A DNA stretch of 64,000 nt from Arcobacter porcinus (GTDB lineage: Bacteria > Campylobacterota > Campylobacteria > Campylobacterales > Arcobacteraceae). Positions 1 through 64,000 of this stretch are shown in pieces. Numbering within the stretch: position 1 is the first letter of the stretch; every line of letters starts with the position of its first letter. The notes beneath the pieces are model-generated. The model worked only from the letters and a program-made list of their open reading frames with translations, made no database searches and had not been told where the DNA came from. Both the position numbers and the translations under genes were made by a program. The stretch lies in contig NZ_CP036246.2 of NCBI RefSeq assembly GCF_004299785.2, positions 806,001 through 870,000 on the forward strand, given 5' to 3'.

Positions 1-1006
1 ATATTGAAGCATTTGATTTTATAGTAAATATTTGTCTAGTTTTAAACTCATCTTTTACTTGATTTGCAATATCTTTTTTAAATCTTCTAATTACTAGCCC
101 TTTATCCTTAAAATCATCTACGGAGTAGTCATTTGGATTGGCAATAGCTGTCGGGTCTAACATATTTAGAAGTGATGCAAAACTTTTTGCACTTCCGTCG
201 TGTGGTGTGGCTGAAAGCATTATAAGAGAATCACATCTGCTTGAGATTAGTTTGGCTAATTTTGATTTTTGTGAGCCACTATTTCTATCTGCAACATTGT
301 GTGCTTCATCGATTATAATAATATCCCAATAAGCTTCTTCAATATATGAACGATATAAAGCCTCTTGTTTTAGTGTATCAATAGAAATAATTGATTTATC
401 ATAATAAAAAAATGGATTCATATTTGCTGGAATTTTATTTCTAACTCTTTGAATACCTTGAGAATCAAGCCTTGTAAGTGGTATCGAAAATCTATTCCAA
501 AACTCTTTTTGAAATTGTGTAAGCATACTTTTTACTGCTAAAACAAGTATTCTTTTTCCTTTTCCTCTTTTGATAAGTTCACTTACTAAAATACCTGCTT
601 CTAAAGTTTTTCCAAGTCCTACTGCATCTGCCATAAGGATTCTTTGTCTTGCTTGATTTAGTGATTGTAAAGCTGGTTCAAACTGATAATTTACACTATC
701 CATAGCTGCTTTATTTGCTCTATGAATTTTTGTATCTGTTGGAACTACATCTTTTAAAAGTGATTCCATATAAAGAAGAGATTTTGAATAGTTAGGAGAT
801 TTGTCTATTATGAAATTTGTATTAGCTGGGTCAATTATTTCTATACCTTTTTCATAAGTAGTTAGAAATATTGCCTCTTTTCCTTTTATAAAATTTGAAA
901 CACCATCACAAGTTAGCTCGTATTGGTCATCTGCTAGTATTTCAACTCTTCTTATTTTCCATTGTGTATCTCTTATTATTACTCTTTGTCCTGGTGCAAA
1001 TCTCAT
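1..1006 (-). CDS. SNF2/HepA-like helicase, N-terminal part (cut by window edge)
   Basis: Only the first 335 residues are visible; the gene runs off the left edge. It begins at the ATG read leftward from 1006. Seen directly: a Walker A-type motif with the core GLGKT (residues 130-134), a DEAH box (233-236) and SATPHDG (265-271). Together these mark a superfamily 2 ATPase of the SNF2/RapA type. The roughly 100 residues before Walker A form a separate N-terminal region. Full-length relatives are usually near 900-1100 residues. In an integrated element such helicases are often parts of anti-phage systems (DISARM DrmD is one family of this general build), but the partner genes would lie to the left, so no system can be named. 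It is not followed closely by another gene on its 5' side (140 bp gap). Confidence 0.8.
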   Translation of the reverse strand, partial: MRFAPGQRVIIRDTQWKIRRVEILADDQYELTCDGVSNFIKGKEAIFLTTYEKGIEIIDPANTNFIIDKSPNYSKSLLYMESLLKDVVPTDTKIHRANKAAMDSVNYQFEPALQSLNQARQRILMADAVGLGKTLEAGILVSELIKRGKGKRILVLAVKSMLTQFQKEFWNRFSIPLTRLDSQGIQRVRNKIPANMNPFFYYDKSIISIDTLKQEALYRSYIEEAYWDIIIIDEAHNVADRNSGSQKSKLAKLISSRCDSLIMLSATPHDGSAKSFASLLNMLDPTAIANPNDYSVDDFKDKGLVIRRFKKDIANQVKDEFKTRQIFTIKSNASI

Positions 1007-1146
1007 ATTTAACTAGCTTTAATATCTATTAGAGCTTTCTCTCCCTATTTATAATTTTATTTAATATTATTATACTGAATATTGTTTAAGGAAAAGGTGT
1101 AAGGAAAATTTGTAAAATATTAATATTCCAGATTATTTATATAAAA

Positions 1147-1965
1147 TTATTCAACTTTAACAATTGTAACCATATCAAAAAAATCAAGATTAAGAAATGT
1201 GCTTATATTTTTAATTATCTGCATAATATATTGATTAATTATCATAATATTATATTTTACTTCATCACCTTTTGCAAAATTTGGTGTCAAAAGACTATAT
1301 GAAGTAAAATGAAGCAAGGAACTTGTCATTTCATAATTTGATTCATACTCTTTATCTAAATTTACAAGTTTTGCTTTTTTTTCCAAGTTCTTTCATCCTT
1401 TAAAAGTTTGAAAACTTGAGTATGCTGAACTCTTTGAGCAAAATACCTTTTAAACCACTCTTCTTTAGCTAATTGCTTTTGTTTATTAAGTGATAATTTT
1501 TCAAGTTCTTTAAGTTTATCTTCATATTTTTTTAATAAATCTTTCTCTAACTTTATACTTAAATATTCAAAACCATAAATTTCAACTTGATTTATAAACA
1601 TAGGTATTTCTCTTTGCGATTCAGCTTTTAAAGATTGAAATAACTTCTCATTTTCTTCTGAACTCTTTTTAAAATTAGATTTATATTTCAGTTTATTCTG
1701 CTCACTTTCTTTTAAAATTATTTCATAGTATTCTTTCTTTACAAATTTTTATTTCATTTTTTAGTCTTTTGATTATTTGGTTAATTTTATTTTCTTGTTG
1801 TTTATAAATTGAGAAATAAATTTTTGCAAAATAATTCTCTTCTTGTATTAGTAGTTTTGAAACAATTAGTGTTTCTAATATATATCTTAATGTTGAAACA
1901 TGTTTATGTAAATCATTATTACTACTAGCTAGTTCATTAATTATTTGACTTAATTTATCAATCAT
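1147..1965 (-). pseudogene. Twice-frameshifted gene, DUF5677-like (272 residues if repaired)
   Basis: Three consecutive reading-frame pieces (1965-1723, about 1750-1362, 1386-1147) read as one protein if two single-base shifts are undone. The first is one extra base in a run of five T (1746-1750). The second is one missing base in a run of eight T (1375-1382). The first and third pieces share one frame, so the shifts cancel and a 272-residue product results. The repaired protein is helical. Its N-terminal segment (with RYILETL) and a late SLLHFTSY segment recall DUF5677 proteins; that family call is by eye and weak. It may be a decayed gene, a homopolymer assembly error, or a phase-variable gene toggled at the eight-T run. 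It lies between the repressor and the helicase, on the helicase strand. Confidence 0.6.
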
Positions 1966-2091
1966 TTTAATTGTTAAATTATATTTTATATTTGTTTCTT
2001 TTGAACAGATTAATAGACTTTTATATTTTTTGAAACTGTTAAATCTTCCAACCTATATTCTCCCTCATTTCCTTTATTTTTATAAAAAGAT

Positions 2092-2814
2092 TTATTTTTT
2101 TGGAAATAAATCTTTCATATTTTTGTTACGATGTGTTCTAACCATACCAGATGTCATCTTTTCTTCCAATTTCTTAATTGTTTCCATAGGATGAGTTAAT
2201 AAAATTTTAGTTTCTTCTTCTGTGAAATTCAACTCAATATTAGCCTCAATTTCAGATTTTATTTTTTCACTAAACATTGGGTCATTTTTTATTGAAAATT
2301 GATTATATCTTTTTACTAATTCTACAAAATACTCTTTATAAGATTTTATATTCTGAAGCTCATCACTATTCTCAGATACATATTTAAAAGTATAATATAA
2401 AAAAAGAAACGGTCTATAGGGAATATGGCCTTCTAGATGAAGTGCCGAAAGAATTTTCATAATCGTTGATTTTTCATCATCTTTGCTGAATCTATTTAGA
2501 ACTTTATCGATTAAAATTTTATTTAGCTCAACATTAAGTTCGTTTTGTGGTAGTAATAAACTTAAGTCTTTTATTATTTCTTGATTGTTTTTTGATAAAT
2601 ATTCATCTTCTAAAGACAAAACCAAGGGCTCTAAGCCTAAAAATAGAAAGTTTGGATTAGCATTAAATATATCAATGTATTTTTTAATTACTGTTGTTGT
2701 AGGGTTCATTTTATCAGTTTCGTATCTTGCAATTGAAGCTTGAGTTAAACCTAACTTATCCGCAAAATCTTTTTGTGAAAGACCAATAAACTCTCTAAAC
2801 TCTTTTAAAAACAT
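2092..2814 (-). CDS. XRE-family phage-like repressor
   Basis: A 240-residue protein with an N-terminal XRE/Cro-type helix-turn-helix (about residues 13-35, around LSQKDFADKLGLTQASIARYE), typical of prophage and island repressors. The rest is an acidic helical region with no S24 peptidase motif that I can see, so LexA-like self-cleavage is not expected. It is divergent from the gene at 3002. The 187-bp space between them holds two matching inverted-repeat sites that are the natural operators. It is probably the switch that keeps the right-hand replication/excision genes silent while integrated. Confidence 0.8.
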   Translation of the reverse strand: MFLKEFREFIGLSQKDFADKLGLTQASIARYETDKMNPTTTVIKKYIDIFNANPNFLFLGLEPLVLSLEDEYLSKNNQEIIKDLSLLLPQNELNVELNKILIDKVLNRFSKDDEKSTIMKILSALHLEGHIPYRPFLFLYYTFKYVSENSDELQNIKSYKEYFVELVKRYNQFSIKNDPMFSEKIKSEIEANIELNFTEEETKILLTHPMETIKKLEEKMTSGMVRTHRNKNMKDLFPKK

Positions 2815-2894
2815 ATCTTTTTCCTTAAAATTAAAGTATTGATATTATATAGTAAAATATATTAAATTAAGTTTAATTTTAAATAAAGTCATCA

Positions 2895-2916
2895 ATAACA
2901 TATTATAGTATGTTAT
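2895..2916. promoter_or_regulatory. 22-bp palindrome, likely repressor operator 1
   Basis: ATAACATA and TATGTTAT arms flank a short centre; only one base pair of the 22-bp site breaks symmetry. It sits 80 bp upstream of the repressor start and about 85 bp before the gene at 3002. Half-site AGTATGTT recurs in the second site. Binding by the XRE protein is inferred from position. Confidence 0.55.
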
Positions 2917-2960
2917 AAAACAATTAAGCAATATCTAAGACTACTATAAGTAAACTTTCA

Positions 2961-2980
2961 ATATGTATTTACAACATACT
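2961..2980. promoter_or_regulatory. Second, weaker operator-like site
   Basis: The stretch ending in ACAACATACT carries the reverse complement of the AGTATGTT half-site found in the palindrome at 2895-2916, with an imperfect second arm (TATGTA). It lies just before a TATATT (2985-2990) and the AAGGA ribosome site of the gene at 3002, so a repressor bound here would block that gene. Confidence 0.4.
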
Positions 2981-3001
2981 AAACTATATTAAGGATATAT
3001 T

Positions 3002-3667
3002 ATGACATCTAAACAAATAGCTATGGACTTTATTGGTCGAAAAATTAAAGAGCCAACACAGATTTTTAATGATATAGATATATTTAAATCTATATTACTA
3101 TGGTGTCGTGATGCTGCAAGAGAATACTTTGCAACACAGGCAACAAAAAGATTTTTGATTGATTACATCGATGATGTAGCTCAAATTGTTGATAAATACA
3201 TGATAGATAGAGTAAGTAAGATGTATAAAAAAGCAATTAAAAATCGAAATAAACTTTTTGAAAATTTATGCTCACCACAAAAAACAATTGGATGGTTAAT
3301 AGACCGTTGGATTAATGTATTTATTAACCTAACAACAAATAAAAATTATAGAGCATATATTGATATTAAAAATCTAAATACTAACTTTTGTGATAATGAC
3401 TATAGTTTTTTAGATAATAAAATTGAAGTTGAACTTGAATTTGAAAAAGCTAAAAAATTACCAAAGTTTGAAAAGATTAAATTATTAAAGGAGGTGTGGG
3501 AAGAGGCAAGATATGATGATTTTGATGAGTATGATATGCTCTATTTGGTTGAAAAACTTGATTTAAAACTAGATGAAGTTTTTGAGAATAAAGGTGATTT
3601 AGAAAAACTAAATTTAAAAAAAGAACAAGTTGGGAACTGCCATTCGCAACTTGTGATTATATTTTGA
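3002..3667 (+). CDS. Unknown 221-residue protein, first gene of the element's right operon
   Basis: I do not recognise this protein. It is soluble-looking, with no signal peptide or membrane segment. It is rich in charged helices, with a basic first half (around YKKAIKNRNK) and an acidic second half (EVWEEARYDDFDEYD). The start ATG follows AAGGA at a 7-base spacing. It is the first gene after the repressor-controlled intergenic region, and the ATPase gene follows after 21 bp. The early-gene position suggests a role in replication or regulation of the element, for example as a partner of the RepA-like ATPase. That is inference from order only. Confidence 0.7.
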   Translation: MTSKQIAMDFIGRKIKEPTQIFNDIDIFKSILLWCRDAAREYFATQATKRFLIDYIDDVAQIVDKYMIDRVSKMYKKAIKNRNKLFENLCSPQKTIGWLIDRWINVFINLTTNKNYRAYIDIKNLNTNFCDNDYSFLDNKIEVELEFEKAKKLPKFEKIKLLKEVWEEARYDDFDEYDMLYLVEKLDLKLDEVFENKGDLEKLNLKKEQVGNCHSQLVIIF

Positions 3668-3688
3668 TTACCATAGGAGGAAAACAAA

Positions 3689-4882
3689 ATGATTGATATT
3701 ATATCAAAAATTGAGACTATAAAGTATAGTGTTTTTAAAAAAGAACAACAAGTTAATAAAATAAGGGAACTAGAAGAACTATTAGAAAATCCATTTGTCG
3801 ATCAAGATGATATTAAAATAATTAAAAATAGAATTTTAGAATTACAAAATGAATCTTCAAACGATCTTGTAAGAGGTATTAATAAATTAAAACAATTTAG
3901 ACTGAATTCTAATAAAACTTCTCACATAGATGATGAAGTTCAATTTATATACCCAAATCTTATTGAAGTTGGTAAAACTATAATGTTTTTTGGAGAAAGT
4001 GGCATTGGTAAGACATTGTTTATTTTAGCCTTCGCAAATTATGCCTTAATAAATAAAAATATTAAAAGTGTAATTTCTCTAGATTTTGACAATGGGCTTA
4101 AAAGTTTAAAAAAACGTAAATATGATGAGCTTGCTGAAAAATGGGGAGAAGGTGTATTTGATTATATAATTGGTAGTGAAATAGTACAAGAAATGGAACC
4201 TCTTAATGTTTTAAAAGAGTTAATTTTGGATGGTGAAAATAATAGAGATAAAATGATAATAATTGATAGCGGTTCACATTTTGTATATGATGGTACTAAA
4301 AATGAAAGGCAAAGGTTAAAAGAGTTTATTGATATTGTTAGAATGTTAAAAACACAAGGTGCAACTCCTATAATCTGTCATCATAGTCACAGAGTTCGAG
4401 ATGGACAAATAGCTGATTACCATGGGAGTTTTGAATGGAAACGGGATTTAGATTATCAATTCCTTATTACAAAAAATGAAGATACTAATACTTGGCTTTT
4501 TCATGTTAAAAAAGATAGAGATAATTTAGTTGAATCTAAAGCTTTTAAGTATGATGAAGAAAATATTTTACCAATTGAAGTTTCATTTGAAGAATCTAAT
4601 TTCACAAAAAAAGAGTTGATTTTTATTAAAGAAATTCAAGAAATTTTAAAAGATTTCAAGGAAAAGATAAATCAAACTGAACTATTAAAAGAGAGTAAAG
4701 CATTTAGGCAATCATTAGGATTAGGTGAAAAAAGAAGTATAAAATGGCTTCATTTATTTGCAGAAAAAGGAATGTGGTGTTATGAAAAAGTTTCAACTCA
4801 GAATAATTCAATCTTTTATTGGTTAAATAATAAAGTGAAAAACCAACAAAACTTGCCAAAGTATGATTTCAAGGATAAATAA
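3689..4882 (+). CDS. RepA-like AAA ATPase (RecA-fold, AAA_25 type)
   Basis: A 397-residue protein with Walker A GESGIGKT (102-109), Walker B MIIID (189-193) and an HHSHR segment after a beta strand (231-235). This layout is typical of the hexameric RepA/DnaB-like RecA-fold ATPases found in plasmids, satellites and prophages. The first 95 residues contain a charged predicted coiled coil. The C-terminal 100 residues look like a helical winged-helix region (around KINQTELLKES). Expected role: helicase or helicase loader in replication of the excised element. A strong ribosome site AGGAGG precedes the ATG. It overlaps the next gene by one base (TAATG), so the two are translationally coupled. Confidence 0.8.
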   Translation: MIDIISKIETIKYSVFKKEQQVNKIRELEELLENPFVDQDDIKIIKNRILELQNESSNDLVRGINKLKQFRLNSNKTSHIDDEVQFIYPNLIEVGKTIMFFGESGIGKTLFILAFANYALINKNIKSVISLDFDNGLKSLKKRKYDELAEKWGEGVFDYIIGSEIVQEMEPLNVLKELILDGENNRDKMIIIDSGSHFVYDGTKNERQRLKEFIDIVRMLKTQGATPIICHHSHRVRDGQIADYHGSFEWKRDLDYQFLITKNEDTNTWLFHVKKDRDNLVESKAFKYDEENILPIEVSFEESNFTKKELIFIKEIQEILKDFKEKINQTELLKESKAFRQSLGLGEKRSIKWLHLFAEKGMWCYEKVSTQNNSIFYWLNNKVKNQQNLPKYDFKDK

Positions 4883-5124
4883 TGAGCCAAACTGAATATT
4901 TTGAAATAAAAAACTTACTTTTAGAAACTAGGGAAAAGCTAGAAAAATTAGAGCTTTTGATTCCAGAAAAATTTGAAATTTCATATGTATCACAAAAAAC
5001 TGGTTTGACTAGACAAGGAGTACGAAAAAAACTATATGTAAATTATGAGCCTGAAGTTGATTTTTGGTACGAAGGTGGTAAAATATTTTTATCACAAAAA
5101 GTTGCTCTTCAAATGCTAAAATGA
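4882..5124 (+). CDS. Small helix-turn-helix protein, AlpA/excisionase-like
   Basis: An 80-residue protein with a short N-terminal helix and a MerR/AlpA-type helix-turn-helix (residues 36-51, VSQKTGLTRQGVRKKL), followed by a wing ending in a basic strand. Small proteins of this build placed directly before an integrase usually act as excisionases or activators of integrase expression. It starts on the last base of the ATPase gene, and the integrase GTG follows 10 bp after its stop. The assignment as excisionase is inferred from size, fold and position. Confidence 0.65.
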   Translation: MSQTEYFEIKNLLLETREKLEKLELLIPEKFEISYVSQKTGLTRQGVRKKLYVNYEPEVDFWYEGGKIFLSQKVALQMLK

Positions 5125-5134
5125 GGAGTAAGCC

Positions 5135-6280
5135 GTGAATGAAAGTATTAATTGTAGCGATGGTTCTTTTTATGAAAGAGGTGGTCGAATATATGTTCAG
5201 GCAACTGTTAATGGAAGAACTATCAAAAAATCTACTGGAAGAAAAGTTAATTCAATTAATAAAACTTGGATGAAAAAACAAAATCCAAGTGATGTTCTTT
5301 TAAATTTATTAGGTGTTGAAAAAGAGAAAAAATTACAAGATGTCTCGATTGAAAATTATGGCCTTAAAATAATAAATGCAACTTCAGGGGGCAGGGGTAT
5401 TGAAACGCAAAAAGATTTTGTGAGAATTTTGGAAAAGACTATAGTTCCTTTTTTTAAGCTATATAAACTTAAAGATGTTAAAGTAATAGATATTTTAGAG
5501 TTATTAAAGCGTGCAGATAATAAGTTTTGTAACGATAGGGCCAAGAGAGTAAGATCTATATTAAATTTAATTTTCACTTCAGCTTTTGAAGAAGGTTTAA
5601 TTGATAAAAATCTATTTTCTATGCAAATTTTAAAAAATCATAAGTTTAAAAGAAAACCAAGAAAAACTAAAGCTTATAATGTTTCTGAAATGAAAATTAT
5701 ACTTGATAATTCAAGCGGATGGTTAAAATTATTTTTTGAACTATCTTTTAAATATGGACTTAGAACTGGTGAGACTATGGGGCTTAAATGGACTGATTTT
5801 GATTTAGAAAAAGGATATTTTAGAATTCAAAGAAGTATATCCAAAGGTGTAATAACTGAATCATCAAAGATTATTCATGAAAATAAAAATCATTTAAGAG
5901 ATATTTATTTGTTTCCTGAAACTTTGGAGCTATTAAAAAAATATTCTAATTTTAAACCTAATGATGAGTGGTTATTTGTTACGAAAACTGGAGAACCTTT
6001 TATGCAGTGCGATACCATACGAAATTATCATGTAAAACCATTTTTAAAAAAAATAGGAGTTGAATATAAGACAGTATATGCAACCAGAAGAACTTATGTA
6101 AGTATAATGAGACAATCTGAGAAGATTCAACTTGAAGATATTCAAGAAGTGGTTGGTCATCAAAAAGGCTCAAATATTACGGATAAGCATTATAACATTG
6201 ATGTTCTAGAAAACTCTCACAAAGTTAAAAAAGCAGAAGAAAAGGCTAGGATTTTCAATGATATATTAAGTATGGCTTAG
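5135..6280 (+). CDS. Tyrosine recombinase / phage-type integrase
   Basis: A 381-residue protein that catalyses site-specific integration and excision. Visible catalytic residues: Arg210 in GLRTGE, box II Arg318 in YATRRT, Gly-His 341-342 in VVGHQKG and nucleophile Tyr353 in ITDKHYNI. The usual box II His is Tyr315 here, a variation known in some phage integrases. An Arm-type N-terminal domain (roughly 10-60) and a SAM-like core-binding domain (roughly 70-165) precede the catalytic domain. The start is GTG with AGGAG seven bases before it. Its 3' end is 120 bp from the partial tRNA, which it presumably recognises as attachment site. Confidence 0.92.
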   Translation: MNESINCSDGSFYERGGRIYVQATVNGRTIKKSTGRKVNSINKTWMKKQNPSDVLLNLLGVEKEKKLQDVSIENYGLKIINATSGGRGIETQKDFVRILEKTIVPFFKLYKLKDVKVIDILELLKRADNKFCNDRAKRVRSILNLIFTSAFEEGLIDKNLFSMQILKNHKFKRKPRKTKAYNVSEMKIILDNSSGWLKLFFELSFKYGLRTGETMGLKWTDFDLEKGYFRIQRSISKGVITESSKIIHENKNHLRDIYLFPETLELLKKYSNFKPNDEWLFVTKTGEPFMQCDTIRNYHVKPFLKKIGVEYKTVYATRRTYVSIMRQSEKIQLEDIQEVVGHQKGSNITDKHYNIDVLENSHKVKKAEEKARIFNDILSMA

Positions 6281-6300
6281 GCCATGCTTATCTTAACAAT

Positions 6301-6335
6301 TTCTCAATTTTTTCTCACTTGAGAAAATTTTATTT
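6301..6335 (+). terminator. Probable terminator after the integrase
   Basis: Arms TTCTCAA (6301-6307) and TTGAGAA (6319-6325) enclose an 11-base loop and are followed by a T-rich tract (AATTTTATTTTT). It lies 20 bp after the integrase stop codon. Confidence 0.5.
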
Positions 6336-6400
6336 TTAAACACCTATAAAAGGCACTTTGAACTTTACCATTCTTTCTTGAGGTGGTAGTGGCAATAGCT

Positions 6401-6430
6401 GTGAGGGTTCAAGTCCCTCCATCTGCACCA
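6401..6430 (+). repeat. tRNA-Leu 3' fragment, right attachment site (attR)
   Basis: The 30 bases include a complete T arm (GAGGG, loop TTCAAGT, CCCTC), the 3' acceptor strand CATCTGC and ACCA. The matching 5' acceptor GCAGATG, D arm and anticodon arm are absent upstream. The acceptor strand and T arm match what I recall of tRNA-Leu in this group. This is the duplicated 3' end left by integrase-mediated insertion into a tRNA gene whose intact copy lies left of the window. Confidence 0.75.
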
Positions 6431-6503
6431 TATTTTAAACTAACATAAGCTCTTTATTCATAATTATTATCTACAATTTCAAAAAACTAACAAAAGATAA
6501 AAA

Positions 6504-8603
6504 ATGGATTTAATTAAAATATTAGAAGAAAAAACAAAACTAGAAAAAAACATTATAGAAAATATAATAAAACTCCTTGATGATGGATGTACAATTCCTT
6601 TTATAGCAAGATATAGAAAAGACTATACAAATAGTGCGACAGATGAACAGCTTAGAAATTTTGAAGATATATATGAATACTCAAAAAAGCTTTTAAATAG
6701 AAAAGAAGAGATAAAAGAGATTTTAAAAGAGCGAGGCTTTTTAGATGATAAAATCTTAAAAGATATAGAAGCATCTGAGACTTTGACAAGTTTAGAAGAT
6801 ATTTATTCACTATTTAAAGAGAAAAAATCTTCAAGAACTCTAAAAGCTATTGAAAATGGACTTGAACCAATGGCAAATATTATTCAAAGCATGAAATATA
6901 CAAAAGATGAGTGCTTTACTAAAGCAAAACAGTTCTTAAATAAAGAGATATTAACAGAAGAAGATGCTATAAACGGTGCAAAAGATATAATTGCACAAAG
7001 ATATGCTGATGATATAAAATCAAAAGAGATAATAAGAAACTCTATAAATAATTGGGGAAATTTAGAAATAAGTGCAGCAAAAGAGTTTAAAAAAGATGGA
7101 CTTTATAGCTCTTTTGAAAATACAAATGAAAAGTTAAAATATATAAAATCTCATAGGATTTTAGCTATTTTAAGAGCAGTAAATGAGAATGAATTAAAGA
7201 TAAAAATAGAGATAGACGAAAAAAATATTTTAGAAAATATAAAAAAATATAAAATACCAAATTTTGCAGAAAATTCAAGTGAGTTTGTTTTTGATGCATA
7301 TAAAGATGGATTAAAAAGGTTATTGCTTCCATCTTTAAAAAAAGAGGCTATATCAAACTTGAAAGAAAGAGCAGAGAGTGAAGCTATTGAACTTTTTGGT
7401 AAAAATTTAAAAGAGCTTTTGCAAACAGCACCTTTGATTAACCAAGTTATTTTAGGAGTTGATCCTGGATATAAAACAGGATGTAAATTGGCTGTAATTG
7501 ATGAAAATGGATTATATTTGGATAGTGGAGTTATATATCCTACAAAACCAAGAGAAGATTTTATAAACTCAAAAAAAGCTGTATTGGAACTTATTAATAA
7601 ATATAAAATTACAGCAATTGCAATAGGAAATGGAACAGCTTCAAGAGAAACAGCAATATTTATTGATAATTTAATAAAAGAAGAAAAATTAGATTTATCT
7701 TATGCAATAGTTAGTGAAATAGGAGCTAGTGTTTATTCAGCTTCAAAAATAGCTTCACAAGAGTATCCAAACCTTGATGTGACAATCAGAGGTGCAATCT
7801 CTATTGCACAAAGACTTCGTGATCCAATGGCTGTACTTGTAAAAATAGATCCTAAATCACTTGGAATTGGTCAATATCAACACGATGTAAATCAAAAAGA
7901 ACTAGCTAAAAAACTAGAAAACACTACAATAGATTTAGTAAATAAAGTTGGTGTAGATTTAAATTCAGCTTCATATAAACTTCTATCTTTTGTATCTGGG
8001 ATTAGTGAGAAACTTGCTCAAAATATAGTTGAATATAGAGAAAAGATTAATAACTTTAAAACAAAATCACAACTCCTTAAAGTAAAAGGTCTAGGAGCAA
8101 AATCTTATGAGCAAAGTGTTGGATTCTTAAGAATCAAAGATGGAGATACTATTTTAGATAATACAGCAATTCATCCAGAAGATTATGAGATAAGTTTAAA
8201 ACTTCAAAAAAACTATAAGCTTGATGAAATAAAAGATTTTGAAGAAGTAGCAAATGATTTAAATACAACAAGCATAAAAATAAAAGATATAGTAAATGAG
8301 CTTTTAAAACCAGGATATGATGTAAGATTTGAGTTTAATCAAGTAAAATTTGCAAATGATATTTTGGATATAAATGATTTAAAAGAGGGATTTGTTTTAA
8401 ATGGGATTGTAAGAAATATCACAGATTTTGGTGCATTTATAGATATTGGATTAAAAAATGATGCTCTTTTACATATTTCACAAATTTCACAAAAAAGAGT
8501 ATCTCATCCAAGTGAAGTTTTGAGTATAAATCAGAATTTAGAAAATTTAAAAGTAATAAGTGTTGATTTAGAGAAACAAAGAGTAGGGCTTAGTTTAAAA
8601 TGA
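6504..8603 (+). CDS. tex: Tex-family RNA-binding transcription accessory protein
   Basis: A 699-residue protein of normal length for the Tex family. The N-terminal Tex domain begins with helical repeats (FIARYRKD). A YqgF/RNase H-like domain starts near residue 315 (VILGVDPGYKTG). Helix-hairpin-helix motifs follow (around ISEKLAQNIVEYREKINNF and VKGLGAKSYEQ), and an S1 RNA-binding domain closes the protein (VRNITDFGAFIDIGL...LLHISQIS). Tex binds nucleic acid and affects transcription and RNA surveillance. It is the first core gene after the integrated element. The following transporter gene overlaps its stop by four bases (ATGA). Confidence 0.95.
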   Translation: MDLIKILEEKTKLEKNIIENIIKLLDDGCTIPFIARYRKDYTNSATDEQLRNFEDIYEYSKKLLNRKEEIKEILKERGFLDDKILKDIEASETLTSLEDIYSLFKEKKSSRTLKAIENGLEPMANIIQSMKYTKDECFTKAKQFLNKEILTEEDAINGAKDIIAQRYADDIKSKEIIRNSINNWGNLEISAAKEFKKDGLYSSFENTNEKLKYIKSHRILAILRAVNENELKIKIEIDEKNILENIKKYKIPNFAENSSEFVFDAYKDGLKRLLLPSLKKEAISNLKERAESEAIELFGKNLKELLQTAPLINQVILGVDPGYKTGCKLAVIDENGLYLDSGVIYPTKPREDFINSKKAVLELINKYKITAIAIGNGTASRETAIFIDNLIKEEKLDLSYAIVSEIGASVYSASKIASQEYPNLDVTIRGAISIAQRLRDPMAVLVKIDPKSLGIGQYQHDVNQKELAKKLENTTIDLVNKVGVDLNSASYKLLSFVSGISEKLAQNIVEYREKINNFKTKSQLLKVKGLGAKSYEQSVGFLRIKDGDTILDNTAIHPEDYEISLKLQKNYKLDEIKDFEEVANDLNTTSIKIKDIVNELLKPGYDVRFEFNQVKFANDILDINDLKEGFVLNGIVRNITDFGAFIDIGLKNDALLHISQISQKRVSHPSEVLSINQNLENLKVISVDLEKQRVGLSLK

Positions 8604-9490
8604 TTTTTTCACAAACAAAGCTAGGAGTAATATATATAGCTTTATGTATTTTTCTTTGGTCTTTACTTGGAATTTTTGTAAAATTAGCTCAATCAAATTT
8701 AGATCATTATCAATATATGTTTTATTCATCTTTGTTCTCTTTTTTATCTCTATTTTTTGTAGCACTTGCAAATAAAAATTTAAAAGAGATTTTAAGTTAT
8801 ACAAAAAATATTTTTTTACTTTTATTTGCTTTAGGATTTTTAGATTTTATGTTTTATCTTCTTTTATATTTTGGATATCACAATGCAAACTCTATTGAAG
8901 TTCTGGTTATACAATATACTTGGCCAATATTTATAGTTGTTCTATCTCTTTTTATTTTAAAAGAGGAATTTACAAAAAGAAAGTTTTTTGCTGTCATTTT
9001 TGGATTTATTGGAGTTTTTTTAGTTATAAGTAAAGGAGATATTTCAAATTTGAGTTTTGAAAATATTGATATTTTACTTGTAGTTTTATTATCTGCATTC
9101 TGTTTTGCTCTTTTTTCAGTTTTAAGTAAAAAAGTAAAAATTGATGCTGTAAATGCTGTTATGATTTACTTTTTTAGTGCAACAATTTACTCTTTTATAA
9201 CTATGCAAACTTTCTCAAATTTTGTAATTCCAGTATCAAAAGATTGGATTGCTATTTTTATAAATGGAGTTTTTATAAATGGAATTTCATATCTTTTTTG
9301 GATAAAAGGATTACAGATTTTTGATGCTTCAAAAGTAGCACCGTTTACATTTTTAATACCAATTTTATCAGCATTTCTTCTAATAATAGTTTTTGATGAA
9401 GCTATTTTGATGATATATTTTGTAGGACTTTTATTTGTAGTATTAGCAGGTTTAATAAATAGTTTTAAAACTAAAAGAAGTATAAATTAA
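8600..9490 (+). CDS. EamA/DMT-family membrane transporter
   Basis: A 296-residue, ten-helix inner-membrane protein made of two repeated EamA halves. The first begins IALCIFLWSLLGIFVKLA and the second near ILLVVLLSAFCFALFSVLSKK. Members export or import metabolites and amino acids; the substrate cannot be read from sequence. It overlaps tex by four bases and is probably translated with it. It ends in a hairpin terminator shared with the convergent xth gene. Confidence 0.85.
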   Translation: MIFSQTKLGVIYIALCIFLWSLLGIFVKLAQSNLDHYQYMFYSSLFSFLSLFFVALANKNLKEILSYTKNIFLLLFALGFLDFMFYLLLYFGYHNANSIEVLVIQYTWPIFIVVLSLFILKEEFTKRKFFAVIFGFIGVFLVISKGDISNLSFENIDILLVVLLSAFCFALFSVLSKKVKIDAVNAVMIYFFSATIYSFITMQTFSNFVIPVSKDWIAIFINGVFINGISYLFWIKGLQIFDASKVAPFTFLIPILSAFLLIIVFDEAILMIYFVGLLFVVLAGLINSFKTKRSIN

Positions 9491-9504
9491 TTTTACTTCT
9501 TTTA
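9472..9504. terminator. Bidirectional terminator between EamA transporter and xth
   Basis: Eleven-base arms TAAAAGAAGTA (9472-9482) and TACTTCTTTTA (9494-9504) flank an 11-base loop. The left arm lies within the last codons of the transporter, and its stop codon is in the loop. Both strands carry a T-rich flank. Confidence 0.6.
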
Positions 9505-9510
9505 TAAAAA

Positions 9511-10299
9511 TCAGAACTGCATAGTTAAAGCAACAGGACAGTGATCACTTCCAAAAATATCATCCATAATATAAGCATCTTTTACGAACTCTTTTAAATC
9601 TAAACTCACAAAAAAGTAATCAATTCTCCAGCCTACATTGTTTTCTCTAGCATTTGCTCTATAACTCCACCAAGAGTATTTGTCTTTTAAATCACCATTT
9701 ATAAGTCTAAAAGTATCATAAAAACCTTCATCTATAAATTTTGTTATCCAATCTCTTTCAATTTGTAAAAAACCACTTGTATTTTCATTTGCTTTTGGTC
9801 TTGCTAAATCTATTGCTTCGTGAGCTGTATTTACATCTCCACAAACAATTATAGAAAAACCATCATTTTTAAGCTCTTTACAATATTCTAAAAATCTATC
9901 ATAAAACTCCATTTTATATTTTAGTCTATCTTCATTGCTTTGTCCATTTGGAAAATAGATATTAAAATATGCAATTTTTTTATCTTTTATATTAAAATGA
10001 ATTTCGTTTATTCTTCCTTCATCTAAAATATCTACTTTTTGGCAAGTTGATTCAAAAAATGGTTCAATATCACTAAAAAGTGCAGTTCCACTTCTCCCTT
10101 TTATAGCTGATTGACTAGCCATTTTAAAATTAAACTCTTTTGTAAATATTGATTTTGGGATTTGATCTATTTGAGATTTTGTCTCTTGTATCCCTAAAAT
10201 ATCAATATCTGATTCATCTATCCATTTTAAAGCCTCTTTTTTATCAACAGCTCTTATTCCATTTACATTCCACGATACAAATTTATAAGTTTTTTTCAT
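9511..10299 (-). CDS. xth: Exodeoxyribonuclease III family AP endonuclease
   Basis: A 262-residue enzyme of normal length that nicks DNA at abasic sites and removes 3' blocking groups. The metal-dependent EEP-fold motifs are present: WNVNGIRA near the N terminus, IQETK (catalytic Glu), YFPNG, CGDVNTA (Asp/Asn), SWWSYR and the final GSDHCPV (Asp-His). The ATG overlaps the stop of the small secreted-protein gene upstream (ATGA), so the two form an operon transcribed leftward from about 10600. Confidence 0.93.
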   Translation of the reverse strand: MKKTYKFVSWNVNGIRAVDKKEALKWIDESDIDILGIQETKSQIDQIPKSIFTKEFNFKMASQSAIKGRSGTALFSDIEPFFESTCQKVDILDEGRINEIHFNIKDKKIAYFNIYFPNGQSNEDRLKYKMEFYDRFLEYCKELKNDGFSIIVCGDVNTAHEAIDLARPKANENTSGFLQIERDWITKFIDEGFYDTFRLINGDLKDKYSWWSYRANARENNVGWRIDYFFVSLDLKEFVKDAYIMDDIFGSDHCPVALTMQF

Positions 10300-10538
10300 T
10301 TTTTATTATCCTTTTTTTTATCTATTAAACTATTTGGTTTTTTTGGTTCTTCTGGATTCTTTGGTTTTACTATTTCCATATTATTTAAATTTTTATTTCC
10401 AAAAGAGTTTGAACCTTCTATAAAACTACTATTTTTCTTTCCATGCATATCAATTTTCCCACTATTTTGCCCAGTGTAATTGTAGTTTGCTAGTAAAAAA
10501 TTTGATAAAAATATAGTAACTATTAGTAATATTCTCAT
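10296..10538 (-). CDS. Small secreted protein of unknown function
   Basis: An 80-residue protein with a clear signal peptide (about 1-17, hydrophobic LLIVTIFLSNFLLA) and a short hydrophilic mature part. The mature part is rich in Asn, Ser, Gly, Lys and Pro (KPKNPEEPKKPNS) and looks disordered. I do not recognise it. GAGGAAAA precedes the ATG. It is translationally coupled to xth, but nothing suggests a shared job. The IS element lies upstream, so its promoter must be in the short stretch 10539-10600. Confidence 0.7.
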   Translation of the reverse strand: MRILLIVTIFLSNFLLANYNYTGQNSGKIDMHGKKNSSFIEGSNSFGNKNLNNMEIVKPKNPEEPKKPNSLIDKKKDNKK

Positions 10539-10600
10539 TGTTTTTCCTCGTATAATAAATTTATGAATATATAACCTAGCTTTTAGCTAAAAAATATATT

Positions 10601-10655
10601 CTTTTAAGATTGAAGTACTAACTTCAAATCTTTTACTTTTTACAGTCTATGACTT
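10601..10655 (+). repeat. Left inverted repeat of the IS110-type element
   Basis: Matches the reverse complement of 12095-12147 over about 50 bases with few mismatches. Shared blocks are AAGTACTAACTT, ATCTTTT and TATGACTT. The repeat itself contains a small palindrome (GAAGT/ACTTC, 10612-10625), so it can also form a hairpin. Confidence 0.65.
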
Positions 10656-10739
10656 TAGATATAACAACATTTTTTTCCTTGTAGCAATGATGGAATTGAA
10701 TTTATATTTATTCTAGCAAACTACATTATATAAGCCTGT

Positions 10740-10856
10740 TGATATCTTTAGTTGTTAATCATTTATTAAAAGCTGTGGAGGTAGCTGTATAGCACTTACT
10801 ACATATAGATTAACGAGGCTGTGAATCTAGCTTAGGCTAGGCAACTAAAGATTATT
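10740..10856 (+). ncRNA. Structured leader RNA, candidate bridge/seek RNA
   Basis: The strand folds by perfect pairing into a closed multi-branch structure. An outer 11-bp stem pairs ATCTTTAGTTG (10744-10754) with CAACTAAAGAT (10842-10852). Inside it, GTTAATC (10754-10760) pairs with GATTAAC (10808-10814), enclosing a 47-base arm. A hairpin CTAGC-TTAG-GCTAG (10827-10840) forms the other arm. A TATATA at 10727-10732 would start a transcript near 10740. It ends about 20 bases before the transposase ATG. In IS110-group elements the non-coding end upstream of the transposase encodes the RNA that guides recombination. The structure is seen; the function is inferred. Confidence 0.5.
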
Positions 10857-10875
10857 ATAAACGAGGTATAAAAAA

Positions 10876-12105
10876 ATGTATTATGTTGGAATTGATATTG
10901 CTAAAAGCTTTCATGTTGTTACTATCATTGATGAGAATGAAGTAAAAGTTACACAAAAACCTATAAGAGTTACAAACTGTATTGATGGATTTTCAAAGTT
11001 TATTACTAAACTTGAAACTATTTCATCAAATACAAATGATTTTATAATTGGTCTTGAAGCAACTGGTATTTATGGTGAAAACCTTTGGGAGTTTTTAAAT
11101 TCTCATGGGTTTAATGTTAAACTATTAAATCCATTTCAAACAACTAGATATAGAGAACAACACACAATGAAGAAAGTAAAAAACGACAACATAGATTCTT
11201 GGATCATAGCTTTATTTTTAAAAGATGGTAAATATAGTTCAGGTTATGTAACTGATGACGAATATCAGAGTTTAAGAACTTTATATCGTAATCGTGCTTC
11301 TATACAATCAGACATGAAAGAAGTAAAGAAGAGAATACTTACTCAAGTAACAGTTACATTTCCAGAACTTGAAAATTTTATTGATATATTTAGCATCACA
11401 GGGCTTGCACTTTTAGATAAATATCCAACTGCACACCACTATAAACATAGTAGTGTTGACAGGATACTTAAAATTTTTAGACATATTCAAGGAAATAGTT
11501 TTAATAACCAAAAGGCTATAGAGGTTTTAGAGTTAGCAAAAAACTCTATTTATTCAGGTAAAGCCAAAGATGCAAGAGCTATTGCTATTAAAAGTTCTAT
11601 TAGACTTCTTAAAATATATCAAGAAGAACTATCTATATTAGAAGAAGAGATATTAGCACTTCTTGAAAAAAATGGTATTAAAGAGGAAAAAGATGTTCCA
11701 ACTAATTCATTGATTGAGAACTTAAAAACTATTCCTGGAGTTTCATCTAAAACTATTGCTGCAGTTATTAGTGAATGTGGAGATCTATCAAGATTTAAAA
11801 CACCTATTAAATTTATTGGTTATCTTGGATTATTTCCAACAGAAAATAGCTCAGGTAATTCCAAATCTACAGGTCATTTAAGCAAAAGAGGTTCTTCTTT
11901 AGCTAAACATGCTTTATATATGGCAAGTGTTAGTTGTTTATTACACAACAAAGAACTAAAACAATATTATGATACAAAAAAGTCTCAAGGTAAATCCAAA
12001 CAGGAGGGAATTATTGCTGTTGCTAGAAAACTTGCAACCATAATTTACTCTATATTTAGATACAACACTCCATATGATCCATCTCGTGTATTTTCTAAGT
12101 CATAA
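10876..12105 (+). CDS. IS110-family DEDD transposase/recombinase
   Basis: A 409-residue protein of full length. The N-terminal RuvC-like DEDD domain has Asp7 (YVGIDIAKS), Glu61 (GLEATGIYG), Asp104 and Asp107 (NDNIDSWIIA). A coiled-coil linker follows, then a C-terminal Transposase_20 domain with a helix-hairpin-helix (LKTIPGVSSKTIAAV, about 283-297). The Ser-rich NSSGNSKSTGHLSKRG (324-339) carries the expected catalytic serine at 325 or 326. GAGG lies about ten bases before the ATG. The stop codon falls inside the right inverted repeat. Confidence 0.95.
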   Translation: MYYVGIDIAKSFHVVTIIDENEVKVTQKPIRVTNCIDGFSKFITKLETISSNTNDFIIGLEATGIYGENLWEFLNSHGFNVKLLNPFQTTRYREQHTMKKVKNDNIDSWIIALFLKDGKYSSGYVTDDEYQSLRTLYRNRASIQSDMKEVKKRILTQVTVTFPELENFIDIFSITGLALLDKYPTAHHYKHSSVDRILKIFRHIQGNSFNNQKAIEVLELAKNSIYSGKAKDARAIAIKSSIRLLKIYQEELSILEEEILALLEKNGIKEEKDVPTNSLIENLKTIPGVSSKTIAAVISECGDLSRFKTPIKFIGYLGLFPTENSSGNSKSTGHLSKRGSSLAKHALYMASVSCLLHNKELKQYYDTKKSQGKSKQEGIIAVARKLATIIYSIFRYNTPYDPSRVFSKS

Positions 12106-12147
12106 ACAGTAAATTGTAAAAAGATCACAAGTTAGTACTTAAATCTA
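12095..12147 (-). repeat. Right inverted repeat, overlapping the transposase stop codon
   Basis: Reverse complement resembles 10601-10655, including TATGACTT, ATCTTTT and AAGTACTAACTT. It includes the last three transposase codons and the TAA, so coding and end-recognition constraints coincide. Confidence 0.65.
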
Positions 12148-12150
12148 AAA

Positions 12151-12297
12151 GATAGCATTAAAAAAAGCTATCACTTTACTAAATTGTTTAACCAAACATT
12201 ACTGTTTGATTATCAAAATACTATTTGCAAAATTCTAGATAATTGCATTAAAAATAGTACTTCAAAAATCAAACATCAGCAAGAAATATTTACTTGC
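12151..12297 (+). other. Hairpin-rich non-coding stretch downstream of the IS
   Basis: The 325-bp gap between transposase and TSUP gene holds three structures and no gene. They are GATAGC/GCTATC (12151-12172); a nested hairpin with TGTTTGATT (12203-12211) pairing AATCAAACA (12267-12275) and inner TACTATTT (12219-12226) pairing AAATAGTA (12252-12259); and GCAAG/CTTGC (12279-12297). It could be a second IS end, the guide RNA region if this is an IS1111-type element, or a host structure. Confidence 0.35.
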
Positions 12298-12430
12298 AAA
12301 TGTTCTTTAAAAATATATTGTTAATAAAATATTGCCTTTTTTAATTTTCTCTTCATTTTAAGTTATTCTTTATAAAAAGGCTTTTAATTAAAGGATATAT
12401 TTTATCCTGATTTGGATAATAAAGCTATTA

Positions 12431-13198
12431 TTGGATATTTTTCCCATAATTTTTTATTTAGGAATAGTTTTGGAAGTATTGTTTTTAGGTTTTCTCACAT
12501 TTTTTACATCTGTTGTTGCTGCTATTGTTGGAATAGGTGGAGGAATGATGCTTATAGCCATTTTGCCTTCATTTTTGCCAACAAATGCATTAATTCCTGT
12601 GCATGGACTTACTCAAGTTTCAAGTAATCTTAGTCGTGCTTTTTTTGGAAGAAAAGATATAGAATATAGTGTTGTTCCAAAGTTTTTATTAGGTTCTTTT
12701 ATTGGTATATCATTTTTTGCTGGAATTTTAACTCTGATATCTTTAGAATATGTTCCTTTATTTATTGGTATTTATATTTTACTATCTTTATGGAATCAGA
12801 AATTTAATGAAAAGATAAAAAGATATGAAAATTATTATATTGCTGGATTCTTTCAAACAGGACTTTCTATGGTTGTTGGAGCAACAGGACCAATTACAAT
12901 GACACTTTTATTAAAAGATTTTAAAGATAAAGATAAAGTTGTTGCAACTGGTGCTTTACTTATGAGTTTAACTCATTTCCTTAAAATTTTAGTTTTTATC
13001 TATTTTGGTTTTGTTTTTTTTGATTATATATGGATAATAATCTCTATGATTTGTGGAGCAGTTTTTGGAAGTTTTGTTGGAACAAAAGCTAGAAATTTAA
13101 TTGATGGAAAGAAATTTACAATTATATTAAAACTACTACTTACAATCTTAGCAGTAAAACTAATAATAGAAGTTGCTTTAAAATCTTCTATTATTTAG
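12431..13198 (+). CDS. TSUP-family (TauE/SafE) anion transporter
   Basis: A 255-residue polytopic membrane protein with about eight helices. It has the glycine-rich VGIGGGMMLIAIL loop early on and a related GATGPITMTLL in the second half, as in the TauE/SafE family that moves sulfite, sulfonates or related anions. The start is uncertain: TTG at 12431 has no good ribosome site, whereas AAAGG lies 35 bp upstream. The nearby IS insertion may have changed the 5' region. The gene overlaps the convergent AEC transporter gene by four bases. Confidence 0.8.
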   Translation: MDIFPIIFYLGIVLEVLFLGFLTFFTSVVAAIVGIGGGMMLIAILPSFLPTNALIPVHGLTQVSSNLSRAFFGRKDIEYSVVPKFLLGSFIGISFFAGILTLISLEYVPLFIGIYILLSLWNQKFNEKIKRYENYYIAGFFQTGLSMVVGATGPITMTLLLKDFKDKDKVVATGALLMSLTHFLKILVFIYFGFVFFDYIWIIISMICGAVFGSFVGTKARNLIDGKKFTIILKLLLTILAVKLIIEVALKSSII

Positions 13199-14106
13199 TT
13201 AAAGTAGTTTAAAAAAACTATTAAAAATAGTGCAGATATTATTGTTTGCACTGTAATAATAGTTGTCATTAAAGATAGATCTCCTCCAAGTTGTCTTGCA
13301 AGTATAAATGCACTTGGTGCTGTTGGCATAATTGCGAATAAAACTAAAACAGATATCATCATATCATCTAAATTAAAAGCTTTTGCTAGAAAAAACATAA
13401 AAAAAGGTAAAACTATAAATTTTGCAAGCATAGTTATAGTTAAATCTTTTTTTGCACTTGTAATATCTTTTAAAACCAATGTATAACCTATTGATAAAAG
13501 TCCCAAAGGAAGAGCTGCATTACTTAAGATTTTCAATAAATTTTCTATACTTATAGGAATAGAAACTCCAATGAAATTTATTCCTGCACCAATAAGACAA
13601 GATATTATCAAAGGATTTTTAAAAATTGATTTTAGTAAATATATGAAATCTATTTTATTGTTTTCAGAATATAAAGCAAAAGTAGAAATAGATAAAATAT
13701 TTAAAAAAGGTATCGCAAAAGTTATTATAATTGCTGCTAAAACTAAACCATCTTTTCCAAATATAGAGCCACTTAAAGCTAAAAACACATAAGTATTAAA
13801 TCTTATTCCACCTTGGACTATTGAGGTAAAAGAGCTATTTGATGTAGAACTTATTTTATTAAAAATCATAAGAGATATCATTGTTAATAAAATAGCAAGA
13901 AGTGAAACAAAAATTAAAGTGATACTATTTGCTTCAAATTTAGCTTTTGAAAGAGTAATAATCAACAAAGCTGGCATCAAAATATAGTATGTAAGTTTGT
14001 CAGCCATCGGCCAAAAATCATTTGATGGGAAACTTATCTTTTTAAATAAGTAACCAATCATTATTAGTGAGAAAATTGGGATTAAACTTGTAAATATATG
14101 TTCCAT
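13195..14106 (-). CDS. AEC-family transporter (auxin efflux carrier-like)
   Basis: A 303-residue, ten-helix inner-membrane protein. It has the typical N-terminal LIPIFSLIMIGYLFKK and the second-half repeat with GLLSIGYTLVLKD. Bacterial members carry small organic acids such as malate; the substrate is not evident here. It is the last gene of the leftward operon with pgi, galU and the sugar-phosphate mutase, 9 bp after pgi. Confidence 0.85.
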   Translation of the reverse strand: MEHIFTSLIPIFSLIMIGYLFKKISFPSNDFWPMADKLTYYILMPALLIITLSKAKFEANSITLIFVSLLAILLTMISLMIFNKISSTSNSSFTSIVQGGIRFNTYVFLALSGSIFGKDGLVLAAIIITFAIPFLNILSISTFALYSENNKIDFIYLLKSIFKNPLIISCLIGAGINFIGVSIPISIENLLKILSNAALPLGLLSIGYTLVLKDITSAKKDLTITMLAKFIVLPFFMFFLAKAFNLDDMMISVLVLFAIMPTAPSAFILARQLGGDLSLMTTIITVQTIISALFLIVFLNYFN

Positions 14107-14115
14107 CTTTATTCT

Positions 14116-15348
14116 TTACTTTTTTGTTTTTAATAACTCTTTTAAGATAATTTTACCACCTTCAACTCCTGGTTGATTATAAGTATCAATTCTTAAAAAT
14201 TGACCTACAACAGATGTTAAAAGTTCATAATAAAATAGTAGTTTTCCTATTTCAAATTCACTTATCTCTTCTATCTCTATTATATCAATAGGAATATCTT
14301 TTTGATACTCTTTAACTGAAGCAATAGTTGCATCTGCTTGAAGATTGATAAGCTCTTTAAAATCAATATTATTGATATAATCAAGCTCTTCTAAAGAGTT
14401 TAATGAGATAGATGATATTTTTGTATCATCTTTAAAATCTTTAATCTTTATAAATGTTACAGTTTTATCTCTTTTCCCTTCAACAATTAGTTGTAAAAAT
14501 GAGTGTTGATCAACAGGACCAAGAAGTCCAATTGGAGTTAAACCTTGGTTTGCATTATTTATATCAATTTTACCAAGACTTTCTCCCCAAAGTTGAACAT
14601 ACCATTTATTAAAACCTTCAAGAAGTTGAGAATATGAAAAAACAGCATTTATATTATAAATATCTTTATATTCATAATATGTTCTAGCTTTTTTTAGAAT
14701 TGTGTCATATAAAGAGTTTTGTTCAAAAAATGATGTTGATATATATCTTGCACCTCTTAAAAGTTCATCAATATCAAAACCAGCTAAATATAAAGGCACT
14801 AAACCAACATTTGATAAAACCGAGAATCTTCCACCTACATTCTTTGGTATCTCAAATGTAATAAGATTGTTAGTTTGTGCAAAGCTATTTAATTTACTAT
14901 CATTTTCTGTAATTACCAAAAGATTATCTTTGTTCATATTTATAAGAGAACTAAGATATTTAAAAATAGAGATAGTCTCAATTGTAGTTCCAGATTTAGA
15001 GATTATTATAAAAAGTGTATCTTCTAAATCTAGTTGAGAAATTGTTCCATTTAAGTTTACAGGATCTGTACTTTCAAAAAATAGAATCTCTTTTTTTAAA
15101 GTTTGATTGTTTTGTTTATGATATTTTAGAAAATTATAAATAGCATATGTTCCTAAAGTACTTCCACCAATTCCAATAATAGCAATTTTATTTTGTTTAA
15201 AATTCAAAGAATCAAGTTTTGATTTTAGTTCTTGTGTTTCACAAAAAGCTAAAGAGTAATATCCAATGCTATCTCTTTCTTGTTTTATTGCATTAAAAAT
15301 ATCTTCATCTTTTAAAGATACCTTTGGATAATAAAGAGTATTTTGCAT
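14116..15348 (-). CDS. pgi: Glucose-6-phosphate isomerase
   Basis: A 410-residue cytosolic enzyme interconverting glucose-6-phosphate and fructose-6-phosphate. It shows the phosphate-binding ISKSGTTIETIS (116-127), GGRFSVLSNVGLVPL, DQHSFLQL and the C-terminal signature QPGVEGGK. The length matches the short form seen in Campylobacter rather than the 550-residue E. coli type. Its ATG shares one base with the galU stop (TAATG). In this group, which generally lacks a full glycolysis, it likely serves gluconeogenesis and surface-sugar synthesis with its two upstream neighbours. Confidence 0.95.
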   Translation of the reverse strand: MQNTLYYPKVSLKDEDIFNAIKQERDSIGYYSLAFCETQELKSKLDSLNFKQNKIAIIGIGGSTLGTYAIYNFLKYHKQNNQTLKKEILFFESTDPVNLNGTISQLDLEDTLFIIISKSGTTIETISIFKYLSSLINMNKDNLLVITENDSKLNSFAQTNNLITFEIPKNVGGRFSVLSNVGLVPLYLAGFDIDELLRGARYISTSFFEQNSLYDTILKKARTYYEYKDIYNINAVFSYSQLLEGFNKWYVQLWGESLGKIDINNANQGLTPIGLLGPVDQHSFLQLIVEGKRDKTVTFIKIKDFKDDTKISSISLNSLEELDYINNIDFKELINLQADATIASVKEYQKDIPIDIIEIEEISEFEIGKLLFYYELLTSVVGQFLRIDTYNQPGVEGGKIILKELLKTKK

Positions 15349-16205
15349 TATTTCTTCGCCTTATCTTTTTTCTCATCTTTTATAGATTTATCATAAAAAT
15401 AGTTTGTAGCTTTTACAAATCCATCAATACTTCCACAATCAAATCTTTGACCTTTGAATTTAAATGCTAAAACCATTCCTTTTTTTGCTTGAGTAAGTAA
15501 AGCATCTGTAATTTGAATCTCTCCACCTTTTCCAGGTTTTGTCTCTCTTAAGATATCAAAGATATCAGGAGTAAGAATATATCTTCCAATAATGGCTAAG
15601 TTTGAAGGAGCATCTTGTGGTTCTGGTTTTTCAACCATATCTTTTACCATAAAAATTCCTGGTTCAATCTCATTTCCAGCAATTACACCATATTTATTTG
15701 TATCCTCTTTTGGAATCTCTTCTATTGCAACTATTGAACAAGTATATTTTTTATAAAGTTCAACCATTTGAGATAAAACTCCATCATTAGGAGCATCACA
15801 TAAATCATCTGCAAGTAATACAGCAAAAGGTTGATTTCCTATAAGATTTTCACCAGATAAAATAGCATGACCTAATCCTTTCATCTCAATTTGTCTTGTA
15901 TATGAAAAAGTACATTTTGTGATTACATTTCTAATTTCATTTAAATAGTGCTCTTTACTTGTACCTTTTATTTGATGCTCAAGCTCATAAGATATATCAA
16001 AATGATCTTCAATTGCTCTTTTCCCACGACCAGTTACTATTGCCATATTTTCAATTCCAGCTGATAAAGCTTCTTCAACTCCATATTGAATTAAAGGTTT
16101 TGTTAGAATTGGTAACATCTCTTTTGGTGTTGCTTTTGTTGCTGGTAAAAATCTTGTACCATAACCAGCAGCTGGGAATAGACATTTTTTTATTGGGTTT
16201 TTCAT
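15348..16205 (-). CDS. galU: UTP-glucose-1-phosphate uridylyltransferase
   Basis: A 285-residue nucleotidyltransferase making UDP-glucose. The N-terminal signature AAGYGTRFLP...TKATPKEMLP is present, as are the nucleotide-binding LLADDLCD and the VEKPEP loop. It lies between the sugar-phosphate mutase (14 bp upstream) and pgi (one-base overlap). The three enzymes therefore link fructose-6-phosphate, glucose-6-phosphate, glucose-1-phosphate and UDP-glucose for lipooligosaccharide or capsule precursors. Confidence 0.95.
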   Translation of the reverse strand: MKNPIKKCLFPAAGYGTRFLPATKATPKEMLPILTKPLIQYGVEEALSAGIENMAIVTGRGKRAIEDHFDISYELEHQIKGTSKEHYLNEIRNVITKCTFSYTRQIEMKGLGHAILSGENLIGNQPFAVLLADDLCDAPNDGVLSQMVELYKKYTCSIVAIEEIPKEDTNKYGVIAGNEIEPGIFMVKDMVEKPEPQDAPSNLAIIGRYILTPDIFDILRETKPGKGGEIQITDALLTQAKKGMVLAFKFKGQRFDCGSIDGFVKATNYFYDKSIKDEKKDKAKK

Positions 16206-16219
16206 ATTATTTTTCCTTT

Positions 16220-17611
16220 TTACTTATTTTTTATTTCATTAAATAGTTTTATTAAAGCATCTTCATATATTTTCGCATTCTCTTTTGTATCTGCTTCAAA
16301 TCTTGTTACTAGTTTTGGGGTTGTATTACTAGCTCTTACTAATCCCCAACCTTTTTCAAAAATAACTCTTACTCCATCAATAGTTATAATCTCTCTTATT
16401 TTTGGGAAATTAGAGTCTGGATTTTGTAAGGCAATTTTTAAATCTTCAATAATCTTAAACTTTGTATCTTCTGTTACAGTGATATTTATTTCAGGAGTTG
16501 AATATACTTTTGGTAAAGCTTCATACTCTTTATCAAAATCAAAACCTTTATCAATTAATTCAAGAGTTCTAAAAGTAGCATATATCGCATCATCATAACC
16601 AAAATATCTATCATTGAAAAACAGATGACCAGATACTTCAGCTGCAAAATCTGCATTTGTCTCTTTTATTTTTACTTTTAGATTTGAGTGACCCGTTTTA
16701 TACATAATTGCTTTACCATAAGAATTTATAGTATCGTACATAACTTGAGAACATTTTACTTCACCAATTATTGTAGGGTTTTGCATAAATTTAGAGAAAA
16801 ATATTGCAAGAATATCACCCTTGAAATTATATTTTTTAGAAAGTAGTGCAATTCTATCTGCATCGCCATCATAAGCAAAACCAAAATCAAACTCATTTGA
16901 ATCTAGCTCTTTTTTAATATCTTCTAAATTGTGCTCATCACTTGGGTCTGGATGATGATTTGGAAAGTTTCCATCAGGAGTTTCAAATAATATTTTATGA
17001 TTGATATTCAATCTTGTTAATATCTCACCTAAAACAACACCTGCAACACCATTTCCACAATCAAAAACAAATTTTTTGTTTTCAAGTTTTAAATCTTTAA
17101 AATGATTTACAATATAGTCAATATATCTTTGTTTTGCATCAATATTAATAGTATTAAAATTGTCTTCTATAATTGTATTGTCTTTTAGAATATCTCTACC
17201 TAAAGCATAAATGTCTTCACCAAAAAAAGGTTCTTTGTTTAAAGTGATTTTAAAACCATTATATTCAGGTGGATTATGTGAACCTGTAATTATAATAGAA
17301 CCATCTGCTTGAAACATTTCATTCTTATTATTATATGAAGTAGAAAAATTTGTAAAATAGTTTGTTGGAGTTGGAACAAGTCCCATATCTAAAACTTCTA
17401 ATCCACTCTTATTTATTCCAGAGCTTAACCAATCTTTTAAAATAGGGGAATGAAGTCTTGCATCATAACCAACAGATATATATTTTGCATTTGGAATTCT
17501 TTCTAGTAGTTTCTTTGCTAAATGAAATCCAATCTTTTTAACTATATCTTCATTTAACTCTTTATTAAATACACCCCTAATATCATACTCTCTAAATATA
17601 GATAAACTCAT
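16220..17611 (-). CDS. Phosphomannomutase/phosphoglucomutase (AlgC/ManB type)
   Basis: A 463-residue alpha-D-phosphohexomutase from the start I prefer. An ATG read from 17611 gives MSLSIFREYDIRGVF with AGGAG 11 bases upstream. A longer frame adds 17 residues unlike the family. Signatures: the phosphoserine loop TGSHNPPEYNGFK, the metal loop YDGDADR, and C-terminal RASNTTPKLVTRFE for phosphate binding. It is the first gene of the operon with galU and pgi. It is transcribed divergently from the rRNA operon. Confidence 0.92.
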   Translation of the reverse strand: MSLSIFREYDIRGVFNKELNEDIVKKIGFHLAKKLLERIPNAKYISVGYDARLHSPILKDWLSSGINKSGLEVLDMGLVPTPTNYFTNFSTSYNNKNEMFQADGSIIITGSHNPPEYNGFKITLNKEPFFGEDIYALGRDILKDNTIIEDNFNTINIDAKQRYIDYIVNHFKDLKLENKKFVFDCGNGVAGVVLGEILTRLNINHKILFETPDGNFPNHHPDPSDEHNLEDIKKELDSNEFDFGFAYDGDADRIALLSKKYNFKGDILAIFFSKFMQNPTIIGEVKCSQVMYDTINSYGKAIMYKTGHSNLKVKIKETNADFAAEVSGHLFFNDRYFGYDDAIYATFRTLELIDKGFDFDKEYEALPKVYSTPEINITVTEDTKFKIIEDLKIALQNPDSNFPKIREIITIDGVRVIFEKGWGLVRASNTTPKLVTRFEADTKENAKIYEDALIKLFNEIKNK

Positions 17612-17779
17612 AACGATTCTAGCTCCTAAAACATATTGAAATATAATTGAATATTCTATCAAATAAATACTTTATTAATATTACTTTTAGAAAAGCTCGA
17701 TTTCATGGTACTTTTTATCTAATGTAAGACGAAAAAAGCGCGAATTTTAAAATTTAAGCTTCAATTAAGCGTAAAGCTC

Positions 17780-17808
17780 TTGACAAAGTAAATTTTTCCT
17801 ATTATAAT
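17780..17808 (+). promoter_or_regulatory. rRNA operon promoter, perfect -35/-10
   Basis: TTGACA (17780-17785) and TATAAT (17803-17808) are separated by exactly 17 bp, followed by a GC-rich discriminator (TTCCCGTCC). That is a full sigma-70 consensus, with the GC-rich start region usual for stringently controlled rRNA promoters. It lies about 260 bp before the mature 16S 5' end. Confidence 0.85.
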
Positions 17809-17840
17809 TCCCGTCCAATTTGACCAGAGCGGTTAAATAA

Positions 17841-17852
17841 GTTCTTTAAAAT
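17841..17852 (+). promoter_or_regulatory. boxA-like antitermination element
   Basis: GTTCTTTAAAAT resembles the boxA of rRNA leaders, where Nus factors load to stop premature termination. It lies about 30 bp after the inferred transcription start and before the 16S processing stem. Match by eye only. Confidence 0.4.
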
Positions 17853-17877
17853 CTGATAGGTTTTTTTGAAGAGTAAT

Positions 17878-17905
17878 CTTTATAAACCGAATATATAATT
17901 GTTAA
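17878..17905 (+). other. 16S rRNA processing stem, 5' arm
   Basis: CTTTATAAACCGAA and the following bases to TTGTTAA pair with 19628-19654 downstream of 16S, with only an internal mismatch region. The two arms enclose the whole 16S gene and form the long helix cut by RNase III. Confidence 0.75.
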
Positions 17906-18066
17906 AAAAATAAAAATTTGTACAAGTTAATATTTATATTGATATAAATATGATAATAAACTTGTCTATAAACTTTTGAGTGATAATTTTGTAATTAAGT
18001 AATTAAAAACAAAAAAGTCAGATTCAAACACTATAAATATATTTAATTATTAGATTAGATATAAAA

Positions 18067-19585
<1,519 letters not shown>

Positions 19586-19627
19586 CAAAGAAAACTATTA
19601 ATATTTGATTATTAATAGAAAAAACAA

Positions 19628-19654
19628 TTAACAATATATGTTCGGTTTATAAAG
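19628..19654 (+). other. 16S rRNA processing stem, 3' arm
   Basis: TTAACAATATATGTTCGG and the following TTTATAAAG are complementary to 17878-17905, closing the helix around the 16S transcript 43 bases after its 3' end. Confidence 0.75.
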
Positions 19655-19683
19655 GTTATTTAGAGAAACACATGTAGGTGAAG

Positions 19684-19760
19684 GGGCCTATAGCTCAGCT
19701 GGCTAGAGCGCTCGACTGATAATCGTGAGGTCTCAGGTTCAAGTCCTGATAGGCCCACCA
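19684..19760 (+). tRNA. tRNA-Ile (GAT)
   Basis: A 77-base cloverleaf. Acceptor GGGCCTA pairs with TAGGCCC, the anticodon loop CTGATAA reads GAT, the T loop is TTCAAGT, and CCA is encoded. It sits in the 16S-23S spacer, its usual place. Confidence 0.97.
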
Positions 19761-19775
19761 TTAAATAATCTTGTT

Positions 19776-19851
19776 GGGGAATTAGCTCAGCTGGGAGAGC
19801 GCCTGCTTTGCACGCAGGAGGTCAGCGGTTCGATCCCGCTATTCTCCACCA
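19776..19851 (+). tRNA. tRNA-Ala (TGC)
   Basis: A 76-base cloverleaf. Acceptor GGGGAAT pairs with ATTCTCC (one G-T pair), the anticodon loop TTTGCAC reads TGC, the T arm is GCGG-TTCGATC-CCGC, and CCA is encoded. It follows tRNA-Ile by 15 bases within the spacer. Confidence 0.97.
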
Positions 19852-20048
19852 AAAAGAAAGAGTAAAGTTAGATATAAGTTTTTATAGAGATATAAAGATT
19901 TATATCTGGTTTTAAACTAGAGTGATATTTAAAAATATAATGTTAAAGTCTTTAAAATTTTTTCGTAAATTTAAATAGCGATATTTGAATTTAAAAATAA
20001 ATTTCATATCAATAATGATATAACACAACTAAATTATTAAATGTAAAT

Positions 20049-20072
20049 TTAATAAGATAGTAGCCAAAGAAT
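20049..20072 (+). other. 23S rRNA processing stem, 5' arm
   Basis: TTTAATAAGATAGTAG followed by CCAAAGAAT is complementary to 23032-23057 beyond the 23S 3' end, forming the RNase III helix around 23S. The remainder of the 263-base spacer after tRNA-Ala is AT-rich and holds no gene. Confidence 0.75.
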
Positions 20073-20114
20073 ATTATCAAATTATAAATATAAGAAATTA
20101 TATTTATAGGCAAA

Positions 20115-23027
<2,913 letters not shown>

Positions 23028-23031
23028 ATGA

Positions 23032-23057
23032 ATTCTTTGGTTCTACTATCTTATTAA
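23032..23057 (+). other. 23S rRNA processing stem, 3' arm
   Basis: ATTCTTTGG then TTCTACTATCTTATTAA are the reverse complement of the 5' arm at 20049-20072, with two unpaired bases. Confidence 0.75.
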
Positions 23058-23179
23058 GTTTATATACTTAAAGGTTTGTTTTACACAATATTGAATGAAG
23101 AAGACTTTAGCATTAGATTTAACTCAATCTGATTTGAGTATTAAGAGTTTATATTTATAAATTTTTACTACTCAAATTT

Positions 23180-23294
23180 GTTGGTGGTTAAAGAGAAGTG
23201 GAAATACCCAGCCCCATTCCGAACCTGGTAGTCAAGCACTTCATCGCCGATAATACTGCAGGGTCCCCCTGTGGAAACGTAGGTCACTGCCAAC
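23180..23294 (+). rRNA. rrf: 5S ribosomal RNA
   Basis: About 115 bases. Terminal helix TTGGTGG pairs with the 3' ACTGCCAA. Internal landmarks are AGCCCCATTCCGAACCTGG and GTAGGTCACTGCC. Short arms CTCAA and TTGAG just outside it (around 23171 and 23296) extend the helix for processing. Confidence 0.93.
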
Positions 23295-23320
23295 TCTTGA
23301 GTATTTATACACATTATTTG

Positions 23321-23370
23321 AAAGCTTAGCTTATTTTATATCTATTTATAATCTAAGCTAAGCTTTTTTT
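23321..23370 (+). terminator. rRNA operon terminator
   Basis: Thirteen-base arms AAAGCTTAGCTTA (23321-23333) and TAAGCTAAGCTTT (23354-23366) are followed by a run of T. This is a strong intrinsic terminator 27 bases after 5S. Confidence 0.9.
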
Positions 23371-23486
23371 ATGCCCCCTAACTTTCCCTTCCCAGCACCT
23401 TCTATTACCTTGCTCCTTTTATCCATTTTTAATAGCATAATTACTAATTAATTATGTATTTTATTCATATCTTTATTTAAGAATGA

Positions 23487-23492
23487 TATAAT
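23487..23492 (+). promoter_or_regulatory. -10 element of ligA
   Basis: TATAAT preceded by GA, 30 bp upstream of the ligA ATG. The upstream flank is T-rich without a clear -35, as usual for Campylobacterota sigma-70 promoters. Confidence 0.5.
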
Positions 23493-23518
23493 TAATTCTT
23501 ATAAAAATAAAAAGATGA

Positions 23519-25471
<1,953 letters not shown>

Positions 25472-25614
25472 TTTTAAATATGGACTGTAAATTAATCTGC
25501 ATAAACCCAAATCTAGCAAAATACCTTACTTTGTGTATTTTTTCATAATTTCACTGAATCATATGCAAAGTTGAGGATAAATTTCACTCCAGTTATAATT
25601 TTAATTAAAAATTT

Positions 25615-25641
25615 ATTAGATAGAATAAAATCCTATCTAAT
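25615..25641. other. Hairpin in the gap after ligA
   Basis: ATTAGATAG (25615-25623) and CTATCTAAT (25633-25641) form a perfect nine-base stem with a nine-base loop. There is no clear T run, so it is at best a weak terminator. The rest of 25472-25690 shows no gene. Confidence 0.35.
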
Positions 25642-25690
25642 AGATCTATATTCTTAATTTTAAACAGTTATATTAAAGTGGATTATTTTA

Positions 25691-26980
25691 CTAAAATATA
25701 GTAATTCCACTTACTTTATTTAAAATAGAATTTTCTTCATCATACTCTTCAAGCTCTTTTCCTATATCTAAAGTAGATATTATAGTTTTTCCTACAATTT
25801 TTCTTTTTTCATTACTATTTTTATCTTTTAGTTTTATACTCCAAAGATTATGAGCAATTATTGGTTCACCTTCATACTGTCCTAAATAAAGAACTATATG
25901 TCCTGGAAGATAGATTAAACTTGAAAAAGGCTTTGCATGTTTTTTAATATATTTTTTCTTATCTTCAAGTGAATTATCACTTATATCATGATAAGTTCCA
26001 ATAGAAGTTTGTGCTTTTGAGTTTCTAGGTAATGATTTTGCAAAGATTGAGAAATAATCTTGAGTAAAACTTGAGCAATCTCTATGAAAAAAAGATCCAC
26101 CCCAACCATAAGGCTCATTTAAAAACTCTTTTAATATCTTTGCTCTATTTTCCAAATTATTTTTTAAAGGAAAACTTGTAATATTCTCTTTTTGAATATC
26201 TACCAAATCTATTTTCGCATTTTGATTTCTATCTTTTATTGCTACAATAAACTTATCATCTTTTTTTGGGAAGATTGTACTTGATTTTATATGTTCTACA
26301 AAATAAGGATTATATATAGCAAATTTCTCTTTTATAGCTATGTAAAAATTATTGTTTTTAAATTCTTCTATAAAATCATCATCCACAAAAGCTATATTAT
26401 CAACTTGAACCCATCCATAAACATAACTTGATTCAATATAAGCCCAAGCTTTATCTTTTGAGTAATGAGATATAAAGATTGGTGTATTTATCTTTAAAAG
26501 AGAATTCTGATTGTAATCAAATGGAAAACCTTCTCCTGGAAGTTCAGGGTTTTTAAATAGAGGTGAAATTGTTGGAAATACTCTTAAGTTTGCATTTCTT
26601 ATTGTGATTGCTTTTTTATTAACTGTATTAAATTTATCAAAATTAGAATAAGAATACATATATTCTATCCAATCAGGTGTAAAAGTGTTTAGATTTTCTA
26701 AATATCTTGTAACATCTTTTACAGAAAATCCCCACATAGCATCTTCTTTTGAAATAGATAAAATATTTTGATTCCATACTTTAAAGTAGTTATCTAAAAA
26801 CTCTTTTGAAGATTTTTTTTGATCAAAAATATTATCATCTGCTTTTTTTGAAAGTGATAAAAGTTCGATATCTTCAAATTCAAATACTGTTTTTGTAACT
26901 TTATTTTCACTAAAAATAAAATATAGTATAAATATTGAAACTAAGGCTATAATTATGATTTTAACTCTTTTTTTAGACAT
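25691..26980 (-). CDS. SH3-domain NlpC/P60-family peptidoglycan hydrolase
   Basis: A 429-residue protein from the ATG read from 26980, which has AGAGG five bases upstream; a longer frame to 27010 adds ten residues and lacks a site. One N-terminal membrane anchor (IIIIALVSIFILYFIF) places it on the periplasmic face. SH3b-type domains fill the middle (around VSHYSKDKAWAYIESSYVYGWVQVDNIAFV). The C-terminal NlpC/P60 fold has the catalytic Cys in FHRDCSSFTQDYF, a His in LPGHIVLYLG and a polar residue near AHNLW. The predicted role is cleavage of stem peptides in cell-wall turnover. It is monocistronic. Confidence 0.85.
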   Translation of the reverse strand: MSKKRVKIIIIALVSIFILYFIFSENKVTKTVFEFEDIELLSLSKKADDNIFDQKKSSKEFLDNYFKVWNQNILSISKEDAMWGFSVKDVTRYLENLNTFTPDWIEYMYSYSNFDKFNTVNKKAITIRNANLRVFPTISPLFKNPELPGEGFPFDYNQNSLLKINTPIFISHYSKDKAWAYIESSYVYGWVQVDNIAFVDDDFIEEFKNNNFYIAIKEKFAIYNPYFVEHIKSSTIFPKKDDKFIVAIKDRNQNAKIDLVDIQKENITSFPLKNNLENRAKILKEFLNEPYGWGGSFFHRDCSSFTQDYFSIFAKSLPRNSKAQTSIGTYHDISDNSLEDKKKYIKKHAKPFSSLIYLPGHIVLYLGQYEGEPIIAHNLWSIKLKDKNSNEKRKIVGKTIISTLDIGKELEEYDEENSILNKVSGITIF

Positions 26981-27027
26981 GAAAACCTCTTTTTTTTGAT
27001 ATTCTACCATTTATAAAATTATTTCAA

Positions 27028-27033
27028 TATAAT
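27028..27033 (+). promoter_or_regulatory. -10 element for the gene at 27058
   Basis: TATAAT 25 bp upstream of a TTG start that has AGAGGGA as ribosome site. The region is shared with the divergent NlpC/P60 gene. Confidence 0.5.
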
Positions 27034-27057
27034 AGGCTTTTTAAAAGAGGGATTGAC

Positions 27058-27447
27058 TTGTATAAAATATCTATTTCTAAAGAACTTTTTGAAAATATTT
27101 TTTTAAAAAAAGAGAAAAGTATAGAAAAACCAGCAACAAAATATTGGAAGAAAGAGTTACTTTCACCAAAAATAATTGATGATACTATTTTTTATGATTT
27201 AATAAAAATAGATAAAATAAAATTAATTAATGGATTAGAAAAAAATAGTCCACAAATGGTTTTAGAGTGTTTAAAATTAGATTATAAAAAAGATAAAAAT
27301 ATCTTTGTTTTTCACTTAGGTAAAATTTTAGAACAAAAAAATATTGATAATATTGATGATGAAAAAGATTTAATTATAAAACAGTTATTAGATGAAAAAG
27401 AGGAATTAAAAAGAGTTTTGCTTGAATTAAAAATGATGAAGAAGTAG
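27058..27447 (+). CDS. Conserved-looking hypothetical protein, 129 residues
   Basis: I do not recognise it. It is cytosolic, lysine-rich and without signal peptide or membrane helix. A helical N-terminal region (ISKELFENIFLKKEKSIEKPATKYWKKELL) is followed by an alpha/beta core and a C-terminal acidic/basic helix that may form a coiled coil (IKQLLDEKEELKRVLLELKMM). The start is TTG with AGAGGGA seven bases before it and a clear -10 at 27028. It converges on the cytochrome c gene, with a shared terminator overlapping its stop codon. Confidence 0.7.
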   Translation: MYKISISKELFENIFLKKEKSIEKPATKYWKKELLSPKIIDDTIFYDLIKIDKIKLINGLEKNSPQMVLECLKLDYKKDKNIFVFHLGKILEQKNIDNIDDEKDLIIKQLLDEKEELKRVLLELKMMKK

Positions 27448-27466
27448 TTAGATAGCTAACTACTTC
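27441..27466. terminator. Shared terminator of the 27058 gene and cytochrome c
   Basis: A perfect 11-base stem, GAAGTAGTTAG (27441-27451) with CTAACTACTTC (27456-27466), and a four-base loop. The left arm includes the stop codon of the 27058 gene. A T-rich tail follows on the plus strand. Confidence 0.7.
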
Positions 27467-27472
27467 TTGAAA

Positions 27473-27751
27473 TTATTTTACGATTAAGTCTGCTAACTCT
27501 TTCATAGTGTCTTCACTCATACCTTTTACTTGCCCAGTCATCATAGCTTTCATTGGTCCACCATAAGTTCCATCTTGGTAACCTTTTAAAGAAGCAATAA
27601 AATCTTCTTTGCTCATATCTTTAATGATTTTTGATTTACCTAAAGCAACTTTTTCACCATTTGCTCCATGACAAGCAACACATTTTGCATAAGGATTTGC
27701 AAAAGCAAAAGATGCTGCTAAAATTGTACATGATAAAACTATTTTTTTCAT
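27473..27751 (-). CDS. Periplasmic c-type cytochrome (c553 class)
   Basis: A 92-residue precursor with an 18-residue signal peptide ending AFA-NPY. One haem-binding motif CVACH sits right after it, and Met ligand candidates lie in MKAMMTGQVKGMS. Small class I cytochromes c like this carry electrons in the periplasm between the bc1 complex or dehydrogenases and oxidases or peroxidase. It is a single gene, 75 bp downstream of mdh on the same strand. Confidence 0.92.
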   Translation of the reverse strand: MKKIVLSCTILAASFAFANPYAKCVACHGANGEKVALGKSKIIKDMSKEDFIASLKGYQDGTYGGPMKAMMTGQVKGMSEDTMKELADLIVK

Positions 27752-27825
27752 ATTTTTCCCTTTAATTTAAAATATTATATTATAGATTAAAATCAATTAA
27801 ATATACTTGATATTAATCAAATATA

Positions 27826-28761
27826 TTATTTTATGAGTGAATCAATACTCTTTAAACTATCTAAAATAGAGATAGCAGATAAATTAAGTGCTTCAAGCTC
27901 ATTATTTGATATATCTAATTCAATAATCTCTTCAACACCATTTTTACCTATAATTATAGAAGTTCCTAATATTGAATTATTTAAAGAGTAATGATTTGAT
28001 AGTTCTACACTGCAAATAAATTCCTCTTTTGTGTCATTTAATATTGCATTACAAATTCTTGAACAAGCAGTTGCTGGAGCAAAATAAGCAGAACCAGTTT
28101 TTAAAAGATCTACAATTTTAGCTCCACCATTTTTTGTATTTTTAATAATTATTTCTAATTGCTTTTTATTTAAAACTTCATTTGCTTTTTTACCATCTAT
28201 TTTGATACTTGAAACAAGTGGAACCATAAAATTTGAGTGAGCACCAATAACTTTTGCTTCAATATTATTTACTTTAAAAGCTAAAGCTTCTTTGATATAA
28301 TATTTAAATCTTGCACTATCAAGTTCTCCAGCCATTCCTAAAACTTGATTGCTTTTCAGATTTGAATATTTTAGAGCTGTATAAACCATTGCATCAAGTG
28401 GATTTGAAACTATAATATATATTGCATTTTGATTATATTTTACAATATTATCTAAAATATTTTTTAAAATATTTGCATTTTTTATAAGTAGATCTTCTCT
28501 TGACATAGAAGGAGTTCGTGCTATTCCAGCTGTTATGATTATTACATCACAATCTTTAAATTCATTATCTTTTGAAATAGCTTTTGTGATAGTTTTTGAA
28601 TTATTTGAAATACTAGCTTGAGTTATATCTAAGCTTAATGCTTTTATAAAATCATCTCTTAAATCTTTTAATAAAATTTCATCACAAGTATTATTTAAAG
28701 CTAAGTTATAAGCTATTGTAGAGCCAACATTACCAACTCCAATTATTCCAACTCTTTTCAA
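27826..28761 (-). CDS. mdh: Malate dehydrogenase (lactate/malate dehydrogenase family)
   Basis: A 311-residue NAD enzyme. The Rossmann loop GVGNVGSTIAYNLAL is at residues 7-21, the second strand ends in an acidic LLKD, and VSNPLDAMVY is in the substrate region. GMAGELDSARF contains the substrate Arg, and the catalytic His lies in GAHSNFMVP. It oxidises malate to oxaloacetate in the TCA cycle. The LDH-like build means lactate use cannot be excluded by eye. It lies 100 bp downstream of icd on the same strand, after icd's terminator, so it is probably transcribed separately or by read-through. Confidence 0.88.
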   Translation of the reverse strand: MKRVGIIGVGNVGSTIAYNLALNNTCDEILLKDLRDDFIKALSLDITQASISNNSKTITKAISKDNEFKDCDVIIITAGIARTPSMSREDLLIKNANILKNILDNIVKYNQNAIYIIVSNPLDAMVYTALKYSNLKSNQVLGMAGELDSARFKYYIKEALAFKVNNIEAKVIGAHSNFMVPLVSSIKIDGKKANEVLNKKQLEIIIKNTKNGGAKIVDLLKTGSAYFAPATACSRICNAILNDTKEEFICSVELSNHYSLNNSILGTSIIIGKNGVEEIIELDISNNELEALNLSAISILDSLKSIDSLIK

Positions 28762-28821
28762 AATAGATCCTTTTAAATAGTTTTAAATTATATCATTTTA
28801 GCTCTTAGATGAAATATTGAA

Positions 28822-28856
28822 TAGTAGAAAAATAGAGAAGTAAAAACTTCTCTATT
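28822..28856 (-). terminator. Terminator after icd
   Basis: A perfect ten-base stem with a four-base loop, ATAGAGAAGT (28832-28841) and ACTTCTCTAT (28846-28855). Read on the minus strand it is followed by TTTTTC. It lies six bases beyond the icd stop. Confidence 0.85.
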
Positions 28857-28861
28857 AAAAA

Positions 28862-31063
<2,202 letters not shown>

Positions 31064-31173
31064 CTATAAATTTAAATTTGATATGTAAAGATTCTATCTA
31101 TACTTTGATTTAAAGCTATTGAAAGTGTGGTTTTTACTATCAAGTGAATATTTGATTGTTTCAAATATTCACA

Positions 31174-32301
31174 TTAGTTTATATTATTAAATAAATCTTT
31201 TATTGAAGGTACAGTTTGCTTACTAATATCATTTTTCATAATATTTTTTGCTTCGTCATCAATTTTGCTAGGATTGTCATTTATTTTAGAGTAATTTTTT
31301 ATAACTCCAATATTTGAGTTAATGTTTCCTCTGTGCTCAATATAAGATGATGAAAATTTATGAAGACCATTATTATTATCTCTTACAAAATATAAATAAT
31401 CACTTTTCACAGGAAAAATTGCTGCTTTGATTGCATCTAAACTAACTGCACAGACAGGATTTTTAGGAATACCTCTATTTTTATAAGTATTATATGAACT
31501 ATTATCTTCTTTAATTCTCATAGCTGTTATTTTTGTATTTGAGTGCTCACCATAGTTTAATGTTCCATCCATTTGTAAAGGCATTTTCTTTTTTAATCTA
31601 TTGTAAATAACACTTGAAACAATAGGCATTTCATCTATTGTTGCTGCCTCTTTTTGAATAACTGAAGCTAAAGTTACATATTTGTACCACTGCTCTTTAT
31701 CATAAAAACCAAAGATTTTATTTGAGTACTCTTCATATTTTTTATTTGTTTGTGAAAAAAGATAGAATAAAAGATGCTCTTCACTCATTCCAATAGGTAA
31801 AGAGTAAGTTTCTGCTAATATGTTTCCATCTAATTTAAAAGCATATTTATTATAAATATCATTTAATTTATTCTCATCTAAAGAGAATTCAAGAGCTAGT
31901 TTTTTTAAGAAGAAATGAGCAGTATCTCCAGGAATTAAAGTTATAGATTTTAGAGCTGCTTTTGATTTTAAAAGTTTTAATAAAAAATCCATTTTTGTAA
32001 GTTTATTTACTTTTAAATCAATCCAACCACTTTGAACAAAACCAAAATTATCTAAAATTATCTCATCTATTTTATTTACTTCGTAATAATTTTTGCTTAA
32101 GTGTGTTACAATAAATTTCGTACTACCTTTAGGTATAAACAATACCTTTGAAGTGACAACAGGCATTGTAAGGTAATAAAGTAAAAAAATTGACGCAATA
32201 AGGACTATATTAATAGTGTTAATAAATATTAAAAGAGCATCTTTCTTATTTATAGTTTTCCCATTTTTATTGATATTTATACTTTTGTTTTTTGGTATCA
32301 A
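31174..32301 (-). CDS. mltG: Endolytic murein transglycosylase MltG
   Basis: A 375-residue YceG-like protein that cuts nascent glycan strands. It has a short cytosolic tail, a membrane helix (about 22-45, LLIFINTINIVLIASIFLLYYL) and a LysM-like region. The catalytic segment has VIQKEAATIDEMPIVSSVIYNRL with the active-site Glu, then MPLQMDGTLNYG and the signature NTYKNRGIPKNPVCAVSLDAI. The only usable start before the membrane helix is the TTG read from 32301, with AAAGAG upstream. This makes its first 29 codons antisense to the next gene, a divergent overlap of 86 bp. Confidence 0.9.
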   Translation of the reverse strand: MIPKNKSININKNGKTINKKDALLIFINTINIVLIASIFLLYYLTMPVVTSKVLFIPKGSTKFIVTHLSKNYYEVNKIDEIILDNFGFVQSGWIDLKVNKLTKMDFLLKLLKSKAALKSITLIPGDTAHFFLKKLALEFSLDENKLNDIYNKYAFKLDGNILAETYSLPIGMSEEHLLFYLFSQTNKKYEEYSNKIFGFYDKEQWYKYVTLASVIQKEAATIDEMPIVSSVIYNRLKKKMPLQMDGTLNYGEHSNTKITAMRIKEDNSSYNTYKNRGIPKNPVCAVSLDAIKAAIFPVKSDYLYFVRDNNNGLHKFSSSYIEHRGNINSNIGVIKNYSKINDNPSKIDDEAKNIMKNDISKQTVPSIKDLFNNIN

Positions 32302-35140
32302 AATAGACTCTTTCTCTTTATTTGGTGTTAAAATTTCACAATTCTATATTAAACTAGATAAAAAGTTGATTTTAAGAGTTGATAATATCGAATATAAGTA
32401 TATTGAAAGTGAAGTTGAAGATTCAGTAGAAGCATCAAAAAATGACTTAACAATACTTCCAAAAGTTTTAAGACTTTTTGAAGAAATAGATATAAAAAAT
32501 ATCTCTATAAATGATAATAATTTTAAAATATATATAAAAGATGGAAAAATTGAATTAGAAAATAAATTTCTATCAGTAGATGCAAGAATAAGTGGAAACT
32601 ATAATCAAATATTTTTAGATATAGAAAATCTATATCTAAAAGATTATAAAGTAAGAGCTTCTGGACGAGCGAAATTAGACTATTTTGATTCAGAACTTAA
32701 TTATGTTGGAAAAGTATATTATGAAAATTTAGAATTAACATCAAATATTAGTTTTAAAAATGATTTAATGAAGTTTTTTATAAATAGTGAAACTTTTGAA
32801 AATTTATATTTTTTAAAAAATAGTTTAGAACTTCCTGAAGTAGCTGAAAGCTGGATGTATGATAATGTAAAAGGGGAGATGAAATTAGAAGGATTTTATG
32901 GAGAGTTCAATCTTCAAAATTATACATTAGATATTAATTCACTAGAAGGTAATGCAACTATTAAAAATGCAGAAATTGAGTTTCAAAAAGGAATTGATAA
33001 AATTCATTCAAAAGATTTGAAAATAAAATTTAAGAATAATTCTTTAAAAATAGATTTAGAAGATGCTTTTTTTAAAAATAAAGAGTTGAACAATAGTTTT
33101 GTAAAAATAAATAATATTGCAGATAGTGAAAATGGAGAAGTTTTAATAAATATTGAGACAAAAAGTGCTTTAGATAAAGATATAATTAAAATTTTATCTT
33201 CATATGGAGTTGATATTCCACTTGAACAAACTAAAGGAAAAACAGAAGCTAAAGTTTTATTGACAATTCCATATAGTAGTGAAAAGATGATGAAAACAAA
33301 AGGAGAGTTCATAATAGAACCTTCAACAATAGCTATTGGAAACTTTGTTTTTAATTCTAAAAAAGCAGAGCTATTTTTAAATGATAGTGAATTAAATATA
33401 AAAAAAGCAAATTTTATTTTTCAAGATATGATTGAAGCAAATGGAGATATAAAATTTGATTTATCAACTTTAAAAGCTAATGGTAACTTAGATATAAGAA
33501 AAGTATTTTTAGCTAGTGGAAATGATTCAATAATAGAGTTAAAAAACCAAAAAAGTAAGATAAATATGGATTTTAAAAATAATACTTCTATCTCTTTAGA
33601 TGATTTAGATATAGATATAAGTTATGATACAAAATTAAATATTTATATAAAAGATCTAAAAAAAATTTACCCACATTCAAAACTTTTACAAACTAACTCT
33701 ATAAAAGATGGAGAGATTTATTTAATTATTTATGATGAAAATAAAATTAATTTATATGCAACTGTTAGTGGGCTTGAGCTTCCTATAAAAAAAGATGGAA
33801 ATTTTATAAGCTCTTTTGACATATATGGAGATATTACAAATAATATTGTAAGTTTAAGCACTTTAGATGGTAGCTTAAAATTAAAAGTAGATGATAAAAC
33901 AAATATATCTTTGGATAAATATGAGGTTATTATTGTAAATAGTGAAGAAGAAAAAGAGTCAGAACTGCCTAAAAATCTTAGAGTTGAGCTTACAAATTCG
34001 ATCATAGATCTTTTTGGAACAAAAATTAGATTAAAAGATGCAGATGTAAGTTTTGATGAAAAATCAGATATATATTTTAATGCAAATGCAAGAATCCCTA
34101 AAAAAGTTCCTGTTATATTAAAAAAAGAGAATAAAGAGATTAAATATTTAGATTTAACAGGAAACTATAAAAATAAAAAAGTAAAACTAGAGACTAAAGA
34201 TGGTGATTTAAAAGTTAGAATTGATGGAAACAACTATACTTTATTTACAAAAGATTATGAGATCTATTATAATCTTCCAAAAGATGAGAATAAAACAAAA
34301 AAAGCAACAAGTAATGAAGATATCAAATTAAATTTAAGTGGAGAAAATACAACTGTTGTATTAAATAATGAACATAAATTAAAAGCTTCAAAATATAATG
34401 CAAATATCACTGAAAATAGGAAGTTTATCTATATTGAATCTGATAAAACAAAATTTACATATAGTGAAGATAATAAAAACTATTTTGATATTTATTTATC
34501 AAAAGCAAGTAGTAAATTTGTAAATAATTTATCAAATAAAGAGGCACTTGAAGGTGGTTATTTAGATTTTTATGCAAATGGGACAATGAAAAATTTAAAA
34601 GGACAACTATTTATAAAAGATACGAAAGTAAAAGAGTTGTCAACAATAAATAATATACTATTTTTTATACAAACTTCTCCTGGACTTATTAATCCACTTT
34701 TTGCTATTCCAGCGGTTTTGAACTTAGATGATATTGGTCACTATGAGATTGAAAAAGGAAGTATTAAACTTTTATATAGTGACAATATGAATATTTTATA
34801 TCTAAATGAAATAAATTTAATTGGAAATGGAATGGATCTTGAAGGAAATGCTTATATAAATCTTAATAATAATGATATTAATGCTGATTTAAATCTAATT
34901 TTTATGAAAACATATTCAAATGTTGTAAATGTTTTACCAGTAGTTAATTATATATTATTAGGAGATGATAGAAGAGTTGATAGTAGAATAAAAGTAAGTG
35001 GAGATTTAAAAGATCCGAAGATTGAATCTAATCTTTTGGGAGATAGTTTAAATGCTCCTGTAAATATATTAAAAAGAACAATAAACGCTCCTGTAGATAT
35101 ATTTAATAACTTTATAAAGAATAATGATAAGAAAGAGTAA
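32216..35140 (+). CDS. AsmA/YhdP-like large envelope protein
   Basis: A 974-residue protein with one N-terminal membrane helix (about 8-27). A very long beta-rich periplasmic region full of alternating hydrophobic strands follows. The C-terminal AsmA-like block runs from about SPGLINPLFAIPAVLNLDDIGHY to KVSGDLKDPKIESNLLGD. Proteins of this AsmA/YhdP/TamB superfamily form hydrophobic grooves bridging inner and outer membranes and carry phospholipids. The GTG start at 32216 is the one that keeps the whole membrane helix; TTG codons at 32270 and 32285 would truncate it. It overlaps mltG divergently and converges with the LolC/E-type gene. Confidence 0.8.
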   Translation: MLINIKRASFLFIVFPFLLIFILLFFGIKIDSFSLFGVKISQFYIKLDKKLILRVDNIEYKYIESEVEDSVEASKNDLTILPKVLRLFEEIDIKNISINDNNFKIYIKDGKIELENKFLSVDARISGNYNQIFLDIENLYLKDYKVRASGRAKLDYFDSELNYVGKVYYENLELTSNISFKNDLMKFFINSETFENLYFLKNSLELPEVAESWMYDNVKGEMKLEGFYGEFNLQNYTLDINSLEGNATIKNAEIEFQKGIDKIHSKDLKIKFKNNSLKIDLEDAFFKNKELNNSFVKINNIADSENGEVLINIETKSALDKDIIKILSSYGVDIPLEQTKGKTEAKVLLTIPYSSEKMMKTKGEFIIEPSTIAIGNFVFNSKKAELFLNDSELNIKKANFIFQDMIEANGDIKFDLSTLKANGNLDIRKVFLASGNDSIIELKNQKSKINMDFKNNTSISLDDLDIDISYDTKLNIYIKDLKKIYPHSKLLQTNSIKDGEIYLIIYDENKINLYATVSGLELPIKKDGNFISSFDIYGDITNNIVSLSTLDGSLKLKVDDKTNISLDKYEVIIVNSEEEKESELPKNLRVELTNSIIDLFGTKIRLKDADVSFDEKSDIYFNANARIPKKVPVILKKENKEIKYLDLTGNYKNKKVKLETKDGDLKVRIDGNNYTLFTKDYEIYYNLPKDENKTKKATSNEDIKLNLSGENTTVVLNNEHKLKASKYNANITENRKFIYIESDKTKFTYSEDNKNYFDIYLSKASSKFVNNLSNKEALEGGYLDFYANGTMKNLKGQLFIKDTKVKELSTINNILFFIQTSPGLINPLFAIPAVLNLDDIGHYEIEKGSIKLLYSDNMNILYLNEINLIGNGMDLEGNAYINLNNNDINADLNLIFMKTYSNVVNVLPVVNYILLGDDRRVDSRIKVSGDLKDPKIESNLLGDSLNAPVNILKRTINAPVDIFNNFIKNNDKKE

Positions 35141-35143
35141 AAA

Positions 35144-35176
35144 ATTAAGAAAGAGTAAAACTACTCATTTCTTAAT
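35144..35176. terminator. Shared terminator of the AsmA-like and LolC/E-type genes
   Basis: ATTAAGAAA-GAGTA (35144-35157) pairs with TACTC-TTTCTTAAT (35162-35176, one bulged A) around a four-base loop. The right arm encodes the last residues and stop of the LolC/E-type protein. Confidence 0.7.
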
Positions 35177-36369
35177 ACATCAATTACATCAATATTTGTA
35201 GCTTTTTTTGCTGGATAATATGAAGATAGAAATACTATTATAATAGCTCCAATAATAATTGAAATAAAATCACTCATAGCTAAATCTAAAGGCAATTTTG
35301 CACTTCCATAAACATCTGCTGGAAGAGAAACTATATCAAAAGTATCAAGCAAGAAATAACCAATAAATCCTAAAATAATACCTAAAATAATTCCACCAAA
35401 ACCAATAGTAATTCCAACTCTTAAGAAAATAGATTTAATCTCTTTAGAACTAGCTCCCATTGATAAAAGTAGGGCAATCTCTTTTCTTCTACTCATAACA
35501 GTCATTAAAAGTGAAGATATAATATTTAGTGATGCTACAAGAATAATTAACATTAAAACTATAAAAAGAGCTGTTTTTTCCATCTTCATAGCAGCAAAGA
35601 AATTACCATTTTGTTGCCACCAACCAACAACTCCAGCATCACTAAAATGCCCTAAAAACTCTCTTATTTTTTCAATATCTTTAAAAGCATCATTTGAATG
35701 AATATGAATACCATCATAAATATTCTTATCTTTGTTTAATAAAGTTTGTAAAGCCTCAATTGATGTGTACATATAAGCTTTGTCATAAGCACTTAAGCCT
35801 GAACTAAAAGAGCTAATATAATCAAATCTTTTCATTTTTGGCATCATTGAAAAACCAGCTGCATTTAACTCTGTAAAATACATAGTAACTTTGCTATCTT
35901 CAAATAGATATAACTTATCTTTTATTCCAATACCTGTGATTAAATCATATTTATTTGGTTTTAAATTTTTTAAGGCATCTTTATAAATTGGATTAATCTC
36001 TTTTTCTAAATTTGCATCAACTCCAAAAACAACTCCACCACTAATATTATCACTGCTTTGTATAATAGCTTGAGTTGAGATAAATGGTGAAAATTTTAAA
36101 TCTTTAAACTCTTTTTGTAAAGATATTAATAGATTTGTATCAACAGCATTTGAAGTTTTTCCATAAATAGTAAGTGGATAATTCATTGTAAAAAGTTTTT
36201 TTTCAAACTCTTTTGATGTTCCATTCATAATTGCCATTGATAAAATAAGTACCATAACACCAATAGCAACACCAACAAATGCCAAAATAGCACTTATTGA
36301 TATAAATGGATTTTTCTTATCAAATTTAAGATATTTTTTTACAATAAAGTTTATAAGTTTTTTATTCAA
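35161..36369 (-). CDS. LolC/LolE-type lipoprotein-releasing ABC permease
   Basis: A 402-residue FtsX/MacB-fold permease. Its first helix lies in ISAILAFVGVAIGVMVLILSMAIMNG. A large periplasmic domain (about 50-265) follows, then three C-terminal helices with SRRKEIALLLSMGASSKEIKSIF, the coupling segment to the ATPase. It is the inner-membrane part of the Lol system that frees lipoproteins for handover to LolA. The start is TTG one base after the secA stop, with AGGA eight bases before it, so it is coupled to secA. No LolD ATPase gene is in the window. lolA lies just beyond secA on the other strand. Confidence 0.87.
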   Translation of the reverse strand: MNKKLINFIVKKYLKFDKKNPFISISAILAFVGVAIGVMVLILSMAIMNGTSKEFEKKLFTMNYPLTIYGKTSNAVDTNLLISLQKEFKDLKFSPFISTQAIIQSSDNISGGVVFGVDANLEKEINPIYKDALKNLKPNKYDLITGIGIKDKLYLFEDSKVTMYFTELNAAGFSMMPKMKRFDYISSFSSGLSAYDKAYMYTSIEALQTLLNKDKNIYDGIHIHSNDAFKDIEKIREFLGHFSDAGVVGWWQQNGNFFAAMKMEKTALFIVLMLIILVASLNIISSLLMTVMSRRKEIALLLSMGASSKEIKSIFLRVGITIGFGGIILGIILGFIGYFLLDTFDIVSLPADVYGSAKLPLDLAMSDFISIIIGAIIIVFLSSYYPAKKATNIDVIDVLRNE

Positions 36370-36370
36370 A

Positions 36371-38989
36371 TTAGTTTCCTACTACTAATCCTCTTTTAGG
36401 ACCACTTTTACCACAACATTGTTTATATTTTAGACCACTTCCACAAGGACAAGGTTCATTTCTAGCAATCTTTTTATCACTTGTTCTAACTGCTTCTTGT
36501 GCTATATTTGTAGTTTGATTACTATTTGCTTTTTCCATTGAAGCTTTCATTCTTTCAATAGCTTCTTTCTCTTTTTGTGCATCTTCTTTACTTTGTAATT
36601 GAATAGTAAATAAAACTTTTATAATCTCAATTTTTATACTAGAAACTAAATCAACAAACATATTATAAGACTCTTTTTTATATTCAACAAGTGGGTCTTT
36701 TTGGTTATAACCTCTTAATCCAATTCCTGTTTTTAAAGTATCCATTGCATATAAATGCTCTCTATAAGCTTTGTCTAAAATTTGTAAATATAAGATTCTT
36801 TCAATTTCACTTCTTTGTTTTTCATCTGCAATACTCATTTTTTCACTATATATTTTATTTAAAATATCAAGTAAATTTGTTTTTAAAGATAAATAATCTT
36901 CACTCTCTATATTTTCTTTTGTTAAAATAATATGAAGATCCTCTTTTAAGTTTGCAAGTAAGAAATCATAATCAAAATCTTCAGAAGCTAAATTATCAAA
37001 AATATTTGCTTCTTGAAGAATATAGTTTACATAATCTTCTCTATTTTCAGTGATTTTACTTGTAATATCATAATCTTCTCTTAAAAGCTCATTTCTAAAT
37101 TTGTATATTACTTTTCTTTGTTCATTTGCAACATCATCATACTCTAAAAGATGTTTTCTACTTTCAAAGTGCATTGATTCAACTTTTTTCTGTGCATTTT
37201 CTACAGCTCTTGTAACCATTCTTGATTCAATAAATTCACCCTCTTTAATACCAAGTCTTTCCATAATTGAACGAATCTTATCACTTCCAAAAATTCTTAA
37301 AAGATTATCTTCTAAAGATAGATAAAATTGAGACTCTCCAACATCTCCTTGTCTTCCACTTCTTCCTCTTAATTGATTGTCAATTCTTCTACTTTCGTGT
37401 CTTTCTGTTCCAATAATTGCTAAACCACCAAGAGCTAAAATATCCTCTGTAAGTTTAATATCAACTCCACGTCCTGCCATATTTGTGGCAATTGTCACAG
37501 CACCTTTTTGTCCAGCATCAGCAATGATTTTTCCCTCTTTTTCGTGTTGTTTTGCATTTAAAACTGTATGAGGAATCTTTTTACTAGCTAAGATTGTATG
37601 TAGTTTCTCACTTTTTTCAATACTTGCAGTTCCTACAAGAACAGGCTGACCTTTTTCGTGATAATATTTTATCTTTTCACAAACAGCTTCAAATTTTTCT
37701 CTTTCAGTTTTATAGATTAAATCACTTCTATCTATCCTTTTAATTGGAACATTTGTAGGAATAGAAACAACATCAAGATTATAAATTTGAGCAAATTCAG
37801 TTGCTTCTGTTTGAGCAGTTCCTGTCATTCCTGAAAGTTTTTTATACATTCTAAAGTAGTTCTGATAAGTTGTATCAGCTAAAGTTTGGCTCTCATCTTG
37901 AATAGCAACTTTCTCTTTTGCTTCAAGAGCTTGATGAAGACCTTCGCTAAATCTTCTACCTTCACTTAATCTTCCTGTAAATTCATCAACAATTATAATT
38001 TGATCATCTTTTACAACATAATCAACATCTTTTACAAAAATATAGTTTGCTTTTAATGCTTGATCAAGTGAGTGAGAAAGCATTGCATTTTCTATTGAAT
38101 ATAAATTTCCAACTCCAAAAAGTTCTTCTGCTTTTATATGCCCAGCTTCTGTTAAACTAACAGCTCTATTTTTCTCATCAACTATAAAATCACCAGTTGT
38201 AATTGCTTTTTCAGCTGGATTTCTAGCTTCTGTTAAAGTACCTTTTTCAAGTTTTAAAGCAATTTCATTTGCTTTTACATAGTTTTGATTTTTATTGTTT
38301 GTTGGACCACTAATTATAAGAGGAGTTCTTGCTTCATCAATCAAAATAGAGTCAACTTCATCAACTATTACAAAGTTATGTCCTCTTTGAACTTTTTCAC
38401 TTAAATCATAAACCATATTATCTCTTAGAAAATCAAATCCAAAAGAGCTATTTGTACCATAAGTAATATCGTAAGAGTATTGTAATCTTCTCTCATCATC
38501 ATCTTTTATACCATCAACTATAGCACCAACTTTGAATCCTAAAAATTCAAATAGTGGTTTTAACTCATTAGCATCTCTTTGTGCTAGATAATCATTTACA
38601 GTTACAACATGAACTCCAAGACCTGAAAGTGCATTTAAACAAACTGCAATTGCTCCAACAAGAGTTTTCCCTTCTCCTGTTTTCATCTCTGCAATATCAC
38701 CATGATTTAAAACCATAGCACCAATTAACTGTACATCATAAGGTCTCATATTTAAGCTTCTATAACTAGCTTCTCTAATAATGGCAAAAGCATTTTCTAA
38801 AACATCATCCAAAGATTTTTCATCGTTTTGAACAAGAGATTTTAACTTTTCCCACTCTTTTTTTAACTCATCATCACTTAGCTTTTTGAAAGACTCTTCT
38901 AAGTTAGAGATATTTAGAGCTCTTTTTTTATAGTTTTTTACAACTCTATCATTTCTTGTACCAAAAACTTTTGAAAAAACATTTAGCAT
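36371..38989 (-). CDS. secA: Preprotein translocase ATPase SecA
   Basis: An 872-residue motor of the Sec export pathway at the inner membrane. DEAD-like domain 1 has Walker A MKTGEGKT (about residues 100-107) and [15 protein letters not shown]. The preprotein cross-linking region follows, then domain 2 with [12 protein letters not shown] and [23 protein letters not shown]. The helical scaffold comes next, and the C-terminal zinc-binding tail has [13 protein letters not shown]. All expected parts are intact. It is divergent from lolA, with about 58 bp between the starts, and followed immediately by the LolC/E-type gene. Confidence 0.98.
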
Positions 38990-39009
38990 TTAATTTAGTT
39001 CCTTTTTGT

Positions 39010-39015
39010 TATAAT
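39010..39015 (+). promoter_or_regulatory. -10 element of lolA
   Basis: TATAAT, 33 bp before the lolA ATG, following a T-rich stretch. No -35 is evident. Confidence 0.5.
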
Positions 39016-39047
39016 AAAGCTAGATTATATAGAAAAAAAGGTTAAAA

Positions 39048-39578
39048 ATGTTTTATAGAACTTTAATAATTATGCTATTTATCATAAACTTTTCACAAGC
39101 TTCAGTAAATGAGTTAAAAAACTTAAAAACTTTACAAGCTGAATTTATACAAACAATAGATTCTTCAAATGGAACAAAGATTGAATACAGAGGTTATTTA
39201 TATATAAAAAATAGTGGTAAAATCCTATGGAGCTATAAAGAACCAATATTGAAAAATGTCTTTGTGGATGGAAAAATGGTCATAATAGATGAACCAGAAC
39301 TTGAACAAGCTATATATACACATTTAGAAAATCAAATTGATATTTTAAAACTATTAAATGATGCAAAACATATAAAAGATAATTTATATAAAACAACTAT
39401 TGAAGATGTAGATTATGAGATTATTTTAAATAATAAGAAAATAGAAAAAATATCATATGAAGATGAATTGGAAAATAAAATTGAAATAAGATTAGAAAAT
39501 ACAATTTATGATGAAAATATAAATGATAATATATTTGTTTTTATTCTTCCAAATAACTATGATTTAATAAGAAAATAG
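39048..39578 (+). CDS. lolA: Outer-membrane lipoprotein carrier LolA
   Basis: A 176-residue periplasmic chaperone precursor with a signal peptide of about 18 residues (LIIMLFIINFSQA-SVN). The mature protein shows the LolA opening LKNLKTLQAEFIQTI and the GYLYIKNSGKILWSYKEP strand pair that lines the lipid-binding barrel. It carries lipoproteins from the inner-membrane Lol complex to the outer membrane. It is divergent from the secA/LolC-E operon and directly followed by the RNase P RNA gene. Confidence 0.88.
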   Translation: MFYRTLIIMLFIINFSQASVNELKNLKTLQAEFIQTIDSSNGTKIEYRGYLYIKNSGKILWSYKEPILKNVFVDGKMVIIDEPELEQAIYTHLENQIDILKLLNDAKHIKDNLYKTTIEDVDYEIILNNKKIEKISYEDELENKIEIRLENTIYDENINDNIFVFILPNNYDLIRK

Positions 39579-39579
39579 C

Positions 39580-39585
39580 TATAAT
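39580..39585 (+). promoter_or_regulatory. -10 element of rnpB
   Basis: TATAAT ends six bases before the rnpB 5' end, overlapping the tail of lolA (stop at 39578) and allowing independent transcription. Confidence 0.6.
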
Positions 39586-39590
39586 AAAAT

Positions 39591-39911
39591 CTTAGGTAGA
39601 TAGATAATAGCTTGATTTTCAAGAGGAAAGTCCGTGCTACAGTGAAGCAAAGTTCCATCTAACGGATGGCTAGAGTAATCTAAGGGATAGTGCAACAGAG
39701 AGAAGACAGCCAATTTATTGGTGATGGTGAAAGGGTAGGGTAAGAGCCTACCAGTTTTTAGAGCAATCTATTAAGCTATGTAAACCCAACTTGTAGCAAG
39801 AAGACCTGGTATTAAGCTTCACAACTATTGGTCTTCGCATGAATATTAAAGTGATTTAATATCTAGATAAATTATTATTAAATACAGAACACGGCTTATA
39901 ATCTACCTAAG
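39591..39911 (+). ncRNA. rnpB: RNase P RNA (class A)
   Basis: About 321 bases. The P1 helix is formed by CTTAGGTAGAT (39591-39601) and ATCTACCTAAG (39901-39911). The conserved core is clear: GAGGAAAGTCCGTGC near 39622, AGGGATAGTGCAACAGAGA near 39680, GGTGAAAGGGTAGGGTAAGAG, and the universal ACAGAACACGGCTTAT before the 3' strand of P1. It is the catalytic RNA that removes tRNA 5' leaders. It has its own -10 immediately upstream. Confidence 0.95.
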
Positions 39912-39964
39912 TTATATTATTAAAAAACCACTTCTTATATTATATGTTGTGAGATTTTTTAGTA

Positions 39965-39992
39965 AATAAGCAGATTTAAAATCTACTTATTA
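39965..39992. terminator. Terminator between rnpB and the oor operon
   Basis: AATAAG-C-AGATTT and AAATCT-A-CTTATT form a near-perfect stem overlapping the stop of the oor gamma gene. The T-rich tract on the plus side (ATTTTCTTTT) suits rnpB termination; the minus side is less T-rich. Confidence 0.55.
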
Positions 39993-40555
39993 TTTTCTTT
40001 TGCTTCTTTAGCATACTTATAACCTAAATCATAAGCTTTATTATTTATATCATGAAGTTTTGCAGGAACTTTTGAAAGCATTGCTTCTCTTAAAACCTCT
40101 TTTGGAATAGTTTCACCTGTAAAATAGTTTGCAATTGCAAGAGCTAAAATTGATTGAGTAATAACATTTCCAACTTCTTCTTTAGCAATTGTAATAATAG
40201 GAATTTCAACTATATTCCATTTTTTCTTATCTTCATCACTTGCTCTTACAAGATTTGGTTCTACAACTATTGTTGCTCCAATCTTTACACCTTTTTTAAA
40301 TAAATCAAAAGATATTTGAGCAACAGAAAGCATAAAATCTATCTCTCCATCATTTGCATAAGGATAGATAATCTCTTCATTTTGTAAAGTAATATCAACA
40401 ACTGTTGGACCACCTCTTACTTGAGATGTATAAGTAGCTGTTTTAAGACCAAAACCACCATTATTTATTTTTGCTATTGCAAAAATTTCACCAGCTAGAA
40501 GTACACCTTGTCCACCAACTCCTGTAAATCTCATTAAAGTTCTGTTTGATGACAT
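39983..40555 (-). CDS. oorC: 2-oxoglutarate:acceptor oxidoreductase gamma subunit
   Basis: A 190-residue subunit of the four-part OOR enzyme. It shows the family opening GVGGQGVLLAGEIFA and SQVRGGPTVVDITL. It completes the complex that decarboxylates 2-oxoglutarate to succinyl-CoA while reducing ferredoxin or flavodoxin, replacing the usual dehydrogenase complex. It is last in the order delta-alpha-beta-gamma, nine bases after the beta gene. Confidence 0.93.
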   Translation of the reverse strand: MSSNRTLMRFTGVGGQGVLLAGEIFAIAKINNGGFGLKTATYTSQVRGGPTVVDITLQNEEIIYPYANDGEIDFMLSVAQISFDLFKKGVKIGATIVVEPNLVRASDEDKKKWNIVEIPIITIAKEEVGNVITQSILALAIANYFTGETIPKEVLREAMLSKVPAKLHDINNKAYDLGYKYAKEAKENNK

Positions 40556-40564
40556 AATTACTCC

Positions 40565-41398
40565 TTATAACTGAACCATAGTTTTATTTTTGTGAGCCTC
40601 TTTTACTTTATCATAAGCTTCACAATACTCAATCATATTTTCATCTTGTTTTAAAATACCAGTTGCAAATTTTCCAACTTTATCATCTTCTTCAAGCATT
40701 TCAAATTTTGTTTTTGCAATTGAAATTGAGTCAATCCACTCTAAGTTTGCAGTTGCACTTGCCATTTTGTTTTTTCTACCTAAGTTTACATGGCAGTTTG
40801 AGAATACTTCAACGTATGAAAAACCTTTATGCTCAAGAGCTTTAACTAAAGTTCTTTCAAGTTTTTTTGGTTCAATCATTGTTTCTCTTGCCACAAAACT
40901 TGCACCTGCTGCTTCAACAAGCTTACAAGAATCAAAACTTGGATCTATATTTCCTCTTTCCATTGTTGCAGTCCACATTCCTTTTGGAGTCGTTGGACTT
41001 GTTTGAGAATTTGTAAGACCATAAATAAAGTTGTTTATTAAAATATATGTTAAATCAATATTTCTTCTAGCAGCGTGAATTGTATGGTTTCCACCAATAG
41101 CAAGACCATCTCCATCTCCACCAACAACAATCACTTTTTTCTCTGGATTTGCCATTTTTATTCCAGTTGCATATGCTAAAGTTCTTCCATGAGTTGTATG
41201 AACTGTATTACAGTTTATATATGAAGAGAATCTTCCAGAACAACCTATACCAGAAACAACACAAACATCATCCATATTCCAACCTAGCTTATCAATTGCT
41301 CTTACCAAAGCTTTTAATATAACACCATCACCACAACCCCAACACCAAAGTGTTGGCATTTTATCTGTTCTTAAATATTCGTCATAGTTAAAAGCCAT
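40565..41398 (-). CDS. oorB: 2-oxoglutarate:acceptor oxidoreductase beta subunit
   Basis: A 277-residue thiamine-pyrophosphate and iron-sulfur subunit. The cluster cysteines lie in LWCWGCGDG and GIGCSGR. The TPP/magnesium motif is GGDGDGLAIGGNHTIHAARRN followed by NNFIYGLTNSQTSPTT. It starts one base downstream of the alpha stop, so the two are coupled. Confidence 0.95.
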   Translation of the reverse strand: MAFNYDEYLRTDKMPTLWCWGCGDGVILKALVRAIDKLGWNMDDVCVVSGIGCSGRFSSYINCNTVHTTHGRTLAYATGIKMANPEKKVIVVGGDGDGLAIGGNHTIHAARRNIDLTYILINNFIYGLTNSQTSPTTPKGMWTATMERGNIDPSFDSCKLVEAAGASFVARETMIEPKKLERTLVKALEHKGFSYVEVFSNCHVNLGRKNKMASATANLEWIDSISIAKTKFEMLEEDDKVGKFATGILKQDENMIEYCEAYDKVKEAHKNKTMVQL

Positions 41399-41399
41399 A

Positions 41400-42530
41400 T
41401 TACATTCCTTTTACTTTTTCTATAATTTCAAGTGGAGAGATTGGTCTTCCATTTGCTTTTAAAAGAGTTGTAAACTCTTTTTTCCCACTTACTCTTTCTA
41501 TTTCACCTAAATATTGACCCATATTTAATTCTGCAACTAAAATTTTGTCAAATTTATTTACAAGTTCATTTAATCTTTTTTCAGGACTTGGCCAAAGAGT
41601 TTTTGGTCTAAACATACCAATTTTTACACCTTCATTTCTTAATCTTCTAATAGCTTCTTTAGCTCCTAAAGATACTGAACCATAAGCAATAATCATAATT
41701 TCTGCATCATCTAGCATAAACTCTTCATTTGATTCTAGTTCATCTGTATGAGCTTCTACTTTTTTGAACAGTCTTTTCATTAAGTTTTCACAAACAACAG
41801 CATCTTCTGTTGGATGACCAGTAGGACCATGGTGAAGTCCTGTGAAGTGATATCTATATCCTTCAAACATTGGATTTAAAATAGCTGCTTCATCATCTTT
41901 TACACCATAAGGAAGATAATCTTTTTTTTCTCCATCAAATCTTTTTCTATCAATTTTATTTTTAATTACTTCATCTAAATCAGGAATTGAAACTTTTCCA
42001 GCCATATGCCCAATTGTTTCATCTAATAAAACAAAAACAGGTTGCATAAATCTATCTGCTAGATTGAAAGCCCTTACAACTTCAGTGTAACACTCTTCTA
42101 AATTTCCAGGCATAAGTGTAATTGATTTTACATCTCCATGAGTTGGATTTTTTGCTTGTAAAATATCTCCTTGAGAAACTCTTGTAGGAAGACCAGTTGA
42201 TGGTCCACCTCTCATAACATTTACAACAACTAAAGGTACTTCAGCAATATATCCAAGTCCAAGATTTTCAGCTTTTAATGAGATTCCAGGTCCAGAAGTT
42301 GCTGTCATTGCTCTTTTACCACTCATAGCAGCACCTAAAGCAGAGCAAATTCCTGCAATTTCATCTTCCATTTGCATACAAGCACCACCAATAGCTGGTA
42401 GCTTAGATGATAATACATGCATTATTTCACTAGATGGAGTAATAGGGTAACCTCCAAAAAATTGACAATTTGAATCAATCGCCGCTAATGCAGCTAATTC
42501 ATTTCCAGTTGATATTAGTTCTCTTGACAT
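41400..42530 (-). CDS. oorA: 2-oxoglutarate:acceptor oxidoreductase alpha subunit
   Basis: A 376-residue subunit with the pyruvate-ferredoxin-oxidoreductase N-terminal fold. Motifs: NELAALAAIDSNCQFFGGYPITPSSEI, TATSGPGISLKAENLG and VVNVMRGGPSTGLPT, which binds the substrate carboxylate. The C-terminal half has the IIAYGSVSLGAKEAI domain. It lies two bases downstream of the ferredoxin-like delta gene. Confidence 0.95.
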   Translation of the reverse strand: MSRELISTGNELAALAAIDSNCQFFGGYPITPSSEIMHVLSSKLPAIGGACMQMEDEIAGICSALGAAMSGKRAMTATSGPGISLKAENLGLGYIAEVPLVVVNVMRGGPSTGLPTRVSQGDILQAKNPTHGDVKSITLMPGNLEECYTEVVRAFNLADRFMQPVFVLLDETIGHMAGKVSIPDLDEVIKNKIDRKRFDGEKKDYLPYGVKDDEAAILNPMFEGYRYHFTGLHHGPTGHPTEDAVVCENLMKRLFKKVEAHTDELESNEEFMLDDAEIMIIAYGSVSLGAKEAIRRLRNEGVKIGMFRPKTLWPSPEKRLNELVNKFDKILVAELNMGQYLGEIERVSGKKEFTTLLKANGRPISPLEIIEKVKGM

Positions 42531-42532
42531 AT

Positions 42533-42862
42533 TTAAACCTTTTTATCTTCATCTAATAATTTATAAGAATTTTTTATAATTTTTTCTTGTCTCTCTTTTG
42601 CTTCAGGTGTTAGTTTTGAAAATTTATACTCTTTTTTATCAGCAACGAAAATAGCAAAATCAGGACATGAAAGTTCACAATCATTACAGCCAATACAAGC
42701 TTCAGGATGAACAACAGTTGCCATGGCACCAAGTGTTGAATGGATCTCTTGTCTCATAGATAAAACACCAGCTGGACAAACAGCAACACATCTATCACAA
42801 GCTTTACATCTACTTTCATCAACCCATACAGGGGTATTTAAAGGAGCTTCTATACTTGACAT
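42533..42862 (-). CDS. oorD: 2-oxoglutarate:acceptor oxidoreductase delta (ferredoxin-like) subunit
   Basis: A 109-residue protein with two 4Fe-4S binding motifs, CKACDRCVAVCP and CIGCNDCELSCP, that wires electrons out of the OOR active site. It is the first gene of the oorDABC operon, with AAGGA before its ATG. The order is the same as in Helicobacter and Campylobacter. Confidence 0.93.
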   Translation of the reverse strand: MSSIEAPLNTPVWVDESRCKACDRCVAVCPAGVLSMRQEIHSTLGAMATVVHPEACIGCNDCELSCPDFAIFVADKKEYKFSKLTPEAKERQEKIIKNSYKLLDEDKKV

Positions 42863-42973
42863 ATTTTTCCTTAATTTAAATATAATTAAAATTTATAAAA
42901 TTTATAATTTACTGAATGAATAGTATCTAAACTAAGCTTATTTTATTAAAAGTAAAACTATAAATAGTTTGGA

Positions 42974-42979
42974 TATAAT
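42974..42979 (+). promoter_or_regulatory. -10 element of the 43008-46221 operon
   Basis: TATAAT preceded by GGA, 34 bp upstream of the first gene's TTG. The 145-bp gap to oorD holds both divergent promoters and no gene. Confidence 0.5.
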
Positions 42980-43007
42980 TTAAATACTCAATAAAAAGGA
43001 TTGTTTT

Positions 43008-43724
43008 TTGGTACTTTATCAACCTATTGATGGGTATTGTTATAATAGTGATACTCATTTCTTATATGACTTTATTTGTAAAAATTTAGAAAAATTTAAA
43101 AATGTAAAAGGAGAACTTCTTGATATTGGAAGTGGAAGTGGAATTCTTGGATTATTAGTAGTAAGAAACTTCGAAAAATTGCAATTAAATCAAGTTGAAC
43201 TTCAAAAAAGTTTCCAATTTTTTTCACAAAAAAACTCAGAAATAAATCAAATATCATCAAATATGTTTTTTGGCTCATTTTTAGAAGTTGATTTTAAAAA
43301 AGAGTTTGATATTTGTGTATCAAATCCACCTTTTTATCATTCAAATGTAATAAAAAGTGAAAATGAAAGCTTGAAAATAGCCAGATATAATACATCAATG
43401 CCACTTTATGATTTTATAAAAAAGAGTTCAGAAATTTTAACAAAAGATGGTAAACTGTTTTTTTGTTATGATGCAAAACAATTAGATATGATAGTTTTAT
43501 ATTTAAAAGAGTTTAAATTAAATATAGAATCAATTCAGTTTGTTCATCCTAAAAAGACCAGTGATGCCAGTTTGATTATGGTTTATGCAAGAAAAAATTC
43601 AAAATCTCTTTTAAAAGTTATGAAACCTTTGATAGTTTTTTCAAAGAATGCAAAATTTAAAAAAGAGATAGAAAATATATATAAAAATATAAATACTTAT
43701 AGTATAAAGGCTAAAATTGAGTGA
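43008..43724 (+). CDS. TrmN6-like tRNA1(Val) adenine-N6 methyltransferase
   Basis: A 238-residue SAM-dependent methyltransferase. The SAM loop is LLDIGSGSGILGLLV (about 37-51), and the adenine-N6 catalytic motif NPPF lies in CVSNPPFYHS. The YQPIDGYCYNSDTHFLYDF opening fits the TrmN6/YfiC group, which modifies A37 of tRNA1-Val. The TTG start has AAGGA eight bases upstream. It is the first gene of a tight operon and overlaps the next gene by eight bases. Confidence 0.8.
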   Translation: MVLYQPIDGYCYNSDTHFLYDFICKNLEKFKNVKGELLDIGSGSGILGLLVVRNFEKLQLNQVELQKSFQFFSQKNSEINQISSNMFFGSFLEVDFKKEFDICVSNPPFYHSNVIKSENESLKIARYNTSMPLYDFIKKSSEILTKDGKLFFCYDAKQLDMIVLYLKEFKLNIESIQFVHPKKTSDASLIMVYARKNSKSLLKVMKPLIVFSKNAKFKKEIENIYKNINTYSIKAKIE

Positions 43725-44100
43725 TTTAATGAAAAAAGATGGATACTCTTTCTCTTTTAATCCAAAAGCTTGTGAATCTTGTGGAGGTAAATGTTGCACA
43801 GGAGAAAGTGGTTATATTTGGATAAATATTTCTGAAATTGAGGCTTTGGCAAAACATTTAAAAATGACTTTGGATGACTTTAGAGAGAAATATCTTTTTA
43901 AAGAATCATATAAATATAGTTTAAAAGAGGTAAAATACGAAGATGGAAATTATGCTTGTTGTTTTTTTGATAATATAAAAAAACAGTGTAGTATCTATGA
44001 ATATAGACCATATCAATGTAGAACATTTCCTTTTTGGTCATATTTTAAAGATAATTTTAAAGAGGTAGAAAAAGAGTGTATTGGTATAAAAAAACTTTAA
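43717..44100 (+). CDS. YkgJ-family zinc/iron-chelating cysteine-cluster protein
   Basis: A 127-residue protein with the family pattern: CESCGGKCCTGESGYIW early, NYACCFFDNIKKQCSIYEYRPYQCRTFPFW late, giving eight or more metal-ligand cysteines. Function in this family is unproven; a bound iron-sulfur cluster or zinc site is assumed. It starts at TTG 43717, or at ATG 43729 four codons in. It overlaps both neighbours, so translation of the operon is coupled. Confidence 0.85.
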   Translation: MSDLMKKDGYSFSFNPKACESCGGKCCTGESGYIWINISEIEALAKHLKMTLDDFREKYLFKESYKYSLKEVKYEDGNYACCFFDNIKKQCSIYEYRPYQCRTFPFWSYFKDNFKEVEKECIGIKKL

Positions 44101-45443
44101 TTTTTCCTTTTATATTGCTTCTTTTTACATCTTGTTCAATAGATTTTTTTAATCAAGAAACTCTAAATGAACAAAAAAATACAGATATAAAAAGTGTTCA
44201 AAAAAAGAGATTTAAAACAATAGAACATAAAGATATTTTTTTGGAAGAAGTATTTGCTTACAACGCTTATATGCTTCAAACAGAGGGGAGATTTGTTGAA
44301 GCAAATGAGATATTATTTCAACTATATCTTGATACAAATAAGTATAAATATCTTCTTGAGAACTTTTTAAATCTTATAGTATTAGAAAACTATAAAGAGA
44401 TTATTGTAAAAACTGAAAAATATTTTCTATATGATATTGAAGAAGAGGAAGAGTTCTTAAGATATTATAGTTTTTCACTTCTAAAAGAGAGTAATCTTGA
44501 TGAATCATTAAAAATTGCTTTGAAACTCACAAAAAAATATAAAAACTTAAAAAATTTTGAGCTTTTAGGAAATATATATTTAGTAAAACAAGATTACCAA
44601 AATGCTTATAATTCATATTTAAAGGCATTAACTTTTGATAGTAATAGTATTGCATCAATACATGCTTTATCTGGATTAGATTTTTTTAATTTTAATAAAA
44701 AAGAGGAAGCAGTTTTTAGAGTTGAAGAGAGTTTAAAAAATACAAATTATAACTATAACTTAGTTCTTCAATTATATACATTTTTAAATATTTTAAAAGA
44801 TGATAAAAAAACAGAAGATTTTTTAAAAGAAAGCTATGAATTTTATGATAAAAATGGATTTATGATAGAGAGAAATGCTTTAATAAATTTAATTTTTAAT
44901 AGATTTGAAAATCAAGATAAAACAATACTATTTTTTGAAAGAAATAAGATTGAAGATGAAGTATTAGTTGAGCTTTATATTGCAAAAGGAGATAAAGAAA
45001 AAGCTTTATCTTTGGCAAATAAGATTTACTCAAAAAATAGAACTATTATAGTTTTATCACAAAAAGCAACACTAACATATGAACTTGCTTTAGAGAAGAA
45101 AGAGTTAAGTCAAACAAAACTTAAAAGTGTAATTGAAATGCTTGAAGAGATAGTAAAAGTTAATAAAAATCAAGCATACTATTTGAATTATTTAGCATAT
45201 TTATTAATTGATCACGATATTGATTATGAAAGAGGAATAAAACTTGTAAGAGAAGCTTTATTGCAAGAACCAAATAATTTAGCCTATATTGATACTTTAG
45301 CTTGGGGAGAATATAAAATTAAAAACTGTAAAGAAGCATATGGCTTTATGAACTATATTGTTCAACAAATAGGGCTTGAGGATGAAGAGATAAAATTACA
45401 TTTTAATAAGATTAAGGAGTGTTTAGAAGATGATTTTAGATGA
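44076..45443 (+). CDS. TPR-repeat lipoprotein
   Basis: A 455-residue protein with a lipoprotein signal peptide ([13 protein letters not shown], lipobox LFTSC with Cys at about 20). Predicted TPR helices follow from about 60 to the end, most visibly [23 protein letters not shown] and [20 protein letters not shown]. It is probably an outer-membrane-anchored periplasmic scaffold. The GTG start lies 25 bases inside the YkgJ gene. It overlaps trpC by 14 bases at its end. No specific partner can be named. Confidence 0.82.
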
Positions 45444-46221
45444 AATAAATAAAATAACATTAGAAGATGTAAAGAAAAGAGAAGAAAAAATATCTTTAGA
45501 AGATTTAGAAAATGTTATAGAAGAGGGTACTTTTTATACAAAAGATGTAAAAAGTTTTTTAAAAAGTACAAAAGATGAAGCTATAAGAATAATAGCTGAA
45601 GTAAAAAAAGCAAGTCCAAGTAAAGGAGTTATAAAAGAGGATTTTGATCCTATTTTTATAGCTAAAGAGTACAACAAATATGGTGCAAATGCTATATCTG
45701 TATTGACTGAACCACACTATTTTAAAGGTGATTTAAACTATTTAAAAAGTATTAGAAGTGTTACAGATATTCCTCTTCTTAGAAAAGACTTTATATTAAC
45801 TAAATATCAAATTGCTGAAGCACTAGTTTATGGTGCAGACTTTATTTTGCTTATAGCAAAATCTCTTTCTCAAGAGCTACTAAATGAACTTTATGAATAT
45901 GCAATAGGATTAAATCTTGAAGTTCTTGTTGAGATTCATGATGAAGAAGATTTACAAAAAGCGTTAAATAGTGGAGCTAATATTATAGGAATAAATCATA
46001 GAGATTTAAAAACATTTAAAATGGATATGGAACTTTGTGAGAAATTAATTCCAAAAATTCCAAAAGATAAAATAGTTGTTGCAGAATCAGGTGTTAGTGA
46101 TATAAATATAATCAAAAAACTTCATAAAATTGGTGCAGATGCATTTTTAATAGGGGAACATTTTATGAGAGTTCCTTCAATAAAAGATGAGATGATTAAT
46201 TTTAAGAATTCATTAGAATAG
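45430..46221 (+). CDS. trpC: Indole-3-glycerol phosphate synthase
   Basis: A 263-residue TIM barrel for the ring-closing step of tryptophan synthesis. It has [15 protein letters not shown] (catalytic Lys and the signature), [38 protein letters not shown], and VAESGV with a C-terminal phosphate loop. No other trp gene is nearby; it sits as last gene of the methyltransferase/YkgJ/TPR operon, so trp genes are dispersed in this genome. Confidence 0.96.
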
Positions 46222-46249
46222 GTCTTTATAACAACTTTTTATATTTTTT

Positions 46250-46256
46250 AGATACA
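46250..46256 (+). promoter_or_regulatory. -10 element upstream of the DUF475 gene
   Basis: GATACAAT-like -10 about 25 bp before the TTG start at 46282; the start is preceded by AAGGA. Confidence 0.4.
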
Positions 46257-46281
46257 ATTTCGAAAATTTTAAGGAAATATA

Positions 46282-47385
46282 TTGAGTCAAAGATCAATTC
46301 TATCATATTTTTATGGCTTTTTTGTAGTATTAATTGTTGCTTGTGCATTGCTTTTTGCTTATGGTGGTTTTTTTGCACTTTATCAAGGTTTAATTCTATC
46401 TGTTTTAGAACTTAGTTTATCTTTTGATAATGCAGTAATAAATGCAACTATTCTTGCAACAATGGCACTTGCTTGGAGAAGAAGATTTCTAATTTGGGGA
46501 ATGATTATTGCTGTTTTTGGAGTAAGATTTGTTTTCCCTATATTAATAGTATATTTCTCTACTTCTATGGGATTTGTAGATTCATTCGATTTAGCAATTA
46601 ACAATCCTGATGAATATGAAAAAATTATTGAAAGTTCTCATCATGTAATTATGTCATTTGGTGGAATGTTCCTTTTAATGTTATTTTTAAAGTTTATTTT
46701 TGATGAACAAAAAGATACACATTGGGTTAAATATATTGAAGATTTTGCTACAAAATTATCAAAAGTAGGTGATATTAAAGCACTGTTTGTAATGTTTTTA
46801 ATGCTAGGAATAACATATATTGCACCAAATGAAGTTGTAATGGGTGATGATATGGTTAAAATCAATAAATTGGAGATTTTAGTTCCTATGATTATTGGTG
46901 TTATTGCTTTTTATTTATTAGAACTTTTAAAAGGAGCAATTGAATTAAGTAAACCAAATGAAATGGAGCAAGAAAATTCTTCAAATAGTTTAGGTAAAGC
47001 AACAGTTGCAACAGGTGGAATTATTTCATTTTTATATCTTGAAGTAATTGATATGAGTTTTTCATTAGATGGTGTTTTAGGAGCATTTGCTATTACTCAA
47101 AATATTGTTATTATTATGATTGGACTTGGAGTTGGAGCTATGGCTGTAAGAAGTCTTACAATTTATATGGTTGAAAAAGAGATGGTTTCAAAATATATAT
47201 ATCTTGAACATGGTGCTATGTGGTCTATTGGGCTTTTATCACTATCTATGCTTGTTCAAATTTTCTATCATCTTCCACCAATGCTTATAACAACTTTTGC
47301 TATTGTTCCTATTGCTTTAGCTTTTGTTCACTCAATTTATAAAAATAGAGCATTTATTTTAGATACAAAAAGTAATGAAGAGTAA
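46282..47385 (+). CDS. DUF475 / TerC-family membrane protein
   Basis: A 367-residue polytopic inner-membrane protein with about nine helices. Two TerC-like halves carry acidic residues in helices: SVLELSLSFDNAVINATI and LEVIDMSFSLDGVLGAFAIT. These paired Asp-containing motifs are shared with TerC/Alx-type proteins, some of which export manganese and help metal loading of secreted proteins. Its substrate is unknown. The start is TTG with AAGGA upstream. It is monocistronic and converges with radA. Confidence 0.85.
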   Translation: MSQRSILSYFYGFFVVLIVACALLFAYGGFFALYQGLILSVLELSLSFDNAVINATILATMALAWRRRFLIWGMIIAVFGVRFVFPILIVYFSTSMGFVDSFDLAINNPDEYEKIIESSHHVIMSFGGMFLLMLFLKFIFDEQKDTHWVKYIEDFATKLSKVGDIKALFVMFLMLGITYIAPNEVVMGDDMVKINKLEILVPMIIGVIAFYLLELLKGAIELSKPNEMEQENSSNSLGKATVATGGIISFLYLEVIDMSFSLDGVLGAFAITQNIVIIMIGLGVGAMAVRSLTIYMVEKEMVSKYIYLEHGAMWSIGLLSLSMLVQIFYHLPPMLITTFAIVPIALAFVHSIYKNRAFILDTKSNEE

Positions 47386-47400
47386 AACTCTTCTTACTTT
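47371..47400. terminator. Shared terminator of the DUF475 gene and radA
   Basis: AGTAA-T-GAAGAGT pairs with ACTCTTC-TTACT around AAA, overlapping the DUF475 stop codon, with T-rich flanks on both strands. Confidence 0.6.
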
Positions 47401-47405
47401 AAAAA

Positions 47406-48755
47406 TTAAAATAATTCTATAACTTTTGATACTTCATCCACTGCAAAAGTTTTAATATCTAGTTTTAAATTTGTTTTTTGAGCAATAATAGCTTTCTTTA
47501 TACCTTGAGCTTGAGCCTCTTTTAATCTTAAATCAATAGAATAGACATCTTTTATTTCACCTGTTAAACTAACTTCACCTATAAAAACTGATTCTTTAGA
47601 AATAGGGCGATTTCTAAATGAACTAATAATAGCTGCAATTACAGCTAAATCAGCACTACTTTCTTTTATTTTAATTCCACCACTTATATTTACAAAAACA
47701 TCATAATGATTAAAAGGAAGATCAAGTTTTTTTTCTAAAAGAGCTAAAAGCATAGTTAATCTATTTGTATCAAAACCTGTGGCACTTCTTTTTGGATTAG
47801 GTAAAGTAGATTCAGAAACTAAAGCTTGAACTTCTAGGATAATTGCACGACTGCCTTCCATAGAAACAGTTAAACTTGAACCACTTTGAGATTTTGTTTT
47901 ATCAAAAAACTTTGAAGCTATATCTTTTGCACTTATTAATCCTTCTTGAGTCATTTCAAAAATACCTATTTCACTTGTACTTCCAAAACGATTTTTAAAA
48001 CCTCTTAACATTCTAAGTTCTCTACTAGCTTCTCCTTCAAAGTATAAAACAGTATCAACCATATGCTCTAAAACTCTAGGACCTGCTATGCTTCCATCTT
48101 TTGTAATATGACCAATAATAAACATAGCAATATTTGACTCTTTTGCTTTTCTCATAAGCTCAAAAGTTATCTCTCTTACTTGAGATACACTTCCTGGAGC
48201 AGAATTTAAATGGCTTGAATATATTGTTTGAATAGAGTCAATCACACAAACTTCATAATCATCTCTTAAAAGTTCATCTAAAATATCTTCAAGTTTTATT
48301 TCACTTAATAAAAATAACTCATCATGATTTGCATCAAGTCTATTTGCTCTTAGTTTTATTTGACCAGCACTCTCTTCTCCTGATACATAAAGCACTTTTT
48401 TTCCTGATTTTGCAATACTTCCAGCAACTTTTAAAAGTAAAGTTGATTTCCCAACTCCTGGACTTCCTCCAATTAAAGTAAGACTTCCAGGAACTACTCC
48501 ACCACCTAAAACTAAATCAAACTCATCATTAAAAGATGAAAACCTTAAAACATCATCTTGCTCTATTTGAGTAATAGGTCTTGCTTTTGAAGTTGAATTT
48601 GAAGCTATAACCGTTTGCTTTAATACTTCTTGCTGTTCATTACTAAGTTCTATAAAACTATCCCAAGAGTCACAAGATGGGCATTTTCCAAGCCATTTAC
48701 TAGATTGTTCACCACAATGTTGGCACTCAAAAAGAGTGTTTTTCTTTTTTGCCAT
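47406..48755 (-). CDS. radA: DNA repair protein RadA (Sms)
   Basis: A 449-residue helicase-like protein promoting branch migration in recombination. It has an N-terminal zinc finger (CQHCG...CPSC), RecA-like ATPase with Walker A GGSPGVGKST, Walker B VCVIDSIQT, the RadA-specific KNRFG motif, and a C-terminal Lon-protease-like domain (NISGGIKIKESSADLAVIAAI). Full length. It is last in a leftward run after the TonB-like gene, with an 81-bp gap, and may have its own promoter there. Confidence 0.97.
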   Translation of the reverse strand: MAKKKNTLFECQHCGEQSSKWLGKCPSCDSWDSFIELSNEQQEVLKQTVIASNSTSKARPITQIEQDDVLRFSSFNDEFDLVLGGGVVPGSLTLIGGSPGVGKSTLLLKVAGSIAKSGKKVLYVSGEESAGQIKLRANRLDANHDELFLLSEIKLEDILDELLRDDYEVCVIDSIQTIYSSHLNSAPGSVSQVREITFELMRKAKESNIAMFIIGHITKDGSIAGPRVLEHMVDTVLYFEGEASRELRMLRGFKNRFGSTSEIGIFEMTQEGLISAKDIASKFFDKTKSQSGSSLTVSMEGSRAIILEVQALVSESTLPNPKRSATGFDTNRLTMLLALLEKKLDLPFNHYDVFVNISGGIKIKESSADLAVIAAIISSFRNRPISKESVFIGEVSLTGEIKDVYSIDLRLKEAQAQGIKKAIIAQKTNLKLDIKTFAVDEVSKVIELF

Positions 48756-48811
48756 GATTAGCCTTTTTATAAAAATATATTAATTTTATCAAAAGAGATT
48801 TAAAAGAGATA

Positions 48812-48836
48812 GAAGTATTACAATTTGTAATACTTC
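48812..48836. other. Hairpin between the TonB-like gene and radA
   Basis: A perfect ten-base stem, GAAGTATTAC (48812-48821) with GTAATACTTC (48827-48836), and a five-base loop, directly after the TonB-like stop. Only a weak T tail on the minus strand, so it may act as a partial terminator or an mRNA 3'-end stabiliser. Confidence 0.45.
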
Positions 48837-49655
48837 TTAGAAATTTATTTTCATTCTATAATATCTAGGGAATATTCCTTCTATGCTTTTATCAATTTGT
48901 AAAGGAAACACTGCTTCAATTTGATCTTTAATCATTCCGTAGTTGTAAATACTTCCATCAACAAATATTAGTTCTTCATAGCCACCATTTTTTAAAATAG
49001 TAACTCTAATATTTACATCTTTTCCTTTTTCTAGGCTACTTGCAGGAATATTATTTTTAATATTTTGATATACTTTTTTTCTAAAATTAGCAAAAAACTC
49101 ACTCGCCTTTTTTGTATTTAAGCTATTTTCATCTTTTTTATAATTAGAAGAAACTTTCTTTTTTTCTTCATTTTCTTCAACAATAATATTTAACTCTTCT
49201 TGCTCTTTTTCTATAATATTATTTTGAACTTCTACAAAATCACTATTTTTTTCATCTATATTTTCATTTGAAAGATTATCTTCAACTATATTATTTGAAA
49301 TAAAATCTTCTTTATCTTTATTTGTACTTTGTGCTTCATCTTTTATAGATAAAAAATCTTCTCTAGTGTAGTTAAGATGAGTGTTTGAAGAGTCATTTTC
49401 TAACTCATTTTTTGATCTTAAAATAAATTTTTCTAATCTCTCATCTTTCTCTAAATTACTAAAAAAATACTCTTTTATTTCTGAATAAAGATTACTTAAG
49501 AATCTATTCTCTTTTGTAACTGCTGTTGCTGTTTGTGTTTCACTTGATTCATTATCAGAGAAAACAAAAAAATAAATAGCAAAAGATATAGCCAAAATCC
49601 CAAATATAAGCAAAAAATCTTCTAAAAATCCTTTTCTTCTTTTTCTCCTAATCAT
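48837..49655 (-). CDS. Membrane-anchored protein with TonB-like C-terminal domain
   Basis: A 272-residue protein with a basic start (MIRRKRRKG) and one membrane helix (about 13-30, LLIFGILAISFAIYFFVF). A long acidic, Asn/Glu-rich, probably disordered or coiled region follows (about 35-185). The compact C-terminal domain (DVNIRVTILKNGGYEELIFVDGS...) resembles the TonB C-terminal fold. The layout (cytosolic tip, helix, spacer, terminal domain) is TonB/TolA-like, but a TonB box partner or ExbB/ExbD genes are not nearby. It lies three bases after ftsY. Function unknown. Confidence 0.65.
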   Translation of the reverse strand: MIRRKRRKGFLEDFLLIFGILAISFAIYFFVFSDNESSETQTATAVTKENRFLSNLYSEIKEYFFSNLEKDERLEKFILRSKNELENDSSNTHLNYTREDFLSIKDEAQSTNKDKEDFISNNIVEDNLSNENIDEKNSDFVEVQNNIIEKEQEELNIIVEENEEKKKVSSNYKKDENSLNTKKASEFFANFRKKVYQNIKNNIPASSLEKGKDVNIRVTILKNGGYEELIFVDGSIYNYGMIKDQIEAVFPLQIDKSIEGIFPRYYRMKINF

Positions 49656-49658
49656 AAG

Positions 49659-50591
49659 CTACTCCTTAGTATTATTTATATAAATCTCATCAAGTAAAGC
49701 ATCAACAAAACTATCAGGAGAAAACTCTACTAAATCATTCTCTTTTTCTCCAACTCCAATATAAAATATTGGTAGTTCAAGTTGATTTGATATTGAGAAT
49801 AAAGCACCACCTTTTGCTGTACCATCTAGTTTTGTAACAATTATTCCATCTATTTCAATAAGCTCATTAAAAGCTTTTGCTTGTGCTATTGCACTATTTC
49901 CTTGAGTTCCATCCAAAACCATAAGTTTTAAAAATGGTTTATTGTTTAATGCTTTTTGACAAATTTTTACTATTTTCTTTAACTCATTATTTAAGTTTGT
50001 TTGAGTTTGTAATCTTCCTGCTGTATCAATAATAACATTATCAACACCTCTTGCAATGGCAGAACTAATAGTATCAAATGCAACAGCACTTGAATCATGA
50101 CCTTGTTTTGTTTTAATAATTGGTATATTTAATCTTTCAGCCCAAGTGCTTAATTGTTCTATAGCAGCTGCTCTAAAAGTATCTCCAGCCCCTAATATTA
50201 CACTTTGACCATCTTTTTTTAACATATTTGCTAATTTTGCAATAGTTGTAGTTTTACCAGCTCCATTAACACCAATAATAAGTCTTACAAAAGGTTTCTC
50301 AAACTTATCAAAATCAACTTTTGGAGCATGTTCAAAAAGCATTACAAGTCTATGTCTTAGCTCTTTCCTTGAAATCATATTTGGTAAACCATTCATGGCT
50401 TTTTCTATAATTTCATACTCAACATCAGCTTCTATTAGAAGTTCTTCTATATCATCAAAACTTATTTTCTCTTTTTTTTGAGGAACAACAGTTTTTATAG
50501 TTGAAAAAGTTTTATCAAAAGCTTTTGATAAAAAACTTTGACTCTCTTGTTTCTCTTCTTTATTTTTCTCTTTTTTTAAAAATCCAAACAT
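49659..50591 (-). CDS. ftsY: Signal recognition particle receptor FtsY
   Basis: A 310-residue GTPase docking SRP-ribosome complexes at the membrane. It has a short charged A region, then the N domain, then the G domain with GVNGAGKTTTIAKLA (P loop), DTFRAAAIEQL, DTAGR, TKLDGTAKGG and GVGEKENDLVEF. All GTPase motifs are intact. It lies three bases after the thioredoxin-like lipoprotein gene. Confidence 0.97.
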   Translation of the reverse strand: MFGFLKKEKNKEEKQESQSFLSKAFDKTFSTIKTVVPQKKEKISFDDIEELLIEADVEYEIIEKAMNGLPNMISRKELRHRLVMLFEHAPKVDFDKFEKPFVRLIIGVNGAGKTTTIAKLANMLKKDGQSVILGAGDTFRAAAIEQLSTWAERLNIPIIKTKQGHDSSAVAFDTISSAIARGVDNVIIDTAGRLQTQTNLNNELKKIVKICQKALNNKPFLKLMVLDGTQGNSAIAQAKAFNELIEIDGIIVTKLDGTAKGGALFSISNQLELPIFYIGVGEKENDLVEFSPDSFVDALLDEIYINNTKE

Positions 50592-50594
50592 ATA

Positions 50595-51152
50595 TTATCT
50601 CTCTAAAAGTTTTTTTATATCAATATCTAGCATTTCAGCTGGTGCTAATCCAGTTATTTTTTTAAAAGTATTTCCCTCTTTATCAAGAATATAAATAGTT
50701 GGGATAGCTTTTATTCCACCTAAGGCTTTTGCAAAATCAAAAGTTTTACTAGAGTTTGTGATAGTATAATTTATATCAAAACTTTGAGAAAACTCTAAAA
50801 TATCTTCATCTGTTTTGAAATCTTCTAAAAGTAAACCAACAATTATAATATCATTTTTGTATGTCTCTTGTAGCTTTACAAGACCTGGGATTTCAGCCTT
50901 ACAAGGAGGACACCAAGTTGCAAAGAAACTTAATAATACTATTTTATTATCACTATTTTCAAGAAGAATTTTATCATCTTCAATAGTGAAATTTATTTGA
51001 GATTTATCAATTGTACTCATAGTAAATTTAGTATTTTTAACAATTTTAAGCGTTTCATCTACTATTTTATTATCATTTTTCTCTTTTTTTTCACAAGCTG
51101 TAAAGAATAATGATATAAAAATTAATAAAATAGATAAAGCTTTAAACTTCAT
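50595..51152 (-). CDS. TlpA-like thioredoxin-fold lipoprotein
   Basis: A 185-residue protein with a lipoprotein signal (LLIFISLFFTAC, Cys at about 20). A thioredoxin fold has the redox pair in ATWCPPCKAEIPGL and the cis-proline region in GGIKAIPTIYILD. It probably reduces periplasmic disulfides, for instance in cytochrome c maturation. It is first in the operon with ftsY and the TonB-like gene, and divergent from the cyclo-ligase gene across 59 bp. Confidence 0.88.
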   Translation of the reverse strand: MKFKALSILLIFISLFFTACEKKEKNDNKIVDETLKIVKNTKFTMSTIDKSQINFTIEDDKILLENSDNKIVLLSFFATWCPPCKAEIPGLVKLQETYKNDIIIVGLLLEDFKTDEDILEFSQSFDINYTITNSSKTFDFAKALGGIKAIPTIYILDKEGNTFKKITGLAPAEMLDIDIKKLLER

Positions 51153-51211
51153 TTTAATTCCTTTAGGTAAAATTGTTATTTAGGTAGTTATTCTATCTAA
51201 GAGAGGCTTAA

Positions 51212-51748
51212 ATGATAACAAATCAAAAAAGCAGTTTTAGAAAATTATGTTTAAAAAGGCTTAAAGAAGTTTCACTTCAATCAAAGTATATAAAAAATAA
51301 GATAGTTATTGATAATTTAAATAAAATTATAAAAGAGAAAAAAGCTAATAATATTTTGCTCTATATACCACTTAAACTAGAGGTAGATGTAAAACCTCTA
51401 ATAAATAGTTTAAGAAAAGCTAAAAAAAATGTTTATGTGCCTTTTATGCAAGAAGATAGTTTTAAAGCTGTGAAATATAGGTTACCTTTAAAACAAAAAA
51501 GATTTGGAATAAAAGAGCCAGAAAATTCTTTTTTAAAGACAAGAAAAATAGATTTAGCAATTGTTCCAATTGTTGGAATTGATAAATTGAAAAAAAGAAT
51601 TGGTTTTGGAAAAGGTATGTATGATAGATTCTTTTATAGGTTAAATTATAAACCAACAACTGTTTTTGTTCAATTAGTACTTTGTAAAAGTGAAGAGATT
51701 TTAAGTGATGATTACGATATTGAAGCAGATTATATAATTACAGGTTAG
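51212..51748 (+). CDS. 5-formyltetrahydrofolate cyclo-ligase
   Basis: A 178-residue ATP-dependent enzyme converting 5-formyl-THF to 5,10-methenyl-THF. It has an N-terminal SSFRKLCLKRLKEVS helix, LLYIPLKLEVDVKPL, and the nucleotide-binding signature RIGFGKGMYDRFFYR. It is slightly shorter than typical. AGAGG precedes the ATG by seven bases. It starts a rightward operon, with rny nine bases downstream. Confidence 0.88.
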   Translation: MITNQKSSFRKLCLKRLKEVSLQSKYIKNKIVIDNLNKIIKEKKANNILLYIPLKLEVDVKPLINSLRKAKKNVYVPFMQEDSFKAVKYRLPLKQKRFGIKEPENSFLKTRKIDLAIVPIVGIDKLKKRIGFGKGMYDRFFYRLNYKPTTVFVQLVLCKSEEILSDDYDIEADYIITG

Positions 51749-51757
51749 GAAATAAAA

Positions 51758-53302
51758 ATGGAGAGTATATTAATAGCAGTCGTTGCTGCAACATTTAGCT
51801 CAGCTCTTACTATTTTTGTTGTTAGGAAAATAAATAAAGCAAAATTTGAAGTATTTATTGAACAAGCAAAAGCAAAAGCAAGAATAATAGAACATGAAGC
51901 TGAAGTTGCACTAAAAGATGCTCAAATAAGAGCTAAAATAGAGTGTGATAAAGAGTTCAGAAATGCAAAAAAAGATTATGAACAGATGTTTTTGAAAATT
52001 GAAAGAAAAGAGCAAGAACTAAATGAACATCTTGAGTGTGAACTAAGACAAATAAAAAGAGAAAAAGAGCAAATAGAGGATAATAATAGGAAAATAAAAA
52101 GTTTAAAAGAGGGAATTGAAGAGCAAAAAAGATCTTACGAACAGAAGAAATTAGAAGCTATCAAAATACTAGAAAATGGTTCAGGACTTACAAAAGAAGA
52201 GGCAAAAGAGTTATTACTTAAAAAAGTAGAAGAGGATTCAAGAGCTACTATTTCATCTATGTTTAGAAGAAAATATAAAATAGCTGAACAAAATTCAAAA
52301 CAAGAGGTAAATAATATTTTATCTCAAGCAGTTACTAGATATGCAGGTGAATTTGCAGCTGAAAGACTTATAAATAATATTCCTTTAAATGACGAAGAGA
52401 CAAAAGGTAAAATTATTGGTAAAGAGGGAAGAAATATTAAAACTCTTGAGATGCTTTTAGGAGTTGATATTATTATTGATGATACACCAAATACTATTAC
52501 AATTTCATCTTTTAATCTTTATAGAAGAGCAATCGCAACAAAAACTATTCAAGAACTTTTAGAAGATGGAAGAATTCAACCAGCAAGAATTGAAGAGATA
52601 TATAAGAAAGTTCAAGCTGAATTTGATAAAAATATCCAAAAAGAGGGTGAAGATGTTGTTATGGAGCTTGGAATAAAATCTATGCATCCAGAACTTATAA
52701 AACTTGTTGGAAGATTAAGATATAGAGCATCTTATGGACAAAATGCTTTAGCTCATACTTTAGAAGTCGCTCATCTAGCAGGACTTATTGCTGCACAAAT
52801 GGGTGGAGATGCAATCTTAGCAAGAAGAGCTGGAATTATGCATGATATTGGAAAAGCATTAACTCATGAAGCTCCAGGAAGCCATGTTGATTTGGGTGCA
52901 GATATTTGTAAAAGATATGGAGAGTGTGAAACGGTTATAAATGCAATTTATGCTCATCACGGTCATGAAGAACCAATAAATGTTGAAAGTGCAGCTGTTT
53001 GTGCAGCTGATGCTTTAAGTGCAGCAAGACCAGGAGCTAGAAGAGAAGTTTTAGAGAGCTTCTTAAAAAGAGTTGAAGAGATTGAAAATATAACAACAAG
53101 TAAAGTTGGAGTTACAAATGCTTATGCAATAAATGCTGGACGAGAAGTGAGAGTTATTGTAAATGCAGAGCTTGTAAATGATGATGAAGCAGTTTTACTA
53201 GCAACAGAAATAGCAAAAGAGATTGAAGAAAAAGTGCAATATCCAGGTGAAATTAAAATAAATGTAATAAGAGAGCTAAGAGCTGAAAGTTATGCAAGAT
53301 AA
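51758..53302 (+). CDS. rny: Ribonuclease Y
   Basis: A 514-residue membrane-bound endoribonuclease initiating mRNA decay. It has an N-terminal membrane helix (about 4-22), a long coiled coil (about 30-190, rich in Glu/Lys/Gln), a KH RNA-binding domain (GKIIGKEGRNIKTLEMLLGVDI), and an HD metal-dependent domain with HTLEVAHLAG and the HD pair in IMHDIGKALTHE, then YAHHGHEEP. Length and domain order are standard. Confidence 0.97.
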   Translation: MESILIAVVAATFSSALTIFVVRKINKAKFEVFIEQAKAKARIIEHEAEVALKDAQIRAKIECDKEFRNAKKDYEQMFLKIERKEQELNEHLECELRQIKREKEQIEDNNRKIKSLKEGIEEQKRSYEQKKLEAIKILENGSGLTKEEAKELLLKKVEEDSRATISSMFRRKYKIAEQNSKQEVNNILSQAVTRYAGEFAAERLINNIPLNDEETKGKIIGKEGRNIKTLEMLLGVDIIIDDTPNTITISSFNLYRRAIATKTIQELLEDGRIQPARIEEIYKKVQAEFDKNIQKEGEDVVMELGIKSMHPELIKLVGRLRYRASYGQNALAHTLEVAHLAGLIAAQMGGDAILARRAGIMHDIGKALTHEAPGSHVDLGADICKRYGECETVINAIYAHHGHEEPINVESAAVCAADALSAARPGARREVLESFLKRVEEIENITTSKVGVTNAYAINAGREVRVIVNAELVNDDEAVLLATEIAKEIEEKVQYPGEIKINVIRELRAESYAR

Positions 53303-53320
53303 GCTAAAAAAAGGTAGAAA

Positions 53321-53914
53321 ATGAAAGAGCAAAAACCAAGTACAAAAATTATAGCAGGAGTATACAAAGGTAAAGTTTTAGAGCTTCCTAGTTTAGATGT
53401 TACTAGAAGTTCTAAATCTGTTTTAAAAGAGTCTGTGTTCAATGTTTTACAATTTGATATTATAGATAAAATTTTTATAGAGTCTTTCGCAGGAAGTGGT
53501 TCAATTGGACTTGAAGCAATAAGCAGAGGAGCAAAGAGATCATATTTTATAGAGCTTGATAAAAAGTCTTACTCTATTTTAGTAAAAAATTGTAAAAATA
53601 TTGATATTGAAAAGTGTCAAACAATTCAAGGAAATGCCTTTGTACAAACTCCACTTATTTTAGATTTTATGAAAAATTCAAAAGATGAGATAATTTTATA
53701 TGTAGATCCACCTTTTGATTATAGAGATGGAATGGAAGATATTTATGAAAAATCATTTAGAATGATTTCTGATATAAAAGCTGATAATATTTTTAAAATT
53801 ATAATTGAACATGAATCAAAGCTTGAAATTCCAGAGAGATTAGGTAAATTTACTTTAGAAAAAACTAGAAAATTTGGTAAAAGTTCTCTTTCTTATTTCA
53901 GTTCTGATGAATAA
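53321..53914 (+). CDS. rsmD: 16S rRNA (guanine966-N2) methyltransferase RsmD
   Basis: A 197-residue SAM-dependent enzyme. It begins with the typical KIIAGVYKGKVLELP...TRSSKSVLKESVFNVL, has the SAM loop ESFAGSGSIGLEAISRGA and the catalytic DPPF motif (LYVDPPFDYR). It is 18 bp downstream of rny and two bases before the permease gene, all on the same strand. Confidence 0.92.
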   Translation: MKEQKPSTKIIAGVYKGKVLELPSLDVTRSSKSVLKESVFNVLQFDIIDKIFIESFAGSGSIGLEAISRGAKRSYFIELDKKSYSILVKNCKNIDIEKCQTIQGNAFVQTPLILDFMKNSKDEIILYVDPPFDYRDGMEDIYEKSFRMISDIKADNIFKIIIEHESKLEIPERLGKFTLEKTRKFGKSSLSYFSSDE

Positions 53915-53916
53915 AA

Positions 53917-54705
53917 ATGTTTAAATTCTCTTTGATAATACTTATATTAATTTCAATATTAATGTTTTTATTACCATTCTTTTATACTATTTCACCCTAT
54001 GAATTAAATCCAAATAAGATTTTATTATCTCCATCTTTTGAACATATATTTGGAACAGATATTCTAGGAAGAGATGTTTTTGCAAGGATTTTACAAGGTG
54101 GACAAACTTCACTGATGATTGGATTTTTAGCAGCTAGTTTTTCATCTTTTTTAGGACTTATTGTTGGTATTACAGCTGGATATTTTAAAGGAACTGTTGA
54201 TAGAACAATTACAATTATAATTGATCTATTTTTGACTTTTCCTACATTTTTCTTGCTTCTTGCATTGGTTTCATATATTGAAGCAAATTCACTTGTTTTA
54301 ATTATTGTAATTTCAATAACAAGCTGGATGGGAATGTCAAGAATGATAAGAAGTGAGAGTTTTGCTCTATCAAATAAAGCATTTATAAAAATATTAAATA
54401 TCTCAAATGTGAGTAAAACAAAGATAATATTAAAATATTTTGCTCCACTTTTAGCACCTATTTTTTTAATCTCTTTCTCATTTGGAGTTGCAGGTGCTAT
54501 ATTAGCAGAATCAGGATTGTCATTTTTAGGACTTGGAGTTAATCCACCAAATATGAGTTGGGGAAGTTTGTTAAGTGATGGAAAAAGTGTAATAGATATA
54601 GCTTGGTGGCTAAGCTTTTTTCCTGGACTTATGATATTTATAATCACTTTTTGTTTAATACAAATAAGTGATTATTTACAAAACTTAGCTAATAAAAAAG
54701 ATTAA
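53917..54705 (+). CDS. Peptide/nickel-type ABC transporter permease (DppC/OppC)
   Basis: A 262-residue permease with about six helices. It has the DppC-type opening with HIFGTDILGRDVFARILQGGQTSL and the ABC-interaction loop ILAESGLSFLGLGVNPPNMSWGSLLSDG. It imports oligopeptides, nickel or similar with partners (DppB, ATPases, binding protein) that are not in the window. Its last codons overlap the convergent SDR gene by four bases. Confidence 0.9.
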   Translation: MFKFSLIILILISILMFLLPFFYTISPYELNPNKILLSPSFEHIFGTDILGRDVFARILQGGQTSLMIGFLAASFSSFLGLIVGITAGYFKGTVDRTITIIIDLFLTFPTFFLLLALVSYIEANSLVLIIVISITSWMGMSRMIRSESFALSNKAFIKILNISNVSKTKIILKYFAPLLAPIFLISFSFGVAGAILAESGLSFLGLGVNPPNMSWGSLLSDGKSVIDIAWWLSFFPGLMIFIITFCLIQISDYLQNLANKKD

Positions 54706-55526
54706 ATTTTAAAAAGAAGTTTATCAAGCCAAGAGGTACTTAAAACTCTTTTTGCAAAACCTAAGATATAAGTAGCTTTTGTTACATAATATCTTGGTTT
54801 TGGTTTTTTACTTTTTAGTACTTTTAAAACTACATTTGCAACACTGCTTGGAGGAAGAGTAAAAGCTCCTTTATCATCACTACTTTCAAGTCTTTTTTTG
54901 ATTTCACTATTATAAGTTTCCTGCCAAAAACTATTTTCAATATCTATATTTTTTTTAAAATTATTTAAAGAGTTTTCTCTAAATTTTGAAGTAACAGGAC
55001 CTGTGTTTATTGTACTTACATAAATATTACTATTTAATGTTTCAAGTCTTAGAGTATCACAAAGTCCTTCAATAGCATATTTACTTATATTATAAGCCCC
55101 TCTAAATCTTAAAGATATTATTCCTAAAACGGAGCTATGTTGGATTATTTTGCCATATCCTTGAGTTCTAAATATTTTCATAGCTTGATTTGTAAGTTCC
55201 AAAAGTCCATGAAGGTTTGTATCTAGTTGCTCTTTTAAAACTTCAACACTCAAATCTTCCACAGCCCCTGGTTGACCAAAACCAGCATTATTAAAAACTG
55301 CATCAAGTTTTAAATCATTATTTAAAATCTTTTTTAGTGCAGAAGATATATCTTCTTTGTTTCTAACATCAATTTTGAATGTTTCAAAACCCAAATCTTG
55401 AAGCATTTTTACATCTTTTTTTTCTCTTGCACTTGCATAAACTTTTATACCATTGCTTTTTAATATTTTTGCTGTTTCAAGTCCAATTCCACTTGAACAA
55501 CCTGTAATTAATATATTTATCATCAT
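54702..55526 (-). CDS. Short-chain dehydrogenase/reductase
   Basis: A 274-residue classical SDR. It has the NAD(P) loop TGCSSGIGLETA at residues 8-19, NNAGFGQPG, the catalytic Ser in IQHSSVLG, and YxxxK in YNISKYAIEG. The substrate is unknown. The start at 55526 (double ATG) gives the normal N terminus. It is divergent from the TIGR02757 gene. Confidence 0.9.
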   Translation of the reverse strand: MMINILITGCSSGIGLETAKILKSNGIKVYASAREKKDVKMLQDLGFETFKIDVRNKEDISSALKKILNNDLKLDAVFNNAGFGQPGAVEDLSVEVLKEQLDTNLHGLLELTNQAMKIFRTQGYGKIIQHSSVLGIISLRFRGAYNISKYAIEGLCDTLRLETLNSNIYVSTINTGPVTSKFRENSLNNFKKNIDIENSFWQETYNSEIKKRLESSDDKGAFTLPPSSVANVVLKVLKSKKPKPRYYVTKATYILGFAKRVLSTSWLDKLLFKI

Positions 55527-55578
55527 TAGCCTAATTTGTTTTTGGGTATTATATCCAAAAGTAAATTTTAGGTTAAAA

Positions 55579-56355
55579 ATGCAAAGAGATGATATAGAAT
55601 TAAAAGAGCTTTTAGATATTGAAGTAAACTCAAGAAATAGTGAATTTGAACTAAGTTATGATAAACCAGATCCACTTTTAGTAGCTAAAAGACAAAAAGA
55701 TGATTATGCTATTTTACTTTGTGCTTTGTTTGCTTATGGAAATGCGAAATTAATAGTAAAGTTTTTAGATAGTTTAGATTTTTCATTATTAGATAAAAGT
55801 GAAGAAGATATAGAAAAAACACTTAATAAGCACTATTATAGATTTCAAAATAGTAAAGATGTTATAGAAGTTTTTAAAGCATTTAGAAGATTAAAACTTG
55901 AAAATAGTTTAGAAGAGCTATTTTTAGAAGCTTATAATAAAGAAAAAAATGTTTTAGAAGGAGTGGATTTTTTAATAGGAAAAATCAAAGAAAAAGCAAA
56001 TTATAGTTCTCAAGGTTTTGATTTTTTAGTAGGAAATACTTTAAAAAGAGATAAACAAGGAAAAATAAAACTTACAAATGCTCCATATAAAAGATGGAAT
56101 ATGTTTCTAAGATGGATGATAAGAGAAGATAGCTTGGATTTGGGATTTTGGAAAAATGTGTCAAAAAGTGATTTGATTTTACCACTTGATACTCATACCT
56201 TCAAGGTTTCACAAAAACTAGGGCTGTTAAAGAATAAAACTTATAATCTAAAATCAGCACTTGAAATAACAGAAAAACTAAAAAAGTTTGATAAAAATGA
56301 CCCTATAAAATATGATTTTGCTATTTATAGGTTGGGGCAAGAGAAGATTATATAA
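55579..56355 (+). CDS. TIGR02757-family protein
   Basis: A 258-residue cytosolic protein. The ATG at 55579 is preferred; an open frame extends 42 codons upstream, but that part is hydrophobic and antisense to the SDR start. The features KPDPLLVAKRQKDDYAILLCALFAYGN, NAPYKRWNMFLRWMIREDSLDLG and PLDTHTFKVSQKLGLL recall the conserved helical family TIGR02757. This family resembles helix-hairpin-helix DNA glycosylases in the last segments but has no proven activity. It ends two bases from the convergent gene at 56358. Confidence 0.85.
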   Translation: MQRDDIELKELLDIEVNSRNSEFELSYDKPDPLLVAKRQKDDYAILLCALFAYGNAKLIVKFLDSLDFSLLDKSEEDIEKTLNKHYYRFQNSKDVIEVFKAFRRLKLENSLEELFLEAYNKEKNVLEGVDFLIGKIKEKANYSSQGFDFLVGNTLKRDKQGKIKLTNAPYKRWNMFLRWMIREDSLDLGFWKNVSKSDLILPLDTHTFKVSQKLGLLKNKTYNLKSALEITEKLKKFDKNDPIKYDFAIYRLGQEKII

Positions 56356-56357
56356 AT

Positions 56358-57302
56358 CTAATCCCTAGCTTCAACAACTCTTTTAAATAACTCATCTTTT
56401 GAGAATATTAAAGAGAGTTTTGCACTATTTACTCCATCTGTTAAAGTGATTTGGAAATATCCTTTTTCTATCTCTTTTGCAAACTTTATAACTCTTTTTA
56501 CACTATTTCCAAAACCATCAATAGTATATATTTTTCTTCCAATAAAAAGCTCACTAATTGTTGGTTCTTTATAAACTCCAACAAAATTTTTGTTGTTGTA
56601 TAAATATTTCCAAACTTTTATCTCTTGTTCATAACTTAGAAAATAGTTTGTATAATCTGAAAAAATTCTATCACCTTTTATGTAAAATTTTGTTTCAGGA
56701 AAAAAGTCAGGTATGCAGTTGCATAAAAACATATCTTGCTGTTTTTCATTTATTTTTGCAATACAAAAATATTTAAATTTTTTAATCTTATCAAGATATA
56801 GTAAATCTTCGCTACTTTGATTTTGTAAAATTGCAAAAATATTAAATAAATCTTTAAAATCATCACCATTTGAAGCTAAAACTTCCAAAGTAAAAAGTGC
56901 AAGATTGAATCTATCAAGGCTGTTTTTAGGTATTTTATAGCTTTTCAAAATATCTTTTTTTAAATCGATTATAAGAAGTTTACTTTTTATTTTATTTAAT
57001 AGATATATCTTTTCATTTGTTTTTTTGTCAACAATAAAAATATTATTTGCATCAATTTGCAAAGATGAATAAGAAGCACTTACCTGTTTTTTAAAATCTT
57101 TTATAATAACTTCTTCTATTTTATAAGTAAAATCATTGTTTTTTAGAAATTCTATAATCTCAAACTCAATATTAAAATCAAGAAATGAATTATTTGAATA
57201 TATTCTTTTGTGACTATCAAACTCTAAATTTAGATTCAAAAGATAGTTTTTGTGCCTATAAAGCTCTTTTTGATCTTCAATAATAATCTTTTTTAAAGTC
57301 AT
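56358..57302 (-). CDS. Unknown 314-residue protein in the fliK/flhX operon
   Basis: I do not recognise this protein. It is cytosolic, with alternating strands and helices, and lysine- and phenylalanine-rich. A central helical region (DRFNLALFTLEVLASNGDDFKDLFNIFAIL) and a Cys pair (MFLCNC) are present. The C-terminal part (GRKIYTIDGFGNSVKRVIKFAKEIEKGYFQITLTDG) looks like a small beta-barrel. Its ATG overlaps the flhX stop (ATGA), so it is co-translated with two flagellar export genes. A flagellar or unrelated housekeeping role is equally possible. Confidence 0.65.
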   Translation of the reverse strand: MTLKKIIIEDQKELYRHKNYLLNLNLEFDSHKRIYSNNSFLDFNIEFEIIEFLKNNDFTYKIEEVIIKDFKKQVSASYSSLQIDANNIFIVDKKTNEKIYLLNKIKSKLLIIDLKKDILKSYKIPKNSLDRFNLALFTLEVLASNGDDFKDLFNIFAILQNQSSEDLLYLDKIKKFKYFCIAKINEKQQDMFLCNCIPDFFPETKFYIKGDRIFSDYTNYFLSYEQEIKVWKYLYNNKNFVGVYKEPTISELFIGRKIYTIDGFGNSVKRVIKFAKEIEKGYFQITLTDGVNSAKLSLIFSKDELFKRVVEARD

Positions 57303-57583
57303 TTTTCTATACCTTTTTTCTCATTTGATAATTCATAAATAAATGCAAAAATTTCAGCAACAGCTTTATACATAGAGTTTGGAATCTCTTTGCCTATATC
57401 TATTTTGCTCAATAATTCTACTAAATCTTCATCTTTTTTTATAGGAATTTGATTTTCATTTGCTATTTTTATAATATTTTTTGCAGCTTCACCTTTTGCT
57501 TTTGCTACAACTTTTGGAGCACTATCTACTCCTTTTTCATAATCAAGAGCTACTGCTTTTTTTATTTTACTATTTTCTTGCAA
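57299..57583 (-). CDS. flhX: FlhB C-terminal homologue (FlhX/FhlB-type)
   Basis: A 94-residue protein equal to the cytoplasmic C-terminal part of the export gate protein FlhB after its self-cleavage. It reads KIKKAVALDYEKG, then PKVVAKAKGEAAKNIIKIANENQIPIKKDEDLVELL and IPNSMYKAVAEIFAFIY. The NPTH self-cleavage motif that precedes AVAL in FlhB is missing. I chose the TTG at 57583, with TAGGG six bases upstream; a longer frame to 57661 lies inside fliK and is not family-like. In Helicobacter the equivalent protein can substitute for the FlhB C-terminal domain. Confidence 0.82.
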   Translation of the reverse strand: MQENSKIKKAVALDYEKGVDSAPKVVAKAKGEAAKNIIKIANENQIPIKKDEDLVELLSKIDIGKEIPNSMYKAVAEIFAFIYELSNEKKGIEK

Positions 57584-57584
57584 A

Positions 57585-58544
57585 TTAAACCCTAATATCA
57601 ATCTTATTTGATAAATTAAATTCAGATTCAATATTCTCAAAGTTTTTAAAAATAGTGTCATTGTCTTTTTTAAGATCCAATATTTTAATATTTATTGGAA
57701 CTAAATCAATACTTTTAAAAGCTTTTCTTAGTTTATTTATATTATCTTTTATTAACTCTTTTGAATCTTTGTTCATAGCATAAATTGTGATGTCAATTTT
57801 ATCTTTTTCATACAAAAATAGCATTAATTCCAATTTCCCAAACTCTTTTAAATTTAAGTTTATTTGGCAAAAAAACTTATCTTCTTCTTTTTGTTTCATC
57901 TGTATAAAACCATCTTCTAATAAATCCCATAAAAAAGGAATCACAACAAAGTTTGAATTCAAAGCAATAGAAGCTATTTGGCTTAGTTCAATTTGTGTTA
58001 AAAGATTATTTATTACTTTTAAGTTTTCATTTGAGTTTGTATCACTTTTATTTATAAAAAACTCTTGAAGTTTTAGAAGATTTGTTTTTAAATCAAAATC
58101 TAAATTAAATTTTGAACTATTTAGTAGTTTATTTTCTAGAAATATTCCACTATTACTCATCAGATCTTTTATATTTAAACTACTTCCATCTTTTAAAGTT
58201 TTTAAAAAAGGCTCAAATGCTGTTTTTAAACTTGAAAGATTCTCATTTTCATCAAGCATCTTTAAAAGTTGTGATAAATTTGAACCCAGTGTTCCTAAAT
58301 TCTTAAAAATCTCACTATTTTTAAATAAGTTTTCTAAATTTATATTTGATTTAGAACCATCTTTTAATGAAGAAATAAGCTCTTTTATAAGATTTGATAT
58401 ATCTTTTAAAGATGAAATATTTTCACTATCCAAATCAATCATATTTGATATATTATTAATATTTGTTTGAGTTAATAACTCTTTTAATTGAGAATTGTTA
58501 TTTGCTAAAAGTATATTTAATGTGGATTGATTTGATACTAACAT
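57585..58544 (-). CDS. fliK: FliK-like flagellar hook-length control protein
   Basis: A 319-residue protein. The first 180 residues are low-complexity and repetitive in Leu, Ser, Asn and Lys (LKDGSKSNINLENLFKNSEIF...), as in the secreted ruler part of FliK. The last 120 residues resemble the Flg_hook domain (FFCQINLNLKEFGKLELMLFLYEKDKIDITIYA). It is shorter than typical FliK (400-600), so a FliK paralogue is possible. It sits directly before an FlhB-like protein, the known FliK partner in substrate-specificity switching, which supports the call. Confidence 0.7.
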   Translation of the reverse strand: MLVSNQSTLNILLANNNSQLKELLTQTNINNISNMIDLDSENISSLKDISNLIKELISSLKDGSKSNINLENLFKNSEIFKNLGTLGSNLSQLLKMLDENENLSSLKTAFEPFLKTLKDGSSLNIKDLMSNSGIFLENKLLNSSKFNLDFDLKTNLLKLQEFFINKSDTNSNENLKVINNLLTQIELSQIASIALNSNFVVIPFLWDLLEDGFIQMKQKEEDKFFCQINLNLKEFGKLELMLFLYEKDKIDITIYAMNKDSKELIKDNINKLRKAFKSIDLVPINIKILDLKKDNDTIFKNFENIESEFNLSNKIDIRV

Positions 58545-58570
58545 AAAAATATTATATCATATATGTAGAT

Positions 58571-58606
58571 AAAAAAAGGAAGCTCATTTTGGCTTCCTTT
58601 TTATTT
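58571..58606. terminator. Strong hairpin upstream of fliK, terminator-like on both strands
   Basis: AAAAAGGAAGC (to 58583) and GCTTCCTTTTT (from 58592) enclose an eight-base loop, with T runs on both strands. It lies 27 bp from the fliK start and 107 bp from the end of the LOG gene (both on the minus strand), so it most likely ends transcription that would otherwise leave or enter this gap. Confidence 0.6.
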
Positions 58607-58610
58607 TTAT

Positions 58611-58625
58611 AGGAGGAGAAAAAGT
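58611..58625 (+). other. Orphan AGGAGGAG ribosome-site-like sequence
   Basis: AGGAGGAGAA is a perfect ribosome-site consensus but no start codon or reading frame follows on the plus strand. A short palindrome (GTTAAAATTAATTAAC) comes directly after. The remaining gap to 58712 is AT-rich with nothing recognisable. Confidence 0.3.
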
Positions 58626-58712
58626 TAAAATTAATTAACTTACAAATCAAATTATAATAGTTCTTAATTAATACTATTTAAATAAAAAATTAACAAATAG
58701 TAAATCTAGATA

Positions 58713-59276
58713 TTATTTCTCCCATTTTGGTTTTGGTGCTTTATAGTTTTTGATTTTTTCAATTATTTCATCAATATCATCACTTACAATTAGCATATCT
58801 ATAAATCTTTTATCCATAAAACCATTTGTAGCACATGAATAAAAAAACTCTATTAATTTGTCATAATATCCATCAATATTTACAAAAGCACAAGGTTTTG
58901 AGTGATAACCAATTTGTGCAGAAGCTATCACATCAATAATCTCTTCTAAAGTACCATAAGCACCTGGAAGAGCAATAAAAGCATCACTTAGCTCTTCCAT
59001 TTTTGCTTTTCGCTCTTTCATAGAATCAACTTTATAAATTTTTGTAATATCTGTATTTTCAAGCTCTTTATTTACTAAATCATAAGTTATAACACCTGTT
59101 ACACTATTGTTTAATTTTAAAGATTCATTTGAAATTATTCCCATTAAACCTTGTTTTGAACCACCATAAACTATTTTTATATTATTTAATGCTAGTTTTT
59201 TTGCTAATTCAATAGTTTTTGTTTTATAAATTTCATTGTTTCCAAAACTTGATCCACAATATATTGCTACATTCAT
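58713..59276 (-). CDS. LOG-family protein (TIGR00730, Rossmann-fold phosphoribohydrolase-like)
   Basis: A 187-residue protein of the LONELY GUY family. It opens VAIYCGSSFGNNEIY and has VYGGSKQGLMG, the SMKERK motif and the nucleotide-binding LPGAYGTLEEI. Family members release free bases from nucleoside monophosphates (cytokinin activation in plants, uncertain role in bacteria). The usual PGGxGTxxE has Ala for the second Gly here. It is the last gene of the M23-mlaA-LOG operon, two bases after mlaA. Confidence 0.88.
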   Translation of the reverse strand: MNVAIYCGSSFGNNEIYKTKTIELAKKLALNNIKIVYGGSKQGLMGIISNESLKLNNSVTGVITYDLVNKELENTDITKIYKVDSMKERKAKMEELSDAFIALPGAYGTLEEIIDVIASAQIGYHSKPCAFVNIDGYYDKLIEFFYSCATNGFMDKRFIDMLIVSDDIDEIIEKIKNYKAPKPKWEK

Positions 59277-59278
59277 TT

Positions 59279-60052
59279 TTATTCCCCCGTTTCAAATGTT
59301 TTTTTAAGTTCTTCATCTCTTTTTTGATTATAATAATATTTTAGAACTTCATATAAATCTACTCTTCTTTCACTTAACTTTTCTAAAGAATCTGGATCAA
59401 AAGATACCAAGTTTACGCCATAAAATGTTGCTATTGCATAACCGTGATCTATTTTTTGAGGTATTTTGTATGGAATTGTATTATGACCTGTATATTGAGT
59501 TGGTGATAATACTACATCAAAAATAGAACCAAAAGCATCTCTTAAATTTGATGGACCAAAAAAAGGTAAAACAATATGAACTCCTTCACCAACACCCCAA
59601 TATGCAAGTGTACTTCCGAAGTTTTCTCTATATATATCCATTCCAACTGTATGAGTAGCTTGATCCATAAAACCACCAAATCCCCAAATAGTGTTTATTA
59701 AAAATCTTCCTAGCTCTTTACCTGCATTTTTAAATTTTAATTGAAGTAAATTATTTACAAATCTTACTGGAAAAAGTAAATTTGTAAAAAAATTATCAAT
59801 TCCAACTCTTGCTGTTTCTGGAACAACATATGCATATCCTTTTGCCATAGGTCTTGTAACATAAGAATAAAAACCATAATTAAAATGAGTCATAGCTCTA
59901 TTGTATCCGCTTAGAGGATCATATTTTCTACTCTCATTTAAAATCTCTTCTTGAGATATGTTATTGTCATTTTCTAAGTTTTCTTGAATATTTTCATCAT
60001 TTGCAAATAAAATTAAACTAGAGATAAAAAATATAAATAAAAATCGTTTCAA
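59279..60052 (-). CDS. mlaA: MlaA/VacJ-family outer-membrane lipid asymmetry protein
   Basis: A 257-residue protein with signal peptide (MKRFLFIFFISSLILFA-NDE). It carries the MlaA core: DPLSGYNRAMTHFNYGFY, YAYVVPETARVGIDNFFTNLLFP, RFLINTIWGFGGFMD and NFGSTLAYWGVGEGVHIVLPFFGPSNLRDAFG. MlaA removes misplaced phospholipids from the outer leaflet and passes them inward. There is no lipobox Cys at the cleavage site, unlike the E. coli lipoprotein. It lies 14 bases after the M23 gene. Confidence 0.93.
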   Translation of the reverse strand: MKRFLFIFFISSLILFANDENIQENLENDNNISQEEILNESRKYDPLSGYNRAMTHFNYGFYSYVTRPMAKGYAYVVPETARVGIDNFFTNLLFPVRFVNNLLQLKFKNAGKELGRFLINTIWGFGGFMDQATHTVGMDIYRENFGSTLAYWGVGEGVHIVLPFFGPSNLRDAFGSIFDVVLSPTQYTGHNTIPYKIPQKIDHGYAIATFYGVNLVSFDPDSLEKLSERRVDLYEVLKYYYNQKRDEELKKTFETGE

Positions 60053-60066
60053 ATTGTACCTTTTGT

Positions 60067-60912
60067 TTAATTTTTTAAAGAGTTTAAAATCTCTATTGCT
60101 TGAAGAGGATCTACAAGAATATCATTTATTCTAAAAATAAAATGTAAATGAGGACCTGTAACTCTTCCTGTGCTACCACTTAAAGCAATTACTTGCCCTT
60201 TTTTTACATAATCCAACTCTTTTACTTTAAAAGAACTAAGATGAAAATATCCGCTAAAAATACCATGACCATGATCTATTATTAAAGTATTTCCACCATA
60301 AAATCTATCTTTTGTTACTCTTACAATCCCGCTATTACTTGCAATTATTTCTGTTCCATTAGCCGCTCTAAAATCTGTTCCACTATGATAAGATTTTAAA
60401 GAACCATTAAAAACTCTACTATTTCCAAAATCACTTGTAATCTTTGAATCTAAAGGTAAAATAAAATCATCTTTGAATAGTAAATTAGGATGTTTTTTTC
60501 TATAAATATCTTTTGCTTCTTTAAACTCTTCTTCAACTCTTATTTTGTCTTCAGGACTTAAATCAATTTTTGAAGGATTTACTTTTAGAACTTCACTTTT
60601 ATAGTTTCCATCTATAATATCTAATTTTTTTGTTTTAAAAATCTTTTTTCCATCTTTTATATAAGATATGATAATTTTCTCTTTTTTTGGTTTTTCATAA
60701 TATGAAATAGGTAGTAAAATATAATAAGAGCTGTTTTTGAAAGGATTTATATAAAAATCGTAATGATTTTTTCCAAAACTCAATCTTGGTTTTTCAATAT
60801 TTTCTAATTCAAGAGTAACAAGAATTAAATTTGCATTTTTTACCTCTTTATGACTTAGCTCAAATGCAAATATATTTGTAATTAATAAAGTTATAAATAT
60901 AAAATTTTTCAT
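60067..60912 (-). CDS. M23-family peptidoglycan metallopeptidase
   Basis: A 281-residue secreted endopeptidase precursor. A signal peptide of about 16 residues (ends IFA-FEL) is followed by an N-terminal beta domain. The LytM/M23 catalytic domain has zinc ligands in YHSGTDFRA (His and Asp) and GPHLHFIFR (second His pair), plus VIDHGHGIFSGYFHLS. All ligands are present, so it should be active on stem-peptide cross-links. In Campylobacterota, enzymes of this class shape cells. It starts the operon with mlaA and the LOG gene and is divergent from yebC. Confidence 0.93.
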   Translation of the reverse strand: MKNFIFITLLITNIFAFELSHKEVKNANLILVTLELENIEKPRLSFGKNHYDFYINPFKNSSYYILLPISYYEKPKKEKIIISYIKDGKKIFKTKKLDIIDGNYKSEVLKVNPSKIDLSPEDKIRVEEEFKEAKDIYRKKHPNLLFKDDFILPLDSKITSDFGNSRVFNGSLKSYHSGTDFRAANGTEIIASNSGIVRVTKDRFYGGNTLIIDHGHGIFSGYFHLSSFKVKELDYVKKGQVIALSGSTGRVTGPHLHFIFRINDILVDPLQAIEILNSLKN

Positions 60913-60972
60913 AAGTAATGTTAACTTAATTTCTATTAAAAACTCTTTTTTATAGTTTTATTACAAACTTGC

Positions 60973-60978
60973 TATAAT
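60973..60978 (+). promoter_or_regulatory. -10 element of yebC
   Basis: TATAAT, 35 bp upstream of the ATG at 61013, in the 100-bp gap shared with the divergent M23 gene. Confidence 0.5.
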
Positions 60979-61012
60979 ACTGCCCGAAATTAAATAGTTT
61001 ATGGAGTTATCT

Positions 61013-61723
61013 ATGGGTAGAGCCTTTGAATATAGGAAAGCAGCAAAAATGAAAAGATGGGGAAATATGTCAAGAATATTTCCAAAATTAGCAAGAGCTA
61101 TTGAAGTTGCAGCAAAAAGTGGAGTTCCTGATCCTGAAATGAACTCAGCACTAAGAACAGCAATTTTAAATGCAAAAGCAGAAAATATGCCAAAAACAAA
61201 TATTGATGCAGCAATTAAAAGAGCAACAGGAAAAGATGCAGCAAACTTTACAGAAGTAAATTTTGAAGGAAAAGGACCACACGGTGTTTTAATTTTTGTT
61301 GAAACAGCAACAGACAATAATACAAGAACAGTTGCAAATATTAAAATGTATTTTAATAAAACACAAGGACAAGTAGTACCAACAGGTTCTTTAGAATTTT
61401 TCTTTGATAGAAAAGCAATTTTTGAATTCAATAAACCAAGTAAATATGAACTTGATGAATTAGAATTAGAGTTAATTGATGCAGGACTTGAAGAACTTGA
61501 AGAAGAAGATGGACTGTGTTTAGCTTATGCAAACTATACAGATTTTGGAAATATGAATAATAAATTTGAAGAGTTAGGAATTGAACTTACAAAAGCAGAG
61601 TTAAAACGAATTCCAAATAACCCACAAGAGTTTACAGAAGAGCAACAAGAAGATATAGGAAAACTAATTGAAAAGCTTGAAGATGATGATGATGTTCAAG
61701 CTGTATATACAAATATTGCTTAA
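61013..61723 (+). CDS. YebC/PmpR-family protein
   Basis: A 236-residue protein of normal family length. The ATG at 61013 (MGRAFEYRKAAKMKRWGNMSR) is chosen because it matches the family N terminus and has GGAG eight bases upstream; an ATG four codons earlier overlaps that site. Typical segments: IFPKLARAIEVAAKSGVPDPEMN, NMPKTNIDAAIKRATG and GPHGVLIFVETATDNNTRT. Members are annotated as transcription regulators and some relieve ribosome stalling at proline-rich sites. Monocistronic. Confidence 0.93.
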   Translation: MGRAFEYRKAAKMKRWGNMSRIFPKLARAIEVAAKSGVPDPEMNSALRTAILNAKAENMPKTNIDAAIKRATGKDAANFTEVNFEGKGPHGVLIFVETATDNNTRTVANIKMYFNKTQGQVVPTGSLEFFFDRKAIFEFNKPSKYELDELELELIDAGLEELEEEDGLCLAYANYTDFGNMNNKFEELGIELTKAELKRIPNNPQEFTEEQQEDIGKLIEKLEDDDDVQAVYTNIA

Positions 61724-61748
61724 TATGTACAATTTCTGTACATATTAA
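61720..61748. promoter_or_regulatory. Perfect 12-bp inverted repeat after yebC
   Basis: TTAATATGTACA and TGTACATATTAA flank a five-base centre (ATTTC); the left arm includes the yebC stop. No T run follows, so it is not a classic terminator. TGTACA recurs nearer acnB (TTGTACAA near 61855), which suggests a protein-binding site. Confidence 0.4.
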
Positions 61749-61848
61749 AAATATATGAAATGATTAAAAATAATAAAGGTCGAAATAGCAATAAGTACAA
61801 ATAGTGTAACTTTTATTTACAAAAAATAAAAATCTATTAGAATATACA

Positions 61849-61876
61849 AAAATTGTACAAGTATATTTATAACTTT
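61849..61876. promoter_or_regulatory. Inverted repeat just upstream of the acnB -10
   Basis: AATATAC and GTATATT arms enclose a centre with the palindrome TTGTACAA. It ends five bases before the -10 TATAAT (61881-61886), where a bound protein would affect acnB transcription. Confidence 0.35.
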
Positions 61877-61880
61877 GTGC

Positions 61881-61886
61881 TATAAT
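61881..61886 (+). promoter_or_regulatory. -10 element of acnB
   Basis: TATAAT preceded by TGTGC, 33 bp before the acnB ATG, with an AGGAGA ribosome site between. Confidence 0.55.
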
Positions 61887-61919
61887 TTAGCCAAATTCTT
61901 AAAAATGATAGGAGATAAT

Positions 61920-64000
61920 ATGAGTTTATTACAAGATTATAAAGCACATGAAAAGCAAAGAGAAAGTGAAGGTGGATTACCAGGTCTTGCTCTTACAGCT
62001 GCTCAAACTGCTGAATTAGTTGAGCTTTTAAAAGCTAGTAAAGTAGAAGATGCAGATTATGCATTAAATCTATTTAAAAATAAAATTAACCCAGGTGTTG
62101 ATGATGCTGCTTATGTTAAAGCTGCTTTTTTAAATGATATTGTTCAAGGTAAAGTTTCATGTTCAGTGATTTCAAAAGTTGAAGCTATTGAAATTTTAGG
62201 AACAATGATGGGTGGATTTAACGTACCACCACTAGTAGAAGCTCTTAAAATAGCTGAAGTAGCTGATGCTGCTGCAAAAGAATTAAAAAATACAATCTTA
62301 GTATATAACTCATTTAATGATGTAAAAACTTTAATGGATGCAGGAAATGCAAAAGCTAAAGAGGTTATTGAATCTTGGGCAAAAGCTGAATGGTTTACAA
62401 ATAAGCCAGAACTTGAAAAAGAGATTACTTTAACTGTATATAAAATTCCAGGTGAGACAAATACAGATGATTTATCTCCAGCAACTGTTGCATTTACAAG
62501 AGCAGATATTCCTTTACATGCAACTGCAATGTTACAATCAAGAATGGAAAAACCACTTGATAAAATGGCTGAATTAAAAGCAAAAGGTCATCCTTTAGCA
62601 TATGTTGGAGATGTTGTAGGAACTGGTTCATCAAGAAAATCGGGAATCAACTCTGTTCAATGGCATATGGGAAGAGATATTCCAGGTGTTCCAAATAAAA
62701 GAACAGGTGGAGTTGTAATTGGATCAATTATTGCACCAATTTTCTTTAATACAGCAGAAGATTCAGGATGTTTACCAATCGAAGCAAATGTTGATAGTAT
62801 TGAAACAGGTGATGTAATTACACTAAAACCATATGCTGGTGAAATTGTAAAAGATGGAAAAGTTGTTTCTACATTCAAATTAAATCCAAATACTTTAACA
62901 GATGAGATGAGAGCAGGTGGAAGAATTCCTCTTATTATTGGAAAAGGTTTAACTGCAAAAGCTAGAGAAGCATTAAAACTTGGTGCTTCTGATATGTTTA
63001 TATCTCCTGAGCAACCAGCTGATAATGGAAAAGGATTTACTCAAGCACAAAAAATGGTTGGAAAAGCTTGTGGTGTTGAAGGTATTAAGCCAGGAATGTA
63101 TGTTGAGCCAATCGCTACAACAGTTGGAAGCCAAGATACAACAGGACCAATGACAAGAGATGAGATTAAAGAACTTGCAGCATTAAGTTTTGGTGCTGAT
63201 ATGGTTATGCAATCATTCTGTCACACAGCTGCTTATCCAAAACCAGCAGATATTAAATTAAGACATACTTTACCAGATTTTATTAATTCAAGAGGAGGAG
63301 TTACACTTAAGCCAGGTGATGGTGTTATTCACTCATGGTTAAATAGACTTTGTTTACCTGATACTGTAGGAACAGGTGGAGATTCACATACAAGATTCCC
63401 AATTGGTATCTCATTCCCAGCTGGATCAGGACTTATTGCATTTGCTGGTGTTACAGGAATGATGCCTTTAACTATGCCAGAATCTGTTTTAGTTAAATTT
63501 ACTGGAACAATGCAAGCTGGAATTACACTAAGAGATTTAGTAAATGCTATTCCATATTATGCAATTAAACAAGGACTATTAACTGTTCCTAAGAAAAATA
63601 AGAAAAATATTTTTGCTGGAACAATTATTGAAATTCAAGGTTTACCAGATTTAAAAGTTGAACAAGCATTTGAATTATCTGATGCATCTGCTGAAAGATC
63701 TGCAGCTGCTTGTTCTGTTCAATTAAACAAAGAACCAATTATTGAGTATTTATCTTCAAATATTGCTTTAATCGAAAAAATGATTGAAGAGGGATACGAA
63801 GATGCAAAAACTCTTCAAAGAAGAGCTGATAAAATGAAAGAGTGGATTAAAAACCCTCAATTATTAGAGCCAGATGCAGATGCTGAATATTTAGCAACAA
63901 TTGAAATTAATCTTGATGAGATTAAAGAGCCAATTTTAGCTTGTCCAAATGATCCAGATGATGTTGCAACATTATCAGAAATTTTAGCTGATGATTCAAG
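61920..64000 (+). CDS. acnB: Aconitate hydratase B, N-terminal part (cut by window edge)
   Basis: The first 693 codons of about 850 are visible; the gene continues past the right edge. It interconverts citrate and isocitrate in the TCA cycle. The AcnB-specific N-terminal HEAT-like domain ([24 protein letters not shown]) comes first. The swivel domain follows with [23 protein letters not shown]. The catalytic core begins with [18 protein letters not shown] and includes [21 protein letters not shown]. The cluster-ligand cysteines lie mostly beyond the edge. ATG has AGGAGA eight bases before it. AcnB can also act as an RNA-binding regulator in iron starvation in other bacteria. Confidence 0.96.

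Follow-up and report, generated by a model that had tools for sequence, protein, structure and literature searches.

What kind of element ends at a partial tRNA-Leu(GAG) gene, and what becomes of a host whose tRNA gene has been broken? These questions are raised by the window analyzed here, a 64,000-bp stretch of Arcobacter porcinus (assembly GCF_004299785.2, hereafter G000; contig NZ_CP036246.2, hereafter C1; G000:C1:806001-870000) from a single-contig genome of 2.02 Mb. We found that window positions 1-6384 are the right end of a mobile island that measures 42,057 bp from core to core and whose left end lies at G000:C1:770291. From sequence comparison, we consider it highly probable that the island is a site-specific element that splits tRNA-Leu(GAG), brings a substitute for it, and carries an ARMADA type II cargo.

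The host tRNA-Leu(GAG) gene is interrupted in its anticodon loop at CTTGAGGT (Table 1). When the joined tRNA was used as a query, only two matches were returned from the G000 genome, and these are the two halves; put together, they are recognized as a tRNA-Leu(gag) with 7/7 acceptor pairs. A second match to the tRNA end, at C1:1146223, was discarded as a 22-bp chance match at a place without a tRNA. The preliminary description had proposed integration into a tRNA-Leu gene and had pointed to related genomes for an empty site. Such a site is present in a relative (G026), where the joined G000 flanks align unbroken at 94% over 1,339 bp, and where the uninterrupted tRNA gene sits between the same neighbors as in G000, namely tex and a 168-aa hexapeptide-type gene (carbonic-anhydrase-like, judging from a reading of its sequence). 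Integration in tRNA-Leu is therefore borne out by both the two halves and the empty site. The right end, with its integrase and tRNA 3' fragment, is also as first described, except that the fragment is one half of the tRNA and begins within the anticodon loop.

Table 1. Features of the right end of the island (window coordinates) and of parts lying further left (contig coordinates)
Feature	Position	Strand	Remark
armA (SNF2/BrxHII-like helicase), N-terminal part	1..1006	-	48% identical to E. coli ArmA, full length
Three short ORFs (79, 79, and 80 aa)	1147..1965	-	Perhaps a decayed gene
XRE-type repressor	2092..2814	-	Divergent from the integrase operon
221-aa protein	3002..3667	+	No family found
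RecA-fold/AAA ATPase, 397 aa	3689..4882	+	
Small HTH-like protein, 80 aa	4882..5124	+	No Pfam family
Tyrosine integrase, 381 aa	5135..6280	+	In the tRNA-Leu(GAG)-splitting clade
Putative right arm-type integrase sites (TTTCTCAA, TTTTTTCTCACTT)	6300..6320	+	Matching left pair beyond the rescue tRNA
Crossover core CTTGAGGT	6377..6384	+	Also present at the left end
3' half of the split host tRNA-Leu(GAG)	6377..6430	+	Starts in the anticodon loop
5' half of the split host tRNA-Leu(GAG), GCAGATGTGGTGGAACGGTAGACACGCTATCTTGAGGT	G000:C1:770291-770328		Left of the window
Element-borne complete tRNA-Leu(GAG) (rescue tRNA)	G000:C1:770339-770423		Left of the window
Overlapping operon starting with armA	G000:C1:784506-807006		Mostly left of the window
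armA, complete ORF (938 aa)	G000:C1:804190-807006		Crosses the window edge

At the left boundary, an intact tRNA-Leu is present, as had been anticipated, but it is not a rebuilt host gene; it is a substitute brought by the element (the rescue tRNA). The host 5' half stays beside the host promoter, and the complete second tRNA-Leu(gag) starts 11 nt past the CTTGAGG of this stub. In an ordinary tRNA island, the host gene is made whole again by a 3' part carried in attP, and the tRNA at the left would then be this restored gene; the element does have an intact tRNA on one side and a fragment on the other, in the manner of Islander-type islands (PMC4383910). We regard this as extremely improbable, since the host 5' half persists as a separate truncated stub in G000 and in ten other elements, the intact tRNA downstream of the stub has a 5' half of its own and shares 85% identity with the host tRNA of G000, and the identity shared at the junction spans 8-9 bp only. 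A shared core of 8 bp cannot restore the host tRNA, and hence the host gene is destroyed. The locus therefore combines a short core within a tRNA gene and two half tRNAs that are not rebuilt with a complete tRNA-Leu(gag) carried by the element, which is the arrangement of tRNA-dependent integration. Rfam gives 47 tRNAs for G000; of those whose anticodons were read with ARAGORN, the element copy is the sole GAG tRNA, and the other leucine tRNAs have the anticodons CAA, TAA, and TAG. Because tRNA-Leu(UAG) might read the same codons, dependence of the host on the GAG tRNA is not certain.

The complete tRNA could instead be a host paralog that lies outside the element and adjoins the target by chance, and it is indeed next to the host stub and of the same isotype. 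Three observations argue against a paralog. First, the empty site in G026 holds one tRNA only. Second, elements in G344 and G222, which belong to different families and have different stubs, share both the rescue tRNA and the spacer. Third, the left arm-type sites of G077 and G344 lie beyond the tRNA. A neighboring paralog is thus very improbable, and we retain the reading of a tRNA that belongs to the element.

The same anatomy was seen in 11 elements from three families, with related islands across Campylobacterales. When 104 genomes of the family were searched with the integrase, its homologs led to five further elements of about 10-20 kb; members from other families are G344 (30 kb), G222, and G332, and further members are G024 and G101 (the two ends are on different contigs in each of G024, G101, and G332). 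Joining the two halves gives a tRNA-Leu(gag) with 7/7 acceptor pairs in 11/11 elements, compared with a mean of 5.5 for mixed halves. The 11 integrases make up one clade (support 100/100); related integrases that end at other places, among them a tRNA-Met 3' half, fall outside it. The spacer from core to tRNA is 11-45 nt in 10/11 elements and 105 nt in G078, which carries a second stub derived from the rescue tRNA of that same element. Compared with the tRNA of the host in which each is found, rescue tRNAs show 70-85% identity, and pairs from different hosts are nearly or fully identical (G344/G222 and G078/G057, 100%; G000/G025, 98%; G012/G008, 96%). The tRNA therefore travels with the element.

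We also scanned a species collection for a stub followed by tRNA-Leu(GAG). The 38 matches comprise 14 clear stubs, one odd tRNA copy, and 23 that were rejected as a chance CTTGAGG ahead of an intact tRNA. Records with clear stubs are named Campylobacterota lineages, Aliarcobacter and Halarcobacter among them, bar one labeled Cloacimonadota (NVVD01000001.1, L095), which carries the stub and tRNA pair and is perhaps mislabeled. The pattern had no match in the viral_contigs collection, and the matches returned by a plasmid search with the left end look like mere tRNA similarity.

The motif TTTTCTC[AG][CG] forms a tandem pair at each end of the G077 and G344 elements and occurs nowhere else in them; in G000, the left end has two copies plus an inverted one nearby, and the right end has a single copy, where 1.9 would be expected by chance in 42 kb. 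The left arm-type pair is located beyond the rescue tRNA, so that the tRNA gene is part of attP, with the core on one side of it and the left arm sites on the other. Elements of the G012-type branch differ in their end repeats (TGCACA type), and the arm-site analysis was less extensive there. A host promoter box, TATAAT, stands 27 bp ahead of the stub and is unchanged in the empty site. The 11-nt spacer of G000 is too short for a promoter, and the sole promoter-like match has a -10 box that touches the tRNA. With the tRNA thus placed behind the stranded host promoter and the 5' stub, we infer that it is expressed by capture of the host promoter. It would then be released from a stub-tRNA transcript by tRNA processing; the predicted folds of such transcripts count against this reading, with the rescue acceptor stem kept in 4/10 only.

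We suggest the following course of events. The tyrosine integrase would recombine the element into the host tRNA-Leu(GAG) gene at its anticodon loop, and the element brings a complete tRNA-Leu(GAG) of its own shortly behind the core, inside attP. Precise excision would restore the host gene, whereas imprecise loss would remove the only GAG tRNA.

A target-like tRNA beside the integration site might itself be attacked, and a single base pair may bear on this. In 11/11 targets, pair 30-40 is T or C with G (Y-G), whereas the rescue tRNAs of these elements have G-C in every one (the G024 copy is cut by a contig end, and the stem that it shows has the same G30-C40). This stem-preserving change would perhaps spare the rescue tRNA from its own integrase: with G30-C40 in place of the Y30-G40 of the targets, it may be a poor substrate, a step that we hold with less certainty than the others. 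There is, however, nearly an even chance that G30-C40 goes back to ancestry or tRNA performance and has no role in evading the integrase. The elements share a common descent, and G30 is also found in 10/38 unoccupied Arcobacteraceae hosts. On the other hand, the rescue tRNAs have several different stems, all with G30-C40, and the difference from the unoccupied hosts is significant by Fisher's test (1.2e-5, or 1.7e-4 with eight counted as distinct, relatedness being not fully removed in either). G30 is seen in 0/11 targets (p = 0.09). In addition, a host-like stem is kept in elements of other lineages (G461, G409, G469, and G463), and two of these carry nested stubs. The second stub of G078 is either a counter-example to strict self-immunity or a 71-bp duplication.

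What remains when an island decays can be seen in three genomes. G025 has a decayed stub and no integrase of the clade, and its rescue tRNA is the sole intact match; G460 has a decayed 3' half; and in G051 the stub has decayed to 22/32 bases, a value that exceeds the best of 2,000 shuffles (18) and the best of 21 other loci (17). The tRNA is retained in these decayed surroundings, and a foreign tRNA can therefore outlive its island. No stub remnant above background was found in other G30 hosts (G031, G033, G035, G058, and G059), where an old replacement was sought. We tentatively propose, at somewhat less than even odds, that the islands swap the host tRNA for an integrase-resistant version that is silent when circular, activated by the host promoter, and protected at pair 30-40, and that they thereby drive turnover of tRNA alleles in Campylobacterota. 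If this is true, the host keeps the foreign tRNA once the rest of the island decays, and mobile elements would have a concrete route to replace a tRNA gene permanently. The same idea makes a single base pair the falsifiable explanation of why the integrase of an element would leave the replacement tRNA alone.

In the window, the gene order reported earlier (integrase, HTH, ATPase, 221-aa protein, divergent XRE, and SNF2 helicase) is present in full. Two details changed. The helicase, which was thought to lack half of its length, is an intact ORF that merely crosses the window edge, and the "broken gene" next to it is in fact a set of three short ORFs with no meaningful match in the loci tested. 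The small HTH-like gene precedes the integrase in all six elements compared, and we infer that its product is a candidate excisionase. An ATPase homolog occupies the same position in the G077 element. The left half of the island contains a transposase gene split by an IS3-type insertion (L005:1470-4112) and a second recombinase-like gene (L005:8021-9037).

The preliminary description saw a satellite-like layout in the gene order. The repressor, ATPase, and integrase do form a compact block with a divergent repressor, and the element could be a phage satellite of the PICI or P4 kind; E. coli ARMADA does occur on satellite-like elements (PMC12458937). That proposal was drawn from gene order only, and no satellite hallmark was found. 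Among the proteins scanned (some small ORFs fell outside the scan), there is no recognized satellite replication gene and no packaging or capsid-remodeling gene. Phage integrases are at most about 27% identical among the matches listed, the ATPase has one weak phage hit, and the integrase lies at the far end from the repressor. We therefore think a satellite unlikely, and we continue to treat the island as a site-specific integrative element. It does not class as a temperate phage either: in agreement with the earlier reading, structural phage genes are absent among the proteins scanned. Relaxase and T4SS genes are likewise absent among the G000 proteins scanned, and FtsK-like proteins were found only in G012 and G078.

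Defence genes had been suspected to the left of the window, and they are there, in the operon that armA starts. The operon encodes, in order, a 938-aa SNF2 helicase (armA), a 1610-aa methyltransferase (armB), a 1084-aa DEAD helicase, a 544-aa AriAB-like protein, a 572-aa AlbA_2 protein, a 2050-aa YprA-like helicase (armC), and a 696-aa UvrD helicase (armD). The first, second, sixth, and seventh proteins match ArmA, ArmB, ArmC, and ArmD of E. coli ATCC 8739 over their full length (48, 42, 36, and 45% identity, respectively). The Walker, DEXH, and NPPW motifs, which are needed in E. coli ARMADA according to the available text of Bell et al. (PMC12458937), are present in the G000 Arm proteins, and inspection of the sequence indicates a RelE-like N terminus in armD, as in ARMADA type II. 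The cargo is thus not an undescribed defence system, as had been thought possible, but ARMADA type II, reported in 2025 in that paper, with three extra genes; it would benefit the host as a phage-defence cargo. DISARM, with which a comparison had been suggested, was rejected. For DISARM class 1 (drmD and drmMI with drmA, drmB, and drmC), the DrmD model stays below its cut-off (342/610 bits), and the 2050-aa helicase is of the Druantia/ARMADA type, with ArmC as its best E. coli match.

The arm order is kept in G000, and its three extra genes intervene between armB and armC. The available text of PMC12458937 describes the order of the arm genes as strict and mentions none in the armB-armC interval. 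We compared this interval in G000, G004 (L212/L213), G141 (L214/L215), G190 (L216), and G143 (L217/L218). All have extra genes, and these differ in each genome, so that the interval looks like a variable slot; Campylobacterales members with such a slot are thereby added to ARMADA type II. Among related elements, G077 and G344 carry type I restriction with AbiE (G344 being assigned by similarity to G077 and by ORF reading), G008 has methyltransferases with an HNH protein, G078 has cytosine methyltransferases, and G012 has a NACHT protein. From ORF reading, a pair of RecQ-like helicase and DprA-like genes (L084:15303-18526) stands between hsdR and hsdM of the G344 type I restriction operon. A similar pair, assigned in the same way, occupies the armB-armC slot of G004 and G141, and the pair may be a module that enters defence operons.

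The closest precedent is tRNA-dependent lysogeny, the principle of which was shown experimentally in actinobacteriophages (Fionnbharth and others) in 2024, and which, from the available text of that report (PMC10865867), follows the same working strategy. In Fionnbharth, however, the tRNA is elsewhere in the phage and has a strong promoter of its own, whereas in islands of the G000 type it lies inside attP, directly behind the core, with no visible promoter. The known cases are phages of Actinobacteria, in contrast to the non-phage defence islands of Campylobacterota, and the available text does not mention a 30-40 difference for actinobacteriophages. The Pasteurellaceae elements ICEPmu1 and ICEMh1 (PMC6028734, PMC6861422) also split a tRNA-Leu in the anticodon loop, with remnants at both ends and an intact tRNA-Leu at one element end; unlike G000, in which no conjugation genes were seen, they are large and conjugative, use a different isotype, and carry resistance cargo. 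Anticodon-loop islands of the Islander set (PMC4383910) share the crossover in the anticodon loop, the integrase at one end, and a tRNA fragment that marks the end, but the attP fragment of G000 does not regenerate the host tRNA. Islands at the 3' end of a leucine tRNA have been reported in A. butzleri, not in these terms (PMC2147049). In a literature consisting mostly of papers outside subscription, no paper was found that describes the Campylobacterota family, a rescue tRNA located within attP, capture of a host promoter, or a difference at pair 30-40. The tRNA inside attP, the likely promoter capture, the 30-40 difference, and the use by Campylobacterota defence islands thus appear to be new. 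They would extend tRNA-dependent integration, shown mainly in actinobacteriophages so far, to defence islands of another phylum, and the simple design, with a tRNA inside attP beside a host promoter, is open to direct test.

Several further loci show other arrangements of tRNA fragments. In G075 (L018) and G458 (L136), elements with related integrases terminate in the 3' half of a tRNA-Met that is cut in its anticodon loop; the left ends of these elements were not found on their contigs. Nested arrays of tRNA 5' stubs occur at L157:330-640 (G461), at L152:1550-1830 and 6090 (G409), and in L092 (G456), which suggests repeated integration in elements of other integrase lineages. In G009 (L091, C8:112001-124000), a tRNA-Leu(GAG) copy is cut in the T-loop (~2150), with a complete copy 5.7 kb further on (~7829); this is another kind of element at the tRNA-Leu(GAG) gene. 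Lastly, in a Candidatus Gracilibacteria record (L108), a complete tRNA-Leu(GAG) is preceded by the 5' part of a tRNA-Leu whose D-loop contains a hairpin-like insert.
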